The notes beneath the pieces are model-generated. The model made no database searches, was not told the origin of the DNA, and saw only the letters and a list, made by a program, of their open reading frames with translations. From Muricea muricata (lineage: Eukaryota; Cnidaria; Anthozoa; Malacalcyonacea; Plexauridae): DNA of 64,000 nucleotides. Positions 1-64,000 of the stretch are shown piece after piece. Position 1 is the first letter of the stretch. Every line of letters starts with the position of its first letter. The position numbers and the translations under genes were made by a program. Location: positions 6,446,176-6,510,175 of the forward strand of contig OY979723.1 of assembly GCA_963855995.1 (NCBI GenBank), in the 5' to 3' direction.

Positions 1-471
1 GTATCTGTTAACTTTGGTAATCTTGTTACAACATATCTGTGACTATATCAGATTTGTTACAAAAGCCTTGTAATAAGTCACGTGAAGCTTGTGCTAAGTT
101 GTCACCAAGCTGTTTCAGCCGTAAATACTCGCAAGTTGTAACAAACATGCTGCCAAGTTGAAGCAAGTCTGTTCATAGCTGTTGGCTAGTTGGGTTTGCA
201 CTTCTTGTTGCAGTACTGATGTAACAAGAATGCTACATGACTGACTGAACGTGGTTGAAACAATATTGCTGTGTCATAATTGTGTCATGACTTGTCGGAA
301 CATTTTTGTGAGAAGTCTGGTAATGCTGATAGAGCTATCCAGTGTACATAAAGTTAGTTGTTAACACGCGAACGCCAATTCTTGACGGCTTGGTTGCAGA
401 CTTGCTGCAAGTTAGAAAAAATTAACGTGTGTGTATAAGAACTGCATCCTTTCGTGCATACATTTTTATAG
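1..471. repeat. Degenerate TTGTTACAA/AAGTTGT motif cluster
   Basis: AT-rich sequence with many imperfect copies, in both orientations, of a short motif such as TTGTTACAA, CAAGTTGTAACAA and AAGTCTGTT. The same motif style recurs at about 28430-28670 and 30950-31095, so this is a dispersed family rather than a local microsatellite. A scrap of another repeat family (GATAGAGCTATCCAGTGTA) lies near 328-350 and matches the repeats at 1605-1835. No exon was recognised before the acceptor at 470-471. Confidence 0.5.
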
Positions 472-3153
472 CTGTCACTTATGAGTTGTGCCTCAAAATG
501 GGAGATGTTCAAGGCACTGGAACCGAAAGTTCAGTCTTTGTGGAATTGATTGGCAGCAAAGGAAAGACTGAGAGGATTGTTTTGAGAGAAGCGAATGATT
601 CCAGAATCAAATTCGAGAAAGGAAAGAGCTACAAATTTATCATCGAGACTGCTGACATAGGAGTGGTGAGTGAGCCCGTAGTGTAACGCGATTAACCCGA
701 CAGAACTATATAAGTTTCGTTTTTTAGAAACGCTAGGTCAATTTCAACAGCAAAGCGAAGCTTTCTGTCTGTAAGCTCGGATTTTCATCAGCGTTAATAA
801 TAATAGCTGTTTTGTTGCCGATATTGTGTCTTGTTCATATTTGCCGACAATATTTAACAATTACGGAATGAGTTTGAGGATGATATTAACAATTGTGCCA
901 AACATGATAACGCAAATTGAGGGCTCGAAAATTCTTCATCTCCTGTGTTCTTCAAATTTTTTGCTTACGTTTTTATTTCGGAAAATGTGCGAATAGAATT
1001 CGGCGCCGTTCTGTGTTTGTTCGCCATATGTTGCTATATAAAGTGTATCTTTATGTTTACTTGTTTCCAATCAGGTTGAGAAGGTTCGCGTAGGACACGA
1101 TGCTCATGGTCCTGGCCTCGGATGGTACCTGGATGAGTTGAGTGTCACAGTGTCACAGTACCGTCACGTGATGAACAAGTCGTGTTTCCGTGTCATTGTT
1201 GGCTGGCCGAGGATCAAGGTGATGGAAAACTGGAACGAGAGTTATCTTCAACACAAGGTAAAAGCTGTAAGAATGACCTGTCAGCAATTCCCTGTGAGAT
1301 GAAACACCAATTAGGAATCGTTCTCGAATGGTCACAAATATTCTCGATCGAATTGTTATAGGAAATGTGTCTAGTCCTAATGATTTTTCCTCTTATCCTT
1401 TTCAGCAACTTACTATCTCGCGCTGGGTGATGTTCCCAATGGTGGCACAGAGACAGTTCCCTATATTCAGATATTTGGAGAGCGAGGTGACACGGGAGTG
1501 ACTGAGTTAAGAAAGGAAGCGAACAGTGGCTTTGTTCGAGGAAAAACTGATTTCTTCAACGTGGATGCAGTGGACGTGGGAAGGGTAAGTCTCGTTAGTA
1601 TTTCTCCTGTAGTAACACTGGATCAATAAGACATAATCCTTACTGGACCTCTAGGAAAAACAGTTTAGAACTGATAGAGCTATCTAGTGTAAATAAAGTT
1701 AGTTTAGTTTAGGTTTCCTCCCGTAGTAACACTGGATCAATAAGAGACGATCCTTACTGGACCTCTTAGGAAAAACAGTTTAGAACTGATAGAGCTATCC
1801 AGTGTAAATAAAGTTAGTTTTGTTTAGATTTTCTTCTGTAGAAACACTGTTGTAAGGTTGGTGAACAGATTATAAAATGAAATTAATATCGTAAAATGTT
1901 TATTTTTAAGATCGATAAAATACGGGTTGGTCATGATGGTCAGGGTTATGATGGTGGGTGGTTTCTCGAGGAAGTGGTGTTGGACTGTCTACAACATGGC
2001 GAACATCTCATATTTCCTGCTCATTGTTGGTTATCTGACGTTGAAGATGATAAACGGACTGAACGAGAGTTCGTCTCAGAGCCAGGTAATATACTAGGGT
2101 CGTAATATTTGATATCACCATGTCAGTACCTATTATTTACTTACATCATGATTGGCTAAGCGGTTAGGATTGCGTATTTGATTAGACATTTCTTGATTGC
2201 ATCATTCAGTGACATGAAATTATAACCCAAATTCTCCCCTGTAGTCGCTCCGTACGAGGTCTTTATCAGAATGGGCTCAAGACAAACAGCAGGAACGGAT
2301 GCCAGTGTATACATGCAGATATTTGGGGATCAAGGGGACGCAGGAATAATTGATCTAAAACAAGTGATGTTATCCACTTCGGGACAGTTCGCAGCTGGGA
2401 AGGAATGTAAACTAGAAATGGAAACAGTTGATGTTGGAATGGTAAGTTTGTGAGGTTTGGATTCACTACAGTTGCGACTAAATGGAATTACGCTTTAGAG
2501 AAAGAAGAAAAAATAATAGTCTGTTTTGTTCTTCTTAAGATTTAATCCATCTTTTTCTCTAGAATAATTCATGCAGTAGGTTATCGTTTTATAGTTTATT
2601 CTGCCTGTTTTGTAGTATTGTACTCAGGTGAATGTTGATGTTTTGTGCAGTTACTCTGAGTCTAGATCGAGACTGCACATGCTGAGAGGGATGCAAGCAT
2701 CTTTCGCATCGGTGAATACGGACCACGTCGAGACGGCATAAAATCGTGAAAACATAAAGAATTGATTGATGATAGATTCAGTTCTCTAATCTGATCTAAT
2801 CCCTAAGCTATGTAATTCCCGTTCAATGTTTCGTTCACTCGTGTCTTTAGGTGGAAAAGGTTTGTATCGGACACGACAACAGTGGTCGAGATCCTTCATG
2901 GTATTTGGACGAGGTCATGATCATTCTTCGCGAAGAATGCTGGGTACTACCATGTCATGATTGGCTGGACGAGACCAGAGGGGACACAGAGCGCATGCTC
3001 TTCCCTGAAACAAAGACATTTGCCCAAGAACCTGATCATGAGGATCTCATTGAATACTTGGGAAGTAATGATGTCGTTCTCATTGTTAATGCTGAAGCAT
3101 ATCTTCAACATTTGTTTTATAAAGATGATAGCATAAAGACCAAGTTTAGGTGA
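472..3153 (+). CDS. PLAT/LH2-domain protein, last six exons (5' end outside window)
   Basis: Six exons read as three PLAT (lipoxygenase-homology, LH2) domains, each split over two exons: 472-665 plus 1075-1257, 1406-1584 plus 1911-2085, and 2245-2441 plus 2851-3153. First halves show the GDVxGT(G)T...V.IxGxxGxT pattern (GDVQGTGTESSVFVELIG, TVPYIQIFGERGDTG, VYMQIFGDQGDAG). Second halves show the family's GHD...WYLDEV and FPCHxWL...E motifs. PLAT domains are beta-sandwiches that bind lipid or protein; repeated PLAT domains occur in LOXHD1-like and polycystin-related proteins. Acceptors and donors (gtgagt, gtaaaa, gtaagt) fit, and exon phases agree from domain to domain. The reading frame ends with TGA at 3151-3153 after a 50-residue tail unlike PLAT. 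Exon 1075-1257 changes frame inside the domain because of an 8-bp direct duplication at 1143-1158. Upstream exons and the start codon are not in the window. PLAT identity is secure; the exact orthologue is not. Confidence 0.85.
1605..1835. repeat. Tandem pair of a ~115-bp dispersed repeat
   Basis: Two near-identical copies (about 1605-1715 and 1722-1832) contain GTAACACTGGATCAATAAGA, ACTGGACCTC and GATAGAGCTATC. They lie in the PLAT gene intron between 1584 and 1911. An inverted copy is at 3225-3360 and a scrap near 328-350. Confidence 0.75.
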
Positions 3154-3224
3154 GGATTGTTGACCCAGGCAGCACACGAGCACTGGACTTTTATACTAGG
3201 TTTTTTTCTTCCTAGAGATCCAGG

Positions 3225-3360
3225 AGAAGAGCTACCTTGATAGCTCTGTCAGTTCTAAACTGTTCTTCCTAGAGGTCCAGTAAGGATCATCTCTTATTGA
3301 TCCAGTGTTACTACAGGAGGAAACCTAAACTAAAATAACTTTATTTATACTGGATAGAAA
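3225..3360 (-). repeat. Inverted copy of the 1605-1835 repeat
   Basis: Reverse complement of the repeat pair at 1605-1835 (TTGATCCAGTGTTACTAC, AGAGGTCCAGTAAGGATC, GATAGCTCT). It lies between the PLAT stop codon and the first armadillo exon. The rest of 3154-3598 shows nothing recognisable. Confidence 0.7.
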
Positions 3361-3598
3361 TTCTTCTCACAAGAGATTAACTGTCGTATATTGTTGATCC
3401 AGTATTGGTACGAAAGAAAAATGCAAACTTGTATTTATTTACGCCAGATAGCTTGTGCGGTGTCTAAAGACTAGTTTAAAGAACTTTCAAATGAAAGTTT
3501 AAACAAAATTTGCAGAGCTAAACAACTTTAAAGCACTAGTTGTGTGGTATTTCTTCGGAAACACCAACTTGTGGAACGTCCATGTTATTTTTTTCTAG

Positions 3599-6500
3599 AG
3601 CATTATACGGTATTCCACCACTGATCCGATTGCTGGACAGCAGGAACCAGGATATACACAGAGGAGCAGCGGGGACGTTGAGAAATTTATCCTTCAGTGC
3701 AATAAATGACGAAAATAAGGTAGCAATTGTGATTGTGTTATCAAAACCTATTCGAAGCTGGGACTAAATTGATTTCAAATAGCTAAGTTCTCTTGTCTGT
3801 TCTCTGTGGCATTGACTAGTGGAAACATCTCGTACACTGCTTTAATCTTATACTTAAATTGACATTTATTTATTAAAATTATTTAAACATGGTAGCCTTT
3901 CAGCTGTCGCTGGTTTTCAATGGGCCGTGTGTATAATAAAAATTTACAATGATCGGCTTCACACTACTCAGACATTAATACAACAAGTACTAATTGTTTA
4001 TTATAATTACTAATATATACAACAAAATACTTAATCATTAATATTATTACAACCGCATGCACGGGGTACACATCAATCACTATGGTTGTTCCTATAGTGA
4101 TTGATGAGCAATGTCTTAAATGCGTTCGCTGTTTTATCACCGATGTTTTGCGTTAAAATTAAGGGAAGGTTATTCCACGAATTTGCCGCTCTATAAGAAA
4201 AACTTTTTCTGAGGAAATTTGTGTTCGGTTTTACAAGTGACAGTTGATCGAAATTACTTCTCAAATTGTATGTTTTCCTTCGAAGAACGATTAAATAATT
4301 TAGTAAGTACGCAGGCGAATTTCCAGTTAATGCCTTGAAAGTAGCTATATCTCCCTAATTTGTAAATGCGTGTTCATTGGTAACCAATTAAGTTTTTGAA
4401 ATACCTCGTTAGATCAAATACAGTAAGCGTCACCTGTAATTACGCGTGCCGCTTTCTTTTGAAGCTTGGACATCTTATTCAATTTGTTTTTACTGCCATC
4501 ATAACATACAGTCGAACAATAATAAAAATTAGGAACTATGAAAGCATTATTCATTTTCTCAAGAACATGTCTGGGAACGAAGGACTCTACTCTTCTTAAC
4601 AAAGCAATGTTCTTTGAAATTGTTTTACTTTGTTCCTCATTATGTTTGTCCCACTTAAGTTGTCAATGTCTTTATGTGGTACACTTTTGATTACTTTGTC
4701 GCCAAGTCTAAGTAAGGGGCCCTGTTCGAAAAATGGCGCTCGTTGTCTTAAGCCTATTATTATAAATTCAGTTTTACTCTCGTTTAGGGTTAATTTATTT
4801 GCAATAAGCCATTGATTCACCTTTATGAGGTCATGATTTAATTTTGTTTCAATTTCGTCCACGGTTAATCCTGTAGCTGAAAGATTGTGTCATCAGCAAA
4901 GAATTTGGCGTTAGTTGTTTCAAGGCAACTAGGCAAATCATTGATGTACAAAAGAAACAAAAAGGGACCAAGATTTGATCCCTGCGGAACTCCGCAGTGA
5001 ATTTATTTCTCGTCAGAAAGTTTGCCATTAATTGGGCAGACCTGTTTTCTATTCGAAAAATAAGATCTTAACCATTCTTGACTGCGCCATTCATTCACAT
5101 TTTTAATTCCTTTTTTAGATTCACATATGTCGTTGTGACGGCATCAAAGCCATGATGCGGTTACTTCAAAGAACGGACAGAATTGAGGTAAATCAATTGC
5201 AGTTTGAATATCTAACGTTGCCGTTACTTCCTGAAATGATACAGTCAGGCGTTTTGAGCGGAAACAACAGTTAATTTTACTTATCGTTTTTATTGAAGCT
5301 GAAAGAATTGCTGCTTTCTATCATATGGAACTTATCATCTTGTGAAGTAAGTTATAATTTAAACAATATTGTTGCTTGAACGCTGTTTTTCATACACGAG
5401 TTTGAACGCTTCTAAGTAATTCGTCTATAGTTCGCACTTTGCAACTATTTTTTCGTTGCCTGCAGGAAATAAAGAGACATATTTTGGAGGAGTGTTTGGT
5501 CTTTGTTGTCACAACATTTGTTATCCCAGATTCTGGTTGGGACAAGAGAGATATCGAACCTGTGAGATGGACCATTTGTTTTAGAAATGCCTCAGGCAAA
5601 AAAATCATGGCTCGAAATAACTCATCAACTCTCATGCAACTCTTGTTCTCATTTGACCAGGACATGAGGGTTGAGAAAACTCTTATACAAACTCTCGCTT
5701 GTCAACTCTCATCATCAACGCTTTCATGCAACCACACGAGAGTTGAGGAAATCTTGCTTTATTGGTCGTATGTATTTTTCCAGTAACTAACAATGTGATT
5801 ATGTTTTCAGGAATTTTACGAAACCTTTCATCAGCTGGCTTGGAAGCAAGAAAGAAAATGGGGGACGTGGTTGGGCTAATTGATGCATTGCTGTACGTGA
5901 TAAGACTTTCTTTAGGCAAACCTGGGACAGATGCGAAGGTATGTAAGAAAAAAAAATGAACCGTCAAACCCTAAATTGTTCTTTCAAGTAAGGACCTTTC
6001 AGTTATCCGAAAGTAAACTAACTTTATTAGTTTTAGATTCGCCCCGTTACTGTTTTCTTTGTTAAATATTTTTCTCCGTGTCGCAAGTCGGCGCAGCGCT
6101 AATGGGTGATACAGTAAAATTCCGCATAAAAGAACCAGTGGTTTAAGAACCACCAGCCTGAAATTTGGGCGAATACAGTAGGTACCCAAAATAAAAGAAC
6201 CACTTCAGGCTGACAAATCAAACTGGTTCTTAAAAATCTTATTAAACTTTTAGCTGAAATAGGTGCTAATCATGTACTAGGAAGAAAACAAAATGCTGTA
6301 ATCTTGCCAGCAGGAATTGCCCTTCAACCACATCCTGCATACATATGTTTTATCAAAACAGCAATCAATTCACAGCATAATTCATCTTCATAATGTATTC
6401 AACACATTTTATACAATATGAGGTTTAAAACTCTATACCAGGAAGAATTGTTTTTGACTGGAAAGAAGAACCAGTTATCAACCACTTCAGCCTGATTTCT

Positions 6501-8623
6501 TTTCTAAGTACCTGTTATATAAGAAACACTTCAGCCTGAAGTCAAAATTAACTGGTTCTTTTATGTAGGTTTTACTGTACCGCTGCCGCAAGCTTTGTGA
6601 CTTATTTTACTGGGTAGACCAGAATGATAATTGTCTGTGTATATTCAATTTTTAGAGCCGTACGGGATGTCGGTGGTATCGTTAAACTAGTCAAAATTGC
6701 GAAAGGAAATTACAGTCCAAAAGTTGTTAAGACGGCAAATCAGGTGAGCTGGTCTTCTCAGCAAGTCCTGGGAGCTCGAAATTTCTTTTTCATTACTCTC
6801 AGAGCTCATTGCTCAGCTCGAAGTCATGAACTTCAAGTCATGTTTGCCCCGGCGTGATGTTTAACATTGTGCTGCAAGTACGCAACAGGATTGATTGCGA
6901 AGACTTTTTATTCCGAACTTACGATGTTGTTTTAGCAACTTTTAGGAATCGGGAAATATCAAATAGGATCAAGTCTAATTCTGGCTGAACAATATTGTTC
7001 AATAATATTCAGTATTATTGACAACTAGTTTAATGTGAGCAAAAAATTTACTTGCCATTTTCAAGATGACAACATATGCTTGGCAGTCTCGAATCATGCG
7101 CATGCGCCGACGTTTTTCCGCAGCCGTGTTAATGCACCACAATCTTTGCAAGCAGCAGAGCCTAACGTATATATATACAAACGGTGATTCTTTACTGTTG
7201 ATGGTCGGATTCGAATCTAGAATTCCAGGGTTTTAGCACTTATGGCCTGAAGGCCGCTTCCACCCCCCCTAACACCCTAATAGTTCGAATCCGAGCCAGG
7301 GATGGTAGTATTAAGGCGGATTCCCATCCAGTGCAAAATGTCGCGCGATCGATTTTTAGCGAACGCTTTCTTTTGAAATGTGTGAAGTCAACCACAGCTA
7401 ATGAGATTTGTTCCGCTTGACTGTTTGTAATTCAAAAGAAAGCGCTCGCTAAAAGTCGATCGCGCGACATTTTGCACTGAATGGAAATCCGCCTTTAGGC
7501 GAAGGCAGTCAATTGGATGTTAATGTTGGCGACAACAACGTCCAATTCTCCCAGAGCCAAATGTCCAAAGCCATCTTTTATAACAATACTTGGTCCATTT
7601 CACCATCGTTATGCTCTCTTTTTTTACCATCCTAAGGCTAATCCTTCGAAGGTAGCAGTAAATTCGTAAATTGGTTACGCTTGCATGTAATCTCATACGG
7701 TACTTCTCAAAAACCCTAATATAAGTAGTATAACGTATTTTTTTCCAATATTTTATTATGGCATTTTTTGTAAAAAATTGTACCTCATTCAATTAAAAAC
7801 GGGTAAATAATTTAAACCACATTCGACAACACAGCTGAACGATAATTCTCTTGCTCTGAATTATTTTCGTTTTGCGTATGTTTAAGAATTAATTACAGGC
7901 TAGAGAAAACCCCGCTCAGAAAATTTAAACTTAGTGGCAATCACTGGAAATCACTTGAAACTTTGCAAAAACGAGGGAATATGTCTTCCTTTATGAAAAA
8001 ACTCATTTCTAGCCAGTGAAACTCATTTTTGCAAGTTTTCAAAATTTCACCTATGGTCTCCTGATCCAATGCCTGATTTGGTAATTTGGTATTTGAGGGG
8101 TGAAATATGGTAACTTGGCATAATGACTTGAAATCACTCGAAACTTTGCAAGAGATCACTAGAACACATTGAACAGCGACTGAATTAGGTATTTGCGACG
8201 TGGTTTAAATTTATTTGTATGTTTCCTGTGGAGTTGATAATGAATTTGAACTTTGACAGGTATTTATCATTTTTCCAGGGAATTGAAAGAAAAGCAATAC
8301 TGCAAAATGAACTAGATAAAAAGGAGACGTTAGTTGAAACAGTCCAAAGACGAAACGATGAAGCAAGAGGTACATTGTATGAGTTCTGATATTCTTAAAG
8401 AAACAATGTTAAAGTACATTTTCTGTCCTCAGATCTGCATCAAGAACTTGCAGTAAGAATGCAGAACTTAGAGCTTGAAAAAACAGCAGAAAAGACTGAT
8501 ATAGATGGAAAGAAAGATGAGAAAAGAAAATCTCATATTAAAGAAGACGTTAAGACTGATTCGATTGGAACATCACTTCACAAAGTTCAGAATGGCAGTA
8601 CTCCTCTTGCGCCCTCGGCGTGA
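3599..8623 (+). CDS. Delta/p120-catenin-type armadillo protein, partial gene
   Basis: Armadillo-repeat exons: 3599-3719 ([20 protein letters not shown]...GTLRNLSF), 5119-5187 ([14 protein letters not shown]), 5299-5346 (IIWNLSSCE), 5466-5595 (KRHILEECL...[11 protein letters not shown]), 5811-5938 ([18 protein letters not shown]) and 6656-6743 ([20 protein letters not shown]). The WNLSS, IP-SGW and LRNLSSAG blocks are characteristic of the p120/delta-catenin/plakophilin group, which binds cadherin tails at cell junctions. Two further exons, 8279-8369 and 8433-8623, add a charged, Glu/Lys-rich, probably coiled-coil tail ending in TGA at 8621-8623; joining them to the armadillo part is inferred from order and strand only. 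The N-terminus, first ARM repeats, and repeats between 5938 and 6656 are not found, so the gene is fragmentary. The donor after 5595 would be GC (gcaaaa), which is weak. A LINE and two MITEs occupy introns, and the last two exons recur at 15882-16229. Confidence 0.75.
3990..5095 (-). mobile_element. Decayed, 5'-truncated LINE (Jockey/CR1-like reverse transcriptase end)
   Basis: On the minus strand, broken reading frames give the reverse-transcriptase core: [20 protein letters not shown] (about 4930-5010), then FFADDT (the Y/F-ADD catalytic box), [16 protein letters not shown] near 4760-4800, and the carboxy tail [14 protein letters not shown] near 4170-4210. The order is that of a non-LTR retrotransposon 3' end. 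At least two frameshifts and one in-frame stop (after KLSDEK) show it is dead. It fills most of the intron between armadillo exons 3599-3719 and 5119-5187 and stops about 25 bp short of the second exon. The clade assignment is tentative. Confidence 0.85.
6112..6577. mobile_element. 466-bp MITE with TA target duplication
   Basis: The termini are inverted repeats: left CAGTAAAATTCCGCATAAAA, right (reverse complement) CAGTAAAACCTACATAAAAG. Both are followed by AACCAGT and flanked by TA (6110-6111 and 6578-6579), as expected for a Tc1/mariner-type non-autonomous element. Internal copies of AAGAACCAC/TTCAGCCTGA repeat several times. It lies in the armadillo gene intron before 6656 and has no coding capacity. 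Confidence 0.75.
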
Positions 8624-8905
8624 ATATCAGCTTTAAATATAGTTGGTGATCGTTTACGGAAGTTGGGGTATGTTGTATTTTAATCTTGCTTTTGCGCAAG
8701 AATATTTCACGCTTATATTTATAACTCGCGGTCAGTCCTTATTTCACCTACCTATTAATGTGCATTGTGAGCTTTTAGAATCAGCCAGACAATCAATTCA
8801 TGTACAGTCACATTTCAGCGACAATGTTAACCTTTTTTGTCTTCCGATCGTGTATATTTGCTCTTAAACTTCCCAAAAGATACACATAACCCGGGTAAAA
8901 TATTC
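7053..8905 (+). repeat. Founder copy of the amplified 3' gene block
   Basis: Begins at GCCATTTTCAAGATGACAAC and runs through an intron and the last two exons of the armadillo-type gene to 3' flank. Partial direct copies start at about 8913, 14990 and 16528. This copy uniquely contains a MITE (7314-7494). Copies differ by small indels, including variable C runs near 7262 and 9123. Confidence 0.75.
7314..7494. mobile_element. 181-bp palindromic MITE, PIF/Harbinger-like (TTA target duplication)
   Basis: Almost entirely palindromic: the 5' arm starts AGGCGGATTCCCATCCAGTG and the 3' arm, reverse complemented, reads AGGCGGATTTCCATTCAGTG. It is flanked by TTA at 7311-7313 and 7495-7497. Paralogous blocks in the same window (9161-9185, 16773-16795) show the unoccupied site as GATATTAGGCGAAG, so the boundaries are supported by an empty-site comparison. 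A 3-bp TWA duplication is typical of PIF/Harbinger MITEs. Confidence 0.85.
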
Positions 8906-8912
8906 GCAAAAT

Positions 8913-9912
8913 CGCCATTTTCAAGATGACAACATATGCTTGTCAGTCTCGAATCATGAGCATGCGCAGACATTTTTCTGCGGCCGTGTTAATGCACCAC
9001 AATCATTGCAAGCAGCCGAGCCTAACGTATATCTATACGAACGGTGATTCTATAGTATTGATGGTCGGATTCGAATCTAGAATTCCAGGGTTTTAGCACT
9101 CATGGTCTGGGGGCCGCTTCTACCCCCCCCCCCCCCCCCTAATAGTCCGAATTCGAGCCAGAGATGGCGGATATTAGGCGAAGCCGGTTAATTGGGTGTT
9201 AATGTTGGCGAAAACAACGTCCAATTCTCCCGGCGCTTAATGCCCGAGGCCATCGTTATGCTCCCTTTTTTACCATCCTAAGGCTAATCCTTCGAAGGTA
9301 GCAGTAAATTCGTAAATTCGTTACGCTAGCATGTAATCTCATATGGTACTTCTCAAAAACTCTAATATAAGTGGTACAACGTATTTTTTCCGGTATTTTA
9401 TTATGGCATTTTTTGTAAAAAATTGTACCTCATTCAATTAAAAATGGGCAAATAATTTAAACCACATTCGACAACACAGCTGAACGATAATTCTCTTGCT
9501 CTGAATTATTTTCGTTTTGCATATGTTTAAGAATTAATTATAGGCTAGAGAAAACCCCGCTCAGATAATTTAAACTTAGTGGCAATCACTTGAAATCACT
9601 TGAAACTTTGCAAAAACGAGGGAATATGTCTTCCTTTATGAAAAAACTCTAGTTAAACTCATTTTTGCAAGTTTTGAAAATTTCACCTTTGGTCTCCTGA
9701 TCCAATGCCTGATTTGGTAATTTGGTATTTGGGGGTGAAATATGTTAACTTGGCATAATGACTTAAAATCACTTAAAACTTTGCAAAAGATCACCAGAAC
9801 ACATTGAACAGCGACTGAATTAGGTATTTGCGACATGGTTTAAATTTATTTGGTGTTTCCTGTGGAGTTGATCGTGAATTTGAACTTTGACAGGTATTTA
9901 TCATTTTTTCAG
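8913..9912 (+). repeat. Second copy of the 3' gene block (leads into the foldback array)
   Basis: Direct copy of 7053-8278 without the MITE, carrying an expanded C run near 9122-9140. It ends at the polypyrimidine tract and AG of the first modified penultimate-exon copy at 9913. The final exon of the gene is missing here. Confidence 0.75.
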
Positions 9913-9981
9913 GCAATTGAAAGAAAGACAATACTGGAAAATGAACTAGATGAAAGCGAGACGTTAGTTACTTCCCAATAG
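9913..9981 (+). pseudogene. Truncated copy 1 of the penultimate armadillo-gene exon
   Basis: Follows TTTTTTCAG and reads AIERKTILENELDESETLVT, then SQ and TAG. The first 19 codons match exon 8279-8369 ([19 protein letters not shown]). The remainder is replaced by the start of the foldback left arm, which supplies the stop codon. Identical copies lie at 11411-11479, 12860-12928 and 14269-14337. Confidence 0.7.
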
Positions 9982-11194
9982 CCAAAACGAAAATAATTCA
10001 GAGCAAGAGAATTATCGTTCAGCTGCGTTGTCGAATGTGGTTTAAATTATTTACCCGTTTTTAATTGAACGAGGTACAAATTTTTACAAAAATTGTCATA
10101 ATAAAGTATTGGAAAAAAATATGCTATACCACTTAGTTAGGGTTTTCGAGAAGTACCATGTGAGATTACATGCTAGCGTAATCAATTTACGTTAGCAGAT
10201 TTCAAAAGGAGTGAGGAATTCTGCTACCTTTGAAGGATTAGCCTTAGGATGGTAAAAAAGAGAGAAAACGATGGTGAAATGGGCAGAGTATTGTAATAAA
10301 AGATGGCTTTGGACATTTGGCGCCTTGAGAGAATTGGACGTTGTTGTCGCCAACATTGACGGCCAATTGACTGCCTTCGCCTAATATCCACCATCTCTGG
10401 CTCGAATTCGAACTATTAGGGGAGGGTGCGAGCGGCCCCCAGACCATGAGTGCTAAAACCCTGGAATTCTAGATTCGAATCCGACCATCGACAGTATAGA
10501 ATCACCGTTCGTATTGATATACGTTAGGCTCCGCTGTTGCAAGGATTGTGGTTGCATTAACAGCAATCACGCGCATGCGCAGACGTTTTTCCGTGGTGTT
10601 AATGCAACCACAATCCTTGCAACAGCGGAGCCTAACGTATATCAATACGAACGGTGATTCTATACTGTCGATGGTCGGATTCGAATCTAGAATTCCAGGG
10701 TTTTAGCACTTATGGTCTGGGGGCCGCTTCTACCCTCCCCTAATAGTTCGAATCCGAGCCAGAGGTGGTGAACAGGCAATTGGCAGTCAATTGGATGTTA
10801 ATGTTGGCGAAAACAACGTCCAATTCTGTCCAAAGCCACCTTTCATAACCATACTTGGTCCATTCCAAATGTCCAAAGCCATCTTTTATGAAAATACTTA
10901 GTCCGTTTCGCCATCGTTACGCTCTCTTTTTTACCATCCTAAGGCTAATCCTTCGAAGCAGAATTCCTGACTCTGCTAATGAAAATTGATTACGCTAGCA
11001 TGTAATCTCATATGGTACTTCTCAAAAATCCTAATATAAGTGGTATAACGTATTTTTTTCCAATATTTTATTATGGCATTTTTTGTAAAAATTTGTACCT
11101 CATTCAATTAAAAACGGGTAAATAATTTAAACCACATTCGACAACGCAGCTGAACGATAATTCTCTGGCTCTGAATTATTTTCGTTTTGGCTAT
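9978..11194. repeat. Foldback unit 1 (large inverted repeat)
   Basis: The left arm begins ATAGCCAAAACGAAAATAAT and the right arm ends with its reverse complement (ATTATTTTCGTTTTGGCTAT). Arms are about 0.55-0.6 kb each and meet near 10575 at a short spacer containing GCGCATGCGC (10571-10580). The region is non-coding; the repeated 67-codon minus-strand frame is a by-product. Confidence 0.85.
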
Positions 11195-11410
11195 GTTTAA
11201 GAATTAATATTAGGCTAGAGAAAACCCCGCTAAGACAATTTAAACTTAGTGGCAATCACTTGAAATCACTTGAAACTTTGCAAAAGATCACTAGAACACA
11301 TTGAACAACGACTGAATTAGGTATTTGCTACATGGTTTAAATTTATTTGTATGTTTCCTGTGGAGTTGATCGTGAATTTGAACTTTGACAGGTATTTATC
11401 ATTTTTTCAG

Positions 11411-11479
11411 GCAATTGAAAGAAAGACAATACTGGAAAATGAACTAGATGAAAGCGAGACGTTAGTTACTTCCCAATAG
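11411..11479 (+). pseudogene. Truncated copy 2 of the penultimate exon
   Basis: Same 23-codon reading as at 9913-9981, with an intact upstream AG and polypyrimidine tract, ending in TAG within the foldback arm. Confidence 0.65.
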
Positions 11480-12643
11480 CCAAAACAAAAATAATTCAGA
11501 GCAAAAGAATTATCGTTCAGCTGCGTTGTCGAATGTGGTTTAAATTATTTACCCGTTTTTAATTGAACGAGGTACAAATTTTTACAAAAATTGTCATAAT
11601 AAAGTATTGGAAAAAAATATGCTATACCACTTAGTTAGGGTTTTCGAGAAGTACCATGTGAGATTACATGCTAGCGTAATCAATTTACGTTAGCAGATTT
11701 CAAAAGGAGTGAGGAATTCTGCTACCTTTGAAGGATTAGCCTTAGGATGGTAAAAAAGAGAGAAAACGATGGTGAAATGGGCAGAGTATTGTAATAAAAG
11801 ATGGCTTTGGACATTTGGCGCCTTGAGAGAATTGGACGTTGTTGTCGCCAACATTAACGGCCAATTGACTGCCTTCGCCTAATATCCACCATCTCTGGCT
11901 CGAATTCGAACTATTAGGGGAGGGTAGAAGCGGCCCCCAGACCATGAGTGCTAAAACCCTGGAATTCTAGATTCGAATCCGACCATCGACAGTATAGAAT
12001 CACCGTTCGTATTGATATACGTTAGGCTCCGCTGTTGCAAGGATTGTGGTTGCATTAACAGCAATCACGCGCATGCGCAGACGTTTTTCCGTGGTGTTAA
12101 TGCAACCACAATCCTTGCAACAGCGGAGCCTAACGTATATCAATACGAACGGTGATTCTATACTGTCCCCTCCCTGTACCCTCCCCTAATAGTTCGAATT
12201 CGAGCCAGAGGTGGTGAACTGCAGGCAATTGGCAGTCAATTGGATGTTAATGTTGGCGAAAACAACGCCCAATTCTGTCCAAGGCCACCTTTTATAACAA
12301 TACTTGGTCCATTTCAAATGTCCAAAGCCATCTTTTATGAAAATACTTAGTCCGTTTCGCCATCGTTACGCTCTCTTTTTTACCATCCTAAGGCTAATCC
12401 TTCGAAGCAGAATTCCTGACTCTGCTAATGTAAATTGATTACGCTAGCATGTAATCTCATATGGTACTTCTCAAAAATCCTAATATAAGTGGTATAACGT
12501 ATTTTTTTCCAATATTTTATTATGGCATTTTTTGTAAAAATTTGTACCTCATTCAATTAAAAACGGGTAAATAATTTAAACCACATTCGACAACGCAGCT
12601 GAACGATAATTCTCTGGCTCTGAATTATTTTCGTTTTGGCTAT
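11476..12643. repeat. Foldback unit 2
   Basis: Same architecture as unit 1, with apex GCGCATGCGC at 12069-12078. The right arm has lost tens of base pairs near 12168, where CTATACTGTC runs straight into CCCTCCCTG. Confidence 0.85.
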
Positions 12644-12859
12644 GTTTAAGAATTAATATTAGGCTAGAGAAAACCCCGCTAAGACAATTTAAACTTAGTG
12701 GCAATCACTTGAAATCACTTGAAACTTTGCAAAAGATCACTAGAACACATTGAACAACGACTGAATTAGGTATTTGCTACATGGTTTAAATTTATTTGTA
12801 TGTTTCCTGTGGAGTTGATCGTGAATTTGAACTTTGACAGGTATTTATCATTTTTTCAG

Positions 12860-12928
12860 GCAATTGAAAGAAAGACAATACTGGAAAATGAACTAGATGA
12901 AAGCGAGACGTTAGTTACTTCCCAATAG
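12860..12928 (+). pseudogene. Truncated copy 3 of the penultimate exon
   Basis: Identical by eye to the other modified copies, with preserved acceptor and the same TAG. Confidence 0.65.
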
Positions 12929-14052
12929 CCAAAACGAAAATAATTCAGAGCAAAAGAATTATCGTTCAGCTGCGTTGTCGAATGTGGTTTAAATTATTTA
13001 CCCGTTTTTAATTGAACGAGGTACAAATTTTTACAAAAATCAATTTACGTTAGCAGATTTCAAAAGGAGTGAGGAATTCTGCTACCTTTGAAGGATTAGC
13101 CTTAGGATGGTAAAAAAGAGAGAAAACGATGGTGAAATGGGCAGAGTATTGTAATAAAAGATGGCTTTGGACATTTGGCGCCTTGAGAGAATTGGACGTT
13201 GTTGTCGCCAACATTAACGGCCAATTGACTGCCTTCGCCTAGTATCCACCATCTCTGGCTCGAATTCGAACTATTAGGGGAGGGTAGAAGCGGCCCCCAG
13301 ACCATGAGTGCTAAAACCCTGGAATTCTAGATTCGAATCCGACCATCGACAGTATAGAATCACCGTTCGTATTGATATACGTTAGGCTCCGCTGTTGCAA
13401 GGATTGTGGTTGCATTAACAGCAATCACGCGCATGCGCAGACGTTTTTCCGTGGTGTTAATGCAACCACAATCCTTGCAACAGCGGAGCCTAACGTATAT
13501 CAATACGAACGGTGATTCTATACTGTCGATGGTCGGATTCGAATCTAGAATTCCAGGGTTTTAGCACTTATGGTCTGGGGGCCGCTTCTACCCTCCCCTA
13601 ATAGTTCGAATTCGAGCCAGAGGTGGTGAACAGGCAATTGGCAGTCAATTGGATGTTAATGTTGGCGAAAACAACGTCCAATTCTGTCCAAAGCCACCTT
13701 TTATAACCACACTTGGTCCATTTCAAATGTCCAAAGCCATCTTTTATGAAAATACTTAGTCCGTTTCGCCATCGTTACGCTCTCTTTTTTACCATCCTAA
13801 GGCTAATCCTTCGAAGCAGAATTCCTGACTCTGCTAATGAAAATTGATTACGCTAGCATGTAATCTCATATGGTACTTCTCAAAAATCCTAATATAAGTG
13901 GTATAACGTATTTTTTTCCAATATTTTATCATGGCATTTTTTGTAAAAATTTGTACCTCATTCAATTAAAAACGGGTAAATAATTTAAACCACATTCGAC
14001 AACGCAGCTGAACGATAATTCTTTGGCTCTGAATTATTTTCGTTTTGGCTAT
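12925..14052. repeat. Foldback unit 3
   Basis: Apex at 13429-13438. The left arm has a deletion of roughly 140 bp near 13040 (TTTACAAAAAT joined to CAATTTACG), so the stem would contain a right-arm bulge. Confidence 0.85.
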
Positions 14053-14268
14053 GTTTAAGAATTAATATTAGGCTAGAGAAAACCCTGCTAAGACAATTTA
14101 AACTTAGTGGCAATCACTTGAAATCACTTGAAACTTTGCAAAAGATCACTAGAACACATTGAACAACGACTGAATTAGGTATTTGCTACATGGTTTAAAT
14201 TTATTTGTATGTTTCCTGTGGAGTTGATCGTGAATTTGAACTTTGACAGGTATTTATCATTTTTTCAG

Positions 14269-14337
14269 GCAATTGAAAGAAAGACAATACTGGAAAATGA
14301 ACTAGATGAAAGCGAGACGTTAGTTACTTCCCAATAG
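14269..14337 (+). pseudogene. Truncated copy 4 of the penultimate exon
   Basis: Fourth modified copy, again followed directly by the foldback left arm. Confidence 0.65.
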
Positions 14338-15484
14338 CCAAAACGAAAATAATTCAGAGCAAAAGAATTATCGTTCAGCTGCGTTGTCGAATGTGGTTTA
14401 AATTATTTACCCGTTTTTAATTGAACGAGGTACAAATTTTTACAAAAATTGTCATAATAAAGTATTGGAAAAAAATATGCTATACCACTTAGTTAGGGTT
14501 TTCGAGAAGTACCATGCGAGATTACATGCTAGCGTAATCAATTTACGTTAGCAGATTTCAAAAGGAGTGAGGAATTCTGCTACCTTTGAAGGATTAGCCT
14601 TAGGATGGTAAAAAAGAGAGAAAACGATGGTGAAATGGGCAGAGTATTGTAATAAAAGATGGCTTTGGACATTTGGCACCTTGAGAGAATTGGACGTTGT
14701 TGTCGCCAACATTAACGGCCAATTGACTGCTTTCGCCTAATATCCACCATCTCTGGCTCGAATTCGAACTATTAGGGGAGGGTAGAAGCGGCCCCCAGAC
14801 CATAAGTGCTAAAACCTTGGGATTCTAGATTCGAATCCGACCATCGACAGTACAGAATCACCGTTCGTATTGATATACGTTAGGCTCCGCTGTTGCAAGG
14901 ATTGTGGTTGCATTAACAGCAATCACGCGCATGCGCAGACGTTTTTCCGTGGTGTTAATGCAACCACAATCCTTGCAACAGCGGAGCCTAACGTATATCA
15001 ATACGAACGGTGATTCTATACTGTCGATGGTCGGATTCGAATCTAGAATTCCAGGGTTTTAGCACTCATGGTCTGGGGGCCGCTTCTACCCCCCCCCCTA
15101 ATAGTTCGAATTCGGGCCAGAGGTGGCGGACATTAGGCGAAGGCAGTTAATTGAATGTTAATGTTGGCGAAAACAACGTCCAATTCTCCCGGCGCTTAAT
15201 GCCCGAAGCCATCGTTATGCTCTCTTTTTTACCATCCTAAGGCTAATCCTTCGAAGGTAGCAGTAAATTCGTAAATTGGTTACGCTAGCATGTAATCTCA
15301 TATGGTACTTCTCAAAAACCCTAATATAAGTGGTATAACGTATTTTTTTCCGATATTTTATTATGGCATTTTTTGTAAAAAATTGTACCTCATTCAATTA
15401 AAAATGTGTAAATAATTTAAAACACATTCGACAACACAGCTTAACGATAATTCTCTTGCTCTGAATTATTTTCGTTTTGCGTAT
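14334..15484. repeat. Foldback unit 4
   Basis: Apex at 14927-14936. Its right arm grades into a direct copy of the 3' gene block (from about 14990) and resembles the block at 8913 more than the right arms of units 1-3, so this unit marks the downstream edge of the array. Confidence 0.8.
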
Positions 15485-15881
15485 GTTTAAGAATTAATTA
15501 TAGGCTAGAGAAAACCCCGCTCAGACAATTTAAACTTAGTGGCAATCACTTGAAATGACTTGAAACTTTGCAAAAACGAGGGAATATGTCTTCCTTTATG
15601 AAAAAACTCATTTCTAGCCAGTTAAACTCATTTTTGCAAGTTTTCAAAATTTCACCTATGGTCTCCTGATCCAATGCCTGATTTGGTAATTTGGTATTTG
15701 GGGGTGAAATATGGTATTTTGGCATAATGACTTGAAATCACTCGAAATTTGCAAGAGATCACTAGAACACATTGAACAGCGACTGAATTAGGTATTTGCG
15801 ACATGGTTTAAATTTATTTGTATGTTTCCTGTGGAGTTGATGGTGAATTTGAACTTTGACAGGTATTTATCATTTTTCCAG

Positions 15882-16229
15882 GGAATTGAAAGAAAGGCAA
15901 TACTGCAAAATGAACTAGATGAAAAGGAGACGTTAGTTGAAACAGTCCAAAGACGAAACGATGAAGCAAGAGGTACATTGTATGAATTCTGATATTCCTA
16001 AAGAAACAATGTTAAAGTACATTTTCTGTCCTCAGATCTGCATCAAGAACTTGCAGTAAGAATGCAGAAGAACTTAGAGCTTGAAAAAACAGCAGAAAAG
16101 ACTGATATAGATGGAAAGAAAGACGAGAAAAGAAAATCTCATATTAAAGAAGACGTTAAGACTGATTCGATTGGAACATCACTTCACAAAGTTCAGAATG
16201 GCAGTACTCCTCTTGCGCCCTCGGCGTGA
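15882..16229 (+). pseudogene. Second copy of the last two armadillo-gene exons
   Basis: Exon 15882-15972 ([20 protein letters not shown]) and exon 16036-16229 ([19 protein letters not shown] ... ending APSA, TGA at 16227-16229) match 8279-8369 and 8433-8623 almost exactly. Differences are K to E in the first exon and one inserted codon in the second. Acceptors, donor (gtacat) and frame are intact, so it could serve as an alternative 3' end. With no upstream armadillo exons of its own it is more simply a duplicated fragment. Confidence 0.7.
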
Positions 16230-16527
16230 ATATCAGCTTTAAATATAGTTGGTGATCGTTTACGGAAGTTGGGGTATGTTGTATGTTCATCTTGCTTTTG
16301 CGCAAGAATATTTCACGCTTATATTTATAAATCGCGGCCAGTCCTTATTTCACCTACCTATTAATATGCATTGTGAGCTTTTAGAATCAGCCAGACAATC
16401 AATTCATGTACAGTAACATTTGTCACATTTCAGCGACAATGTTAACCTTTTTTGTCTTCCGATCGCGTATATTTGCTCTTAAACTTGCCAAAAGATACAC
16501 ATAACCCGGGTAAAATATTCGCAAAAT

Positions 16528-16930
16528 CGCCATTTTCAAGATGGCAACATATGCTTGGCAGTCTCGAATCATGCGCATGCGCAGACGTTTTTCCGCGGCC
16601 GTGTTAATGCTCCACAATCTTTGCAAGCAGCAGAGCCTAACGTATATCTATACAAACGGTGATTCTATAGTATTGATGGGTCGGATTCGGGTCTAGAATC
16701 CCAGGGTCTTAGCACCCATGGTCTGGGGGCCGCTTCTACCGCTCCCTTAATAGCTCGAATTCGAGCCAGGGATGGTGGATATTAGGCGAAGGCAGTCAAT
16801 TGGATGTCAATGTTGGCGACATCAACGTCCAATTCTGTCCCGGCGCCAAATGTCCAAAGCCATCTTTTATAATTAATTTATAACAACACTTGGTCCATTT
16901 CACCATCGTTTTTTTTACCATCTCTCTTTT
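16528..16930 (+). repeat. Last, truncated copy of the 3' gene block
   Basis: Starts at GCCATTTTCAAGATGGCAAC, includes GCGCATGCGC near 16573 and GTGATTCTATAGTATTGATG, and breaks off at the minisatellite. It retains the empty MITE site. Confidence 0.75.
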
Positions 16931-16934
16931 TTAC

Positions 16935-19562
16935 CATACCAAAGTCGTAAAATCTCTGAAAACAATAATTTCAATCCTTATGATAACATTTTCCAACAGT
17001 AAAGACACAATAATTCGTGTAGTAATAGGCTTGGCTAGATATTGACAAAAAATTGTACCTATTTAACCAAAGTCATAAAATCTCTGAAAACAATAATTTC
17101 AATCCTTATAATAACATTTTCAAACACTAAATACATAATAATTCGTGTAATAATAGGCTTGGTTAAATAATGACAAAATTTGATCATGTTTATCCAAAGT
17201 CGTAAAATCTCTGAAAACAATGCAGCAGTTAAAGACACAATACATAAAGACACAATAATTTGTGTAATAATGGGCTTGGTTAAACAATGACAAAATTTGT
17301 ACCTATTGAACCAAAGTCATAAAATCTCTGAAAACAATAATTTGAATCCTTATAATAACATTTTCCAACACTAAAGACACAATAAATCGTGTAATAATAG
17401 GCTTGGTTAAATAATGACAAAATTTGTACCTATTTAACCAAAGTCATAAAATCTCTGAAAACAATAATTTGAATCCTTATAATAACATTTTCCAACACTA
17501 AAGACACAATAATTCGTGTAATAATAGGCTTGGTTAAATAATGACAAAATTTGATCATGTTTATCCAAAGTCGTAAAATCTCTGAAAACAATGCAGCAGT
17601 TAAAGACACAATACATAAAGACACAATAATTCGTGTAATAATGGGCTTGGTTAAACAATGACAAAATTTGTACCTATTGAACCAAAGTCATAAAATCTCT
17701 GAAAACAATAATTTGAATCCTTATAATAACATTTTCCAACACTAAAGACACAATAATTCGTGTAATAATAGGCTTGGTTAAATAATGACAAAATTTGTAC
17801 CTAAATCTCTGAAAACAATAATTTTAATCCTTATGATAACATTTTCCAACACTAAAAACACAATAATTCATGTAATAATAGACTTGTCTAAATATTGACA
17901 AAATTTGTACCTATTTAACCAAATAATTCGTGCAACAATATATAGGCTTGGTTAAATGAAGACAAAATTTCATCAGGTTTAACCAAACTCATAAAACCTC
18001 TGAAAACAATCCAGCAGCTTTTATAAGAACATTTTTAAACACTAAAGACACACTAATTCGTATAATAATGGGCTTGGTTAAACAATGACAAAATTTGTAC
18101 CTATTGAACCAAGTCATAAAATCTCTGAAAACAATAGTTTCAATCCTTATAATAACATTTTCCAACACTAAAGACACAATAATTCGTGTAATGATAGACT
18201 TGGCTTAATAGTGACAAAATTTGTTCCTATGTAACCAAAGTCATAAAATCTCTGAAAACAATACAGCAGCCCTTACAGTAATATTTTTAAACACTAAAGA
18301 CACAATAATTCGTATAATAATGGGCTTGGTTAAACAATGACAAAATGTGTACCTATTGAACCAAAGTCATAAAATCTCTGAAAACAATAATTTCAATCCT
18401 TATAATAACATTTTCCAACACTAAAGACACAATAATTCGTGTAATAATAGACTTGGCTAAATAATGACAAAATTTGTTCCTATGTAACCAAAGTCATAAA
18501 ATCTCTGAAAACAATACAGCAGCCCTTACAGTAATATTTTTAAACACTAAAGACACAATAATTCGTATAATAATAGGCTTGGCTAAATAATGACAAAATT
18601 TGTTCCTATGTAACCAAAGTCATAAAATCTCTGAAAACAATACAGCAGCCTTTACAGTAATATTTTTAAACACTAAAGACAGAATAGTTCGTGCAATAAT
18701 AGGCTTGGTTAAATGATGACAAAATTTGATCAGGTTTAACCAAACTCATAAAATCTCTGAAAACAATATAGCAGCCCTTATAATAACATTTTAAAACACT
18801 AAAGACACAATAATTCGTGTAATAATGGGCTTGGTTAAACAATGACAAAATGTGTACCTATTGAACCAAAGTCATAAAATCTCTGAAAACAATAATTTCA
18901 ATCCTTATAATAACATTTTCCAACACTAAAGACACAATAATTCGTGTAATAATAGACTTGGCTAAATAATGACAAAATTTGTTCCTATGTAACCAAAGTC
19001 ATAAAATCTCTGAAAACAATACAGCAGCCCTTACAGTAATATTTTTAAACACTAAAGACACAATAATTCGTATAATAATAGGCTTGGCTAAATAATGACA
19101 AAATTTGTTCCTATGTAACCAAAGTCATAAAATCTCTGAAAACAATACAGCAGCCTTTACAGTAATATTTTTAAACACTAAAGACAGAATAATTCGTGCA
19201 ATAATAGGCTTGGTTAAATGATGACAAAATTTGATCAGGTTTAACCAAACTCATAAAATCTCTGAAAACAATATAGCAGCCCTTATAATAACATTTTAAA
19301 ACACTAAAGACACAATAATTCGTGTAATAATGGGCTTGGTTAAACAATGACAAAATTTGTACCTATTTAACCAAAGTCATAAAATCTCTGAAAACAATAA
19401 TTTCAATCCTTATAATAACATTTTCAAACGCTAAATACATAATAATTCGTGTAGTAATAGGCTTTGTTAAATAATGTCACAATTTGATCACGTTTAATCA
19501 AAATCATAAAATCTCTGATCATGAAAACAATACAGCAGTCCCTATAAGAACATTTTTAAACC
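16935..19562. repeat. Minisatellite, ~115-128 bp unit, about 20 copies
   Basis: Every unit contains CATAAAATCTCTGAAAACAA, a variable middle (TTTCAATCCTTATAATAACA or CAGCAGCCCTTACAGTAATA), AACACTAAAGACACAATAAT and GGCTTGGTTAAATAATGACA. Unit types alternate in larger periods: a 371-bp shift relates 17059 to 17430, and a 505-bp shift relates 18666 to 19171. Minus-strand open frames here are repeat shadows. Confidence 0.9.
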
Positions 19563-20755
19563 CAGGTTTAGCTGCTAGAATGATGGCATTGTCACAGCCA
19601 AGGAGACAAAAACATACAGGTCCCAACATGAGTGAGACTTATGTTGGGTATTCTGTACTGAAGTTCCAAAGTATAGTGACCAAACATTACTAAAGATTTC
19701 TCATTAAATAAACATTAAATTTCTGTGGATGGCTAGATACTGTTAACTTAACCTTAATAAGACAGTTACTGAATGTTGCAAAAAGATGGCATGGGCAGAA
19801 GGATAGTATACAGGGAGTGATAAAAAATAGTCCACTTAACTAGCTTATTTTCAAACTAGCCACAGTCTGTTGCATTATTCTCACATTTTTAAATGTTTCA
19901 AACAACAGTCTTGTACCCACAAGAAATCAATAATGTTGATTGTTTGAAAATTTTCATGTTTATGAACCTGCAGTCCAGACGGGAAAGATTATGTGCTGAG
20001 ATTTAAAATATTTAATAAAAAATATATAGGGACTAAAATATAGGCAATTTAATAGAAGATATTTAATAGAAAATTTATTAGAAGACATCAAAATTGCAGC
20101 CCAATACTGTATCTTGGGTGTCCAGTACAAACAATCCACTTTGATAGGCAGTCAGATACTGTAGACTGATGACCTAGACTGGAAAGCATGGCTGTTTTTA
20201 AAAAGATCTCGAGTTTCAAAAATTTCAAATGTACAGCGTGCAAACCTGTGTCAAATGCTTTTCAGTGTGCATGTTTGATACCTAGCACTGGCCGTATTCA
20301 ACATATTCAGCATTAAGCCAAGTATGCAAACCTGAACACAACAAAAATTCTCGAGTGTGTAACTGCCATACTTTCCAGACCATACCGGCTGATTACAAAA
20401 TAAAGTCAAAAGAGACTTACTTGCGGGTTTTATATAGGACTATAATTGTAGGTTGAATACAATCTGGAATTTTTACCTGCCTGTTTCCCATCACATGATC
20501 ACTACATGCAATGAATTACTAAACTTCGTGACTAGACAGACTATAGTCTATCAATACTTATTATTTAAAGTACAGTGCTTCATAAAGATTTCAAGCAATG
20601 ATAAAATTGATAATCTCAAATGTGAGATCATGACATGCAAAAATTATCGCTTTTCAAACAATCAACTAATAGCTTCTGGATATTTTATATTAATAGAAAA
20701 CACTGTAGTTTATATAATATATAAGCAGAAAAATACATGGTGCTAGGAAATGTCC
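19563..20755. other. AT-rich sequence, nothing recognised
   Basis: No exon, repeat unit or transposon end could be supported. A plus-strand frame at 20453-20746 (97 codons) has AT-driven composition and no motif. A mariner-like TATACAGGGAGTGATAAAAA occurs near 19807 but has no partner. Confidence 0.4.
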
Positions 20756-20756
20756 T

Positions 20757-20999
20757 CGTTCGCGAACCACACAAACCTCTAAGACTTCGCCGTCATCCTC
20801 GACGTCTAGTTCCATAGTTGACTGGTCAAGTGTGTCGAAAACTTGAAGTGGTTCCAATAGAGCAGAATTAATTGCGTTTGCAATTTCTTGGTTCGACATA
20901 TCCCCAAGATCAGGGACAGATAAGTCGTCCAAAAGATTTGTACTACTTTTCTTGGAAAGACCACTCAGTTTTTTCATCGCCTTCCACCATTGCTTAGGA
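20757..20999 (-). mobile_element. LINE fragment (linker before reverse transcriptase)
   Basis: Minus-strand reading KQWWKAMKKLSGLSKKSST ... DMSNQEIANAINSALLEPLQ resembles the linker between endonuclease and reverse transcriptase in LINE ORF2 proteins common in cnidarian genomes (recognised from memory of the family, not searched). Only about 80 residues remain. It abuts the DD41D transposase at a repeated TTGCTTAGGA (20991-21000 and 21003-21012). Confidence 0.6.
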
Positions 21000-21944
21000 T
21001 TTGCTTAGGATGGTATAAACTTTGTCTTTCAAATACCCCCAAAGGAAGAAGTCACAAGGTGTTAGGTTAGGCTATCGAGGTGGCCACTCCACTGCATGAT
21101 GCAACTTAATGACTCGATTCCCAAACAACTCCCTTAGGCGAGCAGTAACAGCACGAAGACGATGTGCTGGGGCCCCGTCTTCAACCCACCAAAGATGCCT
21201 GAATGCGCCCCCCACTTGCAGCTCAAAATGCTGCAAAAGCTGCGGGAGCACATCATTGTTGATCATTTGCAAATAATTAATGCCGTTTACACTTCTTTCG
21301 AAGAAAAACGTACCAATTACTTGTCCACTTCCACACAAACCAAGCCAAACTGTCCATTTCTGCCGGCTGCAACTCACATCGTAGTTGAAAGCTGGAGGGT
21401 TTCCAGCTGGAGCATATGCTCGGACGTTTCTCGAGTTAACTTGGCCGTTCATGCAAAATGTAGCTTCATCGCCAACAACGAGATAACGAAGGAAATTTTC
21501 GTTTCTTCTGCATCGCTCTGTTAACCACCGTGCCAAATTTAGCCGTCTTTGAAAATCGCGTGGTAACAATTCATGCCGTACGCGCATGCAGTATGGGTGT
21601 TGCCGCAAATCTAATCGAGTTATCCTGTTAAAAGTTGCGGATGGTATTCCAACCCCGTTACGTCTAGCACTTGTACCAGTTGGGTGCTCAGCCAGCCGAT
21701 TTCTTACCAACTCAATATTTTCTGCAGATCTGCCACTTCTGCGTCTGCCAGAATTCACCTTGTTACGATTTAAGCTTGTGCCATTCTGCTCAAACTTTCG
21801 CACGTTGTACCAGATGGTACTAAGTGCCAAATTTGGTCTTTCCGGAAATCTCTCTCTGAACTGATTGCGTGTTTCTTGTAAACTACCAGTTTCGTAAAAC
21901 TTTTTCACAATAAATGTGCGTTGTGCAATGCTTAATTGGGCCAT
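20995..21944 (-). pseudogene. Mariner/IS630-like transposase (DD41D type), truncated, one in-frame stop
   Basis: About 290 codons start at ATG (21944): MAQLSIAQRTFIVKKFYETG, an N-terminal helix-turn-helix of DUF4817 type with SLQETRNQFRERFPERPN, then RRRSGRSAENIELVRNRL and NRITRLDLRQHPYC. Catalytic motifs are VVGDEATF (first Asp), WWVEDGAPAHR (second Asp) and WPPR-stop-PNLTPCDFFLWGYLKDK (third Asp). By count 41 residues separate the second and third Asp, giving DD41D as in the rosa/Visitor branch of Tc1/mariner. A TAG replaces the Ser expected after WPPR (about 21069-21071). The frame ends at a stop after LSKS where LINE sequence begins, so the C-terminus and that transposon end are lost. The enzyme is inactive as read. 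Confidence 0.85.
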
Positions 21945-22250
21945 GGCGTTGCCACAAGCAGGAGGTGAATTTGCATTTTAGTTTTCAGTTATGATTAGCA
22001 TTTCAAAACCTTGTGGGACTAACTTTCAAAGAAAAAATGTCCAATTCCCATCGGCGGAAAATTGTGATTTTTATGGACTTTTTTGTCAAAGCAATACTCC
22101 TTCATTTTCCAACTAAATAACACGTACAAAATGCCATTTGAAAGGTACATAAATGAACTTAACAATTGTGTAAAAACCAATAGAATTTCTCAAATATATT
22201 CCGAGTTATCACACGGCAAATTTGGATTCGAATTTTTTTGATACACACTG
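21945..22250. mobile_element. Remaining 5' end and TIR of the DD41D element
   Basis: Non-coding leader ending, on the minus strand, in CAGTGTGTATCAAAAAAATT next to TATA, a typical mariner-family terminal repeat with TA. The opposite end is absent because of the junction near 21000. Confidence 0.65.
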
Positions 22251-22366
22251 TATATCATCCATATTCATATTTTGACTCTTCTTAGAAAAGGAAGCCATGT
22301 TGACATCGCTTACCAGTACCTTTGATCGCGTTTAGCTTAGTAACCATGCCTTGGTTTCTGTTGTTG

Positions 22367-22374
22367 GTTTTTGA
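22367..22374. repeat. Left 8-bp target-site duplication of P-like element
   Basis: GTTTTTGA, matched by GTTTTTGA at 26395-26402 on the other side of the element. Confidence 0.85.
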
Positions 22375-22474
22375 CACTGAGCTCTATTAATATATCTGGA
22401 GATCGGGCTCTCAACCTCAGAGTGTTGGCAAAAACATGGCGGATTTGACGTCATTTTGACGTCACAATCTTCCT

Positions 22475-22927
22475 ATTTTAATCAGTGAACTGTAATACAA
22501 CTGGAACGCTAACTCAATACAAAAGTTCAATTAATGGCTGAAGCCAAGTTAGTTTTTCTGAGTTTTGAGACGAAATACTTAACGCCAAAGATCAGACCGT
22601 ATATCAAATTGAAGCTATTAAAAAGTTACATTTAATATAAAAAATTCAAGACTTTATACAAAAAAGAAATGCCTTAAAAATACGAAAACAACGGCAATTT
22701 TGCAAAATACGGCAAATTTCCCTTCAAAGTTTAAGGTGTTTGTCTTTCAGCTAAAGCCTCACAATTTTTACACCAAATACAACTTTTTAATAGCTTTCAT
22801 TTGATATGCGACCCATTTTGTGACGTTTAGTATTTCAACTCAAAACTCAGAAAAACTGAATCAAATTGGCTTCAATTTTCCCCCCTGACTTATCGTTCCA
22901 GTTTACTTATAGTTCAATGATTTTAAT
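22475..22927. mobile_element. 437-bp hAT-like foldback MITE plus 8-bp TSDs
   Basis: Element 22483-22919 begins CAGTGAACTGTAATACAACT and ends with the inverse of CATTGAACTATAAGTAAACT. It is flanked by ATTTTAAT at 22475-22482 and 22920-22927. Interior halves are also mutually inverted (TTTTCTGAGTTTTGAG versus CTCAAAACTCAGAAAA). CAGTG ends and an 8-bp duplication fit the hAT superfamily. The same terminal sequence bounds the larger element at 36345-40095. Confidence 0.85.
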
Positions 22928-24429
22928 GCTATCTTCCACTGACCTCGGCTGAAGAGAACGTGGGCGCAAATATCCATCCCCCTGAAATTTAAGAGAAAAC
23001 AAAGATCGAATCTTTATACAGTTTGTACTGCAATGGTTTTCTATGACTGTATTTGGAGAAAAGTCAAGAAGCTGGAACAACGTATCACACAAAGTAACTG
23101 AACCTGTGAGAAACAGTTGTAATGATGGGGAAAAACACGTACGACAAACTTTAAACGACTATTGTGGAACTCTTCGAATGACTGAATGAGCCAGGGTGCA
23201 TTCTGTGTAAAGTTCACGCCGAAGATTCATGATTGTACGCCGACTTTTATTATAGATTACATTATGATTTTTGAAACCCCACGCCGATGATCTTCGGCGT
23301 ACGGGACTTCAAATGCACCCTTGTGAACAGGTGAGCCACCACTCCAGTGATCATAACTTGTTTATCAGTTTATGCAAGATTGTGTAGGATGGCGAAGTCG
23401 TTAAATTTTATCAAACCAGAAGGAATATTAATGCTTGTGTTTCATAATTTCATTCAGTGTCATCTCATTTGACAAAATATATGCTTATAAATTTGCAGTA
23501 TTATATATTAAGAGTTGAGCGAGATAATTTGACCTACTTAACATATGTTGTTTTTGTACTCAGTGGCAATAAATTAAATGAAATAAACATACAGCATTAC
23601 AGGACTTTTGCTTATATTGGAACAAAATGTTTAACTTACAACTGTTTGGTTTCATTTTTAGGTCTCAACTTTGTTGACGTTCACCATGACAAGAAATCAA
23701 ATCAGGAAAGACTACAATATTAACAATAATTCTAGTATTTATACTAGCTGAACTAATTAAGCATATAATTTTCCAGCAGTTAGATTTATATGGCAGGTCA
23801 AATGATATGAATGTTCAAATGAACTATACCCACCCCAACGATAACCCATTCAAAAATATAACATTGTAAAAAATCATAAAGATAATTTAGTCATTTTATT
23901 ATGTAATTTTGTCACTGAAAAGCACCTACTAGGGAGCGCCAATAATGTAAATAAACAAAAAGAATTTAAACAACACTAATTTGGAAAATATTCAATTACA
24001 AAAATACTTTACATAATGACATAACTAAATTGCATAATAGAAAGTCTTTCATTTCAGGTTTCATGGCCACATTGGGTTGGGATTGTGCAAAAAATGTACT
24101 ATAAATTACTTTAATGTAGTTATGTGTATAAGCTTTTTTGGTCTGGTTGAAAAAGCTTGTATTGTTCACTGTTTATTTGAAAAGAAACAGCCTGCAAAAA
24201 AATCAGCCTGGTGACATGGCATATGCCTTGGACACAATTTGATGGTTATTTTATTCATCATAGAAAACATTCTGACTGCTTGATTAAATATTGGTGGTTG
24301 ATGATGTTTTTTATGGATAAGAAACCTCAAATGAGGATTGATTTTATTGTGCCTTAATTTGTTATTAAACACACAACATTCACACAACACAATCTATTTT
24401 AAAAATGTCATATTAACATGAACATTTTA

Positions 24430-26140
24430 ATTTTTTGGCCCCTTTCCTTCATTTTGGGAACTTGATTTTAATGCCCGTCTCTTCTGGTGCACCCAGCTTA
24501 CATGTTACAATTCTGAAAAAGAAACATACAATATGAATAACTGATACAGAGGTCCATATGCACAAATATGTACAGTACTACAGTCAAATTAAAATTAGTC
24601 AAATCACCCTGGTCAAAAGCATTATAAATGACTTTTAAAGAAAGCATTATAAAAACTCTATAAAGTTATTGTCCTCATATGGTAATGAGTTGAATATTTT
24701 ACTACATTTGCTGTTATTTTCAATTAAGACAACTCTTGCGCTGCATAATTAAGAATTATTTTTTCAACTTTAGGAGAGTAAGGGGAATTGTTATGAGGTG
24801 GGTTTGCTACAGTTATGTTAACCTCTGTACACACCTGCCTGTAAAGACCACTTAAACCAACATGACATGTAAAATGGGAGCTACAGTCTGTGATGTTATG
24901 TAGCAGTTTTGATTCATTAATAACTGCAATGGATCATTTAGCTGGGAGCGTGCTCTTCAAAAGTATTATCAACATACCTTAGGGATACCTATAGTTTGCT
25001 TTTTTCATGACTTATGGTTATTGATAAACTTAAGGTCACTAATAGCATAAAGTATTGAAGCAAGACTGCCAGAAAAGGCATTTATCCAGCCTATGCATGC
25101 ACATTCATTTTAGACAATATTTTAAAAAATATTACAGCTGTAATTCTATGATTAAGTATTTTAAATACCATCTTGATACCCTATGTAATTAAACAGAGTC
25201 CAAATATTAATTAAACTCTAAACTATAAATCACACAACTGACCTGATCAGAGCATTCATTAAAGATTGTTGGCACAGCGTATGGCTTCAGTGCTGCTCTC
25301 TTGCTGTAACCGGACTTCTCAAACATTTCTACACCAAAATGCTTTGAACACACACGACTACTTTTTGTAGGAACAAAAGGCTACTGGCATCAGCTTGCCT
25401 ATGTTGTCAACCCATAGGCTGTGCAGCCCAGGGAATTTCTTCACATCTGGAAATCTTCAAATTAAACAAAGAATATTTTGAAGGACAGAAAAAAATTTGC
25501 ATTGTTTTATCTCACACAAAGAAAAAGAATCCTTAATTACTTATTGCTTTATATTTCTATTTACTAAAAATTACATATAGGTCTGCTTTGTTAAAATATT
25601 GATTAATTTAACTATGTCTATTGAAACTGCAGAAGATCTGTGATTTGTAAAAATGTTTTGTAATTCATTTAAAAGAAAATTAAAGTATGGCTTAAAGTAT
25701 GGCTGTTGTTCCTTTAACTTCTTCCACAAACCATTGGCCACTGAATGGCTGGATACAGTACACACACGTGCACGTTTATATTGTCATTTGAACATGCGAA
25801 ACAAAAAAGTGAAAAAACGTCAACAATAAATCGTGACCTAATAATTTTGAATTTAGGCGTGTTTTCGTTTAAAGTAATGGGACAAATTAACTGTGAAATG
25901 ACCTGTATGGAATAATGCAAATAAAGCTAATCGCTTGGTCAGAGCACGCCTCGGCATGCTCTGCAAACTGCATGGAACTCAAAGTCCATAGCAAAGGTAC
26001 AGATCAATGGTACAGATCACTGATACAGATGCAGGCTAAATTGGTTAACAAAAACAAAATCATACAACTCCTTACCCGTGCGACGATACGTCGTTTCCTC
26101 CACTATTCCTGCACCCAGGAACTGAACAAAAAGATGGCAT
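24430..26140 (-). pseudogene. THAP-domain protein exons inside the P-like element
   Basis: First exon 26076-26140 starts ATG and reads MPSFCSVPGCRNSGGNDVSS, the amino end of a THAP C2CH zinc finger (Cys-x4-Cys), with donor gtaagg. Second exon 25243-25446 carries the other half, PTKSSRVCSKHF (third Cys and His), then FEKSGYSKRAALKPYAVPTI followed by F, the diagnostic THAP carboxy motif with AVPTIF, with donor gtcagt. Within the second exon the upstream part (KKFPGLHSLWVDNIGK) is in a different frame from the VCSKHF part and stops intervene, so the domain is broken. A possible short last exon at about 24440-24513 would stop after a few codons. No catalytic domain was found. Confidence 0.6.
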
Positions 26141-26452
26141 TTTTTTAAGAAACAAATAGATATTTTCAATGCAGCGAAAATTTATATTTCTACTTTCAAG
26201 AAGATAGGAAAGTAAAAGGGGGGGGTTGAAGATCGGGTTTTTCCACGTTAGTACTATTAGGCCAGTGGTGTTCGCCATGAAAATAGGAAGATTGTGACGT
26301 AAAACGCGTCACAAATCGCCATGTTTTTGCCAACACTTTCTTGATAGGAAATATACTAGAGCCCGATCTCCAGATATATTAATAGAGCTCAGTGGTTTTT
26401 GAACAAATTTTGTCTGAAATAATATCTGAAAATTTCAGTACATTTCCCGCTA

Positions 26453-26494
26453 GCGCGAATTAAATTTCCCGCATTTCCCAAATTTGCGCGGGAA
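26453..26494. promoter_or_regulatory. Cluster of three E2F-like sites upstream of GINS2
   Basis: TTTCCCGC occurs at 26453-26460 and 26465-26472, and GCGCGGGAA at 26486-26494 is an inverted TTCCCGCGC. These match the E2F/DP consensus TTTSSCGC. E2F controls GINS and MCM genes in animals, and the cluster lies about 1.1 kb upstream of the GINS2 start on the same side, leaving room for a 5' untranslated exon and intron (acceptor-like TTTCAG at 27551-27564). The P-like element ends only about 50 bp away. Confidence 0.55.
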
Positions 26495-26519
26495 TTTATG
26501 GAATTCTAAAATTTGTTCA

Positions 26520-27589
26520 CGTTGTGATTCTGTGTTTATTTACTAGAAATCAAATTTCTACAAGTGTTTTCATCTACCATGGAATAAAGGTATTATATGA
26601 AGTACTGCAATGAATGTTTATAGAAAATGACTACATCATAAAAAAGAGCTTAAATTTAAGAGGTGAGAGGTTCAGGCCTCAGGTAATTTTCCGGTCACCC
26701 ACAAAGCTTGGAGTTCCATTGGGCTTCATGGCTTTTGTGTCACCATAATAAATATCAATGTCACCTGTCTGACAGGGGAATCACCGTTCAGGATGATATA
26801 TTTTGGTCAAACCGCTGCAATAATGTCGCACAATGTTGTTGTATGTTGAAATGCTGCAACCCTTTGAGCATTTTGTTCAAATATTGTGCTCGTTTGGCCA
26901 ACAAGCACAACTAGTCAGATTGTATCGACCAACAAGTTAGTTTTCATTGTTCTGGGAAGACATCTTGCATCACTTGGACAAAGCAAAAATTTTCATTTGC
27001 ATTCTACCGTCTCTAGTGTTGCCTCAATACAAATACATTTTGTCAGTTTCAAAAGTACAAAAATATGGGACCTAAATAAAAGAGACCTAAGCAACAGAAT
27101 TTGACGTTTCAAGTTGAACTGTTCCTTCAATTGTGAAATCCTGTTTAAATTGTTTCATGTGGTGGAAGATTCTTCTATGTTTTTGTCTTCCATACAGGGT
27201 TCAATTCAGCATAATTTACATGCAAGGCTGATTTTTGTGAAATAAAGAACATGGCTATGAATTTTGTTGGAAATTGCTACAAATTAATTGAGGAACATGA
27301 TATAATTTTGTGTTTTTAATTGCAAGCTGTGTTTCCACTGTTCAGAGCTGAAATTGCCTTCATGTTTTTAAGAAGGAAATTTGCAAAAGTTGATAATTTG
27401 AACCTTGTAAAGCACCATTTCAACAAATCCCACAATCAATTGTAACATGTTTTGACCCTCCTGCAGCTAGACCAGCTTTCTTGTCAATGTTTTTATCTTG
27501 ATTTTACCAAACATGAACATCCAGTCATCACTAGATTGAATACTTTGTGTTTTCAGTATTTCAGCTGAGATTGTAGAAGCAAATCCATA
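26520..27589. other. Probable 5' untranslated/intron region of GINS2
   Basis: AT-rich, with no coding exon recognised. Acceptor-like GTGTTTTCAG and TATTTCAG at 27549-27564 precede the first ATG, consistent with a 5' UTR intron. A plus-strand frame at 26708-26914 has no motif. Confidence 0.35.
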
Positions 27590-27905
27590 ATGATGGATCC
27601 ATCAGAGGTTGAATTCTTAAGTGAAAACCGGCATGTGAAAATTCTACCAAACTTCAGAAATTGTCACATGTTTCTCATTGGCATAAGTATATCGATGCTG
27701 CTTAGAAATATTTTAATTTGGATAAATTATGTTGGATCTCAACAAGAACTCAACCTGCATGTGAATTTTTTTGGGGGATTATGGCCCATTTGAAGCAGAA
27801 GTGCCTAGAGATGTACCATTATGGATGGCTATCTTCTTGAAGCAAAGAAAGAAATGTCTTATTGTCCCACCAGATTGGATGAGCATAGGTATGAGATAAA
27901 TTTAA

Positions 27906-28420
27906 AGGGATATGGCAATATATTTTTTGATTGGCTTATTGCGAAGAGGTATTTAAATAACTCTAAAATCCCTTGTTAGATTTGATAGTAGCATGTTAGT
28001 TTCTGAATTATTGAATGACAAAGACACCAGCTATCCGCCATCTTGTTTTATAATTAGGTCTATTTTAATGACGTCACAACCAGGGAAGAAAGTATAAAAC
28101 TTGCTGTTCGTTGTTTAAATCCTTATGAAATTTTCCGAAAACTTTTCAACTTATGTAAGAAGTATATACATACAAATCCAGCAATTTTCAACACTGCATA
28201 TCTTTCCTATGTGCTCCTTACAGAAAACAAATTTTACCCTGCTTGTAAAGTCATTGGTTTTTGAATATCCAAGATGGCGGACAGCTTATCTCTTTGTCAT
28301 ATCTTTGTCCTTTATTATTTCAAAAGCTAGGCATGCTATCAAAAATTTAAACACGGATTTTAGAGTAATTTCAATAGTTCTTGGCCATAAGCCAATCAAA
28401 AAATATATTGCTATATCCCT
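27906..28420. mobile_element. 515-bp MITE with TTAA flanks
   Basis: Inverted ends AGGGATATGGCAATATATTT and (right, reversed) AGGGATATAGCAATATATTT, continuing through TGATTGGCTTAT for about 75 bp. TTAA flanks at 27902-27905 and 28421-28424 fit piggyBac- or Kolobok-type insertion. It lies in GINS2 intron 2. Confidence 0.8.
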
Positions 28421-28429
28421 TTAACATTA

Positions 28430-28670
28430 CACATTTGCAACAAGTCTGTTGTCATCTTGCAAAAGCTTGCTACGTGCAACCTGACATCAAGATGTGTTTG
28501 CATGGCTTGCAAAAGCTTTTTGTGAGCTGTCAACAAACTTGCTGCAACCTCATTGTCAAAACTTGTTATCCACAGGCTTGCTGCAATTTGTTTCAAAAAG
28601 TTGTAACAAGTCTGAAAATTTATGACAAGTTTTAGCAATCCTGATTTTAACAGACTTGTTCCAGCTTGAT
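28430..28670. repeat. Degenerate CAAGTTTGTTGCAA-type motif cluster
   Basis: Many imperfect copies of motifs such as AACAAGTCTGTTG, CTTGCAAAAGCTTG and CTTGCTGCAA, similar to 1-300 and 30950-31095. It produces overlapping open frames on both strands that are not genes. Confidence 0.5.
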
Positions 28671-29291
28671 GAATTGGCAACATAAGATATAATAGACCAA
28701 GACAAAATAAAAACATGGCAATCAATTTATTTCAGATCAATTAGAAGAAAAGAAGGAAGTGGAGAAAGCTTGTGAATATTTCACAGAAATGCCATGCAAG
28801 AATTACTTACAAGTAGCTTCTTTGCTAATCAAGAGGTTAGTTTCTCTGAGCTCTTGAACTGCCTGGAAGTCCTAGTGTGAGGAGTTGGGTTAGTGTAAGG
28901 TGTTTCTAGCTTTTTATCCACCATCACACAGATTCTAATTGAGGTCTAATCAGATCTGAGCAGAAGGTTTTTATTTTATTAATGAAAGTGGATTTTTTTT
29001 GCTTTTATTCCCTTATCAGGGCTTGCACAGTGGCATCGCTGATGACTATAGGCAACTGAAAACTAAAATCGGGCAACTAAAGTCTCTTTACCAATAGCTA
29101 CTGCCTTGAGGGCCGGCCACATTTTTAGTTTTTGATCACTAAACAATGATTTTGCTGTTGTACTTCAAAGTCTGGCTCTCTTGAGCAACATAAGTACCAG
29201 CACAAACTAAAACAACAGACAAAACAAAGAAAAGCAGTGAAGAGTGCGACATAAGCATTGTCAAAAATGTTTTCAGTGTAACTCTGCTCTA

Positions 29292-29550
29292 CTCTCTTAA
29301 TTCAAACGATTGAAAATTCAATCTAATTGAATTTTGAATCTTTTTGGGATTGTTTTTAGGGATCATACATTTTCTATTGAAAAGTATTGTAATTGAGTGA
29401 CATATTTCAATCGATTGGAACACTGAAAGAGTATCCCTCAATATATATTTAATCTATTAGATTAAAAAATAGTCTATTAGACTGAAAAATTCTTCAAACT
29501 TTTGAAAGATTGAAAAAAATCCCTCAAACCAATCTTTTAAATTAAGAGAG
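29292..29550. mobile_element. 259-bp MITE with TA flanks
   Basis: Ends CTCTCTTAATTCAAACGATT and (right, reversed) CTCTCTTAATTTAAAAGATT, flanked by TA at 29290-29291 and 29551-29552. AT-rich, with internal dyads. It lies in GINS2 intron 3. Confidence 0.65.
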
Positions 29551-29639
29551 TATAAGTATTTGTTTTGCTAGACAATAGAGAACAATAGACAATATTACTT
29601 TCTCAATTTGCCTTAAAACGGTTTTCCGTCAACTATTTC

Positions 29640-30640
29640 TCGTTCTTCTTCTTCGCCTACACCTTATCACGTAGTGGGGGTGATAAGGTGTAGGCGATCC
29701 CTCTTCTCTGTTTTTGCCTGCCCTGGGCATCTTGTTCCTTAAGGCTCCTGCAATCTCTCTCTCAATCCATCTTTCCATCTCTTTAGCTGTCGTCCTCTAC
29801 TTCTTCTTCCCTTAATCGGCTCTTCCCACAACTGCCGTACTATTTCCTCCTCATCCTTCCTCAGTAAATGACCATACCAACGGAGTTTACTTCCTTCAAC
29901 AATTGTTATCACGCTAGTTGTTACTGTTGTCCTTCTCCTGACGTCCTCATTTCTTAGCCTGTCCTTTAATGTCACACCCAGCATCATTCTTAACATTCTC
30001 ATCTCTGTTGTATTTAACTTTCTTTCATCCTTTTTCTTTAATCCCCAGCACTCTGAACCATACGTCATCACCGGCCTGACCATTGTAGTGTATATCTTTG
30101 CTTTTAATCTCATGGGCATCCTTTTGTCATTCAAGAGTGTCTTCACTCTCCTCCATTTCATCCAACTAGCACTCACTCTTGCCTGTACCTCCTTTTCACA
30201 TCCTCCTTTATTGTTGATCAGTGATCCTAGATGCTTAAAACTTTTCACCTGTTTCAGTTCCTCTCCATTCATGTCTCAAATGTTCACCTGCTCTTCTCCG
30301 TTCTTACTTACAATCCCTTTTTCTGGTCCTTCCACTTTATACATTTCTATTAACTTTTCTTGTTTATTTTCTACAATAAAAAGTTCTTAGAAATACTCCA
30401 CCCACCTTAAGCTGATCTTATCTTCATCGAATAACATTTTCCCTTCCTTATCTTTTATAATGTCAATGTCCCCAGTCTCTTCCCGCTCTCTCTGCCTTGC
30501 CTTTGCGATTTTGTAGATTCGTTTTTCCCCTTCTTGGGTCTCCAATTTGTCATACAATTCCTTCGTACCCTGCTTTCTGGCGATTGCCACAATCTTTTTG
30601 ACTTCTCTTCTCTTTAACGTTATGTCCACCCAAAATGACG
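29640..30640 (-). mobile_element. Internally deleted RTE-type LINE
   Basis: The minus strand encodes two separated parts of an RTE-like ORF. The N-proximal linker (30387-30629) reads EGEKRIYKIAKARQREREET ... ISLRWVEYF. The carboxy part (29739-30272) reads QVKSFKHLGSLINNKGGCEK, WMKWRRVKTLLNDKRMP, TYGSECWGLKKKDERK and KLRWYGHLLRKDEEE. The reverse-transcriptase core that should lie between them is absent, with a junction at about 30385. The low-coordinate end carries a 17-bp hairpin (CGCCTACACCTTATCAC, 29655-29697). It lies in GINS2 intron 3, ending about 20 bp before exon 4. Confidence 0.8.
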
Positions 30641-30949
30641 TGAAAATTTCAATTGTTTAGCGCACAGGATGACATCCCAGATGTAGACGAGGTTCAAACT
30701 TTGATCAAAGATATTTGGGAAATTAGAATGGCAAAACTTCGAAAGTGTATCAATATTATGGTGCAAGAGAAAGAAATGCATGCTAGGGTAAGCAAGCGAT
30801 GCAATCATGCTCATAAAAACACACAAGTCAGTGTACCAAACGTTTTAACCACTTCTAACAGTATTCTTGCAGCCTTGCGTTGTCAAAAAAGCCCAGAGTT
30901 TGACAACACATTTTTTGTTCAGTGTTCTCAGCAGTGTCAGATTAATATG

Positions 30950-31095
30950 AACCTTGTGTTGTTAACTTTGTGACAATCTGGTTACAACAGGTCTGTAGCA
31001 GAGTTAGTTGTTAGGACAACCTCGTAACAAGTCTGATATTTCCCGTCAAGCTTGTTACAAGTTGTCAACTAGTCGTCCCAGACTTGTTCTCAACT
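30950..31095. repeat. Degenerate TTGTTACAAGTTGT motif cluster
   Basis: Third cluster of the motif family seen at 1-300 and 28430-28670 (GGTTACAACAGGTCTG, AAGCTTGTTACAAGTTGTC). It lies where the missing last GINS2 exon would be expected. Confidence 0.5.
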
Positions 31096-31107
31096 GGAGA
31101 ACATTAA

Positions 31108-31582
31108 AGTGTTTATGCAACGAAATTCCACCCCTACGTTTTATGGCCTCAGTGTAAAGTTGATGTAAAATGGGTTGATAACTTCTTCTGATATCTTCAT
31201 TTTGGTTCTTTCCTGAGAAATTTGGCTTTGAATAATATGAAAATATCATACTTATGACATCACAGTGCATAACGAGTTTTTAGTGCTGTAGAAATTTCTC
31301 TTTCTACAGTATCCATGATAAATTTCTAAAAGTTGCACTAAAATACAGCAAATCGGAATTTGGAATTTTGGTCGACAAAATTAAAATGATCGAAAAATCT
31401 ATGTTGTTTTAAAATAAATAATGCACTGTGATGTCATGAGTATGATATTTGCATATTATTCAAAGCTAAATTTCTCACGAAAGAAGCCAGACAATGAACT
31501 TCTGTAAAAGAAGTTACCAACCAATTTTATCTCTACACTGAGGTCAAAAAACGTCGGGAGGAAATTTCGTTACATAAACACT
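31108..31582. mobile_element. 475-bp foldback MITE with TTAA flanks
   Basis: Left AGTGTTTATGCAACGAAATT and right (reversed) AGTGTTTATGTAACGAAATT extend as inverted arms of about 170 bp. They are flanked by TTAA at 31104-31107 and 31583-31586. It sits between the last GINS2 exon seen and the first MCM2 exon seen. Confidence 0.75.
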
Positions 31583-33284
31583 TTAAGCAGCGTGAATACA
31601 GCTAGCTTACGGCTTATTGAAAGCCAGATGTAATAATTAACGCCATGTCAAGGAAAAATTGCCAATTTTTTCGCGTACACACCAGCAAATAAAACTTGTC
31701 AAGGAAACCTTGCTCGTCTGTACTCGCCTGTAGGGATTATAATGCTTCGAATCATCAAACATATTTTATATCGCCTTAGAGTTCTCTATGAAATTTGTAC
31801 GAAATTTTAACGGACCACATCTTTTTTCTTCCAGGAAACCTTCAGACTCTCGTAATTGACTACAAGGTTCTCGCGTGTGAACAACCTCTGCAAGTCTTGG
31901 CGTATTTCTTACCTGAAGCACCCGCAGAAATCTTAAAGATTTTTGACGAGGCTGCGAAGGAGGTTGTGCTGTCAATGTACGAAAGATATGATCAGATTGC
32001 AAATGGCATTCATATCAGAATTGCCGAGTTGCCCTTAATGGAAGAAATCCGTACACTCAGGTAATTTGCACTGGATAACTGATAAACACTTTAGTGATTT
32101 TACGCCATGTAGTTAACAGCTACTTTCGTTTTTCTCTGTTTAAAGCTGGATAATTGAAGATTGACTTGAACCATGTCCTTCAATGCTTCTCGATGCTTCT
32201 TGTTTTCTTTCGTTTTCGTCCACTACAGGATTATAAATTCTAGCAGACTACAAAACGTAGTTGCAAATGAGATACTTCCATCGTAACTGTGTTACTGATA
32301 CATGCAGTAATATACTTCATGTCACGTAAATGGTTTTTTCATGCATACTTAGTGTGGCGTATTAGCTTCTGCCATTTTCGAGTACTGCCTTTTCTTTGAC
32401 TGCAGGCAATGACGGTACAATGAAATTATACAGCGTACAGGGTACAATCATATCACAAAATAGACGATGTTTCGCTTTGACATCAAGTTTTTAACTAGCA
32501 GCAATCAGCGAAAATGATATGACAATTTTTATTCGAATGAAAGGTTTAATAGCAGGAAAATGAACCGTAAAATGTGATCAGTCGTGTTGACAGGTTTTAT
32601 TCAAACTTAATCGGGTAAAAAGTTTAAATTTCGACCCCTGTGTTAATGAAAGAGTTTGTGTTGTTTAAGTTAGAGGCTTTATTTCAAGTGTGAAGACTTT
32701 GAAGTTGTGTAATAATGGTTCCATTGCAGGCAGCTCCATTTAAACCAACTGATACGAACAAGTGGTGTGGTGTCTAGTAGCACTGGTGTCCTGCCGCAAC
32801 TCAGCGTGGTTAAATATGATTGCAACGAATGCACCTGTATTCTGGGGCCATTCTTTCAGTCGCAGAATCACGAAGTAAAACCTGGTGCGTGCCCTGAATG
32901 TCAGTCTAGAGGGCCCTTCGAAATTAACATGGAAAAAGTAAGCAGTGCCTGCATGAATGATGGAAAAACATTGCGGTGAATTAAAATATTCTTCTTTTCA
33001 TTCTTAGACTATTTATCAAAATTATCAGAGAATAAAGATCCAAGAAAGCCCCAGTAAGGTAGCAGCTGGTAGACTGCCTCGTTCAAAAGATGTCGTTTTG
33101 TTAGGAGATCTTGTCGACTCGTGCAAGGCTGAAGATGGAATTGTAAGTGCCTGTTGAGTATTCTGTTTGGGGCCTGGTCCTCTGCAGATATTTGTTTTCC
33201 ACTATAACCGTTCTTTTAATTGCTTCGTGAGCGGACTCACGTGAACAATCGGGTAGAAGTAATGATGTGTAATAGTAAAATGAC

Positions 33285-33470
33285 ATTATACTGGTCGATA
33301 AATATAGGTTATCATATGAGGGGCCAGGTGATACCAGTTTTATCGCTCGAAGGACGATATCGCATTTTGTCACGAGTGAGCGCAGCGAACGAGGGACAAA
33401 ATATGATATCGTAACGAGAGCGATAAAACTTATATTACCGAGCCTCGAATGTGATAACCTATTTATCTCA
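33285..33470. repeat. Foldback element in MCM2 intron 3
   Basis: Inverted segments ATAGGTTATCATATGAGG/GTGATAACCTAT, GTTTTATCGCTC/GAGCGATAAAAC and GATATCGCATTTTGTC/GGACAAAATATGATATC surround a loop GAGTGAGCGCAGCGAACGAG. Probable MITE; boundaries uncertain. The rest of the intron (33471-33990) contains an open frame with no recognisable motif. Confidence 0.6.
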
Positions 33471-35639
33471 TACTCGCGTCTTTATCAGAGCTATTCAGGG
33501 GCGAAAATCAGATTTTATTAATTTATTTTCTAATTATAAGTAATTTGATTTCATTTCCCAATGAATGCAAAAACATTGTAAAAAATACGTTAAACAGCTA
33601 GAACTTTGCACAACAAGCCAACAATAACTTATCTTTCTGTTATTGCTCTTCTTTCATAACATATTTTGCTTTTTCGCTACCGATTTGCAGTCAGACGCCG
33701 TCTTTATTTTTGCAGCGGGGCAAAAAACGATATCTCGGGACATATCGTTTATATGTCACCCTGTTATGACCATGATAAAGGCACAAGTATGCGATAAATT
33801 ACATTACAAAATGTTAAGAATATATTTTGATCACAAGTTTAATTTTACCACTTTTGAGACAACAAATGTTTGCAAATATCACATTGTCTCCGAGGGTAGT
33901 TTTGACGGGGACATTAATACCTTTGTAGTGTTGCGTAATTGCATTCGAGTGTCCTACCGTGCGTTTTATAAAATGCGAACTTTATTTTTTAGGATGTGAC
34001 TGGAATCTATAATAATAATTATGATGGATCTCTCAATATTGCTCATGGTTTCCCCGTGTTCGCTACTGTAATTGAAGCAAACTATGTGACCCGGCAGATA
34101 AGTTGGCTATCACAAATCTAACAGACGAAGATTGCAAGGCGATCAGGAAGCTTTCAAAAGATCCCAGAATTGGGGATAGGGTAAGATTGAAGGAAGGCTT
34201 AATTTTGATATTATGAATCTTTTGTATCGAAACCTTTTTTTCCTCTCTGCATTACATCAAAGAATCCACAGAGCATTTCACGTTCTTCAGAAAAATGGAG
34301 GCGGCCTTTTCTGATCGCAGGGAGATTATCAGGGGTTAATTATTCGTGCTAAAATACCGCACAGCATTTATTTAGGATAATAAACTTTTGATTACTGTGT
34401 AAGTAACACATTCTCTTCTTATAAATTGTTGTCAATTTTTCACATGTTCATCATGCAATTTTGTGATGTTCAATTAGTATTTCTGTTTAAAATATAACGG
34501 TTACGTATCACTACAGAATGCGACAAACAAAGTGACTTAAGTGCTTTTTTTTTCGTCAGATAATTGCCAGTATTGCACCTTCTATTTATGCACACGATGA
34601 CATAAAACGAGCGATAGCATTGTCGCTATTTGGAGGACAACCAAAAGATCCAGGTGGAAAACACAAGATTCGCGGTGATATCAATGTCTTACTTTGTGGT
34701 GATCCTGGCACGGCTAAATCTCAGTTCTTGAAGTATATTGAAAAAACATGTGCTCGTTCTGTCTTCGCGACTGGGCAAGGTGCGTCCGCGGTGGGATTAA
34801 CCGCCTATGTACAGCGGCATCCAGTCACAAAAGAATGGACATTGGAAGCAGGTGCTCTGGTACTTGCCGACCGCGGAGTTTGTCTCATTGACGAGTTTGA
34901 TAAGGCAAGTAGAAGTTAACAAAAATATCTTGTGGTTTCTGGCCCTGTTCGGTTGTAACAGAATCTGGAACTAGTGCATGTTCTGAAGTTACAATACAGT
35001 GCAATAAAGGTCGTTTTCCACCTTAGCCACGCGGCGTTTCAGTGTCAAGTTATTTATCTTCCACTAGGACTGACGTAAAAAGAAGTACCTTAGGATCATC
35101 ACGATGCTATCAAACTGGAAAACGGCCTCTAGGTGCAATGCGATACGATACAGCAGAGGTAACGGATGGCTGCGACTCCCGAACAGTTAAAAGCAATTAC
35201 TCACTTGAAAAATAATGATTAGAAACGAAAATTTGTAACAGAGTTCAGACTGCGACCAGAGTTACTGTCTAAACACGAAGATTTTCATGTTTTCTGGTCC
35301 ACTGCATCATTGCATTTGTAAATGATATTTAAACTTGATAAATAATATACTTCTGTAATAAGTTATTTGTATGTTTGCACGGCGATTATAAAATATCAAA
35401 GTGTAATAATTTTGTGAAAACAACGTGTAAATTTATAATCGCAAAGCTTTCGGAAGTACGTTGTTAGCACATACAAACCTCTGCCTTAATAATTCCTCAT
35501 ATCCTGCTCGACCTCATTCAATAATTGTTTATTAAATGTCGGACTGGCTTTTACGTGCTGGCCGCACCTCGGTAAACTCGTTTCATGCACATAGATTTGA
35601 TTTTTTTTCTTCTGCCTTTGCGCAGCGAGATAGAATAAA

Positions 35640-35760
35640 GATAAGATAAGATAAGAATGGTTTATTGACATATTTTAGCACGTTTCGTGAATTACAATAT
35701 GTTTACAACTTAAATTTACACATAATAGAACTTATTAGCGTAGTGCATGTATGGTCAATG
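35640..35760. mobile_element. Possible LINE 3' tail with GATAA repeats
   Basis: AAGATAAGATAAGATAAG at about 35638-35655 is a short satellite like the tails of CR1/L2-type LINEs, followed by AT-rich DNA. It lies in MCM2 intron 5. No coding part was seen, so the assignment is weak. Confidence 0.3.
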
Positions 35761-35782
35761 TAAGTTTTCGTATTATTTTTAG

Positions 35783-35905
<123 letters not shown>

Positions 35906-35931
35906 TAAATAAAAACCATCTTATGTAAAAG

Positions 35932-36046
35932 CTAGAATCATATTAATCTGACACTGCAGAGAACAACGAAAAGTTCGCTCGAGACAATTGATCGAGACAA
36001 CGAATTTTTCGTTGTTCTCTGCAGTGTCAGATTAATATGATTCTAG
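35932..36046. repeat. Perfect 41-bp inverted repeat in MCM2 intron 6
   Basis: Arm 35932-35972 (CTAGAATCATATTAATCTGA...) is exactly complementary to 36006-36046, with a 33-nt loop that itself holds two TCGAGACAA copies. Part of the arm (GTGTCAGATTAATATGA) also occurs near 30930-30950, indicating a dispersed family. Confidence 0.85.
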
Positions 36047-36505
36047 TTTTTGATATCTTTGAAGGAGCTATGATATATGAGTGCCTTTTATACTTCATTT
36101 AAGGCTCGATGTTCAATTATTGCTGCTGCTAACCCCATTGGTGGTCGCTACGATACTACAATGAATTTCTCAGAAAATGTGAGTTGTTCAGTAACATACA
36201 GTACTTTATGTAACACCTTGTTGAATTAGAGCGATTTAATTGGCTATTTACGAACACGTGATATCGAACACGTACTCGTTTTATCAGTTCGACTCCCCAG
36301 CCTGCGATCAGGTGCGAAATTCCACGCGGTTGTCCTGTAACCAGCAGTGAACTCTAATACAACTGGAACGATAACTCCTATGTTTTCGTCCTATGATTGG
36401 ATGAAGCCAAATTTGAAGCAAAAGGCGGGAACCGCGCGGGGAAAATGGCACAGAGTACTATACAGAGGGCTCACTCGACGAAAAAAGCGTAACGCGGATT
36501 GGTAG

Positions 36506-36587
36506 TTGTCAGGGGGGTGAATGCCTCGATGCACTTGCTGGGAATTTTATCCCAGCAAGTGCATAGAGGCATTCACCCCCCTGACAA
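36506..36587. repeat. 38-bp near-perfect hairpin
   Basis: Arms 36506-36543 and 36550-36587 pair with one mismatch across a 6-nt loop (core GGGGGGTGAATGCCTC). A partial copy of the arm (GGGGGGTGACGACCTC) is near the other end of the element at about 39163. Confidence 0.85.
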
Positions 36588-37875
36588 TCTCAAAATGGCT
36601 CTCATATGCAAGGAGTCCAAATTGACAAAATAAAAACCAACTAAAAATACTTCTGTTGTCTGCATAAAATAATGCTCGCACATAATCAAATTTGGCTACT
36701 CCAAATGCCACTGTCCTACCAGAAAACGAGTCAACGGATACAGTTTTCGAAAGTAATTTAATATTTTCTTTTGGTGCCATCGTTCAAGGAGTTGAGATGC
36801 AGACAAAGCCGTGGCTTCAAGTTCAAGCGTTTTCTGTGAACATGCCATTTTTTATGCCACAAAATTATACTTTGAGCATGTCATTTCGCGTTAGATGCCA
36901 AAACCAAAAGACAGCAATCCGATAGAGAAAAAGAAATCTTATAAATATTGGGAAAACGGTCAAGGGAAGGATTAACTATTTCAAATCATTCAAGACCTTT
37001 TTTAGATTATAAAGAACTTTCAGTTGGGCAAGTGAAAATGACTTCATATTTACGTGGTTCTAGTGACAAGAACTAGACATGAGAACTAAAGGAAAGATAG
37101 CATAACATATACAGTTGGATAGCAATGTAGATATTCATTTTATTAATATATTAATGTATAGTTTTGGCATGAAAACATCAGCTTCTTTTGCTGGGATTTA
37201 TGTATAGTAAATCCTTCCTACTTTTATTGGCAATTGAATTAACCAAGGGGGCAAATGTAGGTTAGACAGCCAAAAATGCACAAGTTGAAGCAAGTTATAA
37301 GACTTTCACAGGGAAATTTTGCAAGAACCATGAATGGAAGTTGATATGGGAAATATACAATTTCCCATGTCAAACTCACACATGGGAAAGTTGCACAAAT
37401 CTCATTAAAAAAGTGATATTTACCATTTATTTACAATATATCCAAACCTCAACCCCCTGTGCTGTTGTGCACCAGTCATGCTTGTTTCATTTTAAACACT
37501 TAAAATATTACAATTAGCCTGGTGAATACATAGCATAACCCAGGCAACCAATCATGCTAATACTCAAATACGCCTGAGGAGTGTAACATTCTGCCTGTTA
37601 CATGAAACAAATTTGTCGTGAATTAAAATGTAGATGTAGTATTTAATGGTTTGTTCTTATAGCCTATTTGTTAAAAATACTTTATAAGATAGAAAGATCT
37701 TAGGGACATGGTAGAGATTTTAACAAGGGGAAGGGTAGAAAACACGAAGAGGGTCATTTCAAGACCCTAGAAATGGGAGGGTCAAGATAAAATGAGCTGC
37801 TTAAAGGGGAGGGTCATTCTAGTTTATTCTTAAGGGGTGGTAGCTGTTGGTACACAGTATACTTAAAACAGATAT

Positions 37876-37968
37876 TAATGGTGCTATATATTTGGTTCAA
37901 CTACCAATTTAGGGTCTTTTCTTTTAAGACCCTAAATTGGTAGTTGAACCAAATATATAGCACCATTA
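37876..37968. repeat. 43-bp perfect hairpin
   Basis: Arms 37876-37918 and 37926-37968 are exact reverse complements with a 7-nt loop; the arm begins TAATGGTGCTATATATTTGG. A second short dyad (CATAACTTTTTTAAAAAAGTTATG) follows at about 37989-38013. Confidence 0.85.
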
Positions 37969-40145
37969 AAAAAAGTAACATAACTTTATCATAACTTTTT
38001 TAAAAAAGTTATGATGCTACCCATGTTTCCACCCCTCCCTCCCCTTTTAATTTCTGACCTGTCCCTTATAAAAGAAATTGCTACAATAAAGGAAATACCA
38101 CAATAAAGAGAATAATCAGTAGGACCACATGGCAGTGAAACGTATCCTTCATGTTGTAATTATACAGTTCATATTGTAACAGTTGACACATGTTAATTAT
38201 ACAGTAGAATGGCTACAGACACCAGACTGAGGTGTCAATGTTACCTTGCAAGGCAAATCCTGAACTGGATATCATTGATCTGGATTAGCCCCAATATCAT
38301 GAATGATTTAGCTGATTTAATTTTTTTCAACTTCAACAAAAAAGCTTACAAGTCGGTTATCGTGCATAAAATATACCTTTATTATATACTTCAACAAGGT
38401 GTCATAAATCCCATCATCTGGTACTAATTCTACTTAATCTGGTAGTCATTGGGCATCTGTTCTGGATATTTCAGGGGATTATCTTCCTTTAAATGCTATT
38501 CCATGAATTCAAGTATATCATATTTCACTGGCACATATAATTGTTGTCTTCATGATAGTGAAAAACATTGAAGTCTACCAGACTTTCATAGGAACAGAGC
38601 TTTGTGTTCTAACATCCTCACACATCTTGACATGGTAAGCCTGGAACTGCTCACTAAAACAAAGTGTTTCCAATGGCATATACTCAATATAGATAAAGTT
38701 GCTGATTATTCAAAGCACACATATGGTTCCAAAGTTCCGTTCAGAAGAGAACAATGGGTGTGATTGTGGAGCCAGGAGCCTCGTCAACATCAGAAAAATT
38801 TCCACATCCTTTAAGCTGACAGCGTTCAGCCAAAGATTTTGTGAGGTTTTTAAAGTTTCGTTTCCGTGCTAGTTCCTTAAAGTACAAGGCAGAACGACAG
38901 TTTGGATTTCCCACTCAAATGATATATAGCAGCCTGGTCGCAACTAGCTGCTAGCAAACTTTAAAGAACAAGGCTTGCATAAAATCGCTATAAAAACATT
39001 TCCCATGGCTTGCAATTTGGACATAGATGTGAAATATATTACTTTCGAGTTTTTCAAAAAATAATATGTACTGTGTACGCATCTTTGCTTTATCTTTGTT
39101 AAGATCTTTCTATACCGCCGTCTTTCCGCTCCTAAACATCGCCGCCATGTTGAATTTTTCAGGGGGGTGACGACCTCTCTTCAGCGCACTTGCTATCAAA
39201 AGGCCGTTACGCAAAAATCATAGGAAAAGTGATGAAGTGAGCCCTCTGTATAGTACTCTGTGAAAATGGCTTGTTCGAAAGGACTGGGGAAAGTTACGAG
39301 GAGTGAAAAGTTTGTTTTTGTGCGAAAATATGCTTGAAAATGAGAATTTTCATCACAAGACTTCAATTTTAAAGATTCGATCCTGGTTTTCTGGATAGTC
39401 CTGACTGTTCTACACTTTGTTACGGCAAAAATTGAGGGCTATCACTCTTTTACTCTGGAAAATGACGAAAGTTTCAACGTGCCGAAGCAAACTACGAGGC
39501 AAACTACGCTGTTCAATTGAAAAATATATTGCTTTAAAACATTTTAACACTTCCAAAACGTGTCTTGTGCTAAAGTCCAGGTATCGTTGTCTATTTTGAG
39601 CTTTTAGCCTTTGCTGTAGCCCTTCTAATACGTGAGTAAATTGAGGTTTTCGAAGTGGTGTATTTGTATGGTTAATTCAAAAATACGTATAAAACTTAAT
39701 TTTTCGTCAGATACCATTAGTTTTACAGCTTTAAACTTCGGTTACGGATAGTTCTTGGCAGCCTCTTCCATCTAACTGTTAAAACTCGAGAGGTATCAGT
39801 TGTTTAAAAAAGATATTTCGTGACAACGTTTTCGCCGAAACTGTTTTTCATTTTTAGCAGCCAAAAAATATTTTAAAACCTTACTGGACGTCCTAGAAAG
39901 TTGAGGTACATGAAATTTCAATCTGTCTAGAAAATATTTAGCACCTAACTGGCTCTAAAACACGAAGTTAAAGGGTCGAAAAGAGCTTTTGAAAATAGGT
40001 CATATTTTCGCGGCGTGACGTACATGGCGGCCTTCAATTTGGCTTCAAAGATGGCGGCAAAGTTATCGTTCCAGGTATTTATATACAGTTCACTGGGAAG
40101 GAAACGGAGGCTCTGGGATAATCCGTGATCGATCCGGGATCGCAG

Positions 40146-43100
40146 GATAGAGATGTACTCGGGACACTCTGCTAGTGTTGACCACTATGTTTGAACTTTT
40201 CCCACTTTGGTATATTGGCCTGAATTTTTGAAATTTTTCTAAATGCGATGAAATGTCTTGAAACTTAGCTGAAATTGATGAATTAGGTAATTGTATATGA
40301 AAAAACTTAGTTTGGAACCGGAACAACTTATCTTATTGCTGTTTTAGGATTTGACTCGTTTCACCTATTGTGGCTGAACATTGGCCTTGGATGTGTTAAG
40401 TGTTTTCATTTGGCATTTTCCCATATTACATGGAAATGATGTAAAATTCTTCATGCATTACCGGATCAGCTCACGCTCGGATTTTAGCTAAGTTTGGGGC
40501 ACTAGAGATGTACTTGGGAGGCTCTGCTAGTGTTGACCACTATGTTTCAAGTTTTCCCACTTTGGTATATTGGCCTGAATTTTTGAAATTTTTCTAAATG
40601 CGATGAAATGTCATGAAACTTAGCTCAAAATGATGAATTTGGTCATTGTATATGAAAAAACTTAGTTTGGAACCGGAACAACTTATCTTATTGCTGTTTT
40701 AGGATTTGACTCATTTCACCTATTTTGGCTGAACATTGGCCTTGGATGTGGTAAGTGTTTTCATTCGGCATTTTCCCATATTACATGGAAATGATGTAAA
40801 ATTCTTCATGCATTACCGGATCAGCTCACGCTCGGATTTTAGCTAAGTTTGGGGCACTAGAGATGTACTTGGGACACTCTGCTAGTGTTGACCACTATCT
40901 TTGAACTTTTCCCACTTTGGTATATTGGCCTGAATTTTTGAAATTTTTCTAAATGCGATGAAATGTCATGAAACTCAGCTCAAATTGATGAATTAGGTAA
41001 TTGTATATGAAAAAACTTAGTTTGGAACCGGAACAACTTATCTTATTGCTGTTTTAGGATTTGACTCGTTTCACCTATTGTGGCTGAACATTGGCCTTGG
41101 ATGTGGTAAGTGTTTTCATTTGGCATTTTCCCATATTACATGGAAATGATGTAAAATTCTTCATGCATTACCGGGTCAGCTCACGCTCGGATTTTGCTAA
41201 GTTTCGAACACTAGAGATCTACTCGGGACACTCTGCTAGTGTTGACCACTATGTTTGAACTTTTCCCACTTTGGTATATTGGCCTGAATTTTTGAAATTT
41301 TTCTAAATGCGATGAAATGTCATGAAACTTAGCTCAAAATGATGAATTTGGTCATTGTATATGAAAAAACTTAGTTTGGAACTGGAACAACTTATCTTAT
41401 TGCTGTTTTAGGATTTGACTCATTTCACCTATTGTGGCTGAACATTGGCCTTGGATGTGGTAAGTGTTTTCATTCGGCATTTTCGCATATTACATGGAAA
41501 TGATGTAAAATTCTTCATGCATTACCTGATCAGCTCACGCTCGGATTTTAGCTAAGTTTGGGGCACTAGAGATGTACTTGGGACACTCTGCTAGTGTTGA
41601 CCACTATCTTTGAACTTTTCCCACTTTGGTATATTGGCCTGAATTTTTGAAATTTTTCTAAATGCGATGAAATGTCATGAAACTCAGCTCAAATTGATGA
41701 ATTAGGTAATTGTATATGAAAAAACTTAGTTTGGAACCGGAACAACTTATCTTATTGCTGTTTTAGGATTTGACTCATTTCACCTATTTTGGCTGAACAT
41801 TGGCCTTGGATGTGGTAAGTGTTTTCATTCGGCATTTTCCCATATTACATGGAAATGATGTAAAATTCTTCATGCATTACCGGATCAGCTCACGCTCGGA
41901 TTTTAGCTAAGTTTGGGGCACTAGAGATGTACTTGGGACACTCTGCTAGTGTTGACCACTATCTTTGAACTTTTCCCACTTTGGTATATTGGCCTGAATT
42001 TTTGAAATTTTTCTAAATGCGATGAAATGTCATGAAACTCAGCTCAAATTGATGAATTAGGTAATTGTATATGAAAAAACTTAGTTTGGAACCGGAACAA
42101 CTTATCTTATTGCTGTTTTAGGATTTGACTCGTTTCACCTATTGTGGCTGAACATTGGCCTTGGATGTGGTAAGTGTTTTCATTTGGCATTTTCCCATAT
42201 TACATGGAAATGATGTAAAATTCTTCATGCATTACCGGGTCAGCTCACGCTCGGATTTTGCTAAGTTTCGAACACTAGAGATCTACTCGGGACACTCTGC
42301 TAGTGTTGACCACTATGTTTGAACTTTTCCCACTTTGGTATATTGGCCTGAATTTTTGAAATTTTTCTAAATGCGATGAAATGTCATGAAACTTAGCTCA
42401 AAATGATGAATTTGGTCATTGTATATGAAAAAACTTAGTTTGGAACTGGAACAACTTATCTTATTGCTGTTTTAGGATTTGACTCATTTCACCTATTGTG
42501 GCTGAACATTGGCCTTGGATGTGGTAAGTGTTTTCATTCGGCATTTTCGCATATTACATGGAAATGATGTAAAATTCTTCATGCATTACCTGATCAGCTC
42601 ACGCTCGGATTTTAGCTAAGTTTGGGGCACTAGAGATGTACTTGGGACACTCTGCTAGTGTTGACCACTATCTTTGAACTTTTCCCACTTTGGTATATTG
42701 GCCTGAATTTTTGAAATTTTTCTAAATGCGATGAAATGTCATGAAACTCAGCTCAAATTGATGAATTAGGTAATTGTATATGAAAAAACTTAGTTTGGAA
42801 CCGGAACAACTTATCTTATTGCTGTTTTAGGATTTGACTCGTTTCACCTATTGTGGCTGAACATTGGCCTTGGATGTGGTAAGTGTTTTCATTTGGCATT
42901 TTCCCATATTACATGGAAATGATGTAAAATTCTTCATGCATTACCGGATCAGCTCACGCTCGGATTTTGCTAAGTTTCGAACACTAGAGATGTACTCGGG
43001 ACACTATGCTAGTGTTGACCACTATGTTTGAACTTTTCCCACTTTGGTATATTGGCCTGAATTTTTGAAATTTTTCTAAATGCGATGAAATGTCATGAAA

Positions 43101-46100
43101 CTTAGCTCAAAATGATGAATTTGGTCATTGTATATGAAAAAACTTAGTTTGGAACTGGAACAACTTATCTTATTGCTGTTTTAGGATTTGACTCATTTCA
43201 CCTATTTTGGCTGAACATTGGCCTTGGATGTGGTAAGTGTTTTCATTCGGCATTTTCGCATATTACATGGAAATGATGTAAAATTCTTCATGCATTACCT
43301 GATCAGCTCACGCTCGGATTTTAGCTAAGTTTGGGGCACTAGAGATGTACTTGGGACACTCTGCTAGTGTTGACCACTATCTTTGAACTTTTCCCACTTT
43401 GGTATATTGGCCTGAATTTTTGAAATTTTTCTAAATGCGATGAAATGTCATGAAACTCAGCTCAAATTGATGAATTAGGTAATTGTATATGAAAAAACTT
43501 AGTTTGGAACCGGAACAACTTATCTTATTGCTGTTTTAGGATTTGACTCGTTTCACCTATTGTGGCTGAACATTGGCCTTGGATGTGGTAAGTGTTTTCA
43601 TTTGGCATTTTCCCATATTACATGGAAATGATGTAAAATTCTTCATGCATTACCGGATCAGCTCACGCTCGGATTTTGCTAAGTTTCGAACACTAGAGAT
43701 GTACTCGGGACACTCTGCTAGTGTTGACCACTATGTTTGAACTTTTCCCACTTTGGTATATTGGCCTGAATTTTTGAAATTTTTCTAAATGCGATGAAAT
43801 GTCATGAAACTTAGCTCAAAATGATGAATTAGGTCATTGTATATGAAAAAACTTAGTTTGGAACCGGAACAACTTATCTTATTGCTGTTTTAGGATTTGA
43901 CTCATTTCACCTATTTTGGCTGAACATTGGCCTTGGATGTGGTAAGTGTTTTCATTCGGCATTTTCCCATATTACATGGAAATGATGTAAAATTCTTCAT
44001 GCATTACCGGATCAGCTCACGCTCGGATTTTAGCTAAGTTTGGGGCACTAGAGATGTACTTGAAACACTCTGCTAGTGTTGACCACTATGTTTGAACTTT
44101 TCCCACTTTGGTATATTGGCCTGAATTTTTGAAATTTTTCTAAATGCGATGAAATGTCATGAAACTCAGCTCAAAATGATGAACTGGGTCATTGTATATG
44201 AAAAAACTTCGTTTGGAACCAGAACAACTTATCTTATTGCTGTTTTAGGATTTGACTCTTTTCACCTATTTTTGCTGAACATTGGCCTTGGATGTGGTAA
44301 GTGTTTTCATTCGGCATTTTCCCATATTACATGGAAATGATGTAAAATTCTTCATGCATGACCGGATCAGCTCACGCTCGGATTTTAGCTAAGTTTGGAA
44401 CACTAGGGATGTACTCGGGACACTCTGCTAGTGTTGACCACTATGTTTGAACTTTTCCCACTTTGGTATATTGGCCTGAATTTTTGAAATTTTTCTAAAT
44501 GCGATGAAATGTCATGAAACTTAGCTCAAAATGATGAATTAGGTCATTGTATATGAAAAAACTTGGTTTGGAACCGGAACAACTTATCTTATTGCTGTTT
44601 TAGGATTTGACTCGTTTCACCTATTTTGGCTGAACATTGGCCTTGGATGTGGTGAGTGTTTTCATTCGGCATTTTCCCATATTACATGGAAATGATGTAA
44701 AATTCTTCATGCATTACCGGATCAGCTCACGCTCGGATTTTAGCTAAATTTGGGGCAATAGAGATGTACTTGGGACACTCTGCTTGTGTTGACCACTATG
44801 TTTGAACTTTTCCCACTTTGGTATATTGGCCTGAATTTTTGAAATTTTTCTAAATGCGATGAAATGTCATGAAACTTAGCTCAAAATGATGAATTTGGTC
44901 ATTGTATATGAAAAAACTTAGTTTGGAACCGGAACAACTTATCTTATTGCTGTTTTAGGATTTGACTCATTTCACCTATTGTGGCTGAACATTGGCCTTG
45001 GATGTGGTAAGTGTTTTCATTCGGCATTTTCGCATATTACATGGAAATGATGTAAAATTCTTCATGCATTACCGGATCAGCTCACGCTCGGATTTTAGCT
45101 AAGTTTGGGGCACTAGAGATGTACTTGGGACACTCTGCTAGTGTTGACCACTATCTTTGAACTTTTCCCACTTTGGTATATTGGCCTGAATTTTTGAAAT
45201 TTTTCTAAATGCGATGAAATGTCATGAAACTCAGCTCAAATTGATGAATTAGGTAATTGTATATGAAAAAACTTAGTTTGGAACCGGAACAACTTATCTT
45301 ATTGCTGTTTTAGGATTTGACTCGTTTCACCTATTGTGGCTGAACATTGGCCTTGGATGTGGTAAGTGTTTTCATTTGGCATTTTCCCATATTACATGGA
45401 AATGATGAAAAATTCTTCATGCATTACCGGATCAGCTCACGCTCGGATTTTAGCTAAGTTTGGGGCACTAGAGATGTACTTGAAACACTCTGCTAGTGTT
45501 GACCACTATGTTTGAACTTTTCCCACTTTGGTATATTGGCCATAATTTTTGAAATTTTTCTAAATGCGATGAAATGTCATGAAACTTAGCTCAAAATGAT
45601 GAACTGGGTCATTGTATATGAAAAAACTTCGTTTGGAACCAGAACAACTTATCTTATTGCTGTTTTAGGATTTGACTCTTTTCACCTATTTTTGCTGAAC
45701 ATTGGCCTTGGATGTGGTAAGTGTTTTCATTCGGCATTTTCCCATATTACATGGAAATGATGTAAAATTCTTCATGCATTACCGGATCAGCTCACGCTCG
45801 GATTTTAGCTAAGTTTGGAACACTAGGGATGTACTCGGGACACTCTGCTAGTGTTGACCACTATGTTTGAACTTTTCCCACTTTGGTATATTGGCCTGAA
45901 TTTTTGAAATTTTTCTAAATGCGATGAAATGTCATGAAACTTAGCTCAAAATGATGAATTAGGTCATTGTATATGAAAAAACTTGGTTTGGAACCGGAAC
46001 AACTTATCTTATTGCTGTTTTAGGATTTGACTCGTTTCACCTATTTTGGCTGAACATTGGCCTTGGATGTGGTGAGTGTTTTCATTCGGCATTTTCCCAT

Positions 46101-49100
46101 ATTACATGGAAATGATGTAAAATTCTTCATGCATTACCGGATCAGCTCACGCTCGGATTTTAGCTAAGTTTGGGGCACTAGAGATGTACTTGGGACACTC
46201 TGCTAGTGTTGACCACTATCTTTGAACTTTTCCCACTTTGGTATATTGGCCTGAATTTTTGAAATTTTTCTAAATGCGATGAAATGTCATGAAACTCAGC
46301 TCAAATTGATGAATTAGGTAATTGTATATGAAAAAACTTAGTTTGGAACCGGAACAACTTATCTTATTGCTGTTTTAGGATTTGACTCGTTTCACCTATT
46401 GTGGCTGAACATTGGCCTTGGATGTGGTAAGTGTTTTCATTCGGCATTTTCCCATATTACATGGAAATGATGTAAAATTCTTCATGCATTACCGGATCAG
46501 CTCACGCTCGGATTTTAGCTAAGTTTGGGGCACTAGAGATGTACTTGAAACACTCTGCTAGTGTTGACCACTATGTTTGAACTTTTCCCACTTTGGTATA
46601 TTGGCCTGAATTTTTGAAATTTTTCTAAATGCGATGAAATGTCATGAAACTTAGCTCAAAATGATGAACTGGGTCATTGTATATGAAAAAACTTAGTTTG
46701 GAACCAGAACAACTTATCTTATTGCTGTTTTAGGATTTGACTCTTTTCACCTATTTTTGCTGAACATTGGCCTTGGATGTGGTAAGTGTTTTCATTCGGC
46801 ATTTTCCCATATTACATGGAAATGATGTAAAATTCTTCATGCATGACCGGATCAGCTCACGCTCGGATTTTAGCTAAGTTTGGAACACTAGGGATGTACT
46901 CGGGACACTCTGCTAGTTTTGACCACTATGTTTGAACTTTTCCCACTTTGGTATATTGGCCTGAATTTTTGAAATTTTTCTAAATGCGATGAAATGTCAT
47001 GAAACTTAGCTCAAAATGATCAATTAGGTCATTGTATATGAAAAAACTTGGTTTGGAACCGGAACAACTTATCTTATTGCTGTTTTAGGATTTGACTCGT
47101 TCACCTATTTTGGCTGAACATTGGCCTTGGATGTGGTGAGTGTTTTCATTCGGCATTTTCCCATATTACATGGAAATGATGTAAAATTCTTCATGCATTA
47201 CCGGATCAGCTCACGCTCGGATTTTAGCTAAATTTGGGGCACTAGAGATGTACTTGGGACACTCTGCTTGTGTTGACCACTATGTTTGAACTTTTCCCAC
47301 TTTTGTATATTGGCCTGAATTTTTGAAATTTTTCTAAATGCGATGAAATGTCATGAAACTTAGCTCAAAATGATGAATTAGGTCATTGTATATGAAAAAA
47401 CTTAGTTTGGAACCGGAACAACTTATCTTATTGCTGTTTTAGGATTTGACTCATTTCACCTATTTTGGCTGAACATTGGCCTTGGATGTGGTAAGTGTTT
47501 TCATTCGGCATTTTCCCATATTACATGGAAATGATGTAAAATTCTTCATGCATTACCAGATCAGCTCACGCTCGGATTTTAGCTAAGTTTGGGGCACTAG
47601 AGATGTACTTGGGAGGCTCTGCTAGTGTTGACCACTATGTTTGAACTTTTCCCACTTTGGTATATTGGCCTGAATTTTTGAAATTTTTCTAAATGCGATG
47701 AAATGTCATGAAACTTAGCTCAAAATGATGAACTGGGTCATTGTATATGAAAAAACTTAGTTTGGAACCAGAACAACTTATCTTATTGCTGTTTTAGGAT
47801 TTGACTCTTTTCACCTATTTTTGCTGAACATTGGCCTTCGATGTGGTAAGTGTTTTCATTCGGCATTTTCCCATATTACATGGAAATGATGTAAAATTCT
47901 TCATGCATTACCGGATCAGCTCACGCTCGGATTTTAGCTAAATTTGGGGCACTAGAGATGTACTTGGGACACTCTGCTTGTGTTGACCACTATGTTTGAA
48001 CTTTTCCCACTTTTGTATATTGGCCTGAATTTTTGAAATTTTTCTAAATGCGATGAAATGTCATGAAACTTAGCTCAAAATGATGAATTAGGTCATTGTA
48101 TATGAAAAAACTTAGTTTGGAACCGGAACAACTTATCTTATTGCTGTTTTAGGATTTGACTCATTTCACCTATTTTGGCTGAACATTGGCCTTGGATGTG
48201 GTAAGTGTTTTCATTCGGCATTTTCCCATATTACATGGAAATGATGTAAAATTCTTCATGCATTACCAGATCAGCTCACGCTCGGATTTTAGCTAAGTTT
48301 GGGGCACTAGAGATGTACTTGGGAGGCTCTGCTAGTGTTGACCACTATGTTTGAACTTTTCCCACTTTGGTATATTGGCCTGAATTTTTGAAATTTTTCT
48401 AAATGCGATGAAATGTCATGAAACTTAGCTCAAAATGATGAACTGGGTCATTGTATATGAAAAAACTTAGTTTGGAACCAGAACAACTTATCTTATTGCT
48501 GTTTTAGGATTTGACTCTTTTCACCTATTTTTGCTGAACATTGGCCTTCGATGTGGTAAGTGTTTTCATTCGGCATTTTCCCATATTACATGGAAATGAT
48601 GTAAAATTCTTCATGCATGACCGGATCAGCTCACGCTCGGATTTTAGCTAAGTTTGGAAAACTAGGGATGTACTCGGGACACTCTGCTAGTTTTGACCAC
48701 TATGTTTGAACTTTTCCCACTTTGGTATATTGGCCTGAATTTTTGAAATTTTTCTAAATGCGATGAAATGTCATGAAACTTAGCTCAAAATGATCAATTA
48801 GGTCATTGTATATGAAAAAACTTGGTTTGGAACCGGAACAACTTATCTTATTGCTGTTTTAGGATTTGACTCGTTCACCTATTTTGGCTGAACATTGGCC
48901 TTGGATGTGGTGAGTGTTTTCATTCGGCATTTTCCCATATTACATGGAAATGATGTAAAATTCTTCATGCATTACCGGATCAGCTCACGCTCGGATTTTA
49001 GCTAAATTTGGGGCACTAGAGATGTACTTGGGACACTCTGCTTGTGTTGACCACTATGTTTGAACTTTTCCCACTTTGGTATATTGGCCTGAATTTTTGA

Positions 49101-51538
49101 AATTTTTCTAAATGCGATGAAATGTCATGAAACTTAGCTCAAAATGATGAATTTGGTCATTCTATATGAAAAAACTTACTTTGGAACCGGAACAACTTAT
49201 CTTATTGCTGTTTTAGGATTTGACTCATTTCACCTATTGTGGCTGAACATTGGCCTTGGATGTGGTAAGTGTTTTCATTCGGCATTTTCGCATATTACAT
49301 GGAAATGATGTAAAATTCTTCATGCATTACCGGATCAGCTCACGCTCGGATTTTAGCTAAGTTTGGGGCACTAGAGATGTACTTGGGACACTCTGCTAGT
49401 GTTGACCACTATCTTTGAACTTTTCCCACTTTGGTATATTGGCCTGAATTTTTGAAATTTTTCTAAATGCGATGAAATGTCATGAAACTCAGCTCAAATT
49501 GATGAATTAGGTAATTGTATATGAAAAAACTTAGTTTGGAACCGGAACAACTTATCTTATTGCTGTTTTAGGATTTGACTCGTTTCACCTATTGTGGCTG
49601 AACATTGGCCTTGGATGTGGTAAGTGTTTTCATTTGGCATTTTCCCATATTACATGGAAATGATGTAAAAATCTTCATGCATTACCGGATCAGCTCACGC
49701 TCGGATTTTGCTAAGTTTCGAACACTAGAGATGTACTCGGGACACTCTGCTAGTGTTGACCACTATGTTTGAACTTTTCCCACTTTGGTATATTGGCCTG
49801 AATTTTTGAAATTTTTCTAAATGCGATGAAATGTCATGAAACTTAGCTCAAAATGATAAATTAGGTCATTGTATATGAAAAAACTTAGTTTGGAACCGGA
49901 ACAACTTATCTTATTGCTGTTTTAGGATTTGACTCATTTCACCTATTTTGGCTGAACATTGGCCTTGGATGTGGTAAGTGTTTTCATTCGGCATTTTCCC
50001 ATATTACATGGAAATGATGTAAAATTCTTCATGCATGACCGGATCAGCTCATGCTCGGATTTTAGCTAAGTTTGGAACACTAGGGATGTACTCGGGACAC
50101 TCTGCTAGTTTTGACCACTATGTTTGAACTTTTCCCACTTTGGTATATTGGGCTGAATTTTTGAAATTTTTCTAAATGCGATGAAATGTCATGAAACTTA
50201 GCTCAAAATGATCAATTAGGTCATTGTATATGAAAAAACTTGGTTTGGAACCGGAACAACTTATCTTATTGCTGTTTTAGGATTTGACTCGTTCACCTAT
50301 TTTGGCTGAACATTGGCCTTGGATGTGGTGAGTGTTTTCATTCGGCATTTTCCCATATTACATGGAAATGATGTAAAATTCTTCATGCATTACCGGATCA
50401 GCTCACGCTCGGATTTTAGCTAAATTTGGGGCACTAGAGATGTACTTGGGACACTCTGCTTGTGTTGACCACTATGTTTGAACTTTTCCCACTTTGGTAT
50501 ATTGGCCTGAATTTTTGAAATTTTTCTAAATGCGATGAAATGTCATGAAACTTAGCTCAAAATGATGAATTTGGTCATTCTATATGAAAAAACTTAGTTT
50601 GGAACCAGAACAACTTATCTTATTGCTGTTTTAGGATTTGACTCATTTCACCTATTTTGGCTGAACATTGGCCTTGGATGTGGTAAGTGTTTTCATTCGG
50701 CATTTTCCCATATTACATGGAAATGATGTAAAATTCTTCATGCATTACCGGATCAGCCCACGCTCGGATTTTAGCTAAGTTTGGGGCACTAGAGATGTAC
50801 TTGGGAGGCTCTGCTAGTGTTGACCACTATGTTTCAACTTTTCCCACTTTGGTATATTGGCCTGAATTTTTGAAATTTTTCTAAATGCGATGAAATGTCA
50901 TGAAACTTAGCTCAAAATGATGAATTAGGTAATTGTATATGAAGAAACTTAGTTTGGAACCGGAACAACTTATCTTATTGCTGTTTTAGGATTTGACTCA
51001 TTTCACCTATTTTGGCTGAACATTGGCCTTGGATGTGGTAAGTGTTTTCATTCGGCATTTTCCCATATTACATGGAAATGATGTAAAATTCTTCATGCAT
51101 TACCGGATCAGCTCACGCTCGGATTTTAGCTAAGTTTGGGGCACTAGAGATGTACTTGAAACACTCTGCTAGTGTTGACCACTATGTTTGAACTTTTCCC
51201 ACTTTGGTATATTGGCCTGAATTTTTGAAATTTTTCTAAATGCGATGAAATGTCATGAAACTTAGCTCAAAATGATGAACTGGGTCATTGTATATGAAAA
51301 AACTTAGTTTGGAACCAGAACAACTTATCTTATTGCTGTTTTAGGATTTGACTCGTTTAACCTATTTTTGCTGAACATTGGCCTTGGATGTGGTAAGTGT
51401 TTTCATTTGGCATTTTCCCATATTACATGGAAATGATGTAAAATTCTTCGTGCATGACCGGATCAGCTCACGCTCGGATTTTAGCTAAGTTTGGAACACT
51501 AGAGATGTACTTGGGAGGCTCTGCTAGTGTTGACCACT
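40146..51538. repeat. 355-bp satellite array, about 32 monomers, higher-order periodicity
   Basis: The monomer includes CTTATCTTATTGCTGTTTTA, GGCTGAACATTGGCCTTGGA, CATGCATTACCGGATCAGCT, CACTCTGCTAGTGTTGACCA and TTGAACTTTTCCCACTTTGG. Successive copies of AACTTATC are 354-355 bp apart (40325, 40680, 41035, 41389, 41744). Monomer variants recur at three-unit spacing (CCGGGTCAGC at 41171 and 42235, 1,064 bp) and at two-unit spacing (CATTACCAGATCAG near 47550 and 48260, 710 bp). Each monomer carries TTTTAG and GTAAGT/GTGAGT signals around a 48-nt segment. The array runs into the gap and its true length is unknown. Confidence 0.95.
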
Positions 51539-51738
51539 NNNNNNNNNNNNNNNNNNNNNNNNNNNNNNNNNNNNNNNNNNNNNNNNNNNNNNNNNNNNNN
51601 NNNNNNNNNNNNNNNNNNNNNNNNNNNNNNNNNNNNNNNNNNNNNNNNNNNNNNNNNNNNNNNNNNNNNNNNNNNNNNNNNNNNNNNNNNNNNNNNNNNN
51701 NNNNNNNNNNNNNNNNNNNNNNNNNNNNNNNNNNNNNN
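51539..51738. other. Assembly gap (200 N)
   Basis: Exactly 200 unknown bases separate the satellite from the transposon array. A round number suggests a placeholder of unknown true size. Open frames spanning it are meaningless. Confidence 0.98.
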
Positions 51739-52526
51739 GCTTTGCGAGCAGCAACGCTTCGTTGAGATGGATCATTGTCCATAATGAACCATTTTCGTCC
51801 ACGTTTACGCGAGAACAGAAGAGGAAACTTGTTCTGCACAAACCAAGCAAAATACCTTCCGGTCATTTTCTCGTATTCCTCGACCATAACGGCTCCCTGC
51901 TTGTAGGAAATTGCAACGAGTAGGTGCAGACGTTTCCCACCAGCAAGACTTTTTGACCCTTTCGCAGTAACCTGTAAACCCTACGACCTTTTCCTCCACA
52001 CCCGCCCTCTTGGAGCTAATGCGTCACTAAGAGGCCTGGTCTTGTGAACAGAAGATACCCCGTCTAAATAGAATGCAATACTTCGAGTGAAGAAATTTGG
52101 GCTTGTCGATAGTAATTTCTTGCACTCACATGCAAATGCCTTTCGTTTCCTACGGTCACCGTTTGTTACAACTCCCTTTTTTACGTGCTGGTAGAAAGTT
52201 AAAACCAGCCGCTTTCACCTCTCGATAAATGGTACGGTATGATATTTCGCGTGATAATAGGCCCCTTTGGGCAACCAAACGCTGAACAGTAAAGTTTGGG
52301 TCTTCATTTCGAATAGTATTAATTGTTCTTATTAGTTTTCTTCGATCTCTGTCTGTCAGCTTCTTCGGCCTACCAATATTTTTGGGTTTAATTATGCTGC
52401 GTTTTTCCTGGACACTGTCCCTGAGAATAAGCGAAACAGGTGGTTTGGATATATTCGCCTTTTTAGCAATCACTCTGCATGAATACTTTTTTCTCGGCCA
52501 AGGAAAAGAACATATGCTCGCGTCAT
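51739..52526 (-). pseudogene. Transposase of copy 0, C-terminus lost in the gap
   Basis: Reads the DNA-binding part (52156-52473: AKKANISKPPVSLILRDS, GRPKKLTDRDRRKLI) and the first catalytic Asp region, with the same frameshift and in-frame TAG as the other copies. The motif FIMDNDPSQRS is present at the gap edge; SPDLNPIEN is lost. Confidence 0.8.
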
Positions 52527-53134
52527 ATCGTAAATCCGTACATTATACTTCATAATTGTTCGCTGGGGGAAAGAACTAGCTGTGATTCATTATGAATGAC
52601 GCGCCTTTTATAATACTACCACTTCAATGCCAGGGTGGATACACAACATGACGCATAGTTTGCATAAGTATCAAATGATAAACACCCAATGATAATTGCA
52701 TTTTGTCCTAAATACGTTTACGTATTTTAAAATCCAGATAAATCGAGATGTCTTCCTTGCGTTGGCGAAAAGCAAAATCACCAATGTCCGATCACTTGTA
52801 GTATCCAGTCGCAAAATGACTGACGCATACATGTAAAGAAAAATCCGTGCTAATTGTATGTGTTGAACATCTCTGCGCTTTAAAACGTCCGTCAACTTAG
52901 TCATTTGCGAATACTGTCAAAAATACTCTCAAATACACGCATTTTTAACTTCAGAACTAAATTTTAATTCATTAATATAAATGAACCTCACAGACAATCA
53001 GTGACAAAACACTCTGGACAAAATATCAAATAACACTACACTGCTGTATATTTGACCCCCCGTGCCCCCCTTTCAATGTTGAAGCGAACAATTATGACAC
53101 AAAATGTTGTATACAACACCAACAACATTGTTTA

Positions 53135-53152
53135 GGGTGGGGGGAGGGAGGG
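53135..53152 (+). other. G-quadruplex-forming tract (copy 0)
   Basis: GGGTGGGGGGAGGGAGGG: four G runs of at least three with one-base spacers. Repeated in each transposon copy (55581-55598, 58027-58049, 60478-60502, 62931-62948) with a central G run of 6, 6, 11, 13 and 6. Confidence 0.7.
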
Positions 53153-53669
53153 AGCTGCTTTATCTAAGCAACTCTCTAAAAATTGTGTTACTTGTAGGTT
53201 GAGAAGCAACTGTCCAAAACAGTTTTGTCACTGATTGTATTAAAGCCATATCCTGCCAGATTGTATTGCATTGTTAAAAAATTTGGAATCTCTTGCGACG
53301 AGCAAAGAAATATCACTCCCTGTGGCTGTTGCTTTGCCGAATTTTTATGAAAGAAGTAACTATTCATTATGTTAGGTGAACACACAATTTCGGACATTTC
53401 TAACAATATCAATTTTGTGCACGAATATTTTGTGTAAGTAAAGCGCTTATGTCAGCAAATTTATCTCACGATTCCCACTCCTACTTAAGTAATAGTTATG
53501 GGGTAAAAGTATAATCAGATGAACTATTACTCAAATTTTCTCGCATTCCTTATTCGATTAACCTATAATGAATTGACTTGGATCTTTACTTTACGTAATA
53601 TCAATAATATGACATGAAAATCTATATTTTACCTCACGGTTCCCACTTTTCAAACAAAATAATGTGAGA

Positions 53670-53671
53670 TG
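53670..53671. repeat. TG joint between copies 0 and A
   Basis: The only two bases between GTGAGA of one copy and TCTCAC of the next. The same TG lies at 56116-56117, 58567-58568, 61020-61021 and 63466-63467. It sits where a Tc1 element would show its TA target and may be a mutated TA. Confidence 0.8.
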
Positions 53672-56115
53672 TCTCACTTTACTTATTGAATAAAGTGGGA
53701 ACCGTCGCTTTTAGCAGCTCGTTTCTCTGTATAGCGCTCTTTGTAAGCGTATTTAGACTATAAATGTTCATATTACTTGCACATACTCATGCCATGAATT
53801 TTATTTTTCGAAAACGATAAAATACGGTCAAATATCATGAAACGTACTGCATTAGCGTATGTGGGAATCGTTTAAGCGGAAGCGTGTCTTGCAAACGTTT
53901 CCATAGTAATTTGTTAATATTTTGTTCGATACCCATTTCTCTGCAATACAGCGTTAATTCGCTTTGGCACACTTGTAATTATATTATCTACATAATCTAC
54001 AGGGATGTTATGTAAAGTTTTTATAACTCTACTTTTAAATTCCTGCCATGTCTCTCGTACAATTTGCGAATCTATAACTTGTCGCTCGAGCCCTTTTTTT
54101 GCTATATGGAACATGTTTTCGATTGGATTTAAGTCTGGAGATCTTGCTGGAATGCAGAATAATTCACAGCATTCTTTCTCTATAGCTTTGCGAGCAGCAA
54201 CGCTTCGTTGAGATGGATCATTGTCCATAATGAACCATTTTCGTCCACGTTTACGCGAGAACAGAAGAGGAAACTTGTTCTGCACAAACCAAGCAAAATA
54301 CCTTCCGGTCATTTTCTCGTATTCCTCGACCATAACGGCTCCCTGCTTGTAGGAAATTGCAACGAGTAGGTGCAGACGTTTCCCACCAGCAAGACTTTTT
54401 GACCCTTTCGCAGTAACCTGTAAACCCTACGACCTTTTCCTCCACACCCGCCCTCTTGGAGCTAATGCGTCACTAAGAGGCCTGGTCTTGTGAACAGAAG
54501 ATACCCCGTCTAAATAGAATGCAATACTTCGAGTGAAGAAATTTGGGCTTGTCGATAGTAATTTCTTGCACTCACATGCAAATGCCTTTCGTTTCCTACG
54601 GTCACCGTTTGTTACAACTCCCTTTTTTACGTGCTGGTAGAAAGTTAAAACCAGCCGCTTTCACCTCTCGATAAATGGTACGGTATGATATTTCGCGTGA
54701 TAATAGGCCCCTTTGGGCAACCAAACGCTGAACAGTAAAGTTTGGGTCTTCATTTCGAATGGTATTAATTGTTCTTATTAGTTTTCTTCGATCTCTGTCT
54801 GTCAGCTTCTTCGGCCTACCAATATTTTTGGGTTTAATTATGCTGCGTTTTTCCTGGACACTGTCCCTGAGAATAAGCGAAACAGGTGGTTTGGATATAT
54901 TCGCCTTTTTAGCAATCACTCTGCATGAATACTTTTTTCTCGGCCAAGGAAAAGAACATATGCTCGCGTCATATCGTAAATCCGTACATTATACTTCATA
55001 ATTGTTCGCTGGGGGAAAGAACTAGCTGTGATTCATTATGAATGACGCGCCTTTTATAATACTACCACTTCAATGCCAGGGTGGATACACAACATGACGC
55101 ATAGTTTGCATAAGTATCAAATGATAAACACCCAATGATAATTGCATTTTGTCCTAAATACGTTTACGTATTTTAAAATCCAGATAAATCGAGATGTCTT
55201 CCTTGCGTTGGCGAAAAGCAAAATCACCAATGTCCGATCACTTGTAGTATCCAGTCGCAAAATGACTGACGCATACATGTAAAGAAAAATCCGTGCTAAT
55301 TGTATGTGTTGAACATCTCTGCGCTTTAAAACGTCCGTCAACTTAGTCATTTGCGAATACTGTCAAAAATACTCTCAAATACACGCATTTTTAACTTCAG
55401 AACTAAATTTTAATTCATTAATATAAATGAACCTCACAGACAATCAGTGACAAAACACTCTGGACAAAATATCAAATAACACTACACTGCTGTATATTTG
55501 ACCCCCCGTGCCCCCCTTTCAATGTTGAAGCGAACAATTATGACACAAAATGTTGTATACAACACCAACAACATTGTTTAGGGTGGGGGGAGGGAGGGAG
55601 CTGCTTTATCTAAGCAACTCTCTAAAAATTGTGTTACTTGTAGGTTGAGAAGCAACTGTCCAAAACAGTTTTGTCACTGATTGTATTAAAGCCATATCCT
55701 GCCAGATTGTATTGCATTGTTAAAAAATTTGGAATCTCTTGCGACGAGCAAAGAAATATCACTCCCTGTGGCTGTTGCTTTGCCGAATTTTTATGAAAGA
55801 AGTAACTATTCATTATGTTAGGTGAACACACAATTTCGGACATTTCTAACAATATCAATTTTGTGCACGAATATTTTGTGTAAGTAAAGCGCTTATGTCA
55901 GCAAATTTATCTCACGATTCCCACTCCTACTTAAGTAATAGTTATGGGGTAAAAGTATAATCAGATGAACTATTACTCAAATTTTCTCGCATTCCTTATT
56001 CGATTAACCTATAATGAATTGACTTGGATCTTTACTTTACGTAATATCAATAATATGACATGAAAATCTATATTTTACCTCACGGTTCCCACTTTTCAAA
56101 CAAAATAATGTGAGA
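53672..56115 (-). mobile_element. Tc1-like IR/DR transposon, copy A (complete, 2,444 bp)
   Basis: Bounded by TCTCAC (53672-53677) and GTGAGA (56110-56115), with TG on both sides. The left end carries outer GTGGGAACCG (53695-53704) and inner GTGGGAATCG (53861-53870) repeats 166 bp apart. The right end carries inverted counterparts 168 bp apart. Two direct repeats per inverted end, about 166 bp apart, are the IR/DR layout of Sleeping Beauty-type Tc1 elements, where transposase binds. The transposase lies near the left end on the minus strand. About 1.1 kb (54973-56115) has no known gene; minus frames at 55117-55350 and 55634-55858 are kept in all copies but unrecognised. Confidence 0.85.
53914..54972 (-). 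pseudogene. Tc1-like DD34E transposase, copy A, broken
   Basis: From ATG at 54970-54972 the frame MTRAYVLFLGREK stops early. The helix-turn-helix region continues in another frame (54602-54919: AKKANISKPPVSLILRDS, GRPKKLTDRDRRKLI, RTIYREVKAAGF). A second frameshift after SCNKR leads to KLLSTSPNFFTRSIAFYLDG (first Asp, 54508-54510), then RGRVWRKRS and TAG at 54427-54429. The last part (53914-54333) is open: RKWFIMDNDPSQRS (second Asp, 54223-54225) and ARSPDLNPIENMF (Glu, 54118-54120). Counting gives 34 residues between Asp and Glu, so DD34E as in Tc1. All three catalytic residues persist, but two frameshifts and one stop prevent a full protein. A unique G replaces A near 54762. Confidence 0.85.
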
Positions 56116-56117
56116 TG

Positions 56118-58566
56118 TCTCACTTTACTTATTGAATAAAGTGGGAACCGTCGCTTTTAGCAGCTCGTTTCTCTGTATAGCGCTCTTTGTAAGCGTATTT
56201 AGACTATAAATGTTCATATTACTTGCACATACTCATGCCATGAATTTTATTTTTCGAAAACGATAAAATACGGTCAAATATCATGAAACGTACTGCATTA
56301 GCGTATGTGGGAATCGTTTAAGCGGAAGCGTGTCTTGCAAACGTTTCCATAGTAATTTGTTAATATTTTGTTCGATACCCATTTCTCTGCAATACAGCGT
56401 TAATTCGCTTTGGCACACTTGTAATTATATTATCTACATAATCTACAGGGATGTTATGTAAAGTTTTTATAACTCTACTTTTAAATTCCTGCCATGTCTC
56501 TCGTACAATTTGCGAATCTATAACTTGTCGCTCGAGCCCTTTTTTTGCTATATGGAACATGTTTTCGATTGGATTTAAGTCTGGAGATCTTGCTGGAATG
56601 CAGAATAATTCACAGCATTCTTTCTCTATAGCTTTGCGAGCAGCAACGCTTCGTTGAGATGGATCATTGTCCATAATGAACCATTTTCGTCCACGTTTAC
56701 GCGAGAACAGAAGAGGAAACTTGTTCTGCACAAACCAAGCAAAATACCTTCCGGTCATTTTCTCGTATTCCTCGACCATAACGGCTCCCTGCTTGTAGGA
56801 AATTGCAACGAGTAGGTGCAGACGTTTCCCACCAGCAAGACTTTTTGACCCTTTCGCAGTAACCTGTAAACCCTACGACCTTTTCCTCCACACCCGCCCT
56901 CTTGGAGCTAATGCGTCACTAAGAGGCCTGGTCTTGTGAACAGAAGATACCCCGTCTAAATAGAATGCAATACTTCGAGTGAAGAAATTTGGGCTTGTCG
57001 ATAGTAATTTCTTGCACTCACATGCAAATGCCTTTCGTTTCCTACGGTCACCGTTTGTTACAACTCCCTTTTTTACGTGCTGGTAGAAAGTTAAAACCAG
57101 CCGCTTTCACCTCTCGATAAATGGTACGGTATGATATTTCGCGTGATAATAGGCCCCTTTGGGCAACCAAACGCTGAACAGTAAAGTTTGGGTCTTCATT
57201 TCGAATAGTATTAATTGTTCTTATTAGTTTTCTTCGATCTCTGTCTGTCAGCTTCTTCGGCCTACCAATATTTTTGGGTTTAATTATGCTGCGTTTTTCC
57301 TGGACACTGTCCCTGAGAATAAGCGAAACAGGTGGTTTGGATATATTCGCCTTTTTAGCAATCACTCTGCATGAATACTTTTTTCTCGGCCAAGGAAAAG
57401 AACATATGCTCGCGTCATATCGTAAATCCGTACATTATACTTCATAATTGTTCGCTGGGGGAAAGAACTAGCTGTGATTCATTATGAATGACGCGCCTTT
57501 TATAATACTACCACTTCAATGCCAGGGTGGATACACAACATGACGCATAGTTTGCATAAGTATCAAATGATAAACACCCAATGATAATTGCATTTTGTCC
57601 TAAATACGTTTACGTATTTTAAAATCCAGATAAATCGAGATGTCTTCCTTGCGTTGGCGAAAAGCAAAATCACCAATGTCCGATCACTTGTAGTATCCAG
57701 TCGCAAAATGACTGACGCATACATGTAAAGAAAAATCCGTGCTAATTGTATGTGTTGAACATCTCTGCGCTTTAAAACGTCCGTCAACTTAGTCATTTGC
57801 GAATACTGTCAAAAATACTCTCAAATACACGCATTTTTAACTTCAGAACTAAATTTTAATTCATTAATATAAATGAACCTCACAGACAATCAGTGACAAA
57901 ACACTCTGGACAAAATATCAAATAACACTACACTGCTGTATATTTGACCCCCCGTGCCCCCCTTTCAATGTTGAAGCGAACAATTATGACACAAAATGTT
58001 GTATACAACACCAACAACATTGTTTAGGGTGGGGGGGGGGGAGGGAGGGAGCTGCTTTATCTAAGCAACTCTCTAAAAATTGTGTTACTTGTAGGTTGAG
58101 AAGCAACTGTCCAAAACAGTTTTGTCACTGATTGTATTAAAGCCATATCCTGCCAGATTGTATTGCATTGTTAAAAAATTTGGAATCTCTTGCGACGAGC
58201 AAAGAAATATCACTCCCTGTGGCTGTTGCTTTGCCGAATTTTTATGAAAGAAGTAACTATTCATTATGTTAGGTGAACACACAATTTCGGACATTTCTAA
58301 CAATATCAATTTTGTGCACGAATATTTTGTGTAAGTAAAGCGCTTATGTCAGCAAATTTATCTCACGATTCCCACTCCTACTTAAGTAATAGTTATGGGG
58401 TAAAAGTATAATCAGATGAACTATTACTCAAATTTTCTCGCATTCCTTATTCGATTAACCTATAATGAATTGACTTGGATCTTTACTTTACGTAATATCA
58501 ATAATATGACATGAAAATCTATATTTTACCTCACGGTTCCCACTTTTCAAACAAAATAATGTGAGA
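56118..58566 (-). mobile_element. Tc1-like IR/DR transposon, copy B (2,449 bp)
   Basis: Same ends and order as copy A. It is longer mainly because the G tract at 58027-58049 has 11 central Gs. It shares with A the C in the GGTATTGC-type site near 56392 (CTGCAATACAG), where copies C, D and E have T. Confidence 0.88.
56360..57418 (-). pseudogene. Tc1-like transposase, copy B, broken
   Basis: Same lesions as copy A: shifted N-terminus, open DNA-binding part 57048-57365, frameshift, TAG in the middle and open catalytic end 56360-56779 with MDNDPSQRS and SPDLNPIEN. Confidence 0.85.
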
Positions 58567-58568
58567 TG

Positions 58569-61019
58569 TCTCACTTTACTTATTGAATAAAGTGGGAACC
58601 GTCGCTTTTAGCAGCTCGTTTCTCTGTATAGCGCTCTTTGTAAGCGTATTTAGACTATAAATGTTCATATTACTTGCACATACTCATGCCATGAATTTTA
58701 TTTTTCGAAAACGATAAAATACGGTCAAATATCATGAAACGTACTGCATTAGCGTATGTGGGAATCGTTTAAGCGGAAGCGTGTCTTGCAAACGTTTCCA
58801 TAGTAATTTGTTAATATTTTGTTCGATACCCATTTCTCTGTAATACAGCGTTAATTCGCTTTGGCACACTTGTAATTATATTATCTACATAATCTACAGG
58901 GATGTTATGTAAAGTTTTTATAACTCTACTTTTAAATTCCTGCCATGTCTCTCGTACAATTTGCGAATCTATAACTTGTCGCTCGAGCCCTTTTTTTGCT
59001 ATATGGAACATGTTTTCGATTGGATTTAAGTCTGGAGATCTTGCTGGAATGCAGAATAATTCACAGCATTCTTTCTCTATAGCTTTGCGAGCAGCAACGC
59101 TTCGTTGAGATGGATCATTGTCCATAATGAACCATTTTCGTCCACGTTTACGCGAGAACAGAAGAGGAAACTTGTTCTGTACAAACCAAGCAAAATACCT
59201 TCCGGTCATTTTCTCGTATTCCTCGACCATAACGGCTCCCTGCTTGTAGGAAATTGCAACGAGTAGGTGCAGACGTTTCCCACCAGCAAGACTTTTTGAC
59301 CCTTTCGCAGTAACCTGTAAACCCTACGACCTTTTCCTCCACACCCGCCCTCTTGGAGCTAATGCGTCACTAAGAGGCCTGGTCTTGTGAACAGAAGATA
59401 CCCCGTCTAAATAGAATGCAATACTTCGAGTGAAGAAATTTGGGCTTGTCGATAGTAATTTCTTGCACTCACATGCAAATGCCTTTCGTTTCCTACGGTC
59501 ACCGTTTGTTACAACTCCCTTTTTTACGTGCTGGTAGAAAGTTAAAACCAGCCGCTTTCACCTCTCGATAAATGGTACGGTATGATATTTCGCGTGATAA
59601 TAGGCCCCTTTGGGCAACCAAACGCTGAACAGTAAAGTTTGGGTCTTCATTTCGAATAGTATTAATTGTTCTTATTAGTTTTCTTCGATCTCTGTCTGTC
59701 AGCTTCTTCGGCCTACCAATATTTTTGGGTTTAATTATGCTGCGTTTTTCCTGGACACTGTCCCTGAGAATAAGCGAAACAGGTGGTTTGGATATATTCG
59801 CCTTTTTAGCAATCACTCTGCATGAATACTTTTTTCTCGGCCAAGGAAAAGAACATATGCTCGCGTCATATCGTAAATCCGTACATTATACTTCATAATT
59901 GTTCGCTGGGGGAAAGAACTAGCTGTGATTCATTATGAATGACGCGCCTTTTATAATACTACCACTTCAATGCCAGGGTGGATACACAACATGACGCATA
60001 GTTTGCATAAGTATCAAATGATAAACACCCAATGATAATTGCATTTTGTCCTAAATACGTTTACGTATTTTAAAATCCAGATAAATCGAGATGTCTTCCT
60101 TGCGTTGGCGAAAAGCAAAATCACCAATGTCCGATCACTTGTAGTATCCAGTCGCAAAATGACTGACGCATACATGTAAAGAAAAATCCGTGCTAATTGT
60201 ATGTGTTGAACATCTCTGCGCTTTAAAACGTCCGTCAACTTAGTCATTTGCGAATACTGTCAAAAATACTCTCAAATACACGCATTTTTAACTTCAGAAC
60301 TAAATTTTAATTCATTAATATAAATGAACCTCACAGACAATCAGTGACAAAACACTCTGGACAAAATATCAAATAACACTACACTGCTGTATATTTGACC
60401 CCCCGTGCCCCCCTTTCAATGTTGAAGCGAACAATTATGACACAAAATGTTGTATACAACACCAACAACATTGTTTAGGGTGGGGGGGGGGGGGAGGGAG
60501 GGAGCTGCTTTATCTAAGCAACTCTCTAAAAATTGTGTTACTTGTAGGTTGAGAAGCAACTGTCCAAAACAGTTTTGTCACTGATTGTATTAAAGCCATA
60601 TCCTGCCAGATTGTATTGCATTGTTAAAAAATTTGGAATCTCTTGCGACGAGCAAAGAAATATCACTCCCTGTGGCTGTTGCTTTGCCGAATTTTTATGA
60701 AAGAAGTAACTATTCATTATGTTAGGTGAACACACAATTTCGGACATTTCTAACAATATCAATTTTGTGCACGAATATTTTGTGTAAGTAAAGCGCTTAT
60801 GTCAGCAAATTTATCTCACGATTCCCACTCCTACTTAAGTAATAGTTATGGGGTAAAAGTATAATCAGATGAACTATTACTCAAATTTTCTCGCATTCCT
60901 TATTCGATTAACCTATAATGAATTGACTTGGATCTTTACTTTACGTAATATCAATAATATGACATGAAAATCTATATTTTACCTCACGGTTCCCACTTTT
61001 CAAACAAAATAATGTGAGA
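58569..61019 (-). mobile_element. Tc1-like IR/DR transposon, copy C (2,451 bp)
   Basis: Complete copy with a 13-G central run at 60478-60502. From here on copies carry TGTAATACAG and TTCTGTACAAACC in place of the C variants in A and B, marking two sub-lineages in physical order. Confidence 0.88.
58811..59869 (-). pseudogene. Tc1-like transposase, copy C, broken
   Basis: Lesions as in A and B. DNA-binding part 59499-59816, catalytic end 58811-59230. The TTCTGTACAAACC variant is silent in the catalytic frame. Confidence 0.85.
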
Positions 61020-61021
61020 TG

Positions 61022-63465
61022 TCTCACTTTACTTATTGAATAAAGTGGGAACCGTCGCTTTTAGCAGCTCGTTTCTCTGTATAGCGCTCTTTGTAAGCGT
61101 ATTTAGACTATAAATGTTCATATTACTTGCACATACTCATGCCATGAATTTTATTTTTCGAAAACGATAAAATACGGTCAAATATCATGAAACGTACTGC
61201 ATTAGCGTATGTGGGAATCGTTTAAGCGGAAGCGTGTCTTGCAAACGTTTCCATAGTAATTTGTTAATATTTTGTTCGATACCCATTTCTCTGTAATACA
61301 GCGTTAATTCGCTTTGGCACACTTGTAATTATATTATCTACATAATCTACAGGGATGTTATGTAAAGTTTTTATAACTCTACTTTTAAATTCCTGCCATG
61401 TCTCTCGTACAATTTGCGAATCTATAGCTTGTCGCTCGAGCCCTTTTTTTGCTATATGGAACATGTTTTCGATTGGATTTAAGTCTGGAGATCTTGCTGG
61501 AATGCAGAATAATTCACAGCATTCTTTCTCTATAGCTTTGCGAGCAGCAACGCTTCGTTGAGATGGATCATTGTCCATAATGAACCATTTTCGTCCACGT
61601 TTACGCGAGAACAGAAGAGGAAACTTGTTCTGTACAAACCAAGCAAAATACCTTCCGGTCATTTTCTCGTATTCCTCGACCATAACGGCTCCCTGCTTGT
61701 AGGAAATTGCAACGAGTAGGTGCAGACGTTTCCCACCAGCAAGACTTTTTGACCCTTTCGCAGTAACCTGTAAACCCTACGACCTTTTCCTCCACACCCG
61801 CCCTCTTGGAGCTAATGCGTCACTAAGAGGCCTGGTCTTGTGAACAGAAGATACCCCGTCTAAATAGAATGCAATACTTCGAGTGAAGAAATTTGGGCTT
61901 GTCGATAGTAATTTCTTGCACTCACATGCAAATGCCTTTCGTTTCCTACGGTCACCGTTTGTTACAACTCCCTTTTTTACGTGCTGGTAGAAAGTTAAAA
62001 CCAGCCGCTTTCACCTCTCGATAAATGGTACGGTATGATATTTCGCGTGATAATAGGCCCCTTTGGGCAACCAAACGCTGAACAGTAAAGTTTGGGTCTT
62101 CATTTCGAATAGTATTAATTGTTCTTATTAGTTTTCTTCGATCTCTGTCTGTCAGCTTCTTCGGCCTACCAATATTTTTGGGTTTAATTATGCTGCGTTT
62201 TTCCTGGACACTGTCCCTGAGAATAAGCGAAACAGGTGGTTTGGATATATTCGCCTTTTTAGCAATCACTCTGCATGAATACTTTTTTCTCGGCCAAGGA
62301 AAAGAACATATGCTCGCGTCATATCGTAAATCCGTACATTATACTTCATAATTGTTCGCTGGGGGAAAGAACTAGCTGTGATTCATTATGAATGACGCGC
62401 CTTTTATAATACTACCACTTCAATGCCAGGGTGGATACACAACATGACGCATAGTTTGCATAAGTATCAAATGATAAACACCCAATGATAATTGCATTTT
62501 GTCCTAAATACGTTTACGTATTTTAAAATCCAGATAAATCGAGATGTCTTCCTTGCGTTGGCGAAAAGCAAAATCACCAATGTCCGATCACTTGTAGTAT
62601 CCAGTCGCAAAATGACTGACGCATACATGTAAAGAAAAATCCGTGCTAATTGTATGTGTTGAACATCTCTGCGCTTTAAAACGTCCGTCAACTTAGTCAT
62701 TTGCGAATACTGTCAAAAATACTCTCAAATACACGCATTTTTAACTTCAGAACTAAATTTTAATTCATTAATATAAATGAACCTCACAGACAATCAGTGA
62801 CAAAACACTCTGGACAAAATATCAAATAACACTACACTGCTGTATATTTGACCCCCCGTGCCCCCCTTTCAATGTTGAAGCGAACAATTATGACACAAAA
62901 TGTTGTATACAACACCAACAACATTGTTTAGAGTGGGGGGAGGGAGGGAGCTGCTTTATCTAAGCAACTCTCTAAAAATTGTGTTACTTGTAGGTTGAGA
63001 AGCAACTGTCCAAAACAGTTTTGTCACTGATTGTATTAAAGCCATATCCTGCCAGATTGTATTGCATTGTTAAAAAATTTGGAATCTCTTGCGACGAGCA
63101 AAGAAATATCACTCCCTGTGGCTGTTGCTTTGCCGAATTTTTATGAAAGAAGTAACTATTCATTATGTTAGGTGAACACACAATTTCGGACATTTCTAAC
63201 AATATCAATTTTGTGCACGAATATTTTGTGTAAGTAAAGCGCTTATGTCAGCAAATTTATCTCACGATTCCCACTCCTACTTAAGTAATAGTTATGGGGT
63301 AAAAGTATAATCAGATGAACTATTACTCAAATTTTCTCGCATTCCTTATTCGATTAACCTATAATGAATTGACTTGGATCTTTACTTTACGTAATATCAA
63401 TAATATGACATGAAAATCTATATTTTACCTCACGGTTCCCACTTTTCAAACAAAATAATGTGAGA
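61022..63465 (-). mobile_element. Tc1-like IR/DR transposon, copy D (2,444 bp)
   Basis: Complete copy. The G tract begins GAGTGGGGGG (62931) instead of GGGTGGGGGG. Otherwise very close to copy C. Confidence 0.88.
61264..62322 (-). pseudogene. Tc1-like transposase, copy D, broken
   Basis: Same lesions. DNA-binding part 61952-62269, catalytic end 61264-61683. One amino-acid change, ERQV to ERQA, distinguishes it (about 61427). Confidence 0.85.
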
Positions 63466-63467
63466 TG

Positions 63468-64000
63468 TCTCACTTTACTTATTGAATAAAGTGGGAACCG
63501 TCGCTTTTAGCAGCTCGTTTCTCTGTATAGCGCTCTTTGTAAGCGTATTTAGACTATAAATGTTCATATTACTTGCACATACTCATGCCATGAATTTTAT
63601 TTTTCGAAAACGATAAAATACGGTCAAATATCATGAAACGTACTGCATTAGCGTATGTGGGAATCGTTTAAGCGGAAGCGTGTCTTGCAAACGTTTCCAT
63701 AGTAATTTGTTAATATTTTGTTCGATACCCATTTCTCTGTAATACAGCGTTAATTCGCTTTGGCACACTTGTAATTATATTATCTACATAATCTACAGGG
63801 ATGTTATGTAAAGTTTTTATAACTCTACTTTTAAATTCCTGCCATGTCTCTCGTACAATTTGCGAATCTATAACTTGTCGCTCGAGCCCTTTTTTTGCTA
63901 TATGGAACATGTTTTCGATTGGATTTAAGTCTGGAGATCTTGCTGGAATGCAGAATAATTCACAGCATTCTTTCTCTATAGCTTTGCGAGCAGCAACGCT
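63468..64000 (-). mobile_element. Tc1-like IR/DR transposon, copy E (cut by window end)
   Basis: Left terminal region and the carboxy end of the transposase (63710 onward, including SPDLNPIEN). The array evidently continues past the window. Confidence 0.85.

Follow-up and report, generated by a model that had tools for sequence, protein, structure and literature searches.

A head-to-tail array in Muricea muricata, probably a decayed member of a family combining Rep-like and Tc1-type transposase genes

The window analyzed here, 64,000 nucleotides of C8 in the 453-Mb genome of Muricea muricata, contains part of a head-to-tail array with a period of 2446 bp, which is probably a decayed member of an element family that carries both a Rep-like gene and a Tc1-type transposase gene and often forms arrays. 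Judging from sequence comparison, a fuller member of about 4 kb would consist of a terminal repeat (M), the Rep-like gene, a four-repeat module, a Tc1/Sleeping Beauty-like transposase gene facing Rep, and a second M. The window subfamily has lost almost all of Rep and retains a broken transposase. Its units are organized as (M-X)n, adjacent units having one M in common. The relevant features of the window are the following.

51739..64000, + strand: part of the (M-X)n array in the window, starting mid-unit after a 200-N gap and continuing on C8 to about 6594399
52995..53237, + strand: M block 1, 243 bp, edges CAATCAGTGACAAAAC / GTTTTGTCACTGATTG, the true joint between units
55441..55683, + strand: M block 2, 243 bp
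57887..58134, + strand: M block 3, 248 bp, G run longer
60338..60587, + strand: M block 4, 250 bp, G run longer
62791..63033, + strand: M block 5, 243 bp
53273..53350, + strand: remaining 3' codons of the Rep gene, the rest of which is lost (ending in CDEQRNITPCGCCFAEFL and a stop), convergent to the transposase, recognized by comparison with L075
53468..53871, no strand: four-repeat module (ACGATTCCCACT at 53468, ACGGTTCCCACT at 53636, AGTGGGAACCGT at 53694, TGTGGGAATCGT at 53860)
53664..53677, no strand: GTGAGATGTCTCAC, the "junction" of the sequence-only reading, internal to the element; also at 56110, 58561, 61014 and 63460
53914..54919, - strand: broken Tc1-type transposase (HTH part 54919-54602, DDE_3 part 54333-53914)

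Units of the array and the joint between them

The sequence-only reading had described an array of Tc1-like transposons, and both the array and its Tc1 relationship are real. The five GTGAGA-TG-TCTCAC sites are evenly spaced at 2446-2453 bp as claimed (successive periods of 2446, 2451, 2453 and 2446 bp), and the 14-mer GTGAGATGTCTCAC has 90 matches genome-wide against 2 for the reversed control. The six units of the window, partial ones counted, differ in five single-base columns and one G-run. The units carry the remains of a Tc1-type DDE transposase, as in Tc1/mariner elements: the DDE_3 match lies above the Pfam cut-off (E=6e-11), Sleeping Beauty 5cr4 is matched with E=1.2e-8, SB100X being the best solved structure, and the spacing counted by eye is DD34E. 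Another frame and a stop separate the HTH and DDE_3 parts.

What did not survive is the placement of the element ends. TCTCAC and GTGAGA had been taken for the ends of complete Tc1 elements with only 2 bp between them, but the same sequence is internal to dispersed copies, with no TA there, and the true joint is the shared M of about 243 bp. In 18 of 18 dispersed left ends, TCTCAC or a variant of it is preceded by TG, not TA, and the adjoining "right end" is kept over at least 109 bp in 17 of them and over 17 bp in the other, L044. The genome search for single copies that had been proposed found ends elsewhere, an outcome that counts against the reading on its own terms; their flanks, also to be compared for TA, carry it at the M edges (five copies, both sides) and not at TCTCAC. 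Outside the joint context, a search for either "end" gives 186 matches. Among the 100 listed, both exact matches are known copies, and so are all one-mismatch matches but one, array units included (the control gave 7 matches); the exception is probably due to chance, and 86 further one-mismatch matches lie outside the 100. Two Tc1 elements abutted at TG were ruled out as the array joint, because the "ends" are internal and have no free copies among the matches listed.

The four-repeat module has its inner pair 46 bp apart around this TG and recurs in the window at 55914, 58365, 60818 and 63264. Its symmetric repeats, with a spacing like that of Sleeping Beauty, speak for a joint at TG. Yet L075 and a copy on C2, two fuller relatives, have the same four-repeat layout between their convergent genes with a different centre sequence, so that the unit joint is M, not TG. 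In addition, single copies end at M/TA and perfect GTGAGA is absent from older copies, which, at the search stringency used, leaves complete elements joined by 2 bp hardly tenable. A precedent for head-to-tail Tc1 arrays does exist in Bari1 of Drosophila melanogaster, a Tc1-type element with long arrays at more than one locus, for which a circle or rolling-circle origin has been proposed and which, according to the review describing it, has no comparable described example among transposable elements (PMC8834629). There, copies meet at their own ends, the first two nucleotides being lost (PMC8834629), whereas here neighbouring units have one M of about 243 bp in common and the supposed ends lie inside the element; the review's passages on Bari1 do not mention a Rep gene (PMC8834629), whereas relatives of the window units carry one. 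A circle with abutted ends may still be the source of the array.

M and the insertion sites

M is a direct repeat of about 243 bp at both ends of single copies, bounded by CAATCAGTGACAAAAC and GTTTTGTCACTGATTG, and its outer edges are perfect inverted edges of 16 bp. In the window subfamily, M at both ends with TA on both sides was found at five loci (C1:30.76, C1:38.69, C1:89.6, C2:34.56 and C9:8.7), the right M being partly deleted at C2:34.56 and C9:8.7. Together with the two fuller relatives, seven single copies thus have TA at both insertion edges and terminal inverted repeats, as Tc1/mariner elements do; the edge search pattern contained TA, which biases this set towards TA-flanked copies, and 100 of its 274 matches were listed. 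Of 36 right M edges in dispersed copies, 6 lack a following TA (by eye, among 100 of 183 matches listed), and at C8:7.33 Mb a dimer with the structure M-X-M-X-M has TT/TT flanks and other DNA on both sides. Among the ten dispersed copies whose right side was read first, five have their end at M, two at the site of M with M itself missing, and three elsewhere. Several dispersed copies have no left M. As long as the left edge had not been located, LINE-like 5'-truncating, Penelope-like and Helitron readings were entertained; all three were dropped after it proved to be an M/TA edge.

The left and right M of one element differ by 0/243, 0/239, 1/243, 1/193, 0/79, 1/184 and 0/243 substitutions. 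Between young elements M differs by 1-7 substitutions, in some cases by only 1. The architecture, the unit phase, the right stop at M and the near-identical M pair within an element were all seen directly in the copies read. We propose that the element passes through a one-M stage, either circular or tandemly arrayed. The likeness of M pairs could also stem from gene conversion in cis.

M apparently occurs alone as well, in TA-flanked edge pairs about 235-240 bp apart (e.g. C1:5747366/5747598 and C2:56766538/56766299; edges only). Such solo copies would suit a composite transposon, in which a MITE (M) by chance flanked X directly and mobilized it, as bacterial IS do. We regard this as unlikely, because M stands at both ends of the two fuller copies with Rep and Tc1 genes, and in a distant branch, the C3 array, the corresponding position holds an M-like block of about 254 bp (one 701-bp piece read, left edge match weak). 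M therefore seems to be a regular component of the element, from which solo M could derive.

At some sites M is replaced by a short sequence, CAGA-CCTG-TA in C8 units 17-18 and L031 and CAGA-CAG-TA in L040 and the C1:118 copy. From their sequence, these M-less sites are possible excision scars.

The Rep-like gene and its pairing with the transposase gene

The two fuller relatives are 4.1-4.2 kb long, TA-flanked and terminated by M on both sides (direct terminal repeats of the elements span 184-249 bp), and their Rep-like and Tc1 transposase genes are convergent. The transposase piece of L075 scores above the cut-off for HTH_Tnp_Tc3_2 and below it for DDE_3. The Rep-like protein would combine an HUH endonuclease with an SF3-like ATPase, as suggested by motifs read by eye in L075 (YLITYSQ, HFHMAI, YVTKED and GPASCGKT) and by marginal Pfam scores. 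SF3-type matches are below cut-off, and so is that of L075 Rep to REP_ORF2-G2P (PF23343). Rep at the C3, C34 and C9 tandem loci passes PF23343 with 29.7-31.1 bits against a cut-off of 27.8 (150 of 287 candidates scored), a family that also matches other, partly long frames in the genome. With Rep pieces as queries, viral_contigs yielded no relatives in a search sensitive to close relatives only, and PHROGs nothing meaningful; two PDB searches with the L058 and L075 pieces returned weak matches, mostly to AAA-type ATPases, in the one and chance matches in the other.

Match positions show that the two genes are paired across the genome. A convergent Rep match lies within 3.5 kb of 78 of the 85 transposase matches used for pairing, all outside the window subfamily; the other 7 have none, and no other arrangement occurs. 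These come from 140 scored among 979 candidates, the remaining 55 belonging to the window subfamily, of which 40 fall in the C8 array and 15 elsewhere among the loci known for it. In total, paired convergent Rep and transposase matches occupy at least 23 loci. Rep also lies in tandem with a near-constant period, mainly 3956-4049 bp, at at least six loci (150 of 305 candidates scored):

C1:9.79, C2:49.86, C3:60.58, C7:7.84, C9:10.97 and C34: tandem Rep loci

Those at C1:9.79 and C7:7.84 have no nearby transposase among the 140 of 979 candidates scored. Short steps within the Rep arrays, 251 and 261 bp less than the period on C3 and 251-252 bp less on C34, are close to the size of the M-like block.

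Growth of the arrays and relation to known systems

The C8 array comprises 38 full units and partial ends in one gap-free stretch (C8:6497914-6594812) bounded on both sides by 200-N gaps. A second array, at C1:61.85-61.95 Mb, has 41 full units, all of 2409 bp except for one of 2384. An N run bounds it on the left, and on the right it passes without a gap into other DNA. Both stop on the right at an M edge, with no TA after it on C8, and the left ends of both fall at gaps; the missing left edge is predicted to read TA-CAATCAGTGAC. With the place and size of the arrays incompletely anchored at these gaps, they might be collapsed or expanded single copies in the assembly. This is very unlikely, given the distinct unit variants (26 of 38 on C8, 19 of 41 on C1), the gap-free right end on C1 and the dimer at C8:7.33, which has other DNA on both sides.

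Both arrays are long and homogenized, as is satellite DNA. Mean pairwise divergence is 0.14% within the C8 array and 0.20% within the C1 array (its odd unit, index 26, included), against 3.2% between them, so that each array has been homogenized on its own. Adjacent C8 units are more alike than distant ones, the mean number of substitutions rising from 2.54 at lag 1 to 2.81 at lag 2 and 3.1-3.7 at lags 3-15. On C1 the array shows a higher-order period of 12 units; lag counts exclude the odd C1 unit, and L029 distances, inflated by misalignment past an indel, were disregarded. These observations, as well as the missing Rep of the window subfamily, favour plain unequal exchange, in which a single M-X-M expanded between its direct M repeats in an LTR-like manner and Rep was uninvolved in the window array. 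This is a close contender, falling only a little short of probable, and it differs from our preferred explanation in array growth only, the anatomy being the same. Alone, it leaves arrays in several Rep-family branches unexplained, and without gene conversion also the alike M pairs within single copies.

According to the preferred explanation, a decayed member of the Rep and Tc1 family, the one-M form would give rise to arrays in one of two ways, as concatemers from rolling-circle replication driven by Rep or through recombination of M copies with each other. Insertion of M-X-M or longer pieces at TA would be the work of the transposase or a relative, and unequal exchange would subsequently homogenize the arrays. 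Rolling-circle replication and unequal exchange are both candidate origins of the array. The window subfamily, with most of Rep missing and its transposase broken, would need proteins of its relatives or could only recombine. The relatives' rolling-circle-type replication gene and cut-and-paste transposase gene may explain such arrays. More tentatively still, the family could represent an undescribed eukaryotic class, in which a CRESS-like Rep (HUH and SF3) and a Tc1 DD34E transposase share one circle-forming element that makes head-to-tail concatemers by rolling circle and inserts monomers or multimers into TA via its M edges. If such a hybrid of replicon and transposon is real, some satellite-like arrays would be footprints of replicated circles. 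The pairing would link ssDNA-type replicons with cut-and-paste transposons; it was not found in titles and abstract openings of the papers retrieved from a partial collection of the open-licence literature. Because this one genome holds several arrays as well as numerous single copies of elements with replication-initiator-like and transposase genes side by side, a circle or rolling-circle origin of long whole-transposon arrays becomes testable.

The elements resemble the Sleeping Beauty branch of Tc1/mariner in DDE_3 (window), HTH_Tnp_Tc3_2 (L075), TA edges, inverted ends and the SB100X match, and differ from Tc1/mariner in the second, Rep-like convergent gene, the direct terminal M repeats and the arrays at several loci. 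HUH motifs read by eye, a YxxK-type motif III (YVTK), Walker A and weak SF3-type Pfam matches recall CRESS-type Rep replicons and integrated Rep plasmids, as do direct repeats at integration borders (PMC6668415); unlike these, the elements have TA flanks via Tc1-type ends and a DDE transposase gene. Helitrons and Replitrons are eukaryotic elements with an HUH protein, the former described as having neither target site duplications nor TIRs, the latter as having no TIRs and direct repeats of 5-11 bp (PMC10741241), whereas the elements here have inverted edges, TA on both sides, direct repeats of 184-249 bp, a DDE transposase and a putative SF3-like domain. Direct flanking repeats with cargo between them are also the layout of composite transposons, described as mostly bacterial (PMC9977792), and the likeness is one of layout only; among bacterial systems, IS26 translocatable units have been linked with tandem arrays.

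Two large arrays and the supposed transposon ends

The sequence-only reading described a head-to-tail array of Tc1-like transposons with TCTCAC and GTGAGA as left and right ends, joined by TG. Upon re-location of the five GTGAGATGTCTCAC sites and comparison of the units, the sites, their spacing (2446−2453 bp) and the near-identity of the units were all borne out. In the genome (453 Mb in 74 contigs, including the window), this array, located on contig C8, runs beyond the window to about position 6594399 and comprises 39 left ends and 38 full units, with no internal gap and with 200-N gaps bordering both sides. A second array, with 42 left ends and 41 full units, lies at C1:61.85−61.95 Mb and has a higher-order period of 12 units. 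Mean pairwise substitution divergence is only 0.14% within the C8 array and 0.20% within the C1 array, whereas comparison of the two consensus units shows differences at 76 of 2404 aligned positions in addition to indels. Thus, each array was homogenised independently. Other features of the window are:

16938−19561, tandem repeat array, period near 126 bp plus longer periods
21072−21944, minus strand, 290-aa open frame, mariner-type transposase-like by eye
29739−30272, minus strand, resembles, by eye, the end of a reverse transcriptase
40148−51538, about 32 copies of a 355-bp satellite, immediately to the left of the gap that precedes the array

A 40-base piece of the satellite has 3883 matches genome-wide (up to 3 mismatches); among the first 100 listed, exact ones lie on C8 (0.27−0.33, 6.49 and 14.38 Mb), with one on C4.

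The supposed left end, searched as a whole-genome pattern with up to 3 mismatches, gave 99 matches, of which 81 belong to the two arrays and the other 18 are dispersed. In all 18 dispersed copies TCTCAC (or its variant) is preceded by TG, not by TA, and in 17 of them the supposed right end is preserved upstream for 109 bp or more, compared with 17 bp in the remaining copy, L044. When either supposed end was searched for outside the array context, 186 matches were obtained. Among the 100 listed, both exact matches are known copies; all one-mismatch matches but one are known copies or array units, the odd one being probably due to chance (the control gave 7 matches). The TG context, the retained upstream sequence and the lack of free ends among the matches listed together place the site inside a dispersed repeat. 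Across 20 aligned windows the TG is invariant, whereas GTGAGA itself is young, several older copies having ATGAGA or ATGACA in its place. Two older copies, L058 and L059 (C3:36.62 and 36.45 Mb), have lost the stretch around the TG and kept more of the Rep frame.

Edges of single copies and the array joint

Ten dispersed copies were first read on the right. Five of them stop at the right-hand edge of M, a 243-bp block (unit positions 1770−2012) found as a direct repeat at both ends of single copies; two stop at the M site but have no M, and the other three break off elsewhere. By eye, the first 100 of 183 matches listed include 36 dispersed right M edges, 30 followed by TA (seven of these being joints between M and X, the rest of the unit) and six without it. 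A further search, the pattern of which itself includes TA, gave 274 matches, of which the first 100 were listed; 19 are exact. Within the window subfamily, five single copies carry M at each end and are flanked by TA left and right:

C1:30.76 Mb
C1:38.69 Mb
C1:89.6 Mb
C2:34.56 Mb, right M partly deleted
C9:8.7 Mb, right M partly deleted

The left M is absent from L029, L030, L034 and L044, and the right M from L031, L040 and L070 (the C1:118 copy). In the latter three and in C8 units 17 and 18, M is replaced between CAGA and TA by CCTG or CAG, which look like excision scars.

Both large arrays stop on the right at an M edge, followed in C1 by TA and a microsatellite, and in C8 without TA. At C8:7.33 Mb lies a dimer, M-X-M-X-M, with TT as the flanking bases left and right; its two units agree across the 650 bp compared. 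It follows that the array is (M-X)n, the joint being one M common to neighbouring units. The proposed head-to-tail array holds as to sites, spacing and near-identity, while its ends and 2-bp joint do not at the stringency of these searches. On C9 (3.81−3.87 and 5.41−5.48 Mb) a variant M edge (..CAATCAGTGACAAAACATT) recurs at steps of about 18−28 kb, which suggests a larger repeated segment.

Fuller relatives with Rep-like and transposase genes

Next to M, older copies contain a partial open frame that includes a Walker A motif. Fuller forms are represented by two TA-flanked relatives:

C1:90.12 Mb, 4.07 kb (L075)
C2:32.85 Mb, 4.23 kb, 95% identical to L075

In order, they comprise M, a gene resembling Rep (with YLITYSQ, HFHMAI, YVTKED and GPASCGKT motifs identified by eye), four short repeats forming a module, a Tc1-type transposase gene in the opposite strand, and M again. 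Rep spans two frames in both, and the transposase is in two pieces in L075 and open over 365 aa in the C2 copy; the pieces were searched separately. The module consists of two ACGRTTCCCAY and two GTGGGAAYCGT repeats, spaced by 166−171 inside each pair. Its layout is like that flanking the TG in the window unit, with 46 bp between the inner pair in both, whereas the centre sequence is different. The window unit retains only the last codons of Rep, and its transposase has a frame change and a stop.

In the genome, the Rep HUH piece has 305 candidates (150 scored) and the L075 transposase 979 (140 scored). Outside the window subfamily, 78 of 85 scored transposase matches have a convergent Rep match within 3.5 kb, seven have none and none has Rep in another orientation; the 78 pairs represent 23 loci. 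Among the scored Rep candidates, six loci are tandem:

C1:9.79 Mb, 6 copies, 4049 bp
C2:49.86 Mb, 6 copies, 3956 bp, one step 3683
C3:60.58−60.64 Mb, 17 copies, 4023 bp, steps 3772 and 3762
C34:7713−121956, 30 copies, main period 4023 bp, steps 3771, 3772 and 4017; strand switch between 92.0 and 93.5 kb
C7:7.84 Mb, 2 copies, 3971 bp
C9:10.97 Mb, 5 copies, 4028 bp

Transposase occurs at matching steps in four of them (C2, C3, C34, C9; frames of 365−374 aa), and was not found at the C1 and C7 loci among the 140 candidates scored. Rep is open over 449−504 aa in C1, C2, C3, C9 and 18 of the 30 C34 units, and shorter in the other 12 (167 aa) and in C7 (259 aa). Rep of the C3, C34 and C9 arrays marginally passes the Pfam cut-off of REP_ORF2-G2P (29.7−31.1 vs 27.8 bits), a model that also matches other frames of this genome and 3 of 14 control genomes.

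The one 701-bp piece read from the C3 array, which runs from the 5′ end of Rep to that of the next transposase, includes an M-like block about 254 bp long. At its right edge this block matches M or L075 over 15−20 bp (94−100%), and at its left edge the match is weak (17 bp, 88%, E = 0.38). The short steps in the C3 and C34 arrays (251, 252 or 261 bp less) are near the size of this block.

Possible origin of the arrays and known systems

The left and right M of the same element, compared in seven elements, show 0/243, 0/239, 1/243, 1/193, 0/79, 1/184 and 0/243 substitutions, against 1−7 between young elements and, for the two fuller elements, 6−7 as well as larger indels. This suggests that both M copies of an element are renewed from one M, either with a circle or an array as the source or through gene conversion in cis; M pairs resemble LTRs in this two-copies-from-one reading. 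Given the Rep gene of the fuller relatives, rolling-circle concatemers would be an attractive source of the arrays. Recombination between M repeats would have the same effect in the absence of Rep, and for the window subfamily, which lacks Rep, it is at least as likely to account for the last rounds of growth.

No description of elements combining Rep with a Tc1 transposase was found in the titles and abstract beginnings of the open-literature papers listed. As this is weak evidence of novelty, we treat the family as a Tc1/mariner variant, a hybrid replicon-transposon being a further, novel possibility. Among published systems, Bari1 provides the closest array, although there neighbouring copies join at the transposon's own ends rather than through a shared M, and Helitrons and Replitrons are without the inverted ends and TA found here.
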